NCBI GenBank assembly: GCA_902512585.1
Contig: CABXJW010000002.1
Coordinates: forward strand, 1-59,176
Reading direction: 5' to 3'
DNA: 59,176 nt
DNA from: an uncultured Woeseiaceae bacterium
Lineage (GTDB): Bacteria; Pseudomonadota; Gammaproteobacteria; Steroidobacterales; Woeseiaceae
In this document: positions 1 through 59,176 of the stretch, piece by piece
How positions within the stretch are numbered: the first letter of the stretch is position 1
How the letters are laid out: every line of letters begins with the position of its first letter
Translations under genes and position numbers: made by a program
Notes under the pieces: generated by a model
What the model saw: the letters and a program-made list of their open reading frames with translations, nothing else
Database searches by the model: none
What the model was told of the DNA's origin: nothing

Positions 1-1
1 G

Positions 2-925
2 ACAGTCAAAAGCCTCATAATCAATGAAAAGGTTATCAACTATATTGATGATGGTAAAAAAACCAATACTCCTGTTGTTTTTATAAGTGGTGTTGGAACT
101 TCAGTGAGAGCTAGTAGATTACTAGATTTCCTCAGATCTTTTAGAGAGGAATTAGGTTTACGACTAATTTCTATCGAGAGAAATGGTTTTGGTCAAACTC
201 TCTTTAATCCATTAAATGATATGGCAACATACTCGCAAGATATCCTTGATATTCTTGATCATTTAGATATTGATTCTTTCTCTTTATTTGGAATATCTGG
301 AGGGGGTCCATATGCTGCAAAATTGGCAAGTATAGCCCCTGAAAGGATTGAATCAATTCATATGGCAGCAACTTTACCGGTTCTTGGTACAAGAGAACGC
401 TGTAATGATGGGCAAATCTACAATATCTACAAAGATATATTTAAATATCCTATGAAATATTTTTCATTTCCCAATGATAGCCCTATACATATGATCGATG
501 GATTCCAAGATACTGCATATGATGATGCATCAAGAACATTCTATATAAACGGACAAATGGCTGACGTTTCACCTCTAGATCATGAATTAACCTTGTATTG
601 TGACGAAGGTGTTATTGATACTAACAGTATTAAAGCGCCCTTATATATCTATGCGGGCTTGTCAGATCCTTTATTATCAAATAATGATATTAATGACTGG
701 AACATTTATTATCCTAATTCTGATGTAATAAAAAGAGTTTATCCAGGAGAAGGTCATGATGTTCAATATCGTCATCTTGATCAAATTCTAATAGATATTA
801 AGTACAAAGGTGATAAAGTTCTAATTTGTAATAATGGTCAAGAGCAATTAATAAGATCATCTGATTTGAAACTTAGTAATAATTATCATTATGGGCTCTG
901 TATATGGAACAAATCATCTAACTGA
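2..925 (+). CDS. alpha/beta hydrolase fold protein (5' truncated by window edge)
   Basis: Frame is open from base 2, upstream of the listed start at 104 (TVKSLIINEKVINYIDDGKK...VVFISGVGTSVRA). Nucleophile elbow GISGGGPYAAKLA; late GEGHD-like His motif. Confidence 0.8.
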   Translation, partial: TVKSLIINEKVINYIDDGKKTNTPVVFISGVGTSVRASRLLDFLRSFREELGLRLISIERNGFGQTLFNPLNDMATYSQDILDILDHLDIDSFSLFGISGGGPYAAKLASIAPERIESIHMAATLPVLGTRERCNDGQIYNIYKDIFKYPMKYFSFPNDSPIHMIDGFQDTAYDDASRTFYINGQMADVSPLDHELTLYCDEGVIDTNSIKAPLYIYAGLSDPLLSNNDINDWNIYYPNSDVIKRVYPGEGHDVQYRHLDQILIDIKYKGDKVLICNNGQEQLIRSSDLKLSNNYHYGLCIWNKSSN

Positions 926-1045
926 CCTGATTCTTCATTAAATCTCAGGTAATTAATCATAAACTATAATGGTTACTATGCTTTAATACTAAAATATATA
1001 TGCGTATAATGTATATTATGTTAAATAGGATAAATATGTAATAGT

Positions 1046-1660
1046 ATGTTTGATGAAATAAGAATAGCAATAATTGTTTATCTCACTGCTTTAATGCCGA
1101 TGTATCTTCTTTTTTTTAAGTTTAAACATCATTCTAAATATGAATGGTTATACTCTATTTATATATTCAGTTTCTTTATATGTGTCATTGGCTGGGAGAT
1201 TTGGTTTACTTATGGATTATATGATGGCTTTAATGTTGAAGAAAGGCGCTCCCCCTTTCTTAATGCTGTCTTACCAATGAATATAAATTGGTTACTTAAC
1301 TCGTTAGCAGATGCTGGCACAATATGCCTTGGTGGAATATTATTATTAATAATAATTAGCCGTTATAACGAAAAGATATTTATGGAATGGAATTGGATCT
1401 ATTTTTGTATTTTGATGGTATTTACATTGAGCCAAAACATATTTGTAGAAATGTTCCTCTATTTTGATCAAATATCAATTGGGAAACCTATGTCCTGGGC
1501 ACCCTTTTCACCATTTGGCAACACATTAAACCCTGAATTGCTATTTATTAATGGCAGATCGATTATGCTACAAACCCAATTACCATGGTTAATAATGACC
1601 CCAATACTTTATGCCTATGCAATCATTTCATATAAACGCATATATAGAGGTAATGACTAA
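1046..1660 (+). CDS. multi-pass membrane protein of unknown function
   Basis: 204-aa ORF with several hydrophobic segments; no family recognised. Confidence 0.7.
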   Translation: MFDEIRIAIIVYLTALMPMYLLFFKFKHHSKYEWLYSIYIFSFFICVIGWEIWFTYGLYDGFNVEERRSPFLNAVLPMNINWLLNSLADAGTICLGGILLLIIISRYNEKIFMEWNWIYFCILMVFTLSQNIFVEMFLYFDQISIGKPMSWAPFSPFGNTLNPELLFINGRSIMLQTQLPWLIMTPILYAYAIISYKRIYRGND

Positions 1661-1678
1661 TTTCATGCTTACGATCAA

Positions 1679-3619
1679 TTAATTCTTATTTTTAGATATC
1701 ATAAATTGATCGAAAAATAATGTGATTTCTTGATGCTTATTTAATGGAAGGATTTTTGCGACATGCTGATCTGGTCTAATTATCACTACACACCCAGAGT
1801 CGCGATTTATTTCCCTCAACTCAAATATATCGTTACCAGGAATAGCATTAAATACTTTTTCATAATCGCGTAATCCATACTTACCTTTTGCTGGCCATAA
1901 AAAGTCTTGAAGATGCTCGATAGATAGATTTTCTTTCTGCTGAAAGACTGCATAAACATCAATTACGGCATCAATATCTTCATCATCAGGCGTGTATTTT
2001 ATAACTGGAGATTGCCGAGATTTAGATAAAAATTCAACAAGTCTATATGAATCAGTTGATGATTTTTTAGGGTGATTTTTTCCGCCAAAAATAAAGATAC
2101 GCCATCGCCCATCAGCCTTATTAAGATGGCCAATATGTTGAATTCTTCCATCAGCCGTACGACAGACTTCAGCTGAATGAAAGCGCTGCCCTACAATAAA
2201 TCCCTTGGCTAAATTCTGATAATCATTATTTCCTATGATAAATGAAGGTTCATACTTTATATTAGTTCCAGCTATGAAACCGGTTTGTTTAGTAAAATAT
2301 TTCTTAATGCTATGCGTTCCATCGATAGATTGATTTCTTTCATTCTTATTGAATAATTTACCGGCAACTATTTTAGTAAAATCTTTGTCCAACGAGATAA
2401 GATCTTGTGCCACTTTGCGCCGCTCTTCAGTATATGTTCGAAGTAACTTTGGGTGACTGCGACCAATTAATACAGAGGCTAATTTCCACCCTAAATTAAA
2501 CGCATCATGAATTGATATATTCATTCCTTGACCAGCTTTTGGGCTATGCGTATGACATGCGTCACCCGCAATGAAAGCTCGAGGATAATTCTCATTCATA
2601 TTTATTGATGCATTATCAAAAGAATCGGCCACTCTCTGACCAATCTCATAGACAGACCACCAAGGTACTTCCTTGACTGTTATCTTATATGGATGAAAAA
2701 TTCTTTGTGCAGCTGCGATAAGCTCGTTCAGTTCGATATTTAAGCTCTTTACTCTCTGATTTAATCTCAATTGATCTAACTCAATATATAAACGAACTAA
2801 ATATCCTCCTTCACGAGGAATAATTAACATTGATCCTTCATCTGCGGACTTAATAAATGATTTAATACGAATATCAGGGAAGTCTGTGACGACCAGAGCA
2901 TCCATCACGCCCCAAGTTTTATTTGATGAATCTCCTTGTAACGGTATTTCTAAGCATTTTCTTACAGTGCTTCTAGCTCCGTCACAACCAACAATATATT
3001 TTGATTTAATTGATTCAATCTTGCCTTTATTAGTGCCTTCAACTTTTTCAATAACTGTCTTAATAGGAAATACATTGACTTTATTCTTAATATTTCTATC
3101 AAAATCAACACTTTGAAGTCGACTGTTATAAATAGGCTTTAACTGAGTAACTGAATTGAGCATTCCATCTAGCAACAGATCATGGATGCGAGCTTGATTT
3201 AAAACCACGTGTGGAAATTCAGAAAGCCCTACTCTTGGATCTGCTGTTTTTTCACTACGAGTTATATTGTGAGTAGCTTTTTTATCTGGATCCCAAAAAG
3301 ATATTTGATTGAGCCAGTATGATTCCTTTAATATTAGCTCACTGGTATTATATGCCTCCATAATCTCCAATGTGCGACATGAAACACCATCTGCTTGGCC
3401 AAAGAGCATTGGACCCTGTTTTGAATCAATAATACAGGTTTTAATTTCTGGAAAAACCGCAAGCTGTCTTGCTAGTGTAAGTCCCGCTGGCCCACAACCT
3501 ATTATTAGAACATCTACCTCACTAGGGATGACATCAGCACTTGGTTCTGGAACCTGATCTCTATTTTCTTCTGATATTTGGAGATCTCCAGGAACGAAGC
3601 CATTTAAATGGTACTGCAT
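1679..3619 (-). CDS. FAD-dependent monooxygenase, phenol 2-monooxygenase/aromatic hydroxylase family
   Basis: N-terminal DVLIIGCGPAGLTLARQLA dinucleotide-binding motif; IAGDACHTHSPKAGQGMNISIHDAFNLGWKLA motif; ~640 aa length with C-terminal extension typical of phenol hydroxylase-like enzymes. Confidence 0.88.
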   Translation of the reverse strand: MQYHLNGFVPGDLQISEENRDQVPEPSADVIPSEVDVLIIGCGPAGLTLARQLAVFPEIKTCIIDSKQGPMLFGQADGVSCRTLEIMEAYNTSELILKESYWLNQISFWDPDKKATHNITRSEKTADPRVGLSEFPHVVLNQARIHDLLLDGMLNSVTQLKPIYNSRLQSVDFDRNIKNKVNVFPIKTVIEKVEGTNKGKIESIKSKYIVGCDGARSTVRKCLEIPLQGDSSNKTWGVMDALVVTDFPDIRIKSFIKSADEGSMLIIPREGGYLVRLYIELDQLRLNQRVKSLNIELNELIAAAQRIFHPYKITVKEVPWWSVYEIGQRVADSFDNASINMNENYPRAFIAGDACHTHSPKAGQGMNISIHDAFNLGWKLASVLIGRSHPKLLRTYTEERRKVAQDLISLDKDFTKIVAGKLFNKNERNQSIDGTHSIKKYFTKQTGFIAGTNIKYEPSFIIGNNDYQNLAKGFIVGQRFHSAEVCRTADGRIQHIGHLNKADGRWRIFIFGGKNHPKKSSTDSYRLVEFLSKSRQSPVIKYTPDDEDIDAVIDVYAVFQQKENLSIEHLQDFLWPAKGKYGLRDYEKVFNAIPGNDIFELREINRDSGCVVIIRPDQHVAKILPLNKHQEITLFFDQFMISKNKN

Positions 3620-3641
3620 AGTAGCAAATTTGATACCTATA

Positions 3642-5513
3642 TTATTGAATGATTTTTATTTTACCACCCATTCCGCTGTGAACCGAGCAATAATAATATA
3701 AAGTAACTGGTGTGGTTGAAGTAACGCTTAACGTTGTTTCAGTTGAGCTTACTTTTGTTACGCCATCAGTGTAATTACTAACACTTGAGTAAATACCACC
3801 CGAATGAGTTCCATCTGAAGTTGTTGAAAATACAAGTGGATGTCCTGATGGATTATTAAAGGTGTAGGTTTTACCTGATTTAAGTACCAATGATTTCTGC
3901 TGAACAACATCTATAAAATACTTATTAACACCACCATTATCGATGACTTTTGGCGCAGCAATAATGGTTATATTTTTAGGTGTATTTTCAGTAGTAGGTA
4001 TGAGGTCCGCATGAATCATCTGATTTTTAGTTTTTAAGGTAGCTTTTAAATCAGCTTTTGAGCCAGATCTCATCCAATTATTGAAATCATTATAAAAAGT
4101 TGTGATCTCATAAGGTGACCCATCTTTTTTGAATGTATTTTTGAATGCATCGCTCCACCCATAACCAGCTCTTAGAGCCTCAGCTTCTGCCCAATTAGCG
4201 TAATAATCAATCATAATTTTTTGATAATTAGCATCATCCTGATTCCACAAATACATCAGTGCTGCAAAACCGACAGAATATTGACCACCAGGGTTTTGAC
4301 CATTATTGTCACCCATATTAAAATCCTCAAGTGACAACGAAGCGTCCGCCGCAAAGAAATTAAATGCTTCATCAAAATGATCTTCTGCCATCTTAACAGC
4401 GTCATACCCAGAGATAGATGCACTTTCTACGTATTTTGCACCTATAATGATTCCTCCAAACTCTGCACCACCCTCTTCTATCCAGTTAGGCATGTATTTT
4501 GGAGTCGAAGCACTGTCATAAGTACTATCATTCCCTGGCCATGCCTTAGGGATGGCAAATTTACCAGTATCTTCAATTAAAAATTTCAAACCATTTTGAT
4601 GGACATGAAAATACTCATGCGCAATAATTTTTATTGAGCCTGTTGTTTCATCATTACCCCATAAACTATCTTGAAATAATTGCTGGTCACCTCCGTTTGG
4701 TAACTGAGCATACCCAACTCCACCAGCAGCAGATCTGTTAGCAAATGGATCAGAACCAGCTACACATGCATCTGTATCTTCTCTAGCTTGAATTACTGTA
4801 CAAAAATCGGTATTAAACTTAAGTGCTTCTGCATCAGATATTGAAGCCCTATCTTCAGCTAGTATAAAAGCATTTACAGGAACAACCTGACCGAGAGTAT
4901 ACTTACTGTAATCATAAATACCTTGTATGTATGTTTTCCATGGGCTTTCTATGGTTGCAGTCGCCTCATAATAATTCAAGCAGATAGGGAGATTTTCAAA
5001 ATCAATGGATTGCCATGAATAAGAATAATAATTCATTACGCTGTCAGATGATGATGCAGCTGGAGTGGCTGGATAAATTACAGTTAAGCATGCGAGTGTA
5101 TTATCTGCTAAAGAATCTGTTATATTTATGGTTATATTTTTAGCTGCAGATAGAGCTCCATCAGATACATTTAGAGTAACGGCATAAGAATTTTTTGTCT
5201 CATAATCAGGCGCAGCATTAAATGTCATTACACCAGTAGCTGAATTTATTGATAACGCACTTGCATCGGTCCCGCTAAGTGAGAATCTCAAATTACTTGA
5301 GTCCGCATCAGTGGCAGATGCTATTCCCACATTGGTTTGATTCTCAGCAACAGAGTATGTCGAAGCTGAGCTGATGACAGGAGCCACATTTTGCACTACA
5401 GCATATGCATCCATTGCAGTTGCGGCAACACCTCCACCATCACCTCCCCCACCACCACACGCGGATAATGCTACAACAGAAATTGCGGTGCAAAGATTTT
5501 GTTTGTTTCCCAT
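3642..5513 (-). CDS. lipoprotein with cadherin-like repeat, HExxH zincin-like metalloprotease region and C-terminal cupredoxin-like domain
   Basis: Lipobox-like LSAC followed by Gly-rich stretch; cadherin-like segment (PVISSASTYSVAENQT...DADSSNLRFSLSG); HEYFH with downstream EEGGAE; C-terminal HPLVFST...YYYCSVHSGMGGKIKI matching type-1 copper ligand spacing. Confidence 0.75.
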   Translation of the reverse strand: MGNKQNLCTAISVVALSACGGGGGDGGGVAATAMDAYAVVQNVAPVISSASTYSVAENQTNVGIASATDADSSNLRFSLSGTDASALSINSATGVMTFNAAPDYETKNSYAVTLNVSDGALSAAKNITINITDSLADNTLACLTVIYPATPAASSSDSVMNYYSYSWQSIDFENLPICLNYYEATATIESPWKTYIQGIYDYSKYTLGQVVPVNAFILAEDRASISDAEALKFNTDFCTVIQAREDTDACVAGSDPFANRSAAGGVGYAQLPNGGDQQLFQDSLWGNDETTGSIKIIAHEYFHVHQNGLKFLIEDTGKFAIPKAWPGNDSTYDSASTPKYMPNWIEEGGAEFGGIIIGAKYVESASISGYDAVKMAEDHFDEAFNFFAADASLSLEDFNMGDNNGQNPGGQYSVGFAALMYLWNQDDANYQKIMIDYYANWAEAEALRAGYGWSDAFKNTFKKDGSPYEITTFYNDFNNWMRSGSKADLKATLKTKNQMIHADLIPTTENTPKNITIIAAPKVIDNGGVNKYFIDVVQQKSLVLKSGKTYTFNNPSGHPLVFSTTSDGTHSGGIYSSVSNYTDGVTKVSSTETTLSVTSTTPVTLYYYCSVHSGMGGKIKIIQ

Positions 5514-5618
5514 TTTGATATCCTTAGACAGTTAAACTAAGTTGAAGTTTAATCAAATAAAGTTAGGCTTCAATTAATAATCAGCCTTTGTTACAAAATA
5601 AAACATTAAAGTGTCATT

Positions 5619-6695
5619 TTAATTTAACTCTAGTAATGCAATAAAATCCGAGTCTAAGTTACCTATAAGGAGAAGGTTGTCCCATTGGTTTACACTGGTG
5701 AGTGTTTTGATAAGAGATTCTTTGTGCTGAAAATTGTGTGTTATTTCACCTGATGGATTTATTCCCAAAATAAATGCATGTGTATTTTTTGGCGTAATAA
5801 GTTCTAATGGAAGTCCGCCGATCAACTTGCGTATAAATGGTTTATTGGCAAGCATATCAACAATCGGTTGGCGTATACCTGGTAATGCAACCCAGAAAGT
5901 ATCAACGCCATTAAAGGAGATGTTGTCAGGAAACCCAGGTAGGGTATCTATTAAATAGTCACTCTTACCTGCATTCGGACCCTCGAGCCACAATCTTTTA
6001 ATTTTAGCTCCAGCTGTTTCATTTACTAAAACATATTCTTCGCTTGGTCCTAGAGCTACTCCATTTGCAAAATGTAAATTTGTTAAGTGTACTTTAGTTT
6101 CATTGGTTACGGGTGAGTAGCTTAGCAGCCTTCCCGTAGCTTTATTTTCTAGAATACTGTATGTGCTATTATTATATGTATAAAGCTCGGTCGCATCTGA
6201 AAACCAAATTGTACCATCTCTTGCAATATCAAGGTCATCCACGAATAGCATTTTTTTACCATTAACACTGTCGGTTAAAACGCTGACCTTTTTATTCCGA
6301 TTGATTGATAACAAACCTTTGTCAGCATCTGCCACAATTAAATTACCATAATGATCAAAGTCCATACCCAAGGGTTTGCCATATGTGTTGGCATAAACAT
6401 CATAGTGACCCTCTATATCAAAGCGGATGATGCGACCATCTCGATAGCCAGTGTAAAAATAACCATCAGGACCTCTTGTAATATCTTCACCCCCAACCCC
6501 TACTCCCTTAAGTATTAGATTAATTGGCTTTAACTTCTCATTAATTGAAAACTCTCCCGTAAGACCAGGATTTAAAGATGGTTGCCATATTATCGGCTCA
6601 ATAGGTGATTTAACATATAGAAATACCAATAAAAAAAATAATAAAAAAATTATACTTAAAGTTAATTTAATAAAATTATTAATATATTTGATCAC
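5619..6695 (-). CDS. SMP-30/gluconolactonase/strictosidine synthase-like beta-propeller protein
   Basis: Repeats such as ITRGPDGYFYTGYRDGRIIRFD, MDFDHYGNLIVADADKGLLSI, LHFANGVALGPSEEYVLVNETAGAKIKRLW; N-terminal hydrophobic anchor. Confidence 0.8.
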   Translation of the reverse strand: MIKYINNFIKLTLSIIFLLFFLLVFLYVKSPIEPIIWQPSLNPGLTGEFSINEKLKPINLILKGVGVGGEDITRGPDGYFYTGYRDGRIIRFDIEGHYDVYANTYGKPLGMDFDHYGNLIVADADKGLLSINRNKKVSVLTDSVNGKKMLFVDDLDIARDGTIWFSDATELYTYNNSTYSILENKATGRLLSYSPVTNETKVHLTNLHFANGVALGPSEEYVLVNETAGAKIKRLWLEGPNAGKSDYLIDTLPGFPDNISFNGVDTFWVALPGIRQPIVDMLANKPFIRKLIGGLPLELITPKNTHAFILGINPSGEITHNFQHKESLIKTLTSVNQWDNLLLIGNLDSDFIALLELN

Positions 6696-6790
6696 AAACT
6701 TTTCCTTCTGCCGATTACCAATATTACTTAAATCCTAAATATGTGACTGTGATAAGATATTCTCCTTTTCGAGCTACAAAGAGCAAACTA

Positions 6791-6901
6791 ATGGAAGATA
6801 ATTTAAAGAGAAAAATAATCGGTATACTCTTATTTATTGTAGGTTTTACGATATTTGTTGTACCTTTTTTCTGGTTCATTTTTGTCGCTATTAATCAATA
6901 A
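6791..6901 (+). CDS. putative 36-aa single-pass membrane microprotein
   Basis: ATG at 6791 to TAA at 6899-6901: MEDNLKRKIIGILLFIVGFTIFVVPFFWFIFVAINQ. Below the ORF-track length cutoff; charged N-terminus then a hydrophobic helix. Confidence 0.4.
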   Translation: MEDNLKRKIIGILLFIVGFTIFVVPFFWFIFVAINQ

Positions 6902-6903
6902 CC

Positions 6904-7734
6904 CTAGAGCTTGGTTAACCTACTTACTCGCTCTTCTAGACCCATTATTTTCTCATAAGTACCTGGAAATAACCGCACTAGTATGTCAGCAAGTTTGGCA
7001 TCCATGCCTATCATTATTCTTCTCTTATTCTTCTGAACTCCTTTGATAATCTCTTTAGCTGCTTTTTCAGCCGAAGTGTAAGTTAATCTATCAAACTCAT
7101 TAAGCAACTTGGTCCGTGAAGCCTCGCTTGTGTTACTCCCAACTCTAGCATTATTTGCTATTTCTGTTTTTACACCACCTGGATGGACACTACAAACATT
7201 AACTGATGACTCACATAGCTCCATCTTAAGAGCTTCAGTAAAACCTTTGAGTGCAAATTTTGAAGAATTATAGGCAGCTTGGCCAGGTATAGCCATAATG
7301 CCAAAAATGCTGGATAAATTGATGATGCAGGCATTCTCCGACCTTAATAAGCTTGGTAAGAAAACTTTGACACCATTAACTGCACCCCAGAAATTTATAT
7401 TCATAAGCCAATGAAAGTCATCTAAATTACCATCAATAAATCGATCCATTAACGTCACACCAGCATTATTAATCAAGATGTCAATATCGCCATGATTACG
7501 ATACACAGATGTCGCGAAGTCATGCATTGCTTGATAACTTGCAACATCTAATTCATAGCAAGCTGAATCGATTTGCATTTCTCTGAGAATGCTCCGAGTC
7601 TCTGATAAATTGGAGGTGTCATTATCAGCTAAAATCAAAAAAGCATTTAAGCTGGCAAACTCAATAGCAAGCGCCCTACCAATACCAGACCCTGCACCTG
7701 TAATTACAATTTTCTTATCAGTGAATTTTTTCAT
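6904..7734 (-). CDS. short-chain dehydrogenase/reductase
   Basis: KKIVITGAGSGIGRALA Rossmann motif, NNAG, YNSSKFAL catalytic YxxxK. ORF opens at 7755; MKKFTDKK at 7734 is the more natural start. Confidence 0.9.
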   Translation of the reverse strand: MKKFTDKKIVITGAGSGIGRALAIEFASLNAFLILADNDTSNLSETRSILREMQIDSACYELDVASYQAMHDFATSVYRNHGDIDILINNAGVTLMDRFIDGNLDDFHWLMNINFWGAVNGVKVFLPSLLRSENACIINLSSIFGIMAIPGQAAYNSSKFALKGFTEALKMELCESSVNVCSVHPGGVKTEIANNARVGSNTSEASRTKLLNEFDRLTYTSAEKAAKEIIKGVQKNKRRIMIGMDAKLADILVRLFPGTYEKIMGLEERVSRLTKL

Positions 7735-8620
7735 CTTGAACTTTATTTTCTGCACTATGTAAGTGATCAGCTATTCTATTAGTAAATTCGGTCAATAATT
7801 CATAAGGAAAATCATGACCCATACCGGGTATTAGCCATAACTTAGCATTTGGAATGCATTCTGCCGTATCTATACCACATTCAACTGGGACTAATTTATC
7901 TTTATCTCCATGGATAACTAGCGTTGGCAAATTCAATTTTGTTAAATCAGCACATCTATTTGATGATGAAAGTATGGCTAAAATTTGCCTAATAGACCCT
8001 CCGGGTGTCATTCCTCGACTCATAATACGATCAACAAATTCATCTAACTCACTACTAGATCTAGGATACACTGGACTACCGATAAGTCTCCATAGTTGGT
8101 GATAAAATGACACAGGACTGTTGATATTTTTATTTTTGGTTCCCGATAAAATGAATTTTGCCACGTCCCAGTGAGGCCCAGGCATTTTTGGATTTCCAGA
8201 AGTAGACATAATAGAAGTTAAGCTTTTTATTTTACTGGGATGATGAATCGCCATTAATTGAGCAATCATACCACCCATTGATACCCCAATTATGTGTGCA
8301 TTATCTACATTAATTGATTCTAATAAATTATTGATATCATTCATCATATCTTTAAGGCTATAGCAGGAATTAACTGGAAAACCGCATTTGTATTTGAGTG
8401 CTTCTAGTATGATATTCGGGGGCTTTATATCAATAATATCAGACTGACCAATATCGCGATTATCAATCAAAAGCAAACATAAGCTCTTTTTAACTAAATT
8501 CTTTACTAATTTTGGTGGAGTGGCAGTAAGTGGCATGCCTAGCCCTTGCACTATAATAACGACAGGATCGGATGGATTCCCATACAATTTATAAGCTAAC
8601 TTTATTTTAGGCACATTCAT
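7718..8620 (-). CDS. alpha/beta hydrolase
   Basis: Nucleophile elbow GVSMGGMIAQLMA; IHGDKDKLVPVECG; GMGHDFP. Confidence 0.88.
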   Translation of the reverse strand: MNVPKIKLAYKLYGNPSDPVVIIVQGLGMPLTATPPKLVKNLVKKSLCLLLIDNRDIGQSDIIDIKPPNIILEALKYKCGFPVNSCYSLKDMMNDINNLLESINVDNAHIIGVSMGGMIAQLMAIHHPSKIKSLTSIMSTSGNPKMPGPHWDVAKFILSGTKNKNINSPVSFYHQLWRLIGSPVYPRSSSELDEFVDRIMSRGMTPGGSIRQILAILSSSNRCADLTKLNLPTLVIHGDKDKLVPVECGIDTAECIPNAKLWLIPGMGHDFPYELLTEFTNRIADHLHSAENKVQDEKIH

Positions 8621-8644
8621 AGTAATCAGAACTTAATAATTCGC

Positions 8645-10123
8645 TCATGGTTTCGATGTAAGCGTATAATCTTCTATTCGAACATCTGAGAGTAGTTTCT
8701 TGAATGATCTGCCATGCCCCGGGTAGAGCGTATTATTAACACCACTTGCATTAAGATACCAACTACTACAGCCACTCGACCAGACACTATTATTCAATTT
8801 AGCTTGGACATCAAGGTTGTACTTTAGTTGCTCTTTTTCTTTCACTTCAATATATTTATGAGTTCCTGCAAGTTTAATCAATTTAACGATATAATTTAAT
8901 TCCTGCTCAATGATATGCACATGAGATATCGTTCCTGCACCCGTATTTGGCCCAGTCACCATATGAAAGTTAGGAAAATCAGAGATTGAACAACCTTTAT
9001 AGGCAGTTTCATTATCAGACCAAACTTCGTGTAAAGTAACTCCATTATTACCTACCATGTTGATGGAATAGAATTGCTTACTTATATCAAAGCCGGTAGC
9101 CATTATAATGACATCTGCAGCGTACTTAATATTGTCTTCACCGATAATATGATTGTTGTTAATCTGTTTAATTGGTGATGTTATCAAACTAACGTTATCT
9201 TTATTCAGAGCAGGATAGAGTTCATCTGAAAGCAAAATTCGCTTACAACCCAGTTTATATTTGGGTTGCAGTTTGTTATGTAATGCGGTGTCATTGATTG
9301 AATCTCGCATATAAGTATTTATTCGTTTCGCTGCATTTGCACCTATTTTTGAGTCTTTTTTTACTATCGGGAACGCGATTAATTCCATGCGGATAAATAT
9401 AAACCAGCGATAGAGCTTCAGTAACCATGGATATTTTGCAAATCGTTGTTGTTGAGCAGATGTATATTTCTTGTCTCCTCTGGGTATGATGTAATTAGGT
9501 GTGCGCTGAAACACATTAAGCGTCTTAGCTATTTTTGCTATTTCCGGGATCACTTGTATGGCACTTGCTGCACTGCCAATGACCACAACATTCTTATCAT
9601 TTAGCTCAACTTCGTCTCGCCATTGAGCGGTGTGCATTACCTCACCATCAAATTTTGCCAATCCATTAAAATCTGGGATAAAGGGCTGATGAAGGCCACC
9701 ACCTCCATGAATTACATGATGCGCTTGAATTATATCGTTATTGGCAAGATGCACTTCCCAGAGACCACTTACTTCGTCTAGGATTAAGTCTGTCACTTTC
9801 ACCGAAAAATTCACATACGGCATAAGCTCATAATCGTTAACTATATTTTCTAAGTATTCTTTAATTTCAGGCTGTCTAGCATACACATGAGACCAATCTG
9901 GATTAGGGGCAAATGAATAACAATATAAATGTGATGGGACATCACATGCTGCACCTGGATATCTATTTTCATGCCATGTGCCACCAATACCATCAGATTT
10001 TTCATATATTGCAATATTATCTATATCGCTTTCTAAAAGCTTAATAGCTGCTCCAATACCCGAAAAACCCATACCAATAATGAGTACATCGAGTGGTTTT
10101 TTCTTAATCTGATTGGGCTGCAT
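8645..10123 (-). CDS. flavin-containing Baeyer-Villiger-type monooxygenase
   Basis: VLIIGMGFSGIGAAIKL; GGTWHENRYPGAACDVPSHLYCYSF; FDGEVMHTAQW resembling the BVMO fingerprint FxGxxxHxxxW; second Rossmann VVVIGSAASAIQVIPEIA. Confidence 0.88.
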   Translation of the reverse strand: MQPNQIKKKPLDVLIIGMGFSGIGAAIKLLESDIDNIAIYEKSDGIGGTWHENRYPGAACDVPSHLYCYSFAPNPDWSHVYARQPEIKEYLENIVNDYELMPYVNFSVKVTDLILDEVSGLWEVHLANNDIIQAHHVIHGGGGLHQPFIPDFNGLAKFDGEVMHTAQWRDEVELNDKNVVVIGSAASAIQVIPEIAKIAKTLNVFQRTPNYIIPRGDKKYTSAQQQRFAKYPWLLKLYRWFIFIRMELIAFPIVKKDSKIGANAAKRINTYMRDSINDTALHNKLQPKYKLGCKRILLSDELYPALNKDNVSLITSPIKQINNNHIIGEDNIKYAADVIIMATGFDISKQFYSINMVGNNGVTLHEVWSDNETAYKGCSISDFPNFHMVTGPNTGAGTISHVHIIEQELNYIVKLIKLAGTHKYIEVKEKEQLKYNLDVQAKLNNSVWSSGCSSWYLNASGVNNTLYPGHGRSFKKLLSDVRIEDYTLTSKP

Positions 10124-10209
10124 AAATACCTCAGTTATAAGGAAAACTAATTATATAGTGTAACTATTCATTTGAATGTTAATGCTGCAACAATTCGTTT
10201 AAGTAAGTC

Positions 10210-10248
10210 AAAAAAAAACAGCACGCCAAAGACGTGCTGCTATTTTTT
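10210..10248 (-). terminator. rho-independent terminator downstream of the TonB-dependent receptor (possibly bidirectional)
   Basis: CAGCACG-CCAAAGA-CGTGCTG hairpin at 10219-10239, flanked by an A-run on the left and T-run on the right. Confidence 0.85.
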
Positions 10249-10266
10249 CCTTAATGGCTTTAGAGC

Positions 10267-12900
10267 TTAATCAAAATTAATTCTAAAGTTAACACCCCAA
10301 GTTCTGGGTTCTGTATGATAAGCTCTTAAGCTACCATCCTGAACTGGATTATTAAATACTGACTCATAAAAACGCTCGTCAGTAGCATTTCTTACCCAGA
10401 AAGCGAGCTCAGAGTTCAGCTCTTCAAAGATAAAGCCAAGTCTTGCATTCGCAAACGTAAATGAAGGTCTGAAGTGTAATGGGTCACCTGAACCTAGAGT
10501 ATCTGACTCACTTACTGATTGCTGCTCTAAACGTATGTATCCAGTCGTATCACCTAAATTGAAGCCTTGTGTAAGTGCCACAAAAAGTCTGTTCTCAGGT
10601 TCTGCTTTTGTAATACCAGAATGATCACACGCAGTTGCATCTGGATCAGCACCTGGCGCACCTGGATCAACCAAACCTGTGTGCCATGGAGTAGCTACCC
10701 AACAACTAGCACCAGTAAATTCTTTAGCTGTTGCCACTACTTGAGCATAACTAACGTCTAGTTGCGTGCTCTCTGTAGGCGCCCAGATAATGTCTAACTC
10801 ACCACCCGAGGCTTCAGTATAACCTTGGTTTTGCAAGTTAAACGAATTACCGGTAAAGGTGCTTACTTGAAGGTTATCAACATTCATTTTCCAAGCGGCC
10901 ACATTGACTCTTAATGTGTCAGTCAGGTCCATTTTGCCACCAAACTCCAATACTTCAGTTTTCTCTGGCATAAAGATATAAGGTAGACCAATAGAAAGTC
11001 GATCCGTATTTGTACCACCAGCTTTATAACCAGTCGAGTATGAGCCATAGAACATCATGTCATCATTAGGCTGATAAGCAACTTTAATATTACCAGTTAC
11101 CTGATCATCTTCTAACTTCTCACTCACATTTGGGCGTGGTGATAAAGATGGTTGAGTATAATAACCCCAAGTTGGTGCATACAGAGGGGCTAATATAGGT
11201 AACACAGTAGTTGCTTGAGTTACTGGATTAATTGCTCCTAAACTAATCGCTCCTAAAGTATGCAATATAGAGCCTGGACCGGTTGATACGATATCAGGGA
11301 CTGGTCCCATCGTACTATTCGTATAAGTACCAACCATAGTTTTCTCTTCATTGGTGTAACGCAAACCGGCTGTTAGAGTCCAATAATCTCTCACTGGGAC
11401 ATCTATTTGACCAAAGAAAGCATAACTCTTATGTTCTTGATTCATAACATCACGTGCATATGCACCATCTGGGAAAGAGTCAGCAGCTCCTGTTGGATAT
11501 GGATTCGCCGCGACTGCAACAGCATTAATTTGCGCTGCCGTAGCTGCTGCTGGTAATCCATAAGCTACTGGATTTCCAGTAATTGCTGCAGCTATACCGG
11601 CAGTTGCTCCAGCGTATAGGCCTGCTAACGCATCAGTGGCCATTTTGAGAGTTGGGTCAATCCCAAAAAAGGCTGTTGTTTGTGCGCCAGTGGTTAACGT
11701 CGAATCATTATTTACATCTTGACTGTAGTAATAGAAGCCAAACTGATAATGTCCATCTCTGCCATTAGCGCCTTCATAATCACCTGACCATCTTAACTCT
11801 TGGGAAAAAGAGTCGAGATCTAAGAGGTTACGATCTGTTAATAATGGAGCGGCACCAAAATCGACGTCACCAAAATCATTCGTATCGAAATTTCTAATGG
11901 CCGTTACCGAGGTTAACGTCATATTATCGTAATCACGATTTATTTCTAATGACAAGCCTTTGTCCTCAGCCTTCGATTCTGGGTTATGTGTGAGGTATTG
12001 CCCTAGGTTATTAAAGCCAGAGGCCAATGCAACTTTTTGTCCTAAACCACCTGCTGCCACTGGTGCAGCAATTAGGCCGTCTGAACCAGGCTTACCAGTT
12101 ACCGGGCTAACAAAGTTATTTTTCATAGTTCCTGCAGCACAACAAACTTCATCGAGTTCAGCATAATCCATAATTAAACGCATGCTAGTACGATCGCTTG
12201 GAGTATATAGAAATTGTAAACGACCACCCATACGATCTCGATCATTTATTTTAGGACCATTTACATCCGAAAGATTGGTTATATACCCATCACGATCACT
12301 ACTAAATAAGGTTGCGCGCATGGCTAATTTATCATCTATTAAAGATACATTAGCTGCGGCATTTACGTTAACCAAACCATAGTCGCCACCGACAATCTCA
12401 AAGAAACCGTTTCTTTCATGACTAGGCGCTACTGTTCGAATATTAACCGCACCAGCAGAGGTATTTTTACCGAATAATGTACCTTGAGGACCACGTAATA
12501 TTTCAACTGCCTCAATATCAGCTAACTGATTACTAATCGAGCTTTGTCTTGAACGATATACGTTATCAACATATCCACCTACAGCAGATTCAAGACCGAA
12601 GTTTTGTGAGCTAGTATTTAATCCACGTATTCCCCAGCTTGAGAAACCAGCACTTTGACTCTGATAAGAATCAAGTGAAGGTGTCATTCCTGCCAAGTCA
12701 CGCATTGTTTTAATACTTGATTTTTGAAGCATTTCACCTGAAAACGCATCCAATGCGACAGGTACATCTTGTTGATTTTGAGCGCGTTTTTGCGCTGTTA
12801 CAACAATTTCTTCAATTTCAATAGCATTGACACTAGTAACAGTAAAGCCAACCAGTATGCAAAGTGATTTCGCTAATTTGCGACGAATATTAAAGTTCAT
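10267..12900 (-). CDS. TonB-dependent outer-membrane receptor
   Basis: Signal peptide, EEIVVTAQKRAQNQQDVPVALDAFSGEML plug start, EILRGPQGTLFGKNTSAGAVNI, C-terminal aromatic-ending strand (WGVNFRINFD). Confidence 0.95.
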   Translation of the reverse strand: MNFNIRRKLAKSLCILVGFTVTSVNAIEIEEIVVTAQKRAQNQQDVPVALDAFSGEMLQKSSIKTMRDLAGMTPSLDSYQSQSAGFSSWGIRGLNTSSQNFGLESAVGGYVDNVYRSRQSSISNQLADIEAVEILRGPQGTLFGKNTSAGAVNIRTVAPSHERNGFFEIVGGDYGLVNVNAAANVSLIDDKLAMRATLFSSDRDGYITNLSDVNGPKINDRDRMGGRLQFLYTPSDRTSMRLIMDYAELDEVCCAAGTMKNNFVSPVTGKPGSDGLIAAPVAAGGLGQKVALASGFNNLGQYLTHNPESKAEDKGLSLEINRDYDNMTLTSVTAIRNFDTNDFGDVDFGAAPLLTDRNLLDLDSFSQELRWSGDYEGANGRDGHYQFGFYYYSQDVNNDSTLTTGAQTTAFFGIDPTLKMATDALAGLYAGATAGIAAAITGNPVAYGLPAAATAAQINAVAVAANPYPTGAADSFPDGAYARDVMNQEHKSYAFFGQIDVPVRDYWTLTAGLRYTNEEKTMVGTYTNSTMGPVPDIVSTGPGSILHTLGAISLGAINPVTQATTVLPILAPLYAPTWGYYTQPSLSPRPNVSEKLEDDQVTGNIKVAYQPNDDMMFYGSYSTGYKAGGTNTDRLSIGLPYIFMPEKTEVLEFGGKMDLTDTLRVNVAAWKMNVDNLQVSTFTGNSFNLQNQGYTEASGGELDIIWAPTESTQLDVSYAQVVATAKEFTGASCWVATPWHTGLVDPGAPGADPDATACDHSGITKAEPENRLFVALTQGFNLGDTTGYIRLEQQSVSESDTLGSGDPLHFRPSFTFANARLGFIFEELNSELAFWVRNATDERFYESVFNNPVQDGSLRAYHTEPRTWGVNFRINFD

Positions 12901-13202
12901 ATTTCCCCCCGAAAACTCAGTCTTTTATTGCTTGTTAAGACATTTAAGTTCGGTATTTACTAAATTATACCAACCCTTCATCATTAAGATGTTGGGACCA
13001 CATGCAGTTGTAATTAACTTACCGCTGCTACTAAACATAAAGTTTTTAAACTCTATAAACTAATGATACATGTATTATTGCGTTTTGGAAGGGTAATTGT
13101 CACTTATATGACTTGCATGAAACTACCATATTTAATCCAGATGCATAGATATTTTCTTGGTACTTAGATAATTTTGACACTTTAATGAGATATGCTTTGC
13201 AA

Positions 13203-14150
13203 TTAACACTTTGAAACTTCCACTAGCTTTTTTGTGATATCGATAAAATCTGTAAAAAAGCCATCAATTTTAAGTTCAGTTGTAAACCAAGCAATCATTT
13301 CTGCATATGATTCGAAAACTAATGGGAAACTATCTTTCCTGAAAGTAAAAGGATGCATCTTGAGATCATATTTCCTTGCATAATTAGCAAGGCTTGTTGG
13401 AATAACGCTATTATTAATTGAGCTAGTTGCATAAAGAAGATCAAGTGAAGGACCAATTCCAACTGCGTAATTGGCAATTTCTTTACAACCTGCCTCTAAA
13501 ACCATCTTGTCATAGTCATCAGCTGATTCTCGCCAAGAGTTTTTTCCAATCAATTGAATTAAAGGTAAGGCAGAATTAAATTTAGCTTTTACACGTTTTA
13601 ACTCTAAGGAATCGAAACATTGCAGATAGATATTATCTGCTTCTGTCCGATAATTATTTTTGATTAAAACCTGAAGAACGAACTGAGTAATATCAGCACC
13701 CTCTTGCCGATGCCACGCAGGTCTCTTGATCTCTGGATAAATTCCTACATTTTTTCCGGTAGATTGATTTAAGCCCTTAATTAAATCAATTTCCTCTTGA
13801 AGAGTTGGAATTTCGAATTTTCCTTTCTTGTAAGGAAATCGCTTTGGATATATAGGGCCACTATTATCCTCAAGTCCACGCTCATGAACCCTTAACTGTT
13901 TAAGCTCCGCTAAAAGAAAATCTCTAGCATACCAATGGCCGTCACTTCTTTTTCTGTCTTCGTAGACTTCCGCAACATTAGTGACTTGATCCAAATAAAT
14001 ATCATGTAATACTATTGGGTGATTATCTCGCGATAAAACAATATCCTGCTCAATGAAATCCGCCCCTAGGCCATAAGCAAGAGCAACCGAGCATAAGGTA
14101 TGTTCAGGAGCATAGCCACTTGCACCTCGATGTGCGATTAAAATTGTCAT
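13203..14150 (-). CDS. glycerophosphodiester phosphodiesterase
   Basis: IAHRGASGYAPEHT, ADFIEQDIVLSRDNHPIVLHD GDPD motifs; DGFFTDF near C-terminus. Confidence 0.92.
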   Translation of the reverse strand: MTILIAHRGASGYAPEHTLCSVALAYGLGADFIEQDIVLSRDNHPIVLHDIYLDQVTNVAEVYEDRKRSDGHWYARDFLLAELKQLRVHERGLEDNSGPIYPKRFPYKKGKFEIPTLQEEIDLIKGLNQSTGKNVGIYPEIKRPAWHRQEGADITQFVLQVLIKNNYRTEADNIYLQCFDSLELKRVKAKFNSALPLIQLIGKNSWRESADDYDKMVLEAGCKEIANYAVGIGPSLDLLYATSSINNSVIPTSLANYARKYDLKMHPFTFRKDSFPLVFESYAEMIAWFTTELKIDGFFTDFIDITKKLVEVSKC

Positions 14151-14232
14151 TATCTATCCTTAAAAAAATAATGTGCTACCAATAATACTAACTTATACTA
14201 ACCACAAACGAAGATTATTACAGGTATTAAAT

Positions 14233-16272
14233 ATGACGAATAATATAAATATGCAGCACTGGGCGCTCGACCTTGATCAAAATAATATCGCTTGGTTGTG
14301 TTTTGACAAATTAGAAAGTTCAGCCAATGTATTATCTGCCGACGTCCTCAAAGAATTTGCCACGATAATCGAACATCTTGAGCTAAATTTACCTGCAGGT
14401 TTAGTAATTTATTCAGGAAAAAAGAATGGTTTTATTATGGGCGCTGACATAAATGAATTTACTACGATTCATGATGTCGATGAAGCCTATAAGTTAATTC
14501 GTCAAGGTCAACAGGTACTGGATGCACTGGAAAACCTTAACTGCCCAACAGTGGCGGTTATTAATGGTTATGCACTTGGAGGTGGGCTAGAGTTAGCAAT
14601 GGCCTGCAACTACCGATTAGCCTATGAGAATGACAAGCCGATTATCGGCTTACCAGAAGTTCAATTAGGATTGCATCCTGGTTTTGGTGGAACTGTTAGA
14701 GCGGTTAAGCTAACTGGCGTGAGAGCTGCTATGAAATTAATGCTCACCGGTAAACCCATTAGAGTATCCAACGCATATAAAAATCGCTTAATAGATCGTC
14801 TATGTAACTCGGAAGAATGGCAAAATCAAGCTAGAGAGTTAATAAAAACTCAGCCAACACGCTCTTCAGCACCACTCTTAGAAAAAATTCTTAATCTAGG
14901 TATATTTCGAGGCTTTGTAGCCAAGACACTGATCAAGCAAGTTAAGTCGAAAGCTAAACAAGCGCACTATCCAGCACCATACGCCATGATAAAAATATGG
15001 AAGGAACATGGCGCATCACTCAAAACAGGGTATAAGGCTGAAGCCAGATCAATGGCAGAATTAATGTGCGGCTCAACAAGCCGTAATTTAATTCGCGTTT
15101 TTTTTCTTCAAAACAAACTAAAAGCACAACTCCCCCGCTCTGACAGTCCGATAAAAAATATTCATGTAATTGGTGCTGGCATCATGGGTGGTGATATCGC
15201 TAGTTGGTGTGCATTAAGAGGATTCAATGTGACACTGCAGGATCGTTCTTTGGAGGATATAACACCAGCTCTTAACCGCGCTGAGAGATTATTCAATAAA
15301 AGAGTCAGAGGTGATAGCGCTAGAGAGCAAACCAAAAAACGCTTGATTTCCGATGTTAAAGGCTCGGGTATAGCTAAAGCTGATTTAATTATTGAGGCCA
15401 TCTATGAAAATCTAGAAGCAAAAAAAGCGCTTTACAAAGAAGTTGAAAGCCAAATGAAATCGACTGCTATATTAGCTACTAATACATCCAGTATTCTGCT
15501 GGAAGAATTGCGAGCTAACCTAGCTCAACCACAAAAATTCATTGGACTGCATTTTTTCAACCCTGTAGCTCAATTACCGCTTGTAGAAATTATAAAGTGT
15601 GATGATACAGATCCTGAAACACTACAAATAGGTTTTAATTTTGTTAAGGGCATCGGTAAATCGCCTCTCATTTGTAAGAGCTCTGAAGGATTTATTGTAA
15701 ATCGAATCCTAGCTCCATACATGGCTGAAGCGATGCACCTCAAAGAAGATGGTGTAGCGCCAATAGATATTGATAAGATTGCAGTAAATTTTGGAATGCC
15801 TATGGGGCCAGTTGAGTTAGTCGATACCGTTGGTATAGATGTTGCTCTAAATGTATCCCAAGTCCTAGGAAAAGCATTTAATCGTCCTATTCCAGATGAA
15901 CTAATTAGAATGGTCGAGAATAAAGAGCTGGGTAAAAAAACTGGCTTAGGGTTTTATGATTGGTCAGACAAGGGGCCAATTAAAGCGGAGGCATTGCCTG
16001 AAGAGACAGCCAATATTCCAAAAGATGCTGAAGATAGATTAATACTACCTATGCTAAATGAGGCAATTGCTTGTCTAGAAGAAGGTATTGTTGAAAATTC
16101 AGATATGTTGGACATTGGTGTGATATTTGGAACTGGTTTTGCGCCATTTCGTGGTGGTCCAATTCAATATGCTAAAGACAGAGGATTAGAGAATATTTTG
16201 ACTACTTTCAAGAATCTAGAAAAGAAACATGGTTCGCGGTTTAAGCCTCATCCTGGATGGCAGAACCTCTAG
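14233..16272 (+). CDS. multifunctional enoyl-CoA hydratase / 3-hydroxyacyl-CoA dehydrogenase (FadJ/FadB-like)
   Basis: Crotonase motif VAVINGYALGGGLELAMACNYRLA; IHVIGAGIMGGDIASWCA NAD-binding; FIGLHFFNPVAQLPLVEII; GFIVNRILAPYMAEA. ORF opens at 14173; MTNNINMQHW at 14233 looks the better start. Confidence 0.9.
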   Translation: MTNNINMQHWALDLDQNNIAWLCFDKLESSANVLSADVLKEFATIIEHLELNLPAGLVIYSGKKNGFIMGADINEFTTIHDVDEAYKLIRQGQQVLDALENLNCPTVAVINGYALGGGLELAMACNYRLAYENDKPIIGLPEVQLGLHPGFGGTVRAVKLTGVRAAMKLMLTGKPIRVSNAYKNRLIDRLCNSEEWQNQARELIKTQPTRSSAPLLEKILNLGIFRGFVAKTLIKQVKSKAKQAHYPAPYAMIKIWKEHGASLKTGYKAEARSMAELMCGSTSRNLIRVFFLQNKLKAQLPRSDSPIKNIHVIGAGIMGGDIASWCALRGFNVTLQDRSLEDITPALNRAERLFNKRVRGDSAREQTKKRLISDVKGSGIAKADLIIEAIYENLEAKKALYKEVESQMKSTAILATNTSSILLEELRANLAQPQKFIGLHFFNPVAQLPLVEIIKCDDTDPETLQIGFNFVKGIGKSPLICKSSEGFIVNRILAPYMAEAMHLKEDGVAPIDIDKIAVNFGMPMGPVELVDTVGIDVALNVSQVLGKAFNRPIPDELIRMVENKELGKKTGLGFYDWSDKGPIKAEALPEETANIPKDAEDRLILPMLNEAIACLEEGIVENSDMLDIGVIFGTGFAPFRGGPIQYAKDRGLENILTTFKNLEKKHGSRFKPHPGWQNL

Positions 16273-16275
16273 ACG

Positions 16276-17274
16276 TTATGGTTTAAATATATTCGATGGC
16301 AGAGAATTATAATCAGTGCTCCCTGTAATACAAGCAGTGAGACTTTGTGACCAATCAACTAGCAAAGCTTCAAGTATCATTTGTGCATTGTATGATCCAT
16401 ATGCTTGATGTCGAACTTTATTAATTCCATCTAAAAAACAGAATAAATTTCTTGCAGATAATTTATTTAAGTATGGATATTGCTGATCAATACCTGAAGA
16501 AAATTCACGATTGGATACAGTATAAATTAACTGAGAAATAAAATGACTAAACCAATCTAAAACAAACTGAGTATCGTTTTTAGCCCAAAGTGCGGCCACC
16601 TTAATTGGTGATTCTTTTTTGAAAATTACGTCTGCTAATTGCATTTTAAATATGGTAGTTTTTTCAAGATTTGCTACATTCTCAATAGCAAGTAATGGTG
16701 TTTTAGTATAATAATCCGCTAATTTCGTCCATGCTTTACTTGAATCAATCTCATTTAGCCAGGATAACGCCTCATTACTTGCTGGTGATTTGATATTTAA
16801 TTGCTGACAACGACTACGAATCGTTACTGGCATATTTTGCATGCTATCTACAACGACAATAATCAATGTTTCTTCAGTGGGTTCCTCTAAAGTTTTTAGT
16901 AGGCTATTCTTAGCATTTAAAGTCATCGCATTTGCTGGTTCAATGATTGCAGCTTTACCGTTAGCGAGGTAACTCGTTTTCACCAACTCATTAATTAGAT
17001 GTCGAACTTGCTCCACGCTAATTGTCATTTTACCATCTTCCGGTGCAAGCCAATGAAAGTCTGGACTGATATTATGTGATAGAGGATATGTTAGATTTTG
17101 TTTTTGATCACTTAAAAAACTTTTGACCATCCACTCAGCTAATAATCGTTTTCCAATACCGCGATCACCGCTAAGCATCAATGCATGTGGCATTTGATTG
17201 TTCGCTAGCTGATTGAGCCAAGGTTTTTGATATTTTTCTAACCAAGGCACTGGGAACTGTTTAATCTCATTCAT
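16276..17274 (-). CDS. holB: DNA polymerase III delta' subunit
   Basis: LMLSGDRGIGKRLLAEW Walker A, NSLLKTLEEPTEETLIIVV, SRCQQL sensor; next to tmk. Confidence 0.88.
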   Translation of the reverse strand: MNEIKQFPVPWLEKYQKPWLNQLANNQMPHALMLSGDRGIGKRLLAEWMVKSFLSDQKQNLTYPLSHNISPDFHWLAPEDGKMTISVEQVRHLINELVKTSYLANGKAAIIEPANAMTLNAKNSLLKTLEEPTEETLIIVVVDSMQNMPVTIRSRCQQLNIKSPASNEALSWLNEIDSSKAWTKLADYYTKTPLLAIENVANLEKTTIFKMQLADVIFKKESPIKVAALWAKNDTQFVLDWFSHFISQLIYTVSNREFSSGIDQQYPYLNKLSARNLFCFLDGINKVRHQAYGSYNAQMILEALLVDWSQSLTACITGSTDYNSLPSNIFKP

Positions 17275-17277
17275 AGG

Positions 17278-17904
17278 TCAATTCTTTTGTAGTAAATTTT
17301 TGAGATGCATGATTATTTCTTTTTGAACCAAATCTAAGGGTTGATTTGCATCAACAACTACAAAACGATCACTATACTGTTTGGCTAAACAAATATAACC
17401 TTCTCTAACTCGCTCATAAAAAGAAATTTCTTCAGACTCCATTCGATCAATTTCGCCTCTTTTTATTGCTCTTTGCATGCCAATTTCTGCTGGCGCATCT
17501 AAAAGTATGGTTAAATCTGGTTGGATATCAGCATGCACCCATTGAGCAATGTTATTAATTCGATCAATATCGAATCCCCGTCCAAAACCCTGATATGCAA
17601 TAGTTGCATCTGTGAACCGATCGCAGATAATAAATTTACCAGCCTTTAATGCCGGCACAATAACATTTTCAAGATGCAATGATCTCGCGGCAAAAAATAA
17701 AAGCAATTCAGCAATATCTGGTATAAGCTCACTATCAGGATTTAATAATATCTTCCTAATATCCTCGGCAGCAGCTGTTCCTCCTGGTTCGCGTGTTTCT
17801 ACAACCTCTTTATTATGATTTGTGAGGAAATTGACAATGAAGTTGATATTGGTTGTTTTACCAACTCCCTCGCTCCCTTCAATTGTAATAAATTTACCTT
17901 TCAT
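17278..17904 (-). CDS. tmk: thymidylate kinase
   Basis: KFITIEGSEGVGKTTNI P-loop, ETREPGGT, CDRFTDATIAYQGFGRG. Confidence 0.95.
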   Translation of the reverse strand: MKGKFITIEGSEGVGKTTNINFIVNFLTNHNKEVVETREPGGTAAAEDIRKILLNPDSELIPDIAELLLFFAARSLHLENVIVPALKAGKFIICDRFTDATIAYQGFGRGFDIDRINNIAQWVHADIQPDLTILLDAPAEIGMQRAIKRGEIDRMESEEISFYERVREGYICLAKQYSDRFVVVDANQPLDLVQKEIIMHLKNLLQKN

Positions 17905-17908
17905 GAAT

Positions 17909-18901
17909 TTATTCTATATTTTGATCGGTTGAATTATTCTTAATTCTATCTAAATATTTCTGCACAGCAAGATCATGATCATCTTTATTTGTAGAAAAAA
18001 TATGCCTCCCATCATCGTTACCGGTCGCCACAAAATATATATTTTTTTCATCTGCCGGATTTAAAGCAGCTTTTATGGATTCTATGCCTGGAAGTGCAAT
18101 TGGTGTGGGCGGCAAACCATAGCGTGTATAAGTATTATAAGGTGTATCCAACCGCATATTAGTTCTGGTTAAATCGCCATTAAATGCATTGCCCAATCCA
18201 TAAATTATTGTTGGATCTGTTTGAAGGCGCATATTTATTTTTAACCTTTCAATAAATACACTGGCAATTTTTGCCCTTTCATCAGATACAGCAGTTTCTT
18301 TTTCAATTATTGAGGCAAGAATAAGTCCCTCATAAGGTGATCCTAAAGGAATTTCCATGGTGCGATTAAGCCATTCTTCCGCAAGTGTATTTAAAAGAGC
18401 TTCGTGAGCACGCTGAAGTAAAGTCGAGACCTTCGATTTTCTTGGAATCATATATGTTTCTGGTAAAAACATTCCTTCAGAGAGATACATTGATTCTTCA
18501 TTGCTATAACCACCTGTGTAGTTAATCCAATCAATGGCTTGGTTATTATCTATAAAAAGATCAGATTTTATTATCTGTTGTTGTAAATCCTTTACCGACC
18601 ATCCCTCAATAATAGTGAAGGCGTGTAAATGAACTTTACCAGATATGAATAAGTTAATTATCTCGATCACACTAGTCTTACCAGATAATAAATATTCACC
18701 TGCTTTTATTTTGGTCGCTGATTTACTTAAGCGAATATACAGATCTAGCCAAAAACTCTGCGCACTAATGTTATTAGCTTCTAGGCGTAAAAATACTTGA
18801 GAAGAACTCTCACCAGGATAAATTTCAAAAAATACAGATTGATCGGTGAGATCAATAGTAGAATAAAGAGCCTTATAAGAAAAAGTACCGATCATAAACA
18901 C
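17909..18901 (-). CDS. mltG: endolytic murein transglycosylase MltG (5' end uncertain; frame stays open upstream of 18901)
   Basis: IEGWSVKDLQQQI, ASIIEKETAVSDERAKIASVFIERLKINMRLQTDPTIIYGLG, YNTYTRYGLPPTPIALPG. Confidence 0.92.
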   Translation of the reverse strand: MFMIGTFSYKALYSTIDLTDQSVFFEIYPGESSSQVFLRLEANNISAQSFWLDLYIRLSKSATKIKAGEYLLSGKTSVIEIINLFISGKVHLHAFTIIEGWSVKDLQQQIIKSDLFIDNNQAIDWINYTGGYSNEESMYLSEGMFLPETYMIPRKSKVSTLLQRAHEALLNTLAEEWLNRTMEIPLGSPYEGLILASIIEKETAVSDERAKIASVFIERLKINMRLQTDPTIIYGLGNAFNGDLTRTNMRLDTPYNTYTRYGLPPTPIALPGIESIKAALNPADEKNIYFVATGNDDGRHIFSTNKDDHDLAVQKYLDRIKNNSTDQNIE

Positions 18902-19020
18902 TGCAATGATCAGTGATAAACATGTTAATTTTAGAATTTTTAATTGCTTGCTAAGAATTTTTATAATCTCTTGATTTGTTATTTAAAATTTTTAATTCAA
19001 TCGTTAACTTAATATACAAT

Positions 19021-19046
19021 AAAAAAACGCCTCATAAGAGGCGTTT
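19021..19046 (-). terminator. rho-independent terminator downstream of acpP
   Basis: AAACGCCTC-ATAA-GAGGCGTTT perfect hairpin with A7 on the plus strand (T-run on minus). Confidence 0.9.
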
Positions 19047-19073
19047 CTGAATACCAAAAAAAATAATTATTAA

Positions 19074-19313
19074 TTATTCAGATTCTTTAGATTTTACAAA
19101 ATCAATTGCCTGTTGAACAGTGGTAATTTTTTCAGCATCTTCATCTGGAATTTCAGTATCAAACTCTTCCTCAAGCGCCATAACTAGCTCAACTGTATCC
19201 AATGAGTCAGCACCTAAATCATCAACAAACGATGCTTCATTAGTCACTTCATCACCCTTAACGCCTAGTTGCTCAGCAACAATACTTTTTACCTGCTCTT
19301 CGATGTTACTCAT
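19074..19313 (-). CDS. acpP: acyl carrier protein
   Basis: 79 aa; [35 protein letters not shown] with phosphopantetheine DSL motif. Confidence 0.98.
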
Positions 19314-19478
19314 TTTTTTCTCCTTGAGGACTTACTAAAGAAACGAAATAAAATATTTAAATTAATTTTTTACTTTTTTCAATCTACCTTCCATCTCTGA
19401 TACAAGGTGATTTAAACAAAATTTCTAATTTATGGTGCTGTATTGTAGGCGAAAGTTCACTCTCAATCTACATACAAT

Positions 19479-20246
19479 TCAATTCATTAACATTCCACCG
19501 TTTATATTGATGGTTTCACCAGTTATATAGGAGGCTGAATCAGAGGCTAAATAAACTACCATAGCAGCAATTTCTTCAACTTGACCAAACCTCTTAAGCG
19601 GAACTTGCGCGAGCATTTTTTCTGCTTGCTCTGACGTTAACGCGTCAGTCATGTCAGTTTGAATAAGCCCAGGAGCGATAATATTTGCTGTTATATTTCT
19701 CGAGCCAACCTCTCTTGCTAGAGATTTAGTGAACCCAATAACACCAGCCTTAGATGCAGCATAATTTGTTTGACCAGGGTTGCCTGTTAACCCAACAACT
19801 GATGATATATTTATTATTCTCCCATAACGCTGTTTCATCATTGTTTTTAATGCAAGTTTACAGATTCGATAGGTACCATTGAGATTTGCGTTAATGACAT
19901 CATTCCAGTCATTCTCCTTCATTCGAGCCAAAAGATTATCATTTGTGATACCTGCGTTATTAATGACAATGTCTAGAGTATTTTCTTGGTTAAGAATATC
20001 AGAAATAAGTGCAAGTGATGATTCTGTATTTGTAATATCTAGAATAGCGCCCCTACCTTGGCTAATTAAATTCTCTGTAATACGAGCGGCACCTTTTTCG
20101 GTTGTCGCTGTACCTATTACCTTGGCGCCAGCTTGAGATAAAGCTAACGCAATAGCGGCACCTATACCGCGACTCGCCCCTGTTACCAGCGCGACCTTAC
20201 CTTTAAGTGTATTTGGTGTAAATATATTAGCCATTATAAACCTCAA
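19479..20246 (-). CDS. fabG: 3-oxoacyl-[ACP] reductase
   Basis: KVALVTGASRGIGAAIALALSQAGAKVIGTATTE, NNAGITNDNLLARM, YAASKAGVIGFTKSLA. MANIF at 20234 is a plausible alternative start. Confidence 0.95.
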   Translation of the reverse strand: MRFIMANIFTPNTLKGKVALVTGASRGIGAAIALALSQAGAKVIGTATTEKGAARITENLISQGRGAILDITNTESSLALISDILNQENTLDIVINNAGITNDNLLARMKENDWNDVINANLNGTYRICKLALKTMMKQRYGRIINISSVVGLTGNPGQTNYAASKAGVIGFTKSLAREVGSRNITANIIAPGLIQTDMTDALTSEQAEKMLAQVPLKRFGQVEEIAAMVVYLASDSASYITGETININGGMLMN

Positions 20247-20257
20247 TCAGTCATTAA

Positions 20258-21211
20258 TTAATTTTTCTTCACTAACTCATTAAACTTATCGAATGAATCA
20301 ATAGTATTAAATTTTATGGCTTGATTGTTCTTATCAATTCTTTTAGCCAAGCCCGATAGTACTCCACCCGGTCCGAATTCTACAGAAATAGCTATATCCT
20401 TGCTAGCAATGTCCTGCATAGTTTCCGCCCAACGAACTGGATTATAGAGCTGACGCGTGAGTCCTTGAATTATACTCGTTTTATCAGAATAAAGTTTAAC
20501 ATCAACGTTATTAAGAACAGGAATAATAACTTTATTATAATTGACCTCTTCTAATTTTTTTTGTAATTTTTTTGCTGCTGGATGCATTAACCTACAATGC
20601 GATGGAATGCTGACATTAAGTAACATGGCTCTTCTGGCGCCATTTTCTTTACAAAGATTGATAGCTCGCTCTACTGCACTCTTTTCTCCCGCGATAACGA
20701 CTTGGCCAGGTGCATTGAAATTGACAGCCTCAACTATTTCATCTTCTTCAGCTGCTTTACAGGCATTAATAACACCAAGATTATCGAGCCCTAATATTGC
20801 TGCCATTGCACCAGAATTTTTTGGTACAGCCTGATGCATCAATTGCGCCCGATATTTAACCAGCTCGATAGTTCCCTGAAAATCCAGCGCGCCGGAGCAA
20901 ACCAGTGCTGTATATTCCCCTAAACTATGTCCTGCCATAATTGCCGGACTAAGTGTTGTTTTAGATATAAAGAATCGCCATGCAGCAACTCCAGCAACAA
21001 GCATTGCTGGTTGCGTATAAAGAGTGTCATTTAATTGTGCTTCAGGACCATCAGTTATTAATTCCCAGAGATCATAACTTAATACTGAACTAGCTTCATT
21101 GAAAGTATCTCGGACAATACTAGAGGCTGAGTAAAGCTCAGACATCATACCTATAGACTGAGAACCTTGACCAGGAAACACCGCAGCGAACATATAAATA
21201 TTCCAATTCAA
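20258..21211 (-). CDS. fabD: malonyl-CoA:ACP transacylase
   Basis: FPGQGSQSIGMM; MAGHSLGEYTALV active-site GHSLG. Likely start MFAAVFPGQG at 21193. Confidence 0.95.
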   Translation of the reverse strand: MNWNIYMFAAVFPGQGSQSIGMMSELYSASSIVRDTFNEASSVLSYDLWELITDGPEAQLNDTLYTQPAMLVAGVAAWRFFISKTTLSPAIMAGHSLGEYTALVCSGALDFQGTIELVKYRAQLMHQAVPKNSGAMAAILGLDNLGVINACKAAEEDEIVEAVNFNAPGQVVIAGEKSAVERAINLCKENGARRAMLLNVSIPSHCRLMHPAAKKLQKKLEEVNYNKVIIPVLNNVDVKLYSDKTSIIQGLTRQLYNPVRWAETMQDIASKDIAISVEFGPGGVLSGLAKRIDKNNQAIKFNTIDSFDKFNELVKKN

Positions 21212-21346
21212 AAATAAGTTAGTTTAATTCTATATTATAACTTCGCCATAATTAATTAATATTTAAATGTTATTGCGCTTTAATAAATCTGATTAATAGG
21301 TGTATGATTGATGTAAATTGGAAGTAAGAAAAATTAAGGCAATATT

Positions 21347-21775
21347 TTGGACAAAAAAAATAAAAATCAAGGCTTCACTCTTATTGAAATTATGGTAGTG
21401 GTTATAATTTTGGGCATACTGACAGCTATCGTTGCCCCAAATATTATAGGCAGAGTTAGTGATGCTCAAATCTCAGCGGCCAAACAAGATCTCAGAAATA
21501 TTGACAGTGCGCTGAGATTATATCGTCTAGATAATTTTAATTACCCATCGAATGAGCAAGGTATAAAGGCACTCACCGTAAAACCAGTTGGACAAAATAT
21601 TAGAAACTGGAAAGGCCCCTATTTAAATAAAACACCACTTGATCCATGGGGTAATCAATACCAATATGTGTACCCTGGATTAAATGGTGAAATTGATATA
21701 TTTACCTATGGTAGAGATGGTCGTATGGGAGGTGAAGGCGACGATGCTGATATCGGTAATTGGGACAATCAGTAA
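21347..21775 (+). CDS. gspG: type II secretion major pseudopilin GspG
   Basis: NQG|FTLIEIMVVVIILGILTAIVAPNI; GPYLNKTPLDPWGNQYQYVYPG; TTG start. Confidence 0.95.
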   Translation: MDKKNKNQGFTLIEIMVVVIILGILTAIVAPNIIGRVSDAQISAAKQDLRNIDSALRLYRLDNFNYPSNEQGIKALTVKPVGQNIRNWKGPYLNKTPLDPWGNQYQYVYPGLNGEIDIFTYGRDGRMGGEGDDADIGNWDNQ

Positions 21776-22349
21776 TAATTTACAGCAACTGAAGTCACCA
21801 CTTCTTAGTAACCAAAAATCAAGGAACTCCAGTGGCTTTACATTAATAGAGCTTCTGCTTGTAATTGCTATTCTCGGTGTAATAACCTCAATTTCAATAT
21901 TTGCAATCAATACAGCAAGTAAAAATGATGACCTTAAAAATGATGCTAGTCGATTAATATCACTGATAGAATTATCCAGAGAAGAGGCAATCATGCAAAG
22001 TCGTGATTACGGTATTGAATTTCTAGATGATGGTTATCAATTTCTTGAATATATACCCGATCTTGAATCATGGAAAATAATCATTAATGATAATTTATTT
22101 AGAAAACGAAAATTTTCTCCAAATATCCAATACGATCTTTATATTGAAAATAAGGCAATCAAAATTACTGAGGAACAAAAGAATAGTAAACGCGATGCTA
22201 ATGATAATTTAAATTTAGAGAGAGTACCTCATACTCTTATTTTATCCAGCGGAGATTTGAACCCATTCTCATTAAGACTCTATAAAAACTTAAATTCGGT
22301 AATTGAGATAAGCGCTTCATTGGATGGTGCAATAAATGTTACTGAATAG
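21684..22349 (+). CDS. gspH: type II secretion pseudopilin GspH (start uncertain, probably internal to the listed ORF)
   Basis: SSG|FTLIELLLVIAILGVITSISIFAI prepilin motif; position after gspG. Confidence 0.82.
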   Translation: MVKLIYLPMVEMVVWEVKATMLISVIGTISNNLQQLKSPLLSNQKSRNSSGFTLIELLLVIAILGVITSISIFAINTASKNDDLKNDASRLISLIELSREEAIMQSRDYGIEFLDDGYQFLEYIPDLESWKIIINDNLFRKRKFSPNIQYDLYIENKAIKITEEQKNSKRDANDNLNLERVPHTLILSSGDLNPFSLRLYKNLNSVIEISASLDGAINVTE

Positions 22350-22740
22350 CTTTGCTGGCATAGAAGATAAACACTCAGCCTTTACTCTAATTGAAGTCTT
22401 GATTGCTTTAACTATTGTTGCAATCGCCCTGGGCAGCGCCATCAGCGTCACTAGCCAAGATATTATGCGTGCCGATTCCATGCAACAAAGAACATATGCG
22501 AACTGGATTGCACAAAATAAAATTGCGGAATACAGAATCAATGAATTATCGCCTAAAACTGGTAAGGATGAAGGTGAGGTTTTTTTTGCTGGAGATACTT
22601 GGAATTGGGAGACAACCATCACAGAAACAGGTATAGACAATTTATATCGTCTTGATGTGGCCGTTAGCATTTCATCAAGAGAACTTCCAGATAGAACCAT
22701 TACTGGCTTTATTCAAAATAAGTCAAAAATCACACCATGA
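22336..22740 (+). CDS. gspI: type II secretion pseudopilin GspI
   Basis: HSA|FTLIEVLIALTIVAIAL; ANWIAQNKIAEYRI region typical of GspI. Confidence 0.85.
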   Translation: MLLNSFAGIEDKHSAFTLIEVLIALTIVAIALGSAISVTSQDIMRADSMQQRTYANWIAQNKIAEYRINELSPKTGKDEGEVFFAGDTWNWETTITETGIDNLYRLDVAVSISSRELPDRTITGFIQNKSKITP

Positions 22741-23357
22741 TTAATCACGCCCATAATAAAGGATTTACATTAATTGAAACCTTAGTCTCAATTACAATTT
22801 TTTCCATTTTATCAGTCTTAGCCTATAGCACGCTAAATCAAACAATAATTACAGCAGATATTTTATCTAATCGAATGGATAATGTTCAGTCTCTACAGAG
22901 AGCAGTAAGATTGATCGAGCAAGATTTCCTGCAGCTCGCCCGAAGACCTATCAGAAGCGAGATTGGCAATACTCAATTAGCTGCTCTTACAACAAGTTCT
23001 GCTAATATTTTTCCAATTGAACTCACAAGGCATGGGTGGCCCAATCCACTCATGTTAAAAAGGAGCACCTTACAACGAATTGCCTATAGCTTGGATGGAA
23101 ATAATTTACTTCGACATTACTGGAATGTACTAGATAAGACTTATATGAATACAATACAAAGTGATATTATTTTAGGTAATGTTAGAGAATTTAATTTTTC
23201 TTTTTTGAAAAATAAGGTCGATTGGACTGATCAGTGGCCACCTATAGATGTTGAAACCAATAATAGTTATACAATTTTACCCAACGCCATAAAGGTAACC
23301 ATTATTTTTACTGACGATACCGAAATTTACCGATTAATTAAAATATCCAATGAATAA
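22737..23357 (+). CDS. gspJ: type II secretion pseudopilin GspJ
   Basis: NKG|FTLIETLVSITIFSILSVLAY; LQRAVRLIEQDFLQLARRPIR; overlaps gspI. Confidence 0.88.
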   Translation: MINHAHNKGFTLIETLVSITIFSILSVLAYSTLNQTIITADILSNRMDNVQSLQRAVRLIEQDFLQLARRPIRSEIGNTQLAALTTSSANIFPIELTRHGWPNPLMLKRSTLQRIAYSLDGNNLLRHYWNVLDKTYMNTIQSDIILGNVREFNFSFLKNKVDWTDQWPPIDVETNNSYTILPNAIKVTIIFTDDTEIYRLIKISNE

Positions 23358-24279
23358 TAATATTAAAGGCCATAACAAAGGTGTCGCCTTAATTACCGCT
23401 ATGATGATTGTAGCCATTACTGGAATTATTAGTTCAAACTTGTTATGGGATAATATCTTAGATACACGGCGCACAATGACAACACTCAGTAGAGATCAGG
23501 GTGTGCAAATTGCACTGGGTGTTGAAAGCTGGATCTTAACTTTACTTAAAGATGATGCGGTCAATACAAAATCAGATCATTTAAAGGAATTTTGGGCAAA
23601 AGAATTACCTCCATTGCCGATTGATGGCGGTGAAGTTTTTGGAGAAATTACTGATCTCCAAGCTAAATTTAACGTGAATAATTTAGTCTCAAGTGATGGA
23701 AAAATCAATGAATATTCTCTGAATCAATTCAAACGCTTATTAAGCTTGCTAAACATCAATAATAATCTTGCCTCAGAGCTTATAGACTGGATAGATCCTG
23801 ATCAATACCCAACATTTCCTGGTGGCGCTGAGGATGATGAGTATACAAAGTTAATACCTCCATATCGAACAAGTAATCAGCCAATGATTTCAATTTCTGA
23901 AATATTATCCCTTAAAACAATAACAAAAACCGATTACAGAGTATTAAAAAAATTCATTACCGCCCTTCCATCTCCAACAAAGATCAATGTTAATACAGCA
24001 GATCCATTAATCTTGGAATCTCTTGGTGACGGTATCACTAAAAATGATACTCAAAGACTAATAAAAGAAAGAGACCCTTCTGGATTTAATGATGCTGCAA
24101 ACTCATTTAGATCTTTACTTCTTCCTGAGAATTTATCTAAGATAAGTGGCACAACTAATTATTTTCAATTAAAGCTTATAATAAGAATTGATACTGTCAG
24201 TATAACTATGTTTAGTGTCATAAAAAGAGATGAGAATGGAAATGCCGCTATTTTAAGAAGAAGTTTTGGGGTTATTTAA
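23350..24279 (+). CDS. gspK: type II secretion minor pseudopilin GspK
   Basis: NKGVALITAMMIVAI; DLQAKFNVNNLV; ELIDWIDPDQ; KINVNTADPLIL. Confidence 0.88.
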   Translation: MNNNIKGHNKGVALITAMMIVAITGIISSNLLWDNILDTRRTMTTLSRDQGVQIALGVESWILTLLKDDAVNTKSDHLKEFWAKELPPLPIDGGEVFGEITDLQAKFNVNNLVSSDGKINEYSLNQFKRLLSLLNINNNLASELIDWIDPDQYPTFPGGAEDDEYTKLIPPYRTSNQPMISISEILSLKTITKTDYRVLKKFITALPSPTKINVNTADPLILESLGDGITKNDTQRLIKERDPSGFNDAANSFRSLLLPENLSKISGTTNYFQLKLIIRIDTVSITMFSVIKRDENGNAAILRRSFGVI

Positions 24280-25505
24280 TGACAAATAAAACTATAATTA
24301 GACTAAATGAGCATTCTCCAGAATACGCTGAATGGATTGAAGTTAGCGAGCAAGGAAGGCAAGTCAGTGAACCGCAATCAGGTCCATTAGAGGATCTCCC
24401 GGATAATCTTCGATCGAATCATATCCTTGTTTTATTACCAGGAATGGAAGCTACAACAACATTTTTAAAACTACCTATCAAATCAATGCAGAAAATTAGA
24501 GCAGCTATACCTTTTGCACTAGAAGAGGAGCTTGCTGGTGATATCAAAGATTTGCATTTTAGCTTTAATAAAATTAAGGATAATAATGAAATATCCGTGA
24601 CATTAATTGCAAAAAAACGCCTTAATCATTATCTAAAACTCTTAGAAGAATCAAATATCAAATCATCTGTAATTACTTCAGAAGTTTTTGGTCTTGAAAA
24701 AATCAATAACACAATCACCATGATGATTGAGCCAGATAAAATTATACTAAACAATGGTTTGAACATAAATGTGGCTATAGAGAATAATAATTCACTGGAT
24801 ATCAAAAATATCATCAACCAAATAAAGAAGGATGGAGATTTCATCCAAATATATCTCAGTGAAGACATAAAGAACTATAATCAACTAGCAGATAAAATCA
24901 AAACAGATCAAGACAATATTGATATAAAGCTCATTCCAAAATACTCCATACAAAAACTATCACAGATTATAGTTACTTCGAATTTCGTAAATCTATTGCA
25001 AGGAAAATATGCAGTAAAAATTGATATTGCTAACTATTTTAGGCCATGGAAATACGTCGCAATCTTGATTATTACCCTTGGCTTCACTTCAATAGTCAAT
25101 GAGGCGTTATTGTATAAAGAGCTTACTGAGCTTGAATATGATTTGGTTAATCGTTTCTCAAATGAATATAGGAAATTTGATCCGAAAGCACGCAATATTA
25201 GTGATCCACTCCGAATTATTTCGGCGCTCCAGAATAATGGTCCAATTATTCCAGAGGTTTCCGTATTTTTGAGCTCTCTAGTTAATCTAAGCGAAGCTTT
25301 GAGTAAAAATAATGCGACTATCAATACAATAACTTACCAGGATGACATTGTTAATATCCGCATAACTTCCCCAGATGTAGCATCTCTTGATAAAGTTCGG
25401 AGAAATATCAATCAAAATAGCAATTTTCAGGCCACCATTTTATCCACCAATCAAATTTCAAATAATATTGAAAGTCGACTCGAGCTCAGGTTGAGAGGGT
25501 CATGA
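24279..25505 (+). CDS. gspL: type II secretion protein GspL
   Basis: LLPGMEATTTFLKLPIKSMQKIRAAIPFALEEELAGDI; single TM segment; position between gspK and gspM. Confidence 0.85.
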   Translation: MTNKTIIRLNEHSPEYAEWIEVSEQGRQVSEPQSGPLEDLPDNLRSNHILVLLPGMEATTTFLKLPIKSMQKIRAAIPFALEEELAGDIKDLHFSFNKIKDNNEISVTLIAKKRLNHYLKLLEESNIKSSVITSEVFGLEKINNTITMMIEPDKIILNNGLNINVAIENNNSLDIKNIINQIKKDGDFIQIYLSEDIKNYNQLADKIKTDQDNIDIKLIPKYSIQKLSQIIVTSNFVNLLQGKYAVKIDIANYFRPWKYVAILIITLGFTSIVNEALLYKELTELEYDLVNRFSNEYRKFDPKARNISDPLRIISALQNNGPIIPEVSVFLSSLVNLSEALSKNNATINTITYQDDIVNIRITSPDVASLDKVRRNINQNSNFQATILSTNQISNNIESRLELRLRGS

Positions 25506-25987
25506 TAAAGCAAATTCAGGAGCTTCAGCAACGTGAATTACTTTTGTTGTTAATGAGTGGAATTTTTTTAATATTAATTTCAATCTATATGTTTATTTGG
25601 GAGCCTCTTAATCAGCAGAATCAATTAACTCAGACTAAAATTAAGCAGTATGAATGGTCGCTCGTTGAGTTGAAATATCTTGAACAACTTAATCAAGTCG
25701 CTGATGAAGTTGACACCACTATTATTGGAGCTGATCAACCACTGGTGGTCGTCATTGATATTGTACTCAGAAAATATAATCTCTATGAAAATCTTCAAAG
25801 AAGCCAACCTATTGGAAATAATACAATACGAATTGAAATCAATGAAGGTAACTTCAATAATATAATTCTTAGTCTTAATGAATTAGAAAGCGTATATAAT
25901 TTAAGTGTTGACATGGCAAACATCTCCGCTTTACAAAATAATATCAACGGCAAAGTTGATGCGAGCATTACCCTTGACAGACTTTAG
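25502..25987 (+). CDS. gspM: type II secretion protein GspM
   Basis: Single N-terminal TM (LLLLMSGIFLILISIYMFIWEPL), size and position. Confidence 0.8.
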   Translation: MIKQIQELQQRELLLLLMSGIFLILISIYMFIWEPLNQQNQLTQTKIKQYEWSLVELKYLEQLNQVADEVDTTIIGADQPLVVVIDIVLRKYNLYENLQRSQPIGNNTIRIEINEGNFNNIILSLNELESVYNLSVDMANISALQNNINGKVDASITLDRL

Positions 25988-26726
25988 AAGCTTAATAAAA
26001 GGCAAAACCATTTTCCTATTGATCGTGGTTTTTTTGATCGGAGCAATTAGTAATTTTCCTGCAAAAGCATTTGTTCGCTACGTGCTACCAGCATCGATAA
26101 TAGTCAATGGTACTAATGGTACAGTTTGGTATGGGTCAGCTAGTGAAGTATCCGTAAATAAGCTATTTCTCCGTGATATAAGATGGTCAATTAAGCCGAT
26201 AATGCTCTTAAGTGGTAACTTAAGTTATAAAATATCGTTATACCCATTTAATGGAAAGATAGATGGATTGGTCAGTAGTAATTTTACTGGCCCACTAACA
26301 TATCATGACATAAAAGGATCACTCTCTGAGGGGACATTATCTGAATTATTTCCATATTTAGGTATTGATGGTGAAATTAATTTAAATATTAACTCACTAA
26401 AATTAGTGAACAATCTTCCAGTGATGATGGATGGCAATATCAATATTATTAATCTCAAGATAAACGGACTATCAGATCAATCTATTGGCAATTATTTGCT
26501 TAAATTTGACCCAACAATTGATTCAATTATTGGTAGCATTGAAAGTGAGAATGCATTAATTGATGTAGCTGGTGTCATAAAACTTGAAACTGATGGCTCC
26601 TATGAGATTACTGGGGTTGTGTCACCAAATCAATTTACACCAGAAAAAATAATTGTGCTCCTGGGTTTCCTGGGCACACCAAATAATTTAAACCAACGTG
26701 ATTTTCGCTTTGAAGGTAGGCTCTAA
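25905..26726 (+). CDS. gspN: type II secretion protein GspN (likely start MRALPLTDF at 25959)
   Basis: N-terminal TM then VRYVLPASIIVNGTNGTVWYGSASEV typical of GspN; terminal position in gsp run. Confidence 0.8.
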   Translation: MLTWQTSPLYKIISTAKLMRALPLTDFRSLIKGKTIFLLIVVFLIGAISNFPAKAFVRYVLPASIIVNGTNGTVWYGSASEVSVNKLFLRDIRWSIKPIMLLSGNLSYKISLYPFNGKIDGLVSSNFTGPLTYHDIKGSLSEGTLSELFPYLGIDGEINLNINSLKLVNNLPVMMDGNINIINLKINGLSDQSIGNYLLKFDPTIDSIIGSIESENALIDVAGVIKLETDGSYEITGVVSPNQFTPEKIIVLLGFLGTPNNLNQRDFRFEGRL

Positions 26727-29700
26727 ATTACGACTACTTTGAGAAGCTTGAAATTCGGAAAGTATAGCGCTACTTTTGGTTTACACTCTGAAAAATTCTC
26801 GTAAATCTTGGCATATTTATTTAATTGATCAGAGTAGCGTTCAATCTCGGAAGTCACAAAATCAGAAAGTCGACCTCCTTCATGAGTACTGGTTTTATAA
26901 TCTATAACCCAATGTTGATCTTGATCATCAATGTATATTTTATCTATGATTATAGAGTGGCGTTCATCATTCCATAATCCAGTAATAGGAAGTTCAGAAT
27001 ATCCTCTCCCCAAAATATATTCATGATTAACTCTATCTTCGATAATATTAGTTATAGTCATCTTAACTCTCGACATCACATCATTTATTTGCTCATTTCT
27101 GACATAAAGATTTCTTGCCCAACAAATCAAAAGATCCTCATTAGAATGCATCTCAGCAATTGACGGCATTACGCCATGATTAAAAACCATATCCAACCAG
27201 CGGTGAACAATAACACCAACTTTTTTAGCATTCTCACCAACCCAAGAAAATTCAATATTATTTTGTTGTGATTTATTATTCATTAACTCATTAGTAATTA
27301 TTTTTGGTGGCTCAACCCCAAAAGGTGATAAATATAAATGGTCTATTTTTTGTAATACAGGTTCGACATATATTGATGATGTCACTGTGTCAGAATCAAA
27401 GTTAATATTTTCAGTGCACATTTTTTTTTCATAAGTTAACTTTAGAGTTGGCCATAATCTTCCCAGTAAAGTAGATTTTGATGGAGTGGTTATGATCATA
27501 CTTTCTTTGCTCTGCTTAACTGTGACATTACCAATTATATCAAGTGATTTGATTGCTCTGGTAAATGCAACATATATTAAACGATCTAACTCCAATAAGT
27601 TCCCATCTTTAATAGTGCTTTGAATATAAGAATGCAACTTATCATTCTTATTTGCACCAATGGGGCCAAAGATAATGTCATTTTGAGTATCGTCTGAATG
27701 CCCGGCAAGCCAATTAAGAATCAGTTTACTACTGCCTCTCGTGACCCGCCCTAATGAAGGTAAGATAACATGATCAAACTCTAATCCTTTCGCCTTGTGT
27801 ATAGTCATGACATTGAGCCGAATATCTCCTGTATCGTCATTAGATACTCTTATACCATCGATTTTTTGCTCAAGTTCTGCAGGATCATCTAAATTACCAG
27901 AACACTCAATCTCTTCAAGCACAGTAAAGAATTTTTGAATATTTTCTAATTGGTCATCATTCTGAATTAATGCAGGACCATTGAGTCGATACCATACCAA
28001 TTCAACTCGATCTCTCAGAGAATTAATACCATCAGGATCGATATAATTTAATATTACTTTCTTGAATTTGATCAGTACCTGCTGGCTCTTCTTTGAGAGC
28101 AGTTTAACTCTCTGGTCGTCATGAATTAGGTTCCAAACACTTTTAGAACTGGCATCTTTCACCAATGCAATTAACTCCAGCCAAGACAAGCCTATCATAG
28201 GACCCCTAAGTAAACTTAACCAAGCTGTTCGATCCATTCTATGAGATAACGCTCTAGTAATTGCCATAAGGTCTATTATTTCTGGTAAATCAGTCAATCG
28301 ATCTATCTCAATCGCATTGTATTTAATTCCCTTTTGACGGAGTGACTCCAATAATAGAGTTAGTTGAGATCTTGATCTAACTAATATCGCGATACTGCCA
28401 GAAGTTGCCTCTAATTTATTATTAATTACAGATACCGTGTACCGTGACTCTTCATAGGCATCTTTGTTGTAAAGAGCATGGATATTATAACTACCTATCT
28501 CTCTATTGATAATCGCTGGAATAGCCTGAGTATAGGGAACAGAGCCTTTTAGTAAATCTTGATGAACTGGTAAAACTTTTTCAAAAGTTTCATTGAACTG
28601 ATTTACTAATTTAGTTCCTGATCTATAATTATTTTTTAGAATTAGAAAATGAAGTGGGATACCCCCTATTCCGTGTTTCGTACTTAATAAAAATTTTGAT
28701 ACCTGTGCATTCCTAAACCTAAATATGGATTGCATTGGATCACCAACTAAGAATAAGGTCTTATCATCCTGATCATCCCAACCGCGAGTCACGGCCTCTA
28801 TAAATTGGTATTGACGTAACGAAGTATCCTGCATTTCATCAATCAGCATGTGTTTTATTTTATAATCCATGCTCAACGCAAGCTCTGTAATAGACAGCTC
28901 ATTACCTAACGCTAATCGAGCACAATCAGCCATTTCTATGTAATCTGCAATATTTTTAATAGCAAATATATTTTTAAGTTCAGCGACCACATTAGGTAAT
29001 AATTTAATTAAACTAATTAATATATCCCATTGATCATCATCATAATAAGGTTCTGGAAGATACCTGATAGAATCTAAATTAGATCTTATATCGGGCAATT
29101 CTTGCATATTATTGATTATTTTCAGTATCGCTTCTTTTTCTTTTTTTGCTTCAGGTGGAAAACCATCTTTTACGGTTAATCTTTTCTTCCATGTGCCGGT
29201 CTTTGTGAGGAATAAATTACTTTGCAGGCACCATAAATCATTTTCCTCATAGGAGCTTAATTCTTGTAACGATATAGATTGTGACAATTGCAAAAAACTA
29301 TCATCATCAATAGCTAAATAATCAAAAACTTGTTTCAAAGACTTCAAATAATCGTCCGGTAATGAGTTAATTAAAAGCAGTTGCTGATTTGTGATTAAAT
29401 TTTGAATATTCTCTTCAAGCTGCTGCTTTATTTTAACTTCATTAGTTTTATCCAATGAAAATCCTGACCCCAGAATATCCATCCATTGATCTCTGGTACT
29501 AAGCATTGCTGAAAGATGATTGCAATATTGAGAGATATTTCCATCTAAATGAACAAGTAACTTTTCTGCATCAGAAATATCATCTTCGTATTCTGAAAGG
29601 TCATTTAGTGATGACTTTGCCGCGGCTTGATAGACATCTAACAATTCATGATCAGATACTATTTTTTTTCCAAATCCAAATTTTGACTCAATTGGTGATC

Positions 29701-30100
29701 TGTTTACAATTTCTGAGCATAAGGCATCCAGAGTTAAAATTTTCATGCGTTTGTGAGAATGTAACAACCCCCATTGGTATTTTTTATCAACTTGTAACAC
29801 TTTTATTGCAAACTTATAAGTTTGAAGTTTATGATTAGCTTCAGGTTTGGTTTTAGTGTTGGCATTATTTATAGCTTCTAAAACTCGCTGCTTCATCTCG
29901 TTGGCCGCTTTATTTGTAAAAGTAATGGCCACCACCTCTTCAGGTTGCTGTGACTTAGTTAATAATTTCAGATATCGCTGAATTAGAAGTTCAGTTTTAC
30001 CTGACCCAGCGGGAGCTTGAATGATAAATGATTTACTGAGATCCAATGCCTCCATCCTTGACTCTTGGTCACTTAATTGGCTTTTATTCAATATCAACAT
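26723..30100 (-). CDS. UvrD-family helicase/exonuclease AddA-like (RecB-like)
   Basis: Walker A APAGSGKTELLIQRYL; LFLVGDPMQSIFRFRNA; VMTIHKAKGLEFDHVILPSLGR; C-terminal nuclease motif HWVIDYKTSTHEGG. Confidence 0.9.
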   Translation of the reverse strand: MLILNKSQLSDQESRMEALDLSKSFIIQAPAGSGKTELLIQRYLKLLTKSQQPEEVVAITFTNKAANEMKQRVLEAINNANTKTKPEANHKLQTYKFAIKVLQVDKKYQWGLLHSHKRMKILTLDALCSEIVNRSPIESKFGFGKKIVSDHELLDVYQAAAKSSLNDLSEYEDDISDAEKLLVHLDGNISQYCNHLSAMLSTRDQWMDILGSGFSLDKTNEVKIKQQLEENIQNLITNQQLLLINSLPDDYLKSLKQVFDYLAIDDDSFLQLSQSISLQELSSYEENDLWCLQSNLFLTKTGTWKKRLTVKDGFPPEAKKEKEAILKIINNMQELPDIRSNLDSIRYLPEPYYDDDQWDILISLIKLLPNVVAELKNIFAIKNIADYIEMADCARLALGNELSITELALSMDYKIKHMLIDEMQDTSLRQYQFIEAVTRGWDDQDDKTLFLVGDPMQSIFRFRNAQVSKFLLSTKHGIGGIPLHFLILKNNYRSGTKLVNQFNETFEKVLPVHQDLLKGSVPYTQAIPAIINREIGSYNIHALYNKDAYEESRYTVSVINNKLEATSGSIAILVRSRSQLTLLLESLRQKGIKYNAIEIDRLTDLPEIIDLMAITRALSHRMDRTAWLSLLRGPMIGLSWLELIALVKDASSKSVWNLIHDDQRVKLLSKKSQQVLIKFKKVILNYIDPDGINSLRDRVELVWYRLNGPALIQNDDQLENIQKFFTVLEEIECSGNLDDPAELEQKIDGIRVSNDDTGDIRLNVMTIHKAKGLEFDHVILPSLGRVTRGSSKLILNWLAGHSDDTQNDIIFGPIGANKNDKLHSYIQSTIKDGNLLELDRLIYVAFTRAIKSLDIIGNVTVKQSKESMIITTPSKSTLLGRLWPTLKLTYEKKMCTENINFDSDTVTSSIYVEPVLQKIDHLYLSPFGVEPPKIITNELMNNKSQQNNIEFSWVGENAKKVGVIVHRWLDMVFNHGVMPSIAEMHSNEDLLICWARNLYVRNEQINDVMSRVKMTITNIIEDRVNHEYILGRGYSELPITGLWNDERHSIIIDKIYIDDQDQHWVIDYKTSTHEGGRLSDFVTSEIERYSDQLNKYAKIYENFSECKPKVALYFPNFKLLKVVVI

Positions 30101-30101
30101 T

Positions 30102-32708
30102 TCATCGAGCCCTAATACGACTGAGTATTTGCAGATATCTTGACCGACTATTGATATCTAATTGAGTTTTAGAATTGATACGAGTATCTCCTGAGGAAAT
30201 ATTTTCAAGTATATCTTTGACTTCCTGTATTCCACTTTCAAGATTTGTAGATTTAAAGTTTTCTTTCATTGAGTTATTCAAATGATGCAAACCAACGGTA
30301 TTTATATTCACTGTATTACGATCTTTGAAATTTATAAAAGATAGTGTTTCTGGCAGATATTCAAGTGCAGCTGCGTACACAAATAATTGAATATTTTTTA
30401 TACTGCCATCTCTTTTTGTAATACTTTCTACGGTGCCTGTTTTGTAGTCAATCACATGAAATGATTTATCATGCAAAAGATCAATACGATCAACTCTTAA
30501 TTTAACCTTTAGTTGCGCATGCGTGAGTGAAATTGATTTTTCTAACTCTACAATTTTGAAAAATTCCCTATGAATCTCACTAGATAAATAATTAAATAGA
30601 ATAATTTTTATTCGGCTCTCTTCTAATACAAAAAGTTTTTTTAAAACACCATCATTACGAGCAATCTCCTTACTAAATATTTTTTTTGTTGCATCACGAA
30701 TATACTGCTTCTTTTGAGATGCTGACCAAGATTTTATATCAGTTATACTGGGTTTATTTATGTACAATTCGGCAAGTGAGTCATGTAATAAGGAGCCCCT
30801 GAGTAATGGCCCAATACCACTTATGAATTTGTTGAGCGGTGTTACACCTAAACGCCCTTTAACGAACGCTGAGAATGGATCTGATAAATATGACTGAATT
30901 GTGCCAGTACCACCTTTTAACCTTTCAGAATGACTTGTTTTAGGTGGATCCTCGCTGATCTCGATTAAATTATTACCCAAAAATGGTTTAAGATACCAAT
31001 CTGGATCGGGGTGATCATCGTAGTTAATAGACTCAAAATTTATCATGGTAGTTGCCTCCAATAAGAGGTCATTCTTACTCATGGCATAACTAAGAACAGG
31101 AGCTTTAGATCCAGACATTAATAATAATAATAATTCCTGCTGAACATCAAAAGACAATGAGGCATCATAATTTGGGATATCATAATTTTTTTGTACTTTA
31201 TTTGATAGTAAGGGTATGGGCTTCATTTTCCGAGGCCAGGTTTCATGATCCATGCCAGATATCCATAAATGATCGAATTCGAATCCAGCTGCCTCCTCAT
31301 ATGTCATCACGCTGATATTATTATTGAATTGATCTACTTCGAATAGGGAATTTTCCATCGCAATCAAAAGACGATTAACTAAATAGGCAAAAGAAGTTTT
31401 TTTAAGAATGATTTGAGTAGTTTCCATCTCATTTATCAATTCATTCCAAGCGCCGATTAGTTGATTATCTAAATTGCATTTCTTTTCTATAGGGATCCAA
31501 CCAATATCTTTTAAGTCAGAATTAATGTCTTCAAGCCAATCACGAATATATCGATGTGAGTTACCTGAAACATTACTTTTATAAAATACTTCGAGTTTAT
31601 CTAATATTGTTAACTCACTCTCAAGAGCATCATCTTTAAAAATTTCTATATATTCACCAATAAACCAATCTTTATCTGGGTAAAGCCTCAATCTCTCTTC
31701 GAGTTTATATGAGCCTTCCGAGTGAATATTTTGAAATAATTTACTTCTTAGCAGGAGGCTTATTTCTCTGGAGGATAACTCATTGTGATACCACCTTAAC
31801 AATAGAGAGGCTATATATATCATAGGATAAGTTATCAGATAGTCACTGCTTGAATGAATGAACTGAAAATGTTGCCGATCCTGCCTATATTGCCACCCAG
31901 GACTCAGACCTTCCATAATATATCTTTTAATTTTTCTTGATTGGTGATTATCATCGATCAAGATACCAATTCTTGATTGCGGTGCATCCATTAATTTTTT
32001 ATAAGCCCAAGCGCCTACAGCACGAAATTCAGCAGACTGATCTTTGTAAGGATATATAACTGGATTATTATGTGGTTGTTTAACGCGAATATAGTTAATT
32101 GTTATATGAGTTTGCAAAACTGTTATCAACTCAGAAAGAACTTTTGGGGTTTTATAAAATCCAACAAGTGTAATTTCTTTTATATCAATTAGGCTGTCAT
32201 GATTAATTAGATTATTCTCTAAAATATATCCTGCTAACATTGCAGGATGCAGCCAGTTGCGTTTTGTCAATTGACGTTCATATAAAGACAATATCTGTGA
32301 AAATAAATTTACTTCCGCTGTTTCATATAAATCAAAGTTTTCTCTTAAAGGTACGCAATAGTCAGATAAAATACGAAAGGATTGATCAGCCTCATCAGCG
32401 AGACGATGTTGATTCATGAGAGGATTATCATCAATCTCCTTAATACATTGTTCCCATAAGATTGAGGCAGTTCTATTGTTTATTAGAAGGGGGTTATCAG
32501 ATATATTGCTTGAGAGAAAAAGCGTTTTTAACCAATCACGCCAATAAAAAATATGGGGAGAATTCCAAGCAAGTTTCTGATTTTCCTGTTGATCTTGATT
32601 AAAAATATATGTGAGTTTTTTAGCTAAACCACGAGATACAGTTAGGACAACCTGGTCATGCTTAATTTTTTCACTTAGCCATTGATAGCTGGTTTTACCT
32701 GATGTCAT
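30102..32708 (-). CDS. AddB-like PD-(D/E)XK nuclease, partner of the adjacent helicase
   Basis: C-terminal FHVIDYKTGTVES nuclease motif; VMTYEEAAGFEFDHLWISGMDHETWPRK; adjacency to AddA-like gene. Confidence 0.82.
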   Translation of the reverse strand: MTSGKTSYQWLSEKIKHDQVVLTVSRGLAKKLTYIFNQDQQENQKLAWNSPHIFYWRDWLKTLFLSSNISDNPLLINNRTASILWEQCIKEIDDNPLMNQHRLADEADQSFRILSDYCVPLRENFDLYETAEVNLFSQILSLYERQLTKRNWLHPAMLAGYILENNLINHDSLIDIKEITLVGFYKTPKVLSELITVLQTHITINYIRVKQPHNNPVIYPYKDQSAEFRAVGAWAYKKLMDAPQSRIGILIDDNHQSRKIKRYIMEGLSPGWQYRQDRQHFQFIHSSSDYLITYPMIYIASLLLRWYHNELSSREISLLLRSKLFQNIHSEGSYKLEERLRLYPDKDWFIGEYIEIFKDDALESELTILDKLEVFYKSNVSGNSHRYIRDWLEDINSDLKDIGWIPIEKKCNLDNQLIGAWNELINEMETTQIILKKTSFAYLVNRLLIAMENSLFEVDQFNNNISVMTYEEAAGFEFDHLWISGMDHETWPRKMKPIPLLSNKVQKNYDIPNYDASLSFDVQQELLLLLMSGSKAPVLSYAMSKNDLLLEATTMINFESINYDDHPDPDWYLKPFLGNNLIEISEDPPKTSHSERLKGGTGTIQSYLSDPFSAFVKGRLGVTPLNKFISGIGPLLRGSLLHDSLAELYINKPSITDIKSWSASQKKQYIRDATKKIFSKEIARNDGVLKKLFVLEESRIKIILFNYLSSEIHREFFKIVELEKSISLTHAQLKVKLRVDRIDLLHDKSFHVIDYKTGTVESITKRDGSIKNIQLFVYAAALEYLPETLSFINFKDRNTVNINTVGLHHLNNSMKENFKSTNLESGIQEVKDILENISSGDTRINSKTQLDINSRSRYLQILSRIRAR

Positions 32709-33952
32709 ATAATTTCTTTATCGCGAAGCTCTTTTATTTGGTCCGAGGTATAACCCAAACATTCATTCAGTATTTCCTCTGTATGCTCGCCCAATGACGG
32801 CGGCGCTCTATCATATTTAACTTCGTAGTTAGAAAAATTGACAGGATTTGCTACGCTCGGTATTGACTGCTTATCCCCTCGATTAATATATCGAACCATA
32901 TTCCTCTCAATCGTGTACTCATCATTAAATACCTGATTAAGATCATTAATCGGCCCACTAGGTATATTATTTTTTTTAAACAATTTTAACCAAGATGAAG
33001 TTGTATTCTTCAATAAAATTTCAGATAATAAAAAAACTAAATCATGTTTATTATCAATACGTTGTGAATTTTTTTTAAATCTATTTATTGTAATTTGGTC
33101 ATTAATTTTCAGGCATTTCATTAAACTTTCAAATTGATTATCATTACCTACTGCGAGCATGATATGACCATCTTTTGTAATAAAAGATTGATATGGCGCA
33201 ATATTCGGATGTCCGGTACCCTCTCTTTGTGGGATTTCTCCACCAATAAGGTAGTTCATATTTTGATTCGCAAGCCACGCAACTTGTGAATCGAATAATG
33301 GTATATTTATTCGTTGACCGGTGCCTTCATATTCTCTTCGATATAATGCCGCTAGAATTGCTGACACTGCATACATACCTGCCATGATATCTGTGATAGC
33401 AACGCCTACTTTTTGAGGACTGCCATTTTGCTCTCCTGTGATACTCATTAGACCCGCTGAAGCCTGTATCATCGCATCATAACCAGGCTCATAAGATCGT
33501 GAAGATTCTTCTGAAAAAGCTGTAATATTGCAATATACAATCTTATTGTTTATTTCGTTAAGTTGCGCTTGACTCAAACCATACCTATCAAGTGTACCCG
33601 GTTTATAATTTTCAATGACAACATCACATGAGGCTACAAGTTTCTTGATAATATTAGCACCTTCATCGGTAGAAAAATCACAAGTTAGTGAGCGTTTATT
33701 TCTATTAGCGGCAAAGAAATATGCAGCATCAGACTTTTCATTATCTTGATCAAGCCATGGTGGGCCCCACTTTCTAGTGTCATCTCCATTGACTGGCTTT
33801 TCAATTTTTATCACATCAGCGCCATAATCTGCTAATATTTGCGTCGCCCAAGGTCCCGCTAAAATTCGGCTCATATCGATTATCTTGATGCCTTCGAGTA
33901 ATTTTTTACTACTCATTTTCAATTGGCCTTGATGAGTTAGTGATCCATTCAC
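32705..33952 (-). CDS. CaiB/BaiF family CoA transferase (likely start MSSKKLLEG at 33916)
   Basis: IIDMSRILAGPWATQILADYGADVIKIEKP; ANRNKRSLTCDFSTDEG; VIENYKPGTLDRYGLS. Confidence 0.92.
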   Translation of the reverse strand: MNGSLTHQGQLKMSSKKLLEGIKIIDMSRILAGPWATQILADYGADVIKIEKPVNGDDTRKWGPPWLDQDNEKSDAAYFFAANRNKRSLTCDFSTDEGANIIKKLVASCDVVIENYKPGTLDRYGLSQAQLNEINNKIVYCNITAFSEESSRSYEPGYDAMIQASAGLMSITGEQNGSPQKVGVAITDIMAGMYAVSAILAALYRREYEGTGQRINIPLFDSQVAWLANQNMNYLIGGEIPQREGTGHPNIAPYQSFITKDGHIMLAVGNDNQFESLMKCLKINDQITINRFKKNSQRIDNKHDLVFLLSEILLKNTTSSWLKLFKKNNIPSGPINDLNQVFNDEYTIERNMVRYINRGDKQSIPSVANPVNFSNYEVKYDRAPPSLGEHTEEILNECLGYTSDQIKELRDKEII

Positions 33953-34775
33953 TCCATGATCCAGGGTAAAGTATTGGCTCCGGTAATCCTGCTAGAATCG
34001 CTGATATGATAAGATGACAGGCAGTTACACCAGACCCACAAGATGCACCCCATTCACCTGAATCACCAATATCTATATTATACTCATCCCAGATTTTTAT
34101 AATATCATCTCTATTTTTCCAGCAGCCATCTGGTTTAAGGAAATCAGCAAATGGAACATTAATAGCCATCGGTATATGACCTGCAATTTTATCAATTGGT
34201 TCATTTAAACCATCAAATCTTGATTTTTCTCTTGCATCCAATAGTACAAATGGAATGTCGTCCCTCAGCCAGCTCTCTATTAATTGTGAATTCCAAATTT
34301 TCTTTGTTGCTCGAGATGCCTGGAAATCTCCAGGGTCATTTGATGATGGTGACGTTTCTAATTTATAATTCTCTTTTTTCCAACTCTCGATACCACCATC
34401 CAATATAAAAACATCTTCATGGCCCAACCATTTGAGAAGCCACCAGAGTCTAGCTGCTATTGCACTATTATTTGCATCATAAACTATAACTTGCGAATTA
34501 TTTGAAATCCCCCAATCACGAAATCGTTGTGTCAATTTATCAATACTTGGTAACGGATGCCTACCAGAATATTGATTTATATTCCCAGCTAGATCTTCAT
34601 CTAAATTTACGTATATCGCACCTGGTAAGTGACCAGCTTTATATTCATTTTGACCCATGCTTGAATCAAATAAAGAAAAACGCGTATCTATTACTATGTA
34701 TTTACTATTGTTATAGTTTTTAAACAAATCTTTCGCTGTAATTAGTATTTTCTTGTTATTCATATTTTGTATCAT
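33909..34775 (-). CDS. sulfurtransferase (tandem rhodanese, thiosulfate/3-mercaptopyruvate type)
   Basis: VIDTRFSLFDSSMGQNEYKAGHLPGAIYVNLDEDLAG; WGASCGSGVTACHLI active-site Cys. Confidence 0.9.
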   Translation of the reverse strand: MIQNMNNKKILITAKDLFKNYNNSKYIVIDTRFSLFDSSMGQNEYKAGHLPGAIYVNLDEDLAGNINQYSGRHPLPSIDKLTQRFRDWGISNNSQVIVYDANNSAIAARLWWLLKWLGHEDVFILDGGIESWKKENYKLETSPSSNDPGDFQASRATKKIWNSQLIESWLRDDIPFVLLDAREKSRFDGLNEPIDKIAGHIPMAINVPFADFLKPDGCWKNRDDIIKIWDEYNIDIGDSGEWGASCGSGVTACHLIISAILAGLPEPILYPGSWSEWITNSSRPIENE

Positions 34776-34869
34776 AATGAAAAAATTTTACGAAATAAGC
34801 TTTATCTACTTGTACCCAAGTATACTCTCATAGACAATACCATTACTAAAAATTTATAAGGAAATACCG

Positions 34870-35619
34870 GTGAGAAAAATTATAGTTGGACTAAAGCGTG
34901 TAATTGATTACAACGTTCGCGTAAGAGTTCGCTCTGACGGCAGTGGGGTTGAAAAAGAAGGGGTTAAAATGAGCATAAACCCATTTGATGAGATTGCATT
35001 GGAGGAAGCTTTAAGGATCAAAGAGCAAGGTAATGCAGATGAAGTTATCGTCCTGTCAATTGGTAGCATCGAATCACAACAACAACTGCGAACAGGCTTA
35101 GCAATGGGTGCTGATAGAGCAATACTAGTCAACTCTGAAAATGCTAGTGACCCACTAAGCATATCTAAAGTTTTCCAAAAAATTATTGATCAAGAAAATC
35201 CAATTTTAGTTTTACTAGGTAAACAAGCTATTGATAATGATAATAATCAAACAGGGCAAATGCTGGCTGCACTTTTAAATTGGCCTCAAGCAACATTCGC
35301 ATCAGAAGTTAAAATTAATAATGATTCTGCAACAGTTACCAGAGAAATAGATTCTGGATTGGAAACCATTTCTATAGCACTGCCAGCTATCATCACGGCC
35401 GATTTGAGACTCAATGAACCAAGATATGTAAAACTACCAGATATTATGAAAGCTAAGAAAAAACCATTAGATGTAATTAATTTTGATGACCTAAGCATCA
35501 CAATAAAAAATACCATCAAGACTGTCAATACGGAGCCACCAGAACAAAGGCAAAAAGGTATTATGGTTGAAGATGTGTCAGCACTTGTAAATGAACTTAA
35601 AAATAAAGGTCTCGTTTAA
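34870..35619 (+). CDS. etfB: electron transfer flavoprotein beta subunit
   Basis: KIIVGLKRVIDYNVRVRVRSDGSGVEKEGVKMSINPFDEIALEEALRIKE; GTG start. Confidence 0.95.
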   Translation: MRKIIVGLKRVIDYNVRVRVRSDGSGVEKEGVKMSINPFDEIALEEALRIKEQGNADEVIVLSIGSIESQQQLRTGLAMGADRAILVNSENASDPLSISKVFQKIIDQENPILVLLGKQAIDNDNNQTGQMLAALLNWPQATFASEVKINNDSATVTREIDSGLETISIALPAIITADLRLNEPRYVKLPDIMKAKKKPLDVINFDDLSITIKNTIKTVNTEPPEQRQKGIMVEDVSALVNELKNKGLV

Positions 35620-36563
35620 TGAATAAAATATTAATAATCGCAGAGCATAATGGTATTGAAATAAATAGCAGCACCAGTAAATGTGTTTCATGTGCAGCTA
35701 ACATACCTGATAGTCAAATTGATATCGCTGTATTTGCAAAAAATGGTGATGAGTTAGCTAATCAAGCATCAAAAATATGTAATACAAATAAAGTAATACT
35801 TATTGATAATGATCACAATGAAAACGCCTTAGCTGCGGTTATTGCACCTCAAATCAAAGCTATTGCAAATGACTATACTCATATCTTTGGTCCATCAACG
35901 ACATTTGGTAAAGATATCATGCCGCGTGTCGCTGCACTAATAGACGTAAATCAAATTAGTGATATTATGGAAGTTCTAGATTCCCATAAGTTCAAAAGAC
36001 CCACATATGCTGGTAATGCTATCCTTACAGTTGAGGCTGATATAGCAGAAACTGTAGTAGCTACTATAAGAACCGCTTCGTTCTCAGCTGCCACAGTTGA
36101 TGGAAATGCGGTAATTGAAAACGAAGCACTTGAAATCGAGATACCTAGCCATACTCAGTATATTTCTCTCCATTCAGGAAAGTCAGATCGCCCTGATCTT
36201 CAAACCGCCAAGAAAGTTGTTTCAGGTGGAAGAGCGTTAGCAAGTGAAGAGAACTTTAAGATTATATATGATCTGGCAGATACCCTTGATGCTGGTGCAG
36301 GAGCATCTCGAGCTGCTGTAGATGCTGGATACGTACCCAATGAAATGCAAGTTGGTCAAACTGGTAAAATAATTGCTCCAGACCTGTATCTTGCAATTGG
36401 AATATCAGGTGCAATACAACACTTAACTGGAATTAAAGATGCTGGAACAATCGTTGCTATCAATAAAGATGAAGATGCACCTATTTTCGAGGTTGCTGAT
36501 ATCGGCTTGGTTGGCGATTTATTTAAAGTAATTCCTGAGCTTCAATCGGAGTTAAAAAAATAA
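35619..36563 (+). CDS. etfA: electron transfer flavoprotein alpha subunit
   Basis: VVSGGRALASEENFKIIYDLADTLDAGAGASRAAVDAGYVPNEMQVGQTGKIIAPDLYLAIGISGAIQHLTGIKD. Confidence 0.97.
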   Translation: MNKILIIAEHNGIEINSSTSKCVSCAANIPDSQIDIAVFAKNGDELANQASKICNTNKVILIDNDHNENALAAVIAPQIKAIANDYTHIFGPSTTFGKDIMPRVAALIDVNQISDIMEVLDSHKFKRPTYAGNAILTVEADIAETVVATIRTASFSAATVDGNAVIENEALEIEIPSHTQYISLHSGKSDRPDLQTAKKVVSGGRALASEENFKIIYDLADTLDAGAGASRAAVDAGYVPNEMQVGQTGKIIAPDLYLAIGISGAIQHLTGIKDAGTIVAINKDEDAPIFEVADIGLVGDLFKVIPELQSELKK

Positions 36564-36564
36564 T

Positions 36565-37047
36565 CTATAGCTCTCTAAGGACAGAATCGGCTTTACTGAC
36601 TTCTATTTTACCTGGTTCTTCGATCATAAGATTAGTAATAATTCCATTTTCAGCAATTATAGCGAATCTTTTGCTGCGAATTCCCATACCAAAATTACTG
36701 TTATCGTTTTCTAAACCGAGTGCAGCCGAATATTCACCATTACCATCAGCAAGCATGATGATCTTATCACCAACGTTCTTATCTAGTCCCCAAGCATGCA
36801 TCACGAATACATCATTAACGGACATACAAGCAATAGTATCTACTCCTTTTGCAAAAATTTCACTCGCTTGATCCGTATAACTAGGCAAGTGATTGAGTGA
36901 GCAACCTGGTGTGAATGCCCCAGGCACAGCAAATAACACAACTTTTTTATCGCTACATAATTCATCAACTGTAATTTTAGCTGGCCCATTATCAGTCATA
37001 ACATTGAAACTACCAACGGGAAGTTTGTCACCAACTTTAATTGTCAT
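36565..37047 (-). CDS. peroxiredoxin (PrxV/AhpC-TSA redoxin family)
   Basis: KVVLFAVPGAFTPGCSLNHLPSY; VNDVFVMHAWG. Confidence 0.93.
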   Translation of the reverse strand: MTIKVGDKLPVGSFNVMTDNGPAKITVDELCSDKKVVLFAVPGAFTPGCSLNHLPSYTDQASEIFAKGVDTIACMSVNDVFVMHAWGLDKNVGDKIIMLADGNGEYSAALGLENDNSNFGMGIRSKRFAIIAENGIITNLMIEEPGKIEVSKADSVLREL

Positions 37048-37082
37048 TAATTTATCTCCATTAATTATAATATTTTATTTTC

Positions 37083-37403
37083 TCAACATTCATTTTCAGC
37101 AATATGTACTATCAGACCATCAAGTTCATTTGTAACCTCAATTTGGCATGTTAGGCGACTATTATCACGTCGCTCATATGCTGCATCTAGCATGCTATCT
37201 TCCATGTCATCCATAGCAGGTAATTTGGGTAACCATTCTTGATCTACGTAAGCATGACATGTAGCACAGGCACAAGCTCCACCACATTCAGCAGGTATTC
37301 CATCAATGTCGTTGTTCACGGCACCCTCCATGACTGTATAGCCTTGATCAACTTGAATCTCATGGCGTTCACCATCCGCTGTAATGTAATTTATTTTTGG
37401 CAT
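37083..37403 (-). CDS. [2Fe-2S] ferredoxin
   Basis: ECGGACACATCHAYVDQEWLPKL iron-sulfur motif; start MPKINYITADGE at 37403 rather than 37439, because a terminator hairpin covers 37428-37450. Confidence 0.93.
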   Translation of the reverse strand: MPKINYITADGERHEIQVDQGYTVMEGAVNNDIDGIPAECGGACACATCHAYVDQEWLPKLPAMDDMEDSMLDAAYERRDNSRLTCQIEVTNELDGLIVHIAENEC

Positions 37404-37422
37404 GTATGATCCTTTATTGCAT

Positions 37423-37452
37423 AAAAAAGAACCATACATTGCATGGCTCTTT
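37423..37452 (-). terminator. rho-independent terminator downstream of the TPR protein gene
   Basis: AGAACCAT-ACATTGC-ATGGCTCT hairpin (one G:U) with A6 on plus (T-run on minus). Confidence 0.75.
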
Positions 37453-37487
37453 TATACTTTAAATTAACTGAATATATTAAGGTTATT

Positions 37488-38981
37488 CTATATTCTTGCC
37501 GCCCTAGCTTCAGCTCTTCTTTTTGCAAGATCCTCAGCTTGTTTCTTGGCAGCAATTTCAGCAAGTTCAATTTGTTTGTTTCTGGCAATATCGCTTTCAA
37601 TAACTGCTATCCATTGACCAGATATCCTTTTTGACCTTTTAGATTTGCTCGCGGCTTTAAACGCCTCTATTGCGTCATTATATTCTTTTTCATTATATAG
37701 GCACATTCCAAGGGAGATTTGTGCATTGTCCGGACTTTTAATTTTACCCTTCTTAAGTCCTGCTCTTACCGATTTAGCGCACTCATCATAACGAGCTAGA
37801 TTTAGATATGCATTTCCCAACCTAAGATCAAGCTCACCTTCATCAGATAACTTAGCTGCCATTTTCAATGCTGGTATAGCCATTTCATCTTCAGATGCTA
37901 AGGTAAATGCTTGCGACATCAGTCTATAATTCTTTGCGTTACCTTTAACACGACCATTTTTGATTTCCTTATCAAGAAGGGTTGCTGCTTTGAATGGAAC
38001 TTCTGCTTGCATAAACAATTGCGCCATAGTAACTATTTCAGCTTCTTTCTCCAATAAGCCTTGAGTAAACGCAGCATCATAAGCGTAAATTAGATTTTCA
38101 TCTTCGCCTAATTCAGTGTAAGCCCCAGCGAGAGAAAACCAATATCTTTTTTTCGGCCAATTCATTAATAGTGTTTTTTGAATGTCTCTAACTTTATTAA
38201 AGTTCTCTTGTTGAAAATATGCGAAATTCAAAAGAACATACCAATCTTCTTTTGGCATAGGTTCTGTATTTGCTAATTTAGTAGCATTTACAAGTTTTTC
38301 CTGAGCAGTCGCAATTGCTAACTCCTCTCTTGCTTTTTTCAATTCAGCTTGAGCAGCTATAAGTGCTGCTTGACGTTGAGCTTTTTTTCTTCTCACATCT
38401 ACCACCATAGCAGTCTCTATGGGCTCAATCATCTCCTTATATCTTTCTATTTGATAGAGATTTTGAGCATATAAAATATATGCAGGGGCCGGTGGATTTA
38501 TCTCTAAAGTAAAATACTCTTCTATTAACGAAATAGCTTTTAAATAATTTTCCTCCATTGTATGGAGTTGTGAAAGAGTATAAATTGTTGTTTTTTTGAT
38601 CTGCTCTTCAATGCTCGGTATTCTCAACATTTCCTCATATGCTTTCATAGCGCGAGGAATATCTTCCATATTGTAATATACAAAACCGAGATAATTCATT
38701 ACATTTTGGCGCTCATACTCGCTCAATTTTGAGCTTGCTCGTAATGTGTTTAGTATTTTCAAAGCTGTGTCATTGTCTTCAGCTTCCATTGCTTCTTGAG
38801 CTCTAGTAATCTTTTCGTAGACACTCTTACTTACAGCCTGAGATTTCTTGGTTTGCTGCTTATCTCTTCTATCTCGCTCTGTTTCTTCTGAGTTAGCTTG
38901 TGCGAAAACACCTGAAACCAATAACAATGACGCGATTATTATAGTTAGCGATTGTTTAATAATACTCATGCTTTGTGACAT
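37488..38981 (-). CDS. TPR-repeat protein of the TonB energy-transduction cluster
   Basis: Signal peptide; multiple TPR-like repeats (NVMNYLGFVYYNMEDIPRAMKAYEEML etc.); adjacent to tonB-like gene. Confidence 0.82.
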   Translation of the reverse strand: MSQSMSIIKQSLTIIIASLLLVSGVFAQANSEETERDRRDKQQTKKSQAVSKSVYEKITRAQEAMEAEDNDTALKILNTLRASSKLSEYERQNVMNYLGFVYYNMEDIPRAMKAYEEMLRIPSIEEQIKKTTIYTLSQLHTMEENYLKAISLIEEYFTLEINPPAPAYILYAQNLYQIERYKEMIEPIETAMVVDVRRKKAQRQAALIAAQAELKKAREELAIATAQEKLVNATKLANTEPMPKEDWYVLLNFAYFQQENFNKVRDIQKTLLMNWPKKRYWFSLAGAYTELGEDENLIYAYDAAFTQGLLEKEAEIVTMAQLFMQAEVPFKAATLLDKEIKNGRVKGNAKNYRLMSQAFTLASEDEMAIPALKMAAKLSDEGELDLRLGNAYLNLARYDECAKSVRAGLKKGKIKSPDNAQISLGMCLYNEKEYNDAIEAFKAASKSKRSKRISGQWIAVIESDIARNKQIELAEIAAKKQAEDLAKRRAEARAARI

Positions 38982-39023
38982 ACTTTGTCCTCTATACTAT
39001 ATTCTATTTCAAATTTGAGCTTT

Positions 39024-39629
39024 CTAATCTTCTATCTTGAAAGTAATTCTGGTTCTTACACCAGTCACCGTTTGCGGAACTCCATCCACAACTCTAGGCT
39101 TATATTTAAATTTTAACACCGCTCTTTGTGATGAACGATCAAACAAAGAGCTAGTACAATAGTCAGCAACTGGATCTTGTGTTGTGCCAGCAGGTGTTAC
39201 CGTAAAACTCATGTCGCAATATCCTTCTAGATTCCTGGATAAAGCTCTAGCTGGATATATTGGTGCTACCCTCACAATAGGAAGATAATCACCCTCAGCG
39301 ATATTCATTCCACCTGGGCCACCAATATTTAGGTCATTTCCGACCGAAGGAGGAGGAATATTTATAGTTGGGGCATTTGGATCAACACTATCCATATCTT
39401 GTGGTGGCATCTCCTGTGGCACTTCAGGTGGTTTTGGTGGTTTCTCAGGTGTTATATCCTCAGTGTTGATATTTTCATTCCTTCGAACCCTTACAAATTC
39501 TAATAAATGCCTATCACGTGGCTCAGTTAATGCACTTTTACCTGATGCAATTAATAAATGCATCACAAATAATAGACTTACAGTTATTGCCGATCCAACT
39601 AATATAGATATAGCATATCTTGCGTACAT
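39024..39629 (-). CDS. energy transducer TonB
   Basis: Single TM, Pro-rich EKPPKPPEVPQEMPPQ, YPARALSRNLEGYCDMSFTVTPAGT C-terminal TonB domain. Confidence 0.92.
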   Translation of the reverse strand: MYARYAISILVGSAITVSLLFVMHLLIASGKSALTEPRDRHLLEFVRVRRNENINTEDITPEKPPKPPEVPQEMPPQDMDSVDPNAPTINIPPPSVGNDLNIGGPGGMNIAEGDYLPIVRVAPIYPARALSRNLEGYCDMSFTVTPAGTTQDPVADYCTSSLFDRSSQRAVLKFKYKPRVVDGVPQTVTGVRTRITFKIED

Positions 39630-39646
39630 TCACTCTACCCCTTCGG

Positions 39647-40054
39647 CTAGTTATTAGCCGCGATTGATACGTTATAGACTCCTGCTTGCCTTGCAGCATC
39701 CATTACGACAACTAACATTTCATTGGTTGATTTTTTATCTGCTTGGATGACCACTGAGCCTTTCGGATTTTCTGCATGCATTCTTTCTATATTTGCTCTA
39801 ACTGCACGCGGATCGATTAGACGCCTATCTATCCATATTTCATCATTTGGGCTAATTGCAATTAATATATTGGCATCTTCAACTCTTTCAGATGTTGGAG
39901 CATCTGGTCTATTGACATCAATACCAGCCTCTTTAATAAATGATGCGGTTACAATAAAGAAAATCAACATAATAAATACCACATCCAACATAGGCGTTAG
40001 ATTGATTTCATTTTCTTCTTCTTCTTGCCCAAGACCTTGATTCGATTTACGCAT
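39647..40054 (-). CDS. exbD: ExbD/TolR biopolymer transporter
   Basis: INLTPMLDVVFIMLIFFIVTASF. Confidence 0.95.
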   Translation of the reverse strand: MRKSNQGLGQEEEENEINLTPMLDVVFIMLIFFIVTASFIKEAGIDVNRPDAPTSERVEDANILIAISPNDEIWIDRRLIDPRAVRANIERMHAENPKGSVVIQADKKSTNEMLVVVMDAARQAGVYNVSIAANN

Positions 40055-40065
40055 ATTCTTTACCT

Positions 40066-40593
40066 TTAGTGATCCATAGTAAGTGAGTCTTCTAAGAACT
40101 CAACTTCCCTTGCTGCACGCCTTGTCAATAATGTAACAAGAAGTACTCCCGATAATGCACCAACCATGCCAGCCATAGTTGGAACAGTAGCTTGCGATAC
40201 CCCTGCAGCCATTGCCCTAACGTTACCAGAGCCAGACACAGCCATAACTTCAAACACTTTAATCATACCTGTCACAGTACCCAATAATCCAAGAAGCGGG
40301 CATAGAGCTACCAATGTTTGTATCATAGGAATTGAGCCATTTGTGGCCATTTCAAACCGAGAAATCATACCTTCTCTTATCTGATGGGCATGCCAAGAAC
40401 TCCTTTCGCTCCTGGCCTCCCAATTCGCCTTAATACCACTTGCTAATTCAGTCATAGTTGACCGAAAATACATCAAGCGCTCTAGAATTAATACCCACAT
40501 TAGAAATATCGTTACCGCTATCCACCTAAGAACGTTACCACCGAGGTATAAAAAATCGATAATTGCGTCCCAAGAGTCATATAACCAATACAT
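40066..40593 (-). CDS. exbB: MotA/TolQ/ExbB proton channel protein
   Basis: ALCPLLGLLGTVTGMIKVFEVMAVSGSGNVRAMAAGVSQATVPTMAGMVGALSG. Confidence 0.95.
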   Translation of the reverse strand: MYWLYDSWDAIIDFLYLGGNVLRWIAVTIFLMWVLILERLMYFRSTMTELASGIKANWEARSERSSWHAHQIREGMISRFEMATNGSIPMIQTLVALCPLLGLLGTVTGMIKVFEVMAVSGSGNVRAMAAGVSQATVPTMAGMVGALSGVLLVTLLTRRAAREVEFLEDSLTMDH

Positions 40594-40611
40594 AATTACT
40601 CCTAATTTATA

Positions 40612-41970
40612 TTAATTATTACTTTCTTGATGGTTAGCTACAATTCCAGCACTTTGTGACTGCAGTATATTCACAATTTTACGACTTTGACCGCTAACTA
40701 GCGTATGCAACAGAACCATCGGTATCGCAACGACAAGACCTAGTACAGTTGTCATTAGAGCTTGTGAAATACCACCCGCCATTAGTTTAGGATCTCCAGC
40801 ACCATATAGTGTGATTACTTGGAAAGTTTTTATCATTCCAGTCACTGTTCCTAATAATCCCATTAAAGGTGCTACTGCTGCAATAACCTTTATAAATAAA
40901 AGCCCTTTTGTAAGGTCAGGCATTTCTTTTAAAGCTGCTTCATGGAGTTTAAGCTCAACTGTTTCAACATCAGCGCCTTTTGCCTCATCATAAGCTGATA
41001 ATACTCTACCAAGTGGATTGTCCATTGAAGCAGATTGCCTATCAAGCTGTGCAGTTACATTACGACTATCTTTAGTTAGTCCTATCCAACGCCAGATAGC
41101 AATTAATAAACCGACAATACCTAATGCAATGATACAATATCCTACAATACCACCTTGATTAACCCTTTCTGTGAGTGTCGGTGATTCAACTAATAGAGCT
41201 AGAATACCACCTCTTGTAACATCTAGACCAAAACCTACATAACCATCAGAAGCTTCCATAATATCTTCAGCTGATCCTGTGTATTGAGACTGTTCAGGCT
41301 GTCTTTGCAGCTCTGTAACATTCCCAGTTGTACTATCATATTGAAGATAACCATCTTCGAACACTAGGTTGAATACGCCAACTCTCACTACGTCTGATGT
41401 AACTCTTTCACCATCTGCAGTAGCATACTCGGTAGTAAACTTAACAATTTTTCCTTGTTCAGTAATTTCCCTCTGAAGCTCATACCAGAGCCCTTCTATA
41501 TCCTGGATTGATGCAAGACTGTTCGCGCTGGCCATTTTACTGCCAAGCTCTACAAGGAATGATTCTCGATTTGGGAACTGAATGTTGGTTAGTGATCCAT
41601 TGAATCTTGTTTGGGCATCGCCAGATACAGTTTGAAGTACTCCAAACAACTCTTTAAGAGCACCCAACCTCTTATCTAGTGCAGCTCTTGCATCAACAAT
41701 CAATTGTTGGTTCTTAGCAAAAGTGGTTTCTAGATCTTCACTACGATCTTCTTCTCGTTTTCTTTCAGATCGTGCATCATTTAATAGTTTTTGTTGAGTG
41801 TTTCTATCTGCTTGGAAACGCGATTCTCTTTTTTGAGCTTCAACTGAATCTCGAGCTTGCCCTTGCTCTATCTGTCTGAGCAATTCACCCATAGATGACG
41901 CATCTTCTTGAGCATTAGCTAATCCTGTTGTTGCAATCAATACAAATAATAATGTTGTTAGATTTTTCAT
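40612..41970 (-). CDS. large MotA/TolQ/ExbB-family protein with periplasmic coiled-coil extension (TtpC-like)
   Basis: Signal peptide, coiled-coil N-terminus, APLMGLLGTVTGMIKTFQVITLYGAGDPKLMAGGISQALMTTVLGLVVAIP. Confidence 0.9.
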   Translation of the reverse strand: MKNLTTLLFVLIATTGLANAQEDASSMGELLRQIEQGQARDSVEAQKRESRFQADRNTQQKLLNDARSERKREEDRSEDLETTFAKNQQLIVDARAALDKRLGALKELFGVLQTVSGDAQTRFNGSLTNIQFPNRESFLVELGSKMASANSLASIQDIEGLWYELQREITEQGKIVKFTTEYATADGERVTSDVVRVGVFNLVFEDGYLQYDSTTGNVTELQRQPEQSQYTGSAEDIMEASDGYVGFGLDVTRGGILALLVESPTLTERVNQGGIVGYCIIALGIVGLLIAIWRWIGLTKDSRNVTAQLDRQSASMDNPLGRVLSAYDEAKGADVETVELKLHEAALKEMPDLTKGLLFIKVIAAVAPLMGLLGTVTGMIKTFQVITLYGAGDPKLMAGGISQALMTTVLGLVVAIPMVLLHTLVSGQSRKIVNILQSQSAGIVANHQESNN

Positions 41971-42765
41971 TTATGAATCCTCCTTTGCAGCTTGAAGCGG
42001 GATAAGCATAAGTTCTGGTGCAATGAGCTGTCTAGCCATTCTAAGACCTTTTCTTATCTCTGCACGATGCTCATCATCAACGACCCATGCGCCTTGATCA
42101 ACATCCCAAATTCCAGTTATAGATGAGTCATCTGATTGAAAATACAAGCCAATCCTCCCAACTCTCAACATATTATAATCACGAATTCCGAAATCACCGC
42201 CGAGATCTAGTGATTGCTTATAGAATTCTGCAGATGAGCCATAATCTAATTCAATTTGATAGGCTTCCATCACTTTGCGGAACTTTTCAGCAACACTGAC
42301 ATCAGAGCGCGACATTAATAACTTAAGACCATCTACACGATTTACTCGCTCTTCTAATAAGAAAGGTATATCCAATGCAACTGATTGATCTAACCCATCG
42401 ATCATTCTCTCCATTAATGGAAAAATTTGACGATTGATAACATCTACTTGATCCATTGAAATTTCAATATCCTCTAACGTAGCTTCTTGACCCTGCACTT
42501 GAGCTGTCATAAGACGATTGTAGACTTTTAGGCCATCGATCTCCTTGTTAATTGCTCGGTACTGATCTGTAAGAGTTCTAGTGCCCTCAACTTTCTCATT
42601 TATTCTTTCTTGTGAGGCTTGGGCCAGTTGTAGTCTTTTTGCATCAGCTTTCAGAACATCATCTACTGTTTGACCAAATAATGAACCTGACATCAAGACA
42701 AGACTAATTGTCATGAGTCTGCATTTACTTGCCAAACTATTATTTATGCACCGTTTCATGGGCAC
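41971..42765 (-). CDS. DUF3450-like coiled-coil periplasmic protein
   Basis: Signal peptide, long coiled coil, FPLMERMIDGLDQSVALDIPFLLEERVNRVDGLK; first gene of the TonB/ExbB cluster. Confidence 0.82.
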   Translation of the reverse strand: MPMKRCINNSLASKCRLMTISLVLMSGSLFGQTVDDVLKADAKRLQLAQASQERINEKVEGTRTLTDQYRAINKEIDGLKVYNRLMTAQVQGQEATLEDIEISMDQVDVINRQIFPLMERMIDGLDQSVALDIPFLLEERVNRVDGLKLLMSRSDVSVAEKFRKVMEAYQIELDYGSSAEFYKQSLDLGGDFGIRDYNMLRVGRIGLYFQSDDSSITGIWDVDQGAWVVDDEHRAEIRKGLRMARQLIAPELMLIPLQAAKEDS

Positions 42766-42993
42766 TCCTTAAAGTTTATTAAAATTATCTAATACCCTTA
42801 CTTAATATAGATGTAAGTGCATATATTTCGTTGCTACATTGTATTATGTTTTTTTTTGATCATAAATCAAGTGCGAAAGAAGAATAATTAGATTTAAATT
42901 GAAAATTAATTGATCCCCTCTAGTGACTTGACCTACTTTTTCAACGTGGCTAAGAATACCATAATAAAAATTTATCGCTAGTACTTAAAAAAG

Positions 42994-44211
42994 TTACTTT
43001 TTTAACAATATCTGATTCGCTATCTCTAGTTTTCCAATTTGCGCTAAGTGAACTTCATCAGGACCATCTGCTAAACGTAAAGATCTTGCTCCTGCCCATG
43101 CATTGGCCAGGCCATAATCATCACTTACACCGCCACCTCCATGTACTTGTATTGCTCTATCTATAACTCCCAAAGCCATGTTTGGAGCAACTACCTTAAT
43201 CATAGCTATTTCCTTGCGTGCTATTTTATTACCATGCTTATCCATCATATCAGCCGCTTTCAAAGTAAGTAACCTCGCTTGCTCGATTTCAATTCTTGAT
43301 TTTGCAATCATTTCAAGAATTACACCTTGTTGAGATAATTTTTTACCAAACGTTGTTCTTGTGTCTGATCTGAAGCACATTTCATTGAGCGCTCTCTCCG
43401 CCATGCCAATCAATCGCATGCAATGATGAATCCTTCCCGGCCCAAGTCGTCCTTGTGCAATCTCAAAACCTCGCCCTTCACCAAGTAGGATATTAGTTTT
43501 TGGTACACGAACATCTTTAAATTGTATCTCTGCATGGCCATGAGGCGCATCATCATACCCAAAAACTTTTAGTGGTCTAACTATAGTTATACCTGGAGAG
43601 TCCATGGGTACTATTATCATAGATTGTTGAGAATGTTTCGGTGCGTTAATATCTGTCTTGCCCATAAAAATCAGCACTTTACAACGCGGATCCATCGCTC
43701 CAGAAGTCCACCATTTATGACCATTTATTACATAATAATCGCCATCTGATTTGATAGTTGATTCAATATTTGTGGCATCCGATGAAGCTACATTTGGTTC
43801 TGTCATTGCAAAAGCAGATCTTATTTCTCCGCTTAATAGAGGCTCCAGCCACTTATCTTTTTGTTCTTTGGTGCCATACCTAACCAGCACCTCCATATTT
43901 CCGGTGTCAGGGGCTGAGCAATTGAAAACCTCTGAGGCTATGAGTGATCGCCCCATTATTTCGGCAAGAGGAGCGTACTCAAGATTACTTAATTGCGCAC
44001 CATGCTCGCTCTCTGGCAGAAACAAGTTCCACAATCTCTCTTTTTTTGCCAAGATTTTTAGATCTTCGATAATGGAGGGAACTTGCCAACGATCTTCGTT
44101 GCTATTGATCTCAGAAAAAAAAGTGGCTTCGTTTGGATAAATATTTTTATCCATAAAGCTTACCAAATGATTACTGAGTGTTTTTACTTTTTGCGAATAA
44201 TCAAAATTCAT
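42994..44211 (-). CDS. acyl-CoA dehydrogenase
   Basis: [76 protein letters not shown]. Confidence 0.95.
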
Positions 44212-44500
44212 AATTTTTACCTGAGAAAGTACATAACAATCAAATATTCTTCATATCAAAAGAAGTTATGATAACCACAATAATACAGTTAATCATTACA
44301 TATGTAGATCATTATAATAATGACTCATTAATACTTGCTTCTATTGGTATAATTAAATGCGGCTATCATTAGTTTTGTTTTACACTCAAATCTTAAAAGC
44401 AATTAGTTTCTATTTGAATAAAATCTCAAAAAAATATCAAAGATTATTCATCGACAAGGTTGACATCAAAACCCCCATACAACATCATTTATATATATTT

Positions 44501-44602
44501 ATGAGGCAAATAGTAAATAAAACAAATTTAATTAAATTAAATAAGAGCTCTATTCTTAGTTCATTGCTATTATTACTCAAAAGGAAGTTACGGGAAGTAT
44601 AG
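44501..44602 (+). CDS. putative branched-chain amino acid leader peptide (33 aa)
   Basis: MRQIVNKTNLIKLNKSSILSSLLLLLKRKLREV; 9 Leu, 3 Ile, 2 Val of 33 residues; Leu-Leu-Leu-Leu-Leu run at 44564-44578; followed directly by terminator and ilvC operon. No clear Shine-Dalgarno. Confidence 0.7.
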   Translation: MRQIVNKTNLIKLNKSSILSSLLLLLKRKLREV

Positions 44603-44621
44603 AATTAACAAACAACCTATT

Positions 44622-44660
44622 AACCCCGCATTCATAAATAGGAATAGTGGGGTTTTTTTT
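44622..44660 (+). terminator. attenuator terminator hairpin upstream of ilvC
   Basis: AACCCCGCATTC-ATAAATAG-GAATAGTGGGGTT (one bulged A, one G:U) followed by an unbroken T tract to 44660. Confidence 0.85.
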
Positions 44661-44717
44661 AAGATCAAATAATTTTAATTAAGCTAATTTCAAGTAATAA
44701 AAGAGGAAAAGCGAGCA

Positions 44718-45704
44718 ATGCAAATGTATTCTGAAAAAGATGTAGATTCATCAGTATTAATGGGTAAAAAAATAGCAATCCTTGGCTATGGAAGTCAAGG
44801 TAGAGCACATGCGCTTAACCTTAAAGACAGTGGCCATAATGTTGTTGTTGGGTTACGCAAAGATGGACCGAGCTGGAAAAAAGCAACTGCTGATGGATTG
44901 AACGTTGAAGAGCCAAAAGACGCTGTTGTTGATGCGGCCATCACAGCATTTCTAACTCCTGATTTAACGCAAGAGCAGCTGTATAAGGATATTGAAAATT
45001 CTTTGAATCAAAACTCAGCAATCTTATTCGCGCATGGATTTAATATTCATTACAAGCAAATCAAGCCACGTGAAGATCTAGATGTTTTCCTAATCGCACC
45101 AAAAGGTCCTGGTGGTTTAGTAAGAAGACAGTACCAAGAAGGACACGGTGTTCCTTGTTTGGTGGCCGTTGAGACAGATCAAACAGGATCTGCGCTGAAC
45201 TTAGCACTTAGTTATGCTCATGGGATTGGAGGTGCGCGTGCAGGTGTTATCGAAACAACTTTTGCCGAGGAAACAGAAACAGATTTATTTGGCGAGCAAG
45301 CTGTATTGTGTGGTGGTGCCACAGAGTTGGTAGTGGCTGGATATGAGACGCTTATAGCAGCAGGCTACCAACCTGAAGTTGCTTACTATGAATGTATGCA
45401 TGAATTAAAACTTATAGTCGATCTTCTTCATGAAGGTGGATTGAAAAAAATGCATGAATTTATAAGTGATACAGCGGCCTATGGTGATTTAGTTAGCGGT
45501 CCAAGAGTTATTGATGAGCATGTTAGAAATAAAATGAAAGATGTATTAACTGACATTCAAGACGGAACATTTGCAAATAATTGGATAAACGAGAATAAAA
45601 ATGGTCAGCCAGAATTTAAAAGAATGATGAATGAAGATCTAAATCATTCTATCGAAGAAGTAGGTTCAGATCTCAGGGGTCGTATGGATTGGCTAGAAAA
45701 TTAA
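44718..45704 (+). CDS. ilvC: ketol-acid reductoisomerase
   Basis: [72 protein letters not shown]. Confidence 0.98.
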
Positions 45705-45725
45705 TATTACAACTTTGGAAAAATA

Positions 45726-46652
45726 ATGAGTTATAAAGGTGGAAAATACATATGGCATAACAATCAGATGATTGATTGGAATGAAGCAAAAGTTCATATT
45801 CTCTCGCATGCGCTTCATTATGGATCATCTGTCTTCGAGGGTATAAGGGTTTATAAAACACCAAATGGATTAAAAATATTTCGTCTGGATGACCATATCC
45901 AACGTTTATATAATTCTGCAAAAATATACAGAATGCCAATTCCATTCACGAAAAATGAAATAAACGACGCCTGTAAAGAATTAATCAGAAAAAATGAACT
46001 TAATAATGGAGCTTATATTAGACCTATTGCTTTCAGAGGTTATGGTGAGATAGGTCTAGCGCCAAAAGATGATCATCCAGTAGATGTCTCAATTGCGGCC
46101 TGGGAATGGGGAACCTATCTCGGTGCAGAAGCTCTTGAAAATGGCGTGGATGTTTGCGTCTCGAGTTGGCAAAGAGTCGCACCAAACACCATTCCAACAC
46201 AAGCAAAAGCTGGTGGTAATTATCTATCAAGTACTCTAATAAGTACTGAAGCAAAACGCCTTGGCTTTGATGAGGGTATTGCATTATCAACGGATGGTAT
46301 GGTTAGTGAGGGAGCGGGTGAAAACTTATTTCTCATAAAAGGTGGAAATATTTATACTCCTCCCGCGTCATCAGGAATCCTAACAGGAATAACAAGAGAT
46401 ACTGTCATCAGACTATGTGAGACAGCTGGTATAAACGTAAAAGAACAATCTATTACTCGCGAATCGCTATATCTTGCAGATGAAATATTCTTTACAGGCA
46501 CTGCAGCTGAAATAACACCAATAAGATCAGTCGATAGGATCATTATAGGTAATGGTAAAAGAGGAGCCATGACATCAGAATTGCAAAATAAATTCTTTGG
46601 TTTATTTTCAGGAGACACCAAGAATTATGATCATTGGCTAGAAAGTGTTTAG
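45726..46652 (+). CDS. ilvE: branched-chain amino acid aminotransferase
   Basis: HALHYGSSVFEGIRVYKT; QAKAGGNYLSSTLISTEAKRLGFDEGIAL; EIFFTGTAAEITPI. Confidence 0.96.
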   Translation: MSYKGGKYIWHNNQMIDWNEAKVHILSHALHYGSSVFEGIRVYKTPNGLKIFRLDDHIQRLYNSAKIYRMPIPFTKNEINDACKELIRKNELNNGAYIRPIAFRGYGEIGLAPKDDHPVDVSIAAWEWGTYLGAEALENGVDVCVSSWQRVAPNTIPTQAKAGGNYLSSTLISTEAKRLGFDEGIALSTDGMVSEGAGENLFLIKGGNIYTPPASSGILTGITRDTVIRLCETAGINVKEQSITRESLYLADEIFFTGTAAEITPIRSVDRIIIGNGKRGAMTSELQNKFFGLFSGDTKNYDHWLESV

Positions 46653-46686
46653 TATTTTTAATAAAAGTTACTACTAAGATAAAACA

Positions 46687-48099
46687 ATGCTATCTGAAAA
46701 CGATAATACCCTCTTTGAGAATGTCTGGTTAGAACACGAAGTTAGGCCAGAATCTAAAACAAATCCTGCAATCATTTACATTGATCTTCATTTAATACAT
46801 GAAGTCACAACCCCTCAAGCATTTTCACTTTTGAGAGAAAATAATCTTAGTGTGAGAAAACCCAATCTAACCATAGGTACAATGGACCATTCCACACCAA
46901 CATTACCTATTAATTCCTTCAAAGATATTGAAATCGCTGGAAAAGATGCGGCAAATCAAGTCAGAACAATGATGCAAAATTGCCATGATTTTGGAATTGA
47001 GTTATTTGATTTTGACAGCAAAAACCGTGGCATAGTTCATGTCATAGGGCCAGAGCTCGGACTAACACAGCCAGGTAAAACTATTGTTTGTGGGGATAGT
47101 CATACAAGCACTCATGGTGCTTTTGGTGCCCTAGCCTTCGGTATAGGTACTACTGAAGTAGGTCATGTCTTAGCGACCCAATGCTTACTTCAACGAAAAC
47201 CAAAAACATTACTCATCGAAGTGAATGGAAAACTACAAAAAGGTGTTACCGCAAAAGATTTAATCTTAGCAATTATTGGTAAAATTGGTGTTGCCGGAGG
47301 AACTGGCTACGTATTGGAATACACTGGTGAAGCCATAAGAGCGATGGACATGGAGGCCAGAATGACTATCTGTAACATGTCCATCGAAGCTGGGGCCAAG
47401 TCCGGTATGATTGCACCAGATGATATCACATATGATTATCTTTATGATTGTCCGAGATCACCAAAAGGTAAGGATTGGGAAACAGCATTAATGAGATGGA
47501 AATCACTCCCTAGTTCAAGCAACGCATCCTATGATAAAAAAATAAGTATTGATGCTAATAAGCTCACGCCAATGATTACGTTTGGCACTAATCCTGGAAT
47601 GGTAGTAGGAGTCAATGACCCTATTCCTGAAAACTCCAGTGATAGTAGCTTCAATAAAGCTATAAAGTACATGCAGGTATCGCCAGGCAAACCTCTGAAT
47701 GAAGACCCTGTAGACGTAGTATTCATAGGTAGCTGTACGAATTCAAGGCTAAATGACCTCAAAGCTGCGGCACTAATATTAAAAGATAAAAAAATTGCAA
47801 ATGATGTCACAATGCTCATCGTCCCTGGTTCACAAAAAATTAAATATGAGGCAGAGGCTCTAGGTTTACATGAAATCTTTTTGGCCGCTGGAGCTGAATG
47901 GAGAGAATCAGGTTGCTCAATGTGTCTTGGTATGAATGGTGACACAGTTGAATCAGGCAAATTAAGCATTAGCACCAGTAATAGAAATTTTGAAGGTCGC
48001 CAAGGAAAAGGTGCGAGAACAATTTTAGCCAGCCCATTGACAGCTGCAGCATCAGCAATAGAAGGAAAAATTGCTGATCCTAGAAAATATATAGAGTAA
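46687..48099 (+). CDS. leuC: 3-isopropylmalate dehydratase large subunit
   Basis: TMDHSTPT; VCGDSHTSTHGAFGALAFGIGTTEVGHVLATQ; FIGSCTNSRLNDLKAAA; SGCSMCLGMNGD. Confidence 0.97.
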   Translation: MLSENDNTLFENVWLEHEVRPESKTNPAIIYIDLHLIHEVTTPQAFSLLRENNLSVRKPNLTIGTMDHSTPTLPINSFKDIEIAGKDAANQVRTMMQNCHDFGIELFDFDSKNRGIVHVIGPELGLTQPGKTIVCGDSHTSTHGAFGALAFGIGTTEVGHVLATQCLLQRKPKTLLIEVNGKLQKGVTAKDLILAIIGKIGVAGGTGYVLEYTGEAIRAMDMEARMTICNMSIEAGAKSGMIAPDDITYDYLYDCPRSPKGKDWETALMRWKSLPSSSNASYDKKISIDANKLTPMITFGTNPGMVVGVNDPIPENSSDSSFNKAIKYMQVSPGKPLNEDPVDVVFIGSCTNSRLNDLKAAALILKDKKIANDVTMLIVPGSQKIKYEAEALGLHEIFLAAGAEWRESGCSMCLGMNGDTVESGKLSISTSNRNFEGRQGKGARTILASPLTAAASAIEGKIADPRKYIE

Positions 48100-48103
48100 C
48101 CCA

Positions 48104-48688
48104 ATGAAACCTATAACTTCCATTAAATCTAAAACTGTATCGTTACAAACAGCAGATATAGATACGGATCAAATTATCCCAGCACGCTTTTTAACAACAA
48201 CTTCTCGTGAGGGACTTGGTGATAAACTTTTCCATGACTGGAGATATAATGAAAATGGTGAAGAAAATCCAAATTTCCTACTAAATAATAAAGAAAACAA
48301 ACAATGTGAAATACTACTTGCTGGAGATAATTTTGGATGTGGATCATCTCGTGAACATGCTCCATGGGCTTTAATAGATTATGGTTTCAAAGCAGTAATA
48401 AGCTCTAAAATTGCTGATATATTCAAAAGTAATGCCCTAAAAAATGGCTTACTTCCAATCGTTGTAAATAAATTGATTCTAGAAGAGCTAATGAATAAAT
48501 CTGGTGAAACGCTTCTCATTGATATTGAAATGTCTAAAATCATCACGCCAAGTAACATTGAAATTAAATATGAAATTGATGAGTTTTCTAAATACTGCAT
48601 CATTGAAGGTATTAATCAGCTTGGTTACATACAACGCCACAATAAAGTAATTGAAAAATTTGAGGAAAAGAGAATATGGACGCCTTAA
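48104..48688 (+). CDS. leuD: 3-isopropylmalate dehydratase small subunit
   Basis: [41 protein letters not shown]. Confidence 0.97.
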
Positions 48689-49740
48689 TAACCCTCTTAC
48701 CTGGAGATGGCATTGGTCCTGAAGTAGCCCAATCTGGAAAGAATGTGCTTGCAAGAATAGGACAACAATTCGGTCATAATTTTACCTTTTCAGAACAATA
48801 TATAGGTGGTTCGGCAATAGATCATTGCAATGATCCATTACCATCAAATACCATCTCTAGCTGTAAGGAATCAGACGCAGTTATTCTTGGAGCTGTAGGA
48901 GGTCCTAAGTGGGATAATCCCAATGCTAAAATAAGACCTGAGCAAGGTTTATTGGGTTTAAGAGCAGTCTTAAAAGTTTTTGCCAATATTCGTCCCGTTC
49001 AAATTATACCTTCATTGTCCAATGCTTCCCCGCTAAAAGAGGAATTGCTTAAGGATATAGATCTACTTGTTATACGAGAGCTTACAGGTGGGATATATTT
49101 TGGAAAAAAAGAACGCACAAAAGAGTCTGCATCAGATTTATGTATATACCAAAAATATGAAATTGAAAGAATAATAAGAATTGCGGCCAATTTAGCAAAA
49201 GCAAGGAAGAACAAGCTATGCTCGGTTGATAAAGCAAATGTTCTCGAGACCTCGAGACTCTGGCGTGACGTAACTACAAACCTATTAGCTAATGAGTTCC
49301 CCAATACCAATGTAGAGCATTTATTGGTTGATGCGGCTGCTATGTATTTAATTAGTCGCCCAGCTGACTTTGATGTAATAGTCACTGAAAATATGTTCGG
49401 TGATATTCTTACTGACGAAGCATCAATGTTAGCCGGATCGATGGGAATGCTACCTTCAGCTTCGATTGGTGATGAGAAAGTAGGTTTATATGAACCAATT
49501 CATGGATCTGCACCAGATATTGCTGGAAAAGGTATTGCAAATCCTTGTGGAATGATTGGAAGTATAGCTTTATTGCTCAGGCATAGTCTGAACCTTGAGG
49601 AAGAAGCAAAACTCGTTGAAGATGCAATTTACAATACAATCGAAAATGGAGCGAGAACTGCTGACCTTACAAAAAAACAAAATAAAGCTCTAAGCACAGT
49701 CGAGATGACACAAAAAATTATTGATAATTTAGAATTTTAA
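48676..49740 (+). CDS. leuB: 3-isopropylmalate dehydrogenase
   Basis: [53 protein letters not shown]. Confidence 0.97.
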
Positions 49741-49753
49741 AAATACTGTATAT

Positions 49754-50812
49754 ATGGATATCAAGAAATACGTAAGGCCAGAAGTACTGAACTTACCAAC
49801 TATTAATGCACCTGATATTAGTGACGGAATGATTCGTTTAAATGCCAATGAATCGCCGCAGTATCCCTGGGGTGATAAAAGTTCGAACCTCAATAGATAT
49901 CCACCAATTAGACCTTCTACTCTTACTCATAAAATGGCAGAATTTTACTCAGTTAGTATGGATGAAATTTTAATATCAAGAGGAAGTACTGAAGCCGTTG
50001 ATATAATTATTAGAACTTTTTGCAGACCTAATTTGGATAGGATACTAATAACTCCACCAACATTTGATATGTATCAATTCTTTGCAAATTTAAATTCGAT
50101 AGCGGTTTGTGAAACTCCCCTCCTCCAAGAAAATAAATTTGAATTAAATGTAAGTGATGTGATTAATTCTATTAAACAAGAAATAAAATTAATTTTTTTA
50201 TCTTCTCCAAATAATCCGTGTGGAACATCCGTAAGTAATAATGATGTTATCAAAATTCTTAATGCAGCTAATGACAAAGCCTTAGTGGTTCTAGATGAGG
50301 CCTACATTGAATTCAGTTCACATCAGACAATGATTAATATGATTAATGATTACCCAAATCTAATTATTCTTAGAACGCTTTCAAAAGCTCATGCACTTGC
50401 TGGAGCAAGATGTGGCGCCATGATTTCTAATAATAAAATAATAAGTATATTACAAAAGATTTTGCCACCATTTTCCTTCTCTATACCAAATATAGATCAA
50501 ATAGAGTCAGTTTTATCCTCAAAAAATATAGATGCAGCTCAACATCAAATTGAAACAATAATTCAAGAAAGAATTAGATTAGTTGAAGAGCTAAGAAAAT
50601 TAAAATCCGTTGATCAAATTTGGAGTAGTGATGGTAATTTCATAATGATAAAGTTCAATAACCTGGAGCTTGCAGTTAAAGCTCTGAACAAACAAAATAT
50701 CTTGGTTGGCTTACTAAAAAATAATTCAGCATTAACTCAGTGCGCGAGGATTACTATCGGTACAAAAAGTGAGAATAACTTATTATTAGAAACTCTAAGA
50801 GATTTAGTGTAA
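49754..50812 (+). CDS. hisC: histidinol-phosphate aminotransferase-like PLP enzyme
   Basis: RLNANESPQYPWGDKSSNLNRYPPIRP; SSPNNPCGTSVSN; VVLDEAYIEFS; RTLSKAHALAGARCG. Confidence 0.85.
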   Translation: MDIKKYVRPEVLNLPTINAPDISDGMIRLNANESPQYPWGDKSSNLNRYPPIRPSTLTHKMAEFYSVSMDEILISRGSTEAVDIIIRTFCRPNLDRILITPPTFDMYQFFANLNSIAVCETPLLQENKFELNVSDVINSIKQEIKLIFLSSPNNPCGTSVSNNDVIKILNAANDKALVVLDEAYIEFSSHQTMINMINDYPNLIILRTLSKAHALAGARCGAMISNNKIISILQKILPPFSFSIPNIDQIESVLSSKNIDAAQHQIETIIQERIRLVEELRKLKSVDQIWSSDGNFIMIKFNNLELAVKALNKQNILVGLLKNNSALTQCARITIGTKSENNLLLETLRDLV

Positions 50813-51958
50813 CTAAATCATCACCTCATTAGGAATATCTCTTAAATTATAATTAGAAGCCATTGATCGAACATAAGCACCAGTATTAGTTATTAAAATA
50901 GTATCTTCCTCATTGGAAAGTGGAAATCTTCTATCATTACCAAGTTTATCTCCAGATTCACAAATAGGGCCAACAATGGAGACTAATTCAGACTTTGGTT
51001 CAAAATATCTCGATAGATTGACAATATCATGAAAAGCATCATATAAAGCCGGTCTGATTAATGTGTTCATCCCAACTTCAACACCAATATAAGATTTCTC
51101 ACCTTTCTTTTTTAACTGGGTTACTTTTGTAAGTATAACACCAGATTCACCAACGAGATATCTACCAGGTTCCAGCCAAAAATCATACTCTGGATATTTT
51201 TTTTTAAGTTTTAAAAGATGAGAATTTAGCAAATCAAGATCAAAAGATGGGTCGCTTGTTTTGTCTCTGATTGGGATACCGCCACCCAAATTTATAATAC
51301 GAACATTGGGTAACTCTAACGAAATCTTAATCAGCTTTTTTGCCGCTTTAATCCAGCTTTCAGAATCTGAAATACCACTCCCACTATGAGTATGAAGACC
51401 AATTATGTTGATCTTATTCTTACTGATAACCTCCTTCAAATTTGATAATTCATCAACTGGTATACCAAATTTAGATAAATCTCCACCTGTGTTTACATAT
51501 GAATGATGGCCATCACCAATATCCAAATCAATTCGTAGGAATATATCTTTTTTGTGAAAAATCTCAGGCCATTTTAACAGGGGATATATGTTATCCACAG
51601 TGACAGAAATATCTCTATTCAAGGCAAATATATAATCATGTTTTGGGGCAAAATTAGGAGTAAAAAGAATTCTTTCTTTATCTAATCCTGGAATTATTGA
51701 GATTAAATGATTGATTTCACCTGGTGATACACATTCAAAACCAACTCCCGTACTTGCTATTATTTTTAATATTTCCGGATTAAAATTTGCTTTCATCGCA
51801 TATAAGATATTTGAGAATGCAGACTGACTTTGAAGATTCTCCGCCTTATCAATTATTGCGTCTTTACAATAAACTAGAGCATTCCCATATTTTAAAGATA
51901 ACTCGAGTAATTGATCTATTCTTCTGGTCCACCAAAAAGGTTCATCAAAATTCTGCAT
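50813..51958 (-). CDS. diaminopimelate decarboxylase-like PLP enzyme (resembles the LysA half of LysC-LysA fusions)
   Basis: ILYAMKANFNPEILKIIASTGVGFECVSPGEINHL; GLHTHSGSGI; INLGGGIPI; LEPGRYLVGESGVI; VGPICESGDKLG. Confidence 0.82.
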   Translation of the reverse strand: MQNFDEPFWWTRRIDQLLELSLKYGNALVYCKDAIIDKAENLQSQSAFSNILYAMKANFNPEILKIIASTGVGFECVSPGEINHLISIIPGLDKERILFTPNFAPKHDYIFALNRDISVTVDNIYPLLKWPEIFHKKDIFLRIDLDIGDGHHSYVNTGGDLSKFGIPVDELSNLKEVISKNKINIIGLHTHSGSGISDSESWIKAAKKLIKISLELPNVRIINLGGGIPIRDKTSDPSFDLDLLNSHLLKLKKKYPEYDFWLEPGRYLVGESGVILTKVTQLKKKGEKSYIGVEVGMNTLIRPALYDAFHDIVNLSRYFEPKSELVSIVGPICESGDKLGNDRRFPLSNEEDTILITNTGAYVRSMASNYNLRDIPNEVMI

Positions 51959-51973
51959 ATCTGTTCACATTTC

Positions 51974-53656
51974 TTACCAGGAAGATGCTTCGGTTACTGC
52001 GCCCTGTGATGCAGAGGTGACAGTTGCTCGATACTTTGCTAATGCACCTCTTGTTATATCGGATTTTGGGCGAATCCATTTTTCTTTTCTTTTGTCAATT
52101 GTGGTTTGCTCAACTAAAAGATCAATACGCTTAGTCTTTGCATCAATACTTATTTGATCGCCATCCTCCACCATTGCTAAAGGACCTCCAACTGCCGCCT
52201 CCGGTGTAACATGGCCAACAACAAATCCATGACTCCCGCCAGAAAATCTACCATCAGTGATTAAAGCTACTTCTGAACCTAATCCCTTACCTATTATAGC
52301 ACCAGTAGGACTTAACATTTCCCTCATACCAGGACCCCCTTTTGGCCCTTCATAACGGATTATAATGACATCACCAGCATGAATTTTATCATTAAGAATT
52401 GCCGCCAGTGCAAGCTCCTCTGAATCAAAGCATCTAGCATTGCCCTTAAAAAATAAACCTTCTTTTCCAGAAATTTTTGCCACAGCACCCTCCGGTGCGA
52501 GATTCCCATAAAGCACGTTTAAATGACTATCTTCTTTAATTGGAGAATTAAAATTCATTATAATTTCCTGATTAGAAGGGTAATCTTCAACATTTCTAAG
52601 ATTTTCCTCTAAAGTCATTCCAGTAACCGTAATACAATCACCATGCAATAGGCCAGCACCCAATAGACGCTTCATTAAAGGCTGTATCCCACCTATTTCA
52701 ATTAAATCAGACATAAGGAACTTGCCACTTGGTTTAACATCAGCCAATACAGGAACTCGTTTACCTATTCTCGTAAAATCTTCCAAACCGATATCAATAT
52801 ACGCCTCTTTTGCCATCGCAATGATATGCAGTACAGCATTGGTCGACCCTCCTAGAGCAATAACAACAGTTATAGCATTTTCAAAAGCTTTTTTAGTCAT
52901 TATGTCTCTAGGTCTAATATCCTTTTCAATCAGATTCATAACAGCTTCACCAGCTTTATGACAATCTATTAATTTATTACTTGAAACTGCTTCTTGAGCT
53001 GAGCTATTACCTAAACTTAAGCCCATAGCTTCAATCGCTGATGCCATAGTATTTGCAGTGTACATACCTCCACAAGCCCCTGGGCCAGGTATCGCAGTTC
53101 GTTCTACTTCAAGTAATTCTTGCTGACTAATTTTACCACTTGAGATTGCTCCAACAGCCTCAAACACTGAAACAATATCACGTTTTTTTGGACCTGGCTT
53201 GATTGTCCCCCCATATACAAAAACCGACGGGCGGTTTAATCTTGCCATTGCCATAGCACATGCAGGCATATTTTTATCACAACCGCCAATCGTCACCAAA
53301 CCATCAAAACCCTGTGCTGCAGTAACAGCCTCAATTGAATCAGCTATTATTTCACGAGAAACTAGAGAATAACGCATTCCTGAGGTACCCATTGTAATAC
53401 CGTCTGAAACCGTAATAGTATTAAAAATTACAGCTTTCGCTCCTGAGCTCTCGACACCATTTGAAGCCTCAATCGCCAATTCATTTAGATGCATATTACA
53501 AGGTGTAATATTACTCCAAGTCGAGGCGATACCAATTTGAGGTAACTTAAAATCACCTTCTTTAAATCCGACCGCCCTAAGCATTGCTCGACTGGGAGCT
53601 TGCTCCACACCATCAACAATTTTCTTAGAATATTTCCGAAGTGATTTTTTTGTCAT
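51974..53656 (-). CDS. ilvD: dihydroxy-acid dehydratase
   Basis: [68 protein letters not shown]. Confidence 0.97.
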
Positions 53657-53758
53657 ATTGTTAGCTCAAAATTATAAACTTATAGATAGTTGTTTATTAT
53701 ATTACAAAAGTGAATAGAATTTATTATCTATATAATGATCTAGAGATGTAACTTTTAT

Positions 53759-55153
53759 CTAAAATATTTTTCCTGGATTCATGATATTTTTTGGATCAAT
53801 AGAAGTTTTTAATGCCTTCATTAGATTGATCTCTATAGTGGATTTGTAAGATAACATGTCTTCTTTTTTTAAGATACCCACCCCATGTTCTGCACAAATA
53901 CTCCCACCAAATTTAATCGCACATTCATATACGATTTTATTGATATCTTTTTTGAAGTGCTTGAACTCCTCAGCTGTCATTGATAATGGCTGGGACACAT
54001 TAAAATGAATATTCCCATCACCTAGGTGACCAAATGCTACAATCCTGGAAGATGGTAAAAAATTTAAAACTTCTCTCTCAGCGTAATTAATGAACGAGAT
54101 AGCATCACCGATTGGTACGGAGATGTCATGCTTTAAGCTCAACCCATGGTGTTTTTGAGCTGCAGATATTGAATCTCTAATTAACCACAATGAATCCTGC
54201 TCTGCTTTATTTTTTGCTATTACAACATCCTCAATAAATCCAAAATTTGTGATACTCATTAAATGACTACTAATTTGATCTAATGATGAATCAGATAACT
54301 CAATTAATAAGTAATATTCATAACTCTTCATAAGAGGGGGTTTTATGTTTGGCAAAAAATCAGTTACAAAATTTAATGCACGTTCAGATATCAGTTCAAA
54401 AGTCTCAATATTATTTTTATATTTTTTTCGTATATTTTTTAAAATAAACTGAATAGCTTCTCCACAATTAACTCCTATGAAAAGAGTTATGATTTCGCCT
54501 GGAACTGGATACAGCTTAATTGATGCTGCAGTAATAATACCTAAAGTTCCCTCCGCACCTATAAATAACTGCTTAATATCATATCCCGAGTTATCTTTTA
54601 TTAGACTTGATATTCCATTCCAAATACTACCATTTGGTAATACCACCTCAAGACCCAGTATTTGCGAGCGAGTTGAACCATATTTAAGCACATTGGTTCC
54701 GCCAGCATTGGTTGAAATATTACCACCAATCTGACAACTTCCAGATGAGGCCATATCAATTGGGAAAATGAAATCATTTTTTGCTACTTCTTCTTGCACA
54801 TTAGTCAATAGGCATCCTGCCTCTAGTTCAATAACCTGATCTTCTATCGAAATTTTTCTTATCTTATTTAATCGCTCCAATGAAATTATAACTTGTGTGC
54901 CTGTATCATCTGGAATTGCACCACCACATAATCCAGTATTACCTCCCTGGGGTACTACTTGGATATTGTTTTTAGCGCAAAACTTCATTATTAAAGATAC
55001 TTCCTTAGTAGAATCAGGAAAAAGTACGATCATCGGATTCCCGATTAATGAATCTCGCCACTCAGTAATATAACCATGCATATCTTCAAGGTTTGTTAGC
55101 CAAGCATCTTTACTGACAAGGCCTTTTAATTTTTTAACAATATCCTCTGACAT
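53759..55153 (-). CDS. FAD-linked oxidase, GlcD/D-2-hydroxyglutarate dehydrogenase-like
   Basis: VVPQGGNTGLCGGAIPDDTGTQVIISLERLNKI; SSGSCQIGGNISTNAGGTNVLKYG; FGHLGDGNIHFNVSQP; ICAEHGVGILK. Confidence 0.88.
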   Translation of the reverse strand: MSEDIVKKLKGLVSKDAWLTNLEDMHGYITEWRDSLIGNPMIVLFPDSTKEVSLIMKFCAKNNIQVVPQGGNTGLCGGAIPDDTGTQVIISLERLNKIRKISIEDQVIELEAGCLLTNVQEEVAKNDFIFPIDMASSGSCQIGGNISTNAGGTNVLKYGSTRSQILGLEVVLPNGSIWNGISSLIKDNSGYDIKQLFIGAEGTLGIITAASIKLYPVPGEIITLFIGVNCGEAIQFILKNIRKKYKNNIETFELISERALNFVTDFLPNIKPPLMKSYEYYLLIELSDSSLDQISSHLMSITNFGFIEDVVIAKNKAEQDSLWLIRDSISAAQKHHGLSLKHDISVPIGDAISFINYAEREVLNFLPSSRIVAFGHLGDGNIHFNVSQPLSMTAEEFKHFKKDINKIVYECAIKFGGSICAEHGVGILKKEDMLSYKSTIEINLMKALKTSIDPKNIMNPGKIF

Positions 55154-55155
55154 AA

Positions 55156-56130
55156 TTATCGCGCAATACTAATATTCTGCTCGTAAGTTAACCAGTCAAT
55201 ATTACTTCCACACAAAATCAAAATAATTGTTTTACCGTCTAACTCTTCTTTTAAGGGGCCTAATAATGCAGCTGTCGAAGTGGCACAAGCTGGCTCAACA
55301 ACAAGATTCATCTCATCAAACAATATACTCATTGCAATACTAATTTCTTTTTCACTAACCAAATGTGATCCATCTATATTTTTTTTACAATATTCAAATG
55401 ATATTGGCATAGCAAATGGTGCAGCTAGGCTATCGGCAATGGTTTCAATATTATCCATGGTCTGTGGTGCATTCTCCTTAAGACTTCGATACATAGTATT
55501 AGCCCCTATTGGTTCAACACCATAGATGCCACATTCAGGAATTTTTTTTCTCACAAAAGATGATAAACCAGAGCACAAACCGCCACCCCCTATTGGTACT
55601 ACAAGTGCATTCATACCTGGATATTGATTACATATTTCATAACCTAATGTTGCGGTTCCATTGACTATACTTTGACCTTCAAATGGATGAATAAAATTAA
55701 GATTTTCACGCTCCTTGATTAGATTAACAATTTCAAATGCATCACCAGAATTCTCTGCGAATACAACCTCTGCTCCTAGTTTTTGGCACGTAGAAACACG
55801 AAATTTATTGGATGACTTAGGCATGACTACTTTAGCTTTCAAACCGAATGATTTAGCGGCATAAGCGACAGCAATAGCGTGATTTCCTGCGCTAACAGCT
55901 ACTACACCACTAGATAGCTCTTCTTTACCAAGGCCCAATATAGATGCGAGAGCACCTCTTAACTTAAAAGTACCTGTATTTTGAAGAAATTCTAATTTTG
56001 CTAATATCTTAGTTCCTCTAGAAAACCTTTTCTCAAGCTCAAAGCATCTCAATAATGGAGTTTTGACCAGATGTCCATCTAAAGCTGTTCTTAATTTCTC
56101 TATATAAGCGATATTTATATCGTCAACCAT
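55156..56130 (-). CDS. threonine/serine dehydratase, short form without an ACT domain
   Basis: KLEFLQNTGTFKLRGALASI PLP-lysine motif; VVAVSAGNHAIAVAYAA; VVPIGGGGLCSG; only 324 aa. Confidence 0.88.
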   Translation of the reverse strand: MVDDINIAYIEKLRTALDGHLVKTPLLRCFELEKRFSRGTKILAKLEFLQNTGTFKLRGALASILGLGKEELSSGVVAVSAGNHAIAVAYAAKSFGLKAKVVMPKSSNKFRVSTCQKLGAEVVFAENSGDAFEIVNLIKERENLNFIHPFEGQSIVNGTATLGYEICNQYPGMNALVVPIGGGGLCSGLSSFVRKKIPECGIYGVEPIGANTMYRSLKENAPQTMDNIETIADSLAAPFAMPISFEYCKKNIDGSHLVSEKEISIAMSILFDEMNLVVEPACATSTAALLGPLKEELDGKTIILILCGSNIDWLTYEQNISIAR

Positions 56131-56180
56131 ATTAAAACTTTATATATTAATTTCTTGATTACCTTACTTAATAATATAAT

Positions 56181-56257
56181 TGGTCGGGACGGAGAGATTT
56201 GAACTCACGACCCCCACAACCCCATTGTGGTGCGCTACCAGGCTGCGCTACGCCCCG
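56181..56257 (-). tRNA. tRNA-Pro(GGG)
   Basis: Reverse complement CGGGGCGTAGCGCAGCCTGGTAGCGCACCACAATGGGGTTGTGGGGGTCGTGAGTTCAAATCTCTCCGTCCCGACCA; anticodon loop ATGGGGT; encoded CCA. Confidence 0.95.
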
Positions 56258-56289
56258 ATTTTATAAATAATCAAGTTTATTAGAATTTA

Positions 56290-56646
56290 TTAGCTACGTA
56301 ATATTTTATAAACTTCTTCGAGCTCTAAACGTAACTGCTTGATAATTTGTTGGCTCTGCGTGATATCAGATTTTGATTCATCACCAGTTAAACGTTGTCT
56401 TGCACCACCGATAGTAAAACCTTCATCATAAAGAAGGCCGCGGATTTGTCTAATTATTATTACATCTTTTCTTTGATAATAGCGCCTATTACCTCTTCGT
56501 TTAACAGGTTTTAGTTGAGGAAACTCTTGCTCCCAGTATCTTAGAACATGCGCTTTAACACCACATAATTCACTCGCTTCACCAATAGTAAAATATCTTT
56601 TTCCAGGTATTGGAGGTAACTCGTTATTATTCGCCGGTTCCAACAT
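56290..56646 (-). CDS. MerR family transcriptional regulator
   Basis: [45 protein letters not shown]. Confidence 0.95.
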
Positions 56647-56926
56647 ATCCCTCTACTTTATTTTTGAGTTTTTGACCAGGTTTGAAGGTAACAACTCTTC
56701 TTGCTGAAATTGGAATATTTTCACCAGTTTTAGGGTTTCTTCCAGGCCTCTCTTTTTTATCACGTAGATCAAAATTACCATAACCAGATAATTTAACTTG
56801 ATTGCCATTAGCAAGCGCCATTTTAATTTCATCGAAATATAATTCTACAAGCTCACGTGCTTCACGCTTATTAAGTCCCAACTCATTGTATAATGATTCC
56901 GCTATATCTGCTTTTGTAAGTGCCAT
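56627..56926 (-). CDS. ihfA: integration host factor alpha subunit
   Basis: 99 aa; [34 protein letters not shown]...[39 protein letters not shown]; located after pheT. Confidence 0.97.
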
Positions 56927-56934
56927 TAACTTTA

Positions 56935-59176
56935 TTAATCTCTTAATTTTGCTGAAAAATTAGATTGTAACATCTGAATTACTTTCGAAATAATTTCATC
57001 TGCAACTTCATCTGTAAGGGTGCGTGATTTTTCCTGTAAAATCAAGCCTAAAGCGACACTTTTTCGTCCTTCTTCTATGTTATCGCCTTCATAGATATCA
57101 AATACCTTCACAGATTGAATTATTTTAGTGTTTATAATTTTAATATTATTAATTACTTCTGCGGCACTAGTATCTTTAGATACAACAATCGAGATATCTC
57201 TTCTTATGGATGGATATTTGGATATCGGCTTTGCTGTCACTAGTAAATCCAGAAAAGCTCTCTCTAAATCTAATTCAAATACAAAAACATCACGTTTCAG
57301 TGAATATTTCTTTATTACTCTTGGGTGCACTTTTCCTAGAAATCCAATCGAATTATTATTTAATAATATTTCTGCGGCCTGTCCATTTTGCAATGCTGGG
57401 TGTTCGCATGCAACATACTCATAATTTAAATCAGCAGTACTAATAGGAAGCAATGATTCAATATCACCTTTGATATCGAAAAAACTTATATTTTTTGATT
57501 TTTCGGACCAGTGTTCGTTATTCACTGAGCCTGTGATTAAACCAGCAACTTGAGGAATTTCTTGGTGAGAATCCTTAGTAGCTTTATATATTTTACCAAC
57601 TTCAAATAATCTCACTCTTTCATTTTGTCGTGCTGTATTTCTTGCTGCAGCTTGAAGCAAGCCTGGCCATATTGATCCTCTCATTACAGCAAACTCACTT
57701 GATAGAGGATTTTTGAGTTTTAGATTATTAACTTTATTAGTTATCAATTTATCTAATTTTTCATCAACAAAACTGTAAGTAATGACTTCTTGATAATCCC
57801 TAGCGCATAGTTGATTAGCAATTTTTTCGTTATTTATCAAAGAGAAGTTTGATGTAGTTAATATCTTAGTTGATATTTCTGAGGACTCTTTTATCTTATT
57901 ATATCCAAAAATTCTTGCAATCTCTTCAATCAGGTCGTCCTCGATTTTAAGGTCAAAACGGTAAACTGGTATCTCAACCACCCAATCATTTTTTAATTCT
58001 TTAACTTTAAGATTTAATCGTTTAAGAATTGTTGTAACAATATTAGAGTCTATTTTATCACCAAGAATTCTCTGCAGACGTTTTGCTGTTAACTTGATAA
58101 TTTGTTTTTTTGGTAGAAAATTATCACTCTTAATATCACTAATAACACCAGCATTACCTCCGCAAATACTCAAAAGTAATTGCGTTGCTCTATTTATTGC
58201 TACAACCTGTATCTCTGGATCAACCCCTCTTTCAAATCTTAAAGAAGCGTCAGTATGCATACCGTAGCGCCTAGCAACACCAGCCATTAAGCTAGGTGGC
58301 CAATATGCTGCTTCAAATAGTACAGATATAGTTTGTTGTGATACTGCTGTTGACAAGCCACCCATGACACCAGCCATACCTATTGGACCAGATCTATCTG
58401 AAATCACAATTGTTTGTTGATCCAGAGCAACGTTATTTTCATCCAACAATGTTAATGTTTCATCTTGTTTAGCCATTCTTGGCGACACAGGGCCATTTAT
58501 TTTACCCAAATCATAAGCATGCAAAGGTTGTCCAATCTCTATCATGACAAAATTTGTTACATCCACAATCGGATTAATGGGCCTCAAACCTGACTTTCTC
58601 AGTTTTTCCTTAATCCAAAGCGGTGTAGTAGCTTTGTTATCTATATTTATTATTGATTGAGCGGCAAATCTTGGGCATAACTCTGCGTTATCAACATTTA
58701 TGGGATGCTCAATATCAGAGGTTATTGCGTTTTTAATATCAAAGCTATATTTGATATTTTTATTAGTTGTTCCTGCTAGATCCCTCGCTACTCCTAATAA
58801 AGAAAAGCAATCACCTCGATTTGGGGTCAGATCAAGGTCAATTATATTATCAGGAAGTTTAAGGTACTCCTCCAAGCTCGATCCATTTTTGGCATCGCTT
58901 GGAAGCTCCATAATCCCATCTGATTCTTGACCCAAACCTATTTCAGCTGCGGAACATAGCATTCCATAAGATTCAATATCACGTATTTTTGATTTCTTTA
59001 ACTTCAAACCATTAGGCAATAATTGTCCTGGAAGAGCTAGAACAGACTTTAAGCCCTTACTGACATTCGGTGCACCGCAAACTATATTATAGTTATTTTT
59101 ACCATCAGTTGTAACCTGACACACATTCAATCTATCTGCATTAGGGTGTTTCTCAAATGATTTAATTTCAGCTACT
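56935..59176 (-). CDS. pheT: phenylalanyl-tRNA synthetase beta subunit (5' truncated by window edge)
   Basis: [54 protein letters not shown]-terminal [12 protein letters not shown]; frame is open through the window end. Confidence 0.97.

Follow-up and report, generated by a model that had tools for sequence, protein, structure and literature searches.

The region upstream of ilvC in the DNA analyzed here is very likely a ribosome-mediated transcription attenuator of the classical type, with charged tRNA-Leu as the signal, judging from parts, spacing, conservation, and covariation obtained by sequence comparison. The DNA, referred to below as the window, is the whole stretch of 59,176 nucleotides, contig 2 of a 1.11-Mb genome (66% complete) from an uncultured member of the Woeseiaceae. 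Among named records, Woeseiaceae AG-313-J15 is the closest, with a partial ilvC 99% identical to that of the window. Leader-peptide attenuation, best known from enterobacteria, would thereby be extended to the Woeseiaceae, a family widespread in marine sediments (PMC7082342), with one Leu switch placed before a fused Ile/Val/Leu operon. The leader element in the window is composed of the following parts.

44460 to 44465, + strand: −35 hexamer TTGACA of the predicted leader promoter (consensus scan; relatives have TTGACA/T at this position)
44483 to 44488, + strand: −10 hexamer CATCAT (family form CATNAT) after a spacer of 17 (consensus scan; AACATNAT kept at that spacing in relatives)
44495, + strand: predicted transcription start, placed from the promoter position, ∼7 nt after the −10 hexamer and 6 nt before the leader AUG
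44501 to 44602, + strand: Leu-rich leader peptide ORF of 33 codons, MRQIVNKTNLIKLNKSSILSSLLLLLKRKLREV, with stop codon TAG at 44600 to 44602 (frame conserved and stop-free in 52 relatives)
44564 to 44578, + strand: putative sensor Leu codon run TTG CTA TTA TTA CTC (aligned Leu slots up to 96% Leu in relatives)
44591 to 44594, + strand: antiterminator 5′ arm CGGG, GCGGG in relatives (near-invariant columns; pairing with CCCG in 96% of cells)
44599 to 44602, + strand: 5′ arm AUAG of the inner antiterminator helix, overlapping the stop codon (partner CUAU at 44617 to 44620; fold of the truncated transcript)
44622 to 44654, + strand: predicted intrinsic terminator hairpin AACCCCGCATTC/GAATAGTGGGGTT (12 pairs with a single bulged base, 44646; aligned core, −14.1 kcal/mol)
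44625 to 44628, + strand: antiterminator 3′ arm CCCG, common to the terminator 5′ arm (pair probability 0.95 to 0.99 with the RNA upstream of 44589 masked and the RNA end at 44636)
44653 to 44660, + strand: U8 tract (eight T; conserved in the alignment)

A preliminary description of this DNA had read the region as a candidate Leu-codon attenuator, and the leader ORF, the Leu codons, the CGGG motif, and the ilvC start were all found at the coordinates it gave when the sequence was reread. The hairpin and U tract that it reported are likewise present, but the hairpin starts 19 nt past the leader stop codon rather than twenty, and its 3′ arm contains a single bulged base, a feature kept across the family. 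The last Leu codon of the window is 12 nt from CGGG. Because the leader region folded as a single sequence is only mildly unusual (z = −2.1), the weight of the evidence rests on conservation.

About 53 distinct Woeseiaceae sequences have the same leader architecture in front of ilvC (ilvC relatives were present in 92 of 99 genomes). In the family layout, the promoter TTGACA/T-N17-CATNAT is followed by the AUG of a 20- to 36-codon ORF with its Leu run near the end, then by GCGGG, which overlaps the last sense codon and the stop codon of the ORF, and, after ∼30 nt, by CCCCGC-loop-GNGGGG, a U tract, and ilvC. An alignment of ilvC upstream regions had been proposed as a check on the attenuator reading; in it, the Leu run is conserved, the hairpin covaries, and the GGG of the antiterminator arm and the CCCCGC of the terminator are nearly invariant. 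Independence was assessed with a covariance model of 26 relatives from which the window's genus was left out. This model finds positions 44565 to 44659 of the window with 47.1 bits (E = 9.6e-12) and the five other members of the genus with E values of 3.6e-7 or better. Model searches matched 52 Woeseiaceae genomes, the window's included, with one copy per genome. The window's own genome holds one strong copy; a second, weak match, at C45 (E = 0.49), covers only the terminator end of the model. The mild single-sequence fold would also suit an ordinary terminator that happens to follow a Leu-rich ORF, but this explanation is extremely improbable given the conservation, spacing, frame, and covariation in relatives, and the match to the genus-free model contradicts it. 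Comparison with relatives supports the proposed Leu-codon attenuator, its CGGG/CCCG antiterminator and stall-versus-stop logic included.

The reading frame and spacing of the leaders were compared across 52 sequences. The eight codons to the end of the Leu-run region are 52% Leu and 64% Leu/Ile/Val and contain no stops; in the other two frames, Leu/Ile/Val make up 17% and 8% (Leu alone, 15% and 1%), and 10 and 8 of the 416 codons are stops. The distance from the end of the last Leu codon to GCGGG is 10 to 16 nt in 48/52 leaders, which matches the downstream footprint of the ribosome, being roughly the length of RNA covered beyond the A site. The leader stop codon starts 5 nt past the first base of GCGGG in 42/52 leaders and within a few nucleotides in nearly all. 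The spacing required for a codon stall to free the antiterminator arm, and for a ribosome at the stop codon to cover it, is thus present. CTT and CTG occur at 28:22 in the leaders versus 72:159 in the ilvC genes of the same genomes; a bias toward rare codons was rejected as an interpretation, since the stem also constrains the Leu codons and the window's run uses its commonest codon, TTA. It is rather unlikely that the leader senses Leu, Ile, and Val together, in the manner of ilvL, and not Leu alone. Val and Ile codons do flank the Leu run in many relatives, and the operon is used for Ile and Val synthesis as well, but the codon slot at the right distance from GCGGG (the sixth before it, slot −6) is Leu in 50/52 leaders, and the run in the window consists of five Leu codons.

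The two alternative RNA structures are both supported by the alignment. The terminator is paired in 97.3% of cells, 10 cells have two-sided changes, and none of 500 shuffles scored as high. The outer helix of the antiterminator, GCGGG/CCCGC, is paired in 96.2% of cells, and the CGGG/CCCG pairing that had been proposed for the window forms in its truncated transcript (see below). The inner helix is paired in 72% of cells, with two-sided changes in all four pairs, and has two registers (GCGU at differing offsets) that are also visible in a slide control. Folding of the inner loop beats shuffles over the whole set (Wilcoxon P = 4e-4), and the window alone has a modest gain (rank 0.15). A further hairpin comprising the Leu codons is paired in 68.2% of cells, with two-sided changes in 7/8 pairs, and shuffles come close to these values. 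This hairpin is suggestive only; more evident in relatives than in the window, where it is weak, it may be an RNA polymerase pause site.

Equilibrium folding alone does not reveal a switch, but folding of truncated transcripts does. At full length, the terminator is more stable than the antiterminator in almost every sequence (means, −16.0 versus −12.3), whatever ribosome mask is applied; the values for the window are −14.1 versus −6.8 kcal/mol, and the antiterminator of L085, from the same genus, has degenerate pairing and a value of −1.3. Because the terminator wins at equilibrium, the switch would require an antiterminator that forms before the terminator and then persists, and the weak antiterminator of this AT-rich genus (−6.8 kcal/mol) likewise implies that antitermination must be kinetic. 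When the window transcript is cut off within the terminator loop, masking the RNA upstream of 44589, as by a ribosome at the last Leu codon, yields the antiterminator with a probability of 0.95 to 0.99, whereas masking to 44612, as by a ribosome at the stop codon, makes it impossible. The antiterminator also forms in 49/53 relatives when the RNA before GCGGG is masked. The stall-versus-stop logic put forward in the preliminary description is therefore reproduced by truncated RNA, and the folding with a ribosome footprint that it suggested shows the switch there but not at full-length equilibrium. With no ribosome and before the terminator arm is made, the antiterminator of the window is still favored (0.89 to 0.94), so that an untranslated leader would not obviously be shut off in the usual way.

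The low stability of the antiterminator in the window and L085, relative to the family mean, is what would be expected if the attenuator were a vestige in a streamlined, AT-rich genus, its antiterminator too weak and its hairpin a fixed partial terminator. Two further facts described below point the same way: the operons of the window and genome G004 no longer include leuA, and strict matches to a conserved upstream element are absent from the window's genus. Nevertheless, the Leu run, the frame, the CGGG beside the stop codon, the terminator, and the promoter have been kept despite strong AT drift, and the antiterminator still forms in the truncated transcript of the window; we consider a vestige quite unlikely and a working attenuator the better reading.

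The promoter of the leader lies at a nearly constant distance from the AUG. From the start of the −35 hexamer to the AUG there are 35 to 41 nt in 52/53 leaders listed, 37 in most (as in the L113 leader). In the window, the last base of the −10 hexamer is 44488, which places the expected +1 near 44495, with the AUG at 44501, leaving no room for a Shine-Dalgarno sequence between them. Since the same promoter-AUG spacing is found throughout the family, the leader ORF is probably read leaderless or nearly so, with the start site placed from the promoter position. Leaderless leader peptides are known from the Sinorhizobium meliloti trpL (peTrpL), a proteobacterial attenuator (PMC7298713); in the Corynebacterium glutamicum ilvBNC leader (ilvL) (PMC11857589) and in Streptomyces LeuL/IlvL (PMC8079986), the AUG coincides with the transcription start or lies 1 nt from it. 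A literature search with incomplete coverage returned no gammaproteobacterial leaderless leader peptide and no report from the Woeseiaceae. A leaderless leader ORF in a gammaproteobacterium would offer a clean test of ribosome-polymerase synchronization without a Shine-Dalgarno step. A promoter past the hairpin that drives ilvC would have spoken against attenuation; a consensus scan of the + strand from the hairpin to ilvC, which is weak evidence, detected no site resembling a promoter. The leader of L085 (genome G004) has two AUGs upstream of ilvC, the first of which opens an ORF of four codons; the TGA of this ORF overlaps the second AUG (ATGA), and this overlap might allow termination-reinitiation.

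An additional element, GTAWCACAAGTAACTGA (other form, GTAACACNCGTAACTG), is conserved 10 to 14 nt before TTGACA in ∼36 relatives (e.g., L107, L110, and L121) and is a possible activator site. Of 60 genomes searched, 12 contain a strict match, a single copy in each, whose location is that of the ilvC promoter or consistent with it; the window's genus has none. Its position just upstream of the −35 hexamer and its single-copy occurrence would fit a DNA-binding activator that exerts the main control of ilvC, with the leader only tuning expression. This arrangement is unlikely, because the leader is kept in the window's genus, where the strict element is missing, and because an activator would not account for the Leu codons, the antiterminator, or the terminator.

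The mechanism that we infer for the leucine attenuator spans transcription start, translation, pausing, termination, and the response to leucine. RNA polymerase would start at or a few nucleotides before the AUG of the 33-codon leader ORF, which would be translated without a Shine-Dalgarno sequence. The hairpin formed by the Leu codons and the sequence just after them may pause the polymerase while the ribosome catches up. With ample Leu, the ribosome would reach the stop codon and cover CGGG, leaving CCCCG free to form the terminator (44622 to 44654), and transcription would end before ilvC. During a shortage of Leu-tRNA, the ribosome would stall in the Leu codon run, 12 nt short of CGGG, and CGGG would pair with CCCG (and AUAG with CUAU) before the 3′ arm of the terminator is made; the polymerase would then read on into ilvC-ilvE-leuCDB-hisC.

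The operon ilvC-ilvE-leuC-leuD-leuB-hisC was confirmed as first described, with all genes above the NCBIfam cut-offs and with short gaps or overlaps between them.

44718 to 45704, + strand: ilvC, ketol-acid reductoisomerase (TIGR00465, 421 bits)
45726 to 46652, + strand: ilvE, branched-chain aminotransferase (TIGR01122)
46687 to 48099, + strand: leuC (TIGR00170)
48104 to 48688, + strand: leuD (TIGR00171)
48676 to 49740, + strand: leuB (TIGR00169)
49754 to 50812, + strand: hisC, last gene of the run (TIGR01141, 308.8 bits; cut-off, 276.55)

The genes ilvC, ilvE, leuC, leuD, and leuB make Leu, Ile, and Val, and the 3′ end of hisC faces a convergent lysA, followed by ilvD on the other strand. Elsewhere in the window, positions 56181 to 56257 (− strand) hold a tRNA-Pro(GGG) gene. 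Larger Woeseiaceae genomes have the order ilvC-leuA-(ilvE)-leuC-leuD-leuB, with his genes nearby; ilvC-leuA-(ilvE)-leuCDB is the ancestral operon, from which the window has lost leuA. The gene is absent between ilvC and ilvE in the window (45704 to 45726) and in G004 (99% complete), and no full leuA was found in the window's incomplete (66%) genome. In G004 and G002, the sole leuA is a 27% identical copy at an unlinked location, and the upstream stretch read in G004 contains no leader of the ilvC type. The loss of leuA from the operon, together with the unlinked, distant leuA of G002 and G004, indicates that regulation was rewired during genome reduction. Only in the window's genus is hisC joined to the leucine operon; since hisG-hisD-hisC lies some kilobases downstream of leuB in larger relatives, the leuB-hisC junction probably arose by deletion. 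The placement of the leader before ilvC had been regarded as a different wiring, and a combined operon headed by ilvC is indeed unusual, but it is the norm of the family and not a peculiarity of this genome.

An order-wide search with the model gave matches in 98/246 genomes. In other families of the order, where the first genes were called by reading translated gene starts, the leader precedes ilvC (L186 to L189, L192 to L196, and L198), leuA (L190, L191, L199, L201, and L202), ilvA-like genes (L200 and L203), or acetolactate synthase (L197 and L205). Outside the order, only five weak matches were obtained in 369 class-level genomes, and these were rejected as members because their leaders, rich in Ile/Val/Thr and located before other genes, look like generic attenuators. 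Two of them, L232 and L236, have Val/Ile/Thr- or Val-rich leaders before MFS-transporter-like genes and are possible attenuated transporters. The Rfam search that had been recommended was run against all families of Rfam 15, and no leader match reached the gathering threshold in the window or its relatives; the best match over the leader was Trp_leader (RF00513), with 16.6 bits versus a gathering score of 41. Near the ilvC locus of a gammaproteobacterial MAG, a SAM riboswitch (RF00162, 71.5 bits) was observed at L014 positions 11943 to 12062 (− strand). On balance, we favor the view that the leaders constitute a family-wide gammaproteobacterial Leu attenuator outside Rfam, with a promoter fused to the AUG, a leaderless sensor peptide on which the first ribosome would load a few nucleotides from the polymerase start, and ilvC, leuA, ilvA, or acetolactate synthase as the first gene across the families of the order. 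The strength of the alignment and the model suffices for defining a new RNA family.

Attenuation of this kind is known (leuL/ilvL/trpL type); the Woeseiaceae member and the gammaproteobacterial leaderless version appear to be undescribed. The unusual points are the combined operon headed by ilvC and the predicted leaderless leader ORF. The position before ilvC may not be unprecedented, as Vitreschak et al. in 2004 reportedly predicted attenuators in other proteobacteria, including a leader before an ilvC-headed operon of Xanthomonas. Attenuators predicted for Shewanella leuA and ilvG, the former with anti-antiterminator, antiterminator, and terminator stems (PMC2659441), are of the same kind and concern the same amino acids but belong to another lineage and have other operon heads. 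The C. glutamicum ilvL and Streptomyces LeuL/IlvL leaders also place a branched-chain operon under a leader peptide; they differ in belonging to Actinobacteria, in having ilvB (or leuA or leuS) first, and in their hairpins. The S. meliloti peTrpL differs in amino acid (Trp), operon (trpE(G)), and lineage (an alphaproteobacterium). The trpL leader (RF00513) shares the geometry in which GGGC by the leader stop codon pairs with the 5′ arm of the terminator, but its codons are Trp rather than Leu, and the Leu-codon hairpin described here does not clearly occupy the antiterminator arm. The 3:4 and 2:3 structures of E. coli trp fold at −13.4 and −15.6, and the corresponding pair in the window is less favorable. 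In E. coli, leuL stands at the head of leuABCD, with a leader segment upstream. In leuL of E. coli and Salmonella, as here, a Leu-codon leader peptide and a GC-rich terminator with a U tract precede the first gene, and a stalled ribosome frees the antiterminator, as would be expected in the Woeseiaceae. The leuL sequence is a marginal match to the Woeseiaceae model (L153, 12.8 bits, E = 0.05). Unlike leuL, the Woeseiaceae RNA heads ilvC(-leuA)-ilvE-leuCDB, and its AUG lies ∼6 nt from the predicted +1.
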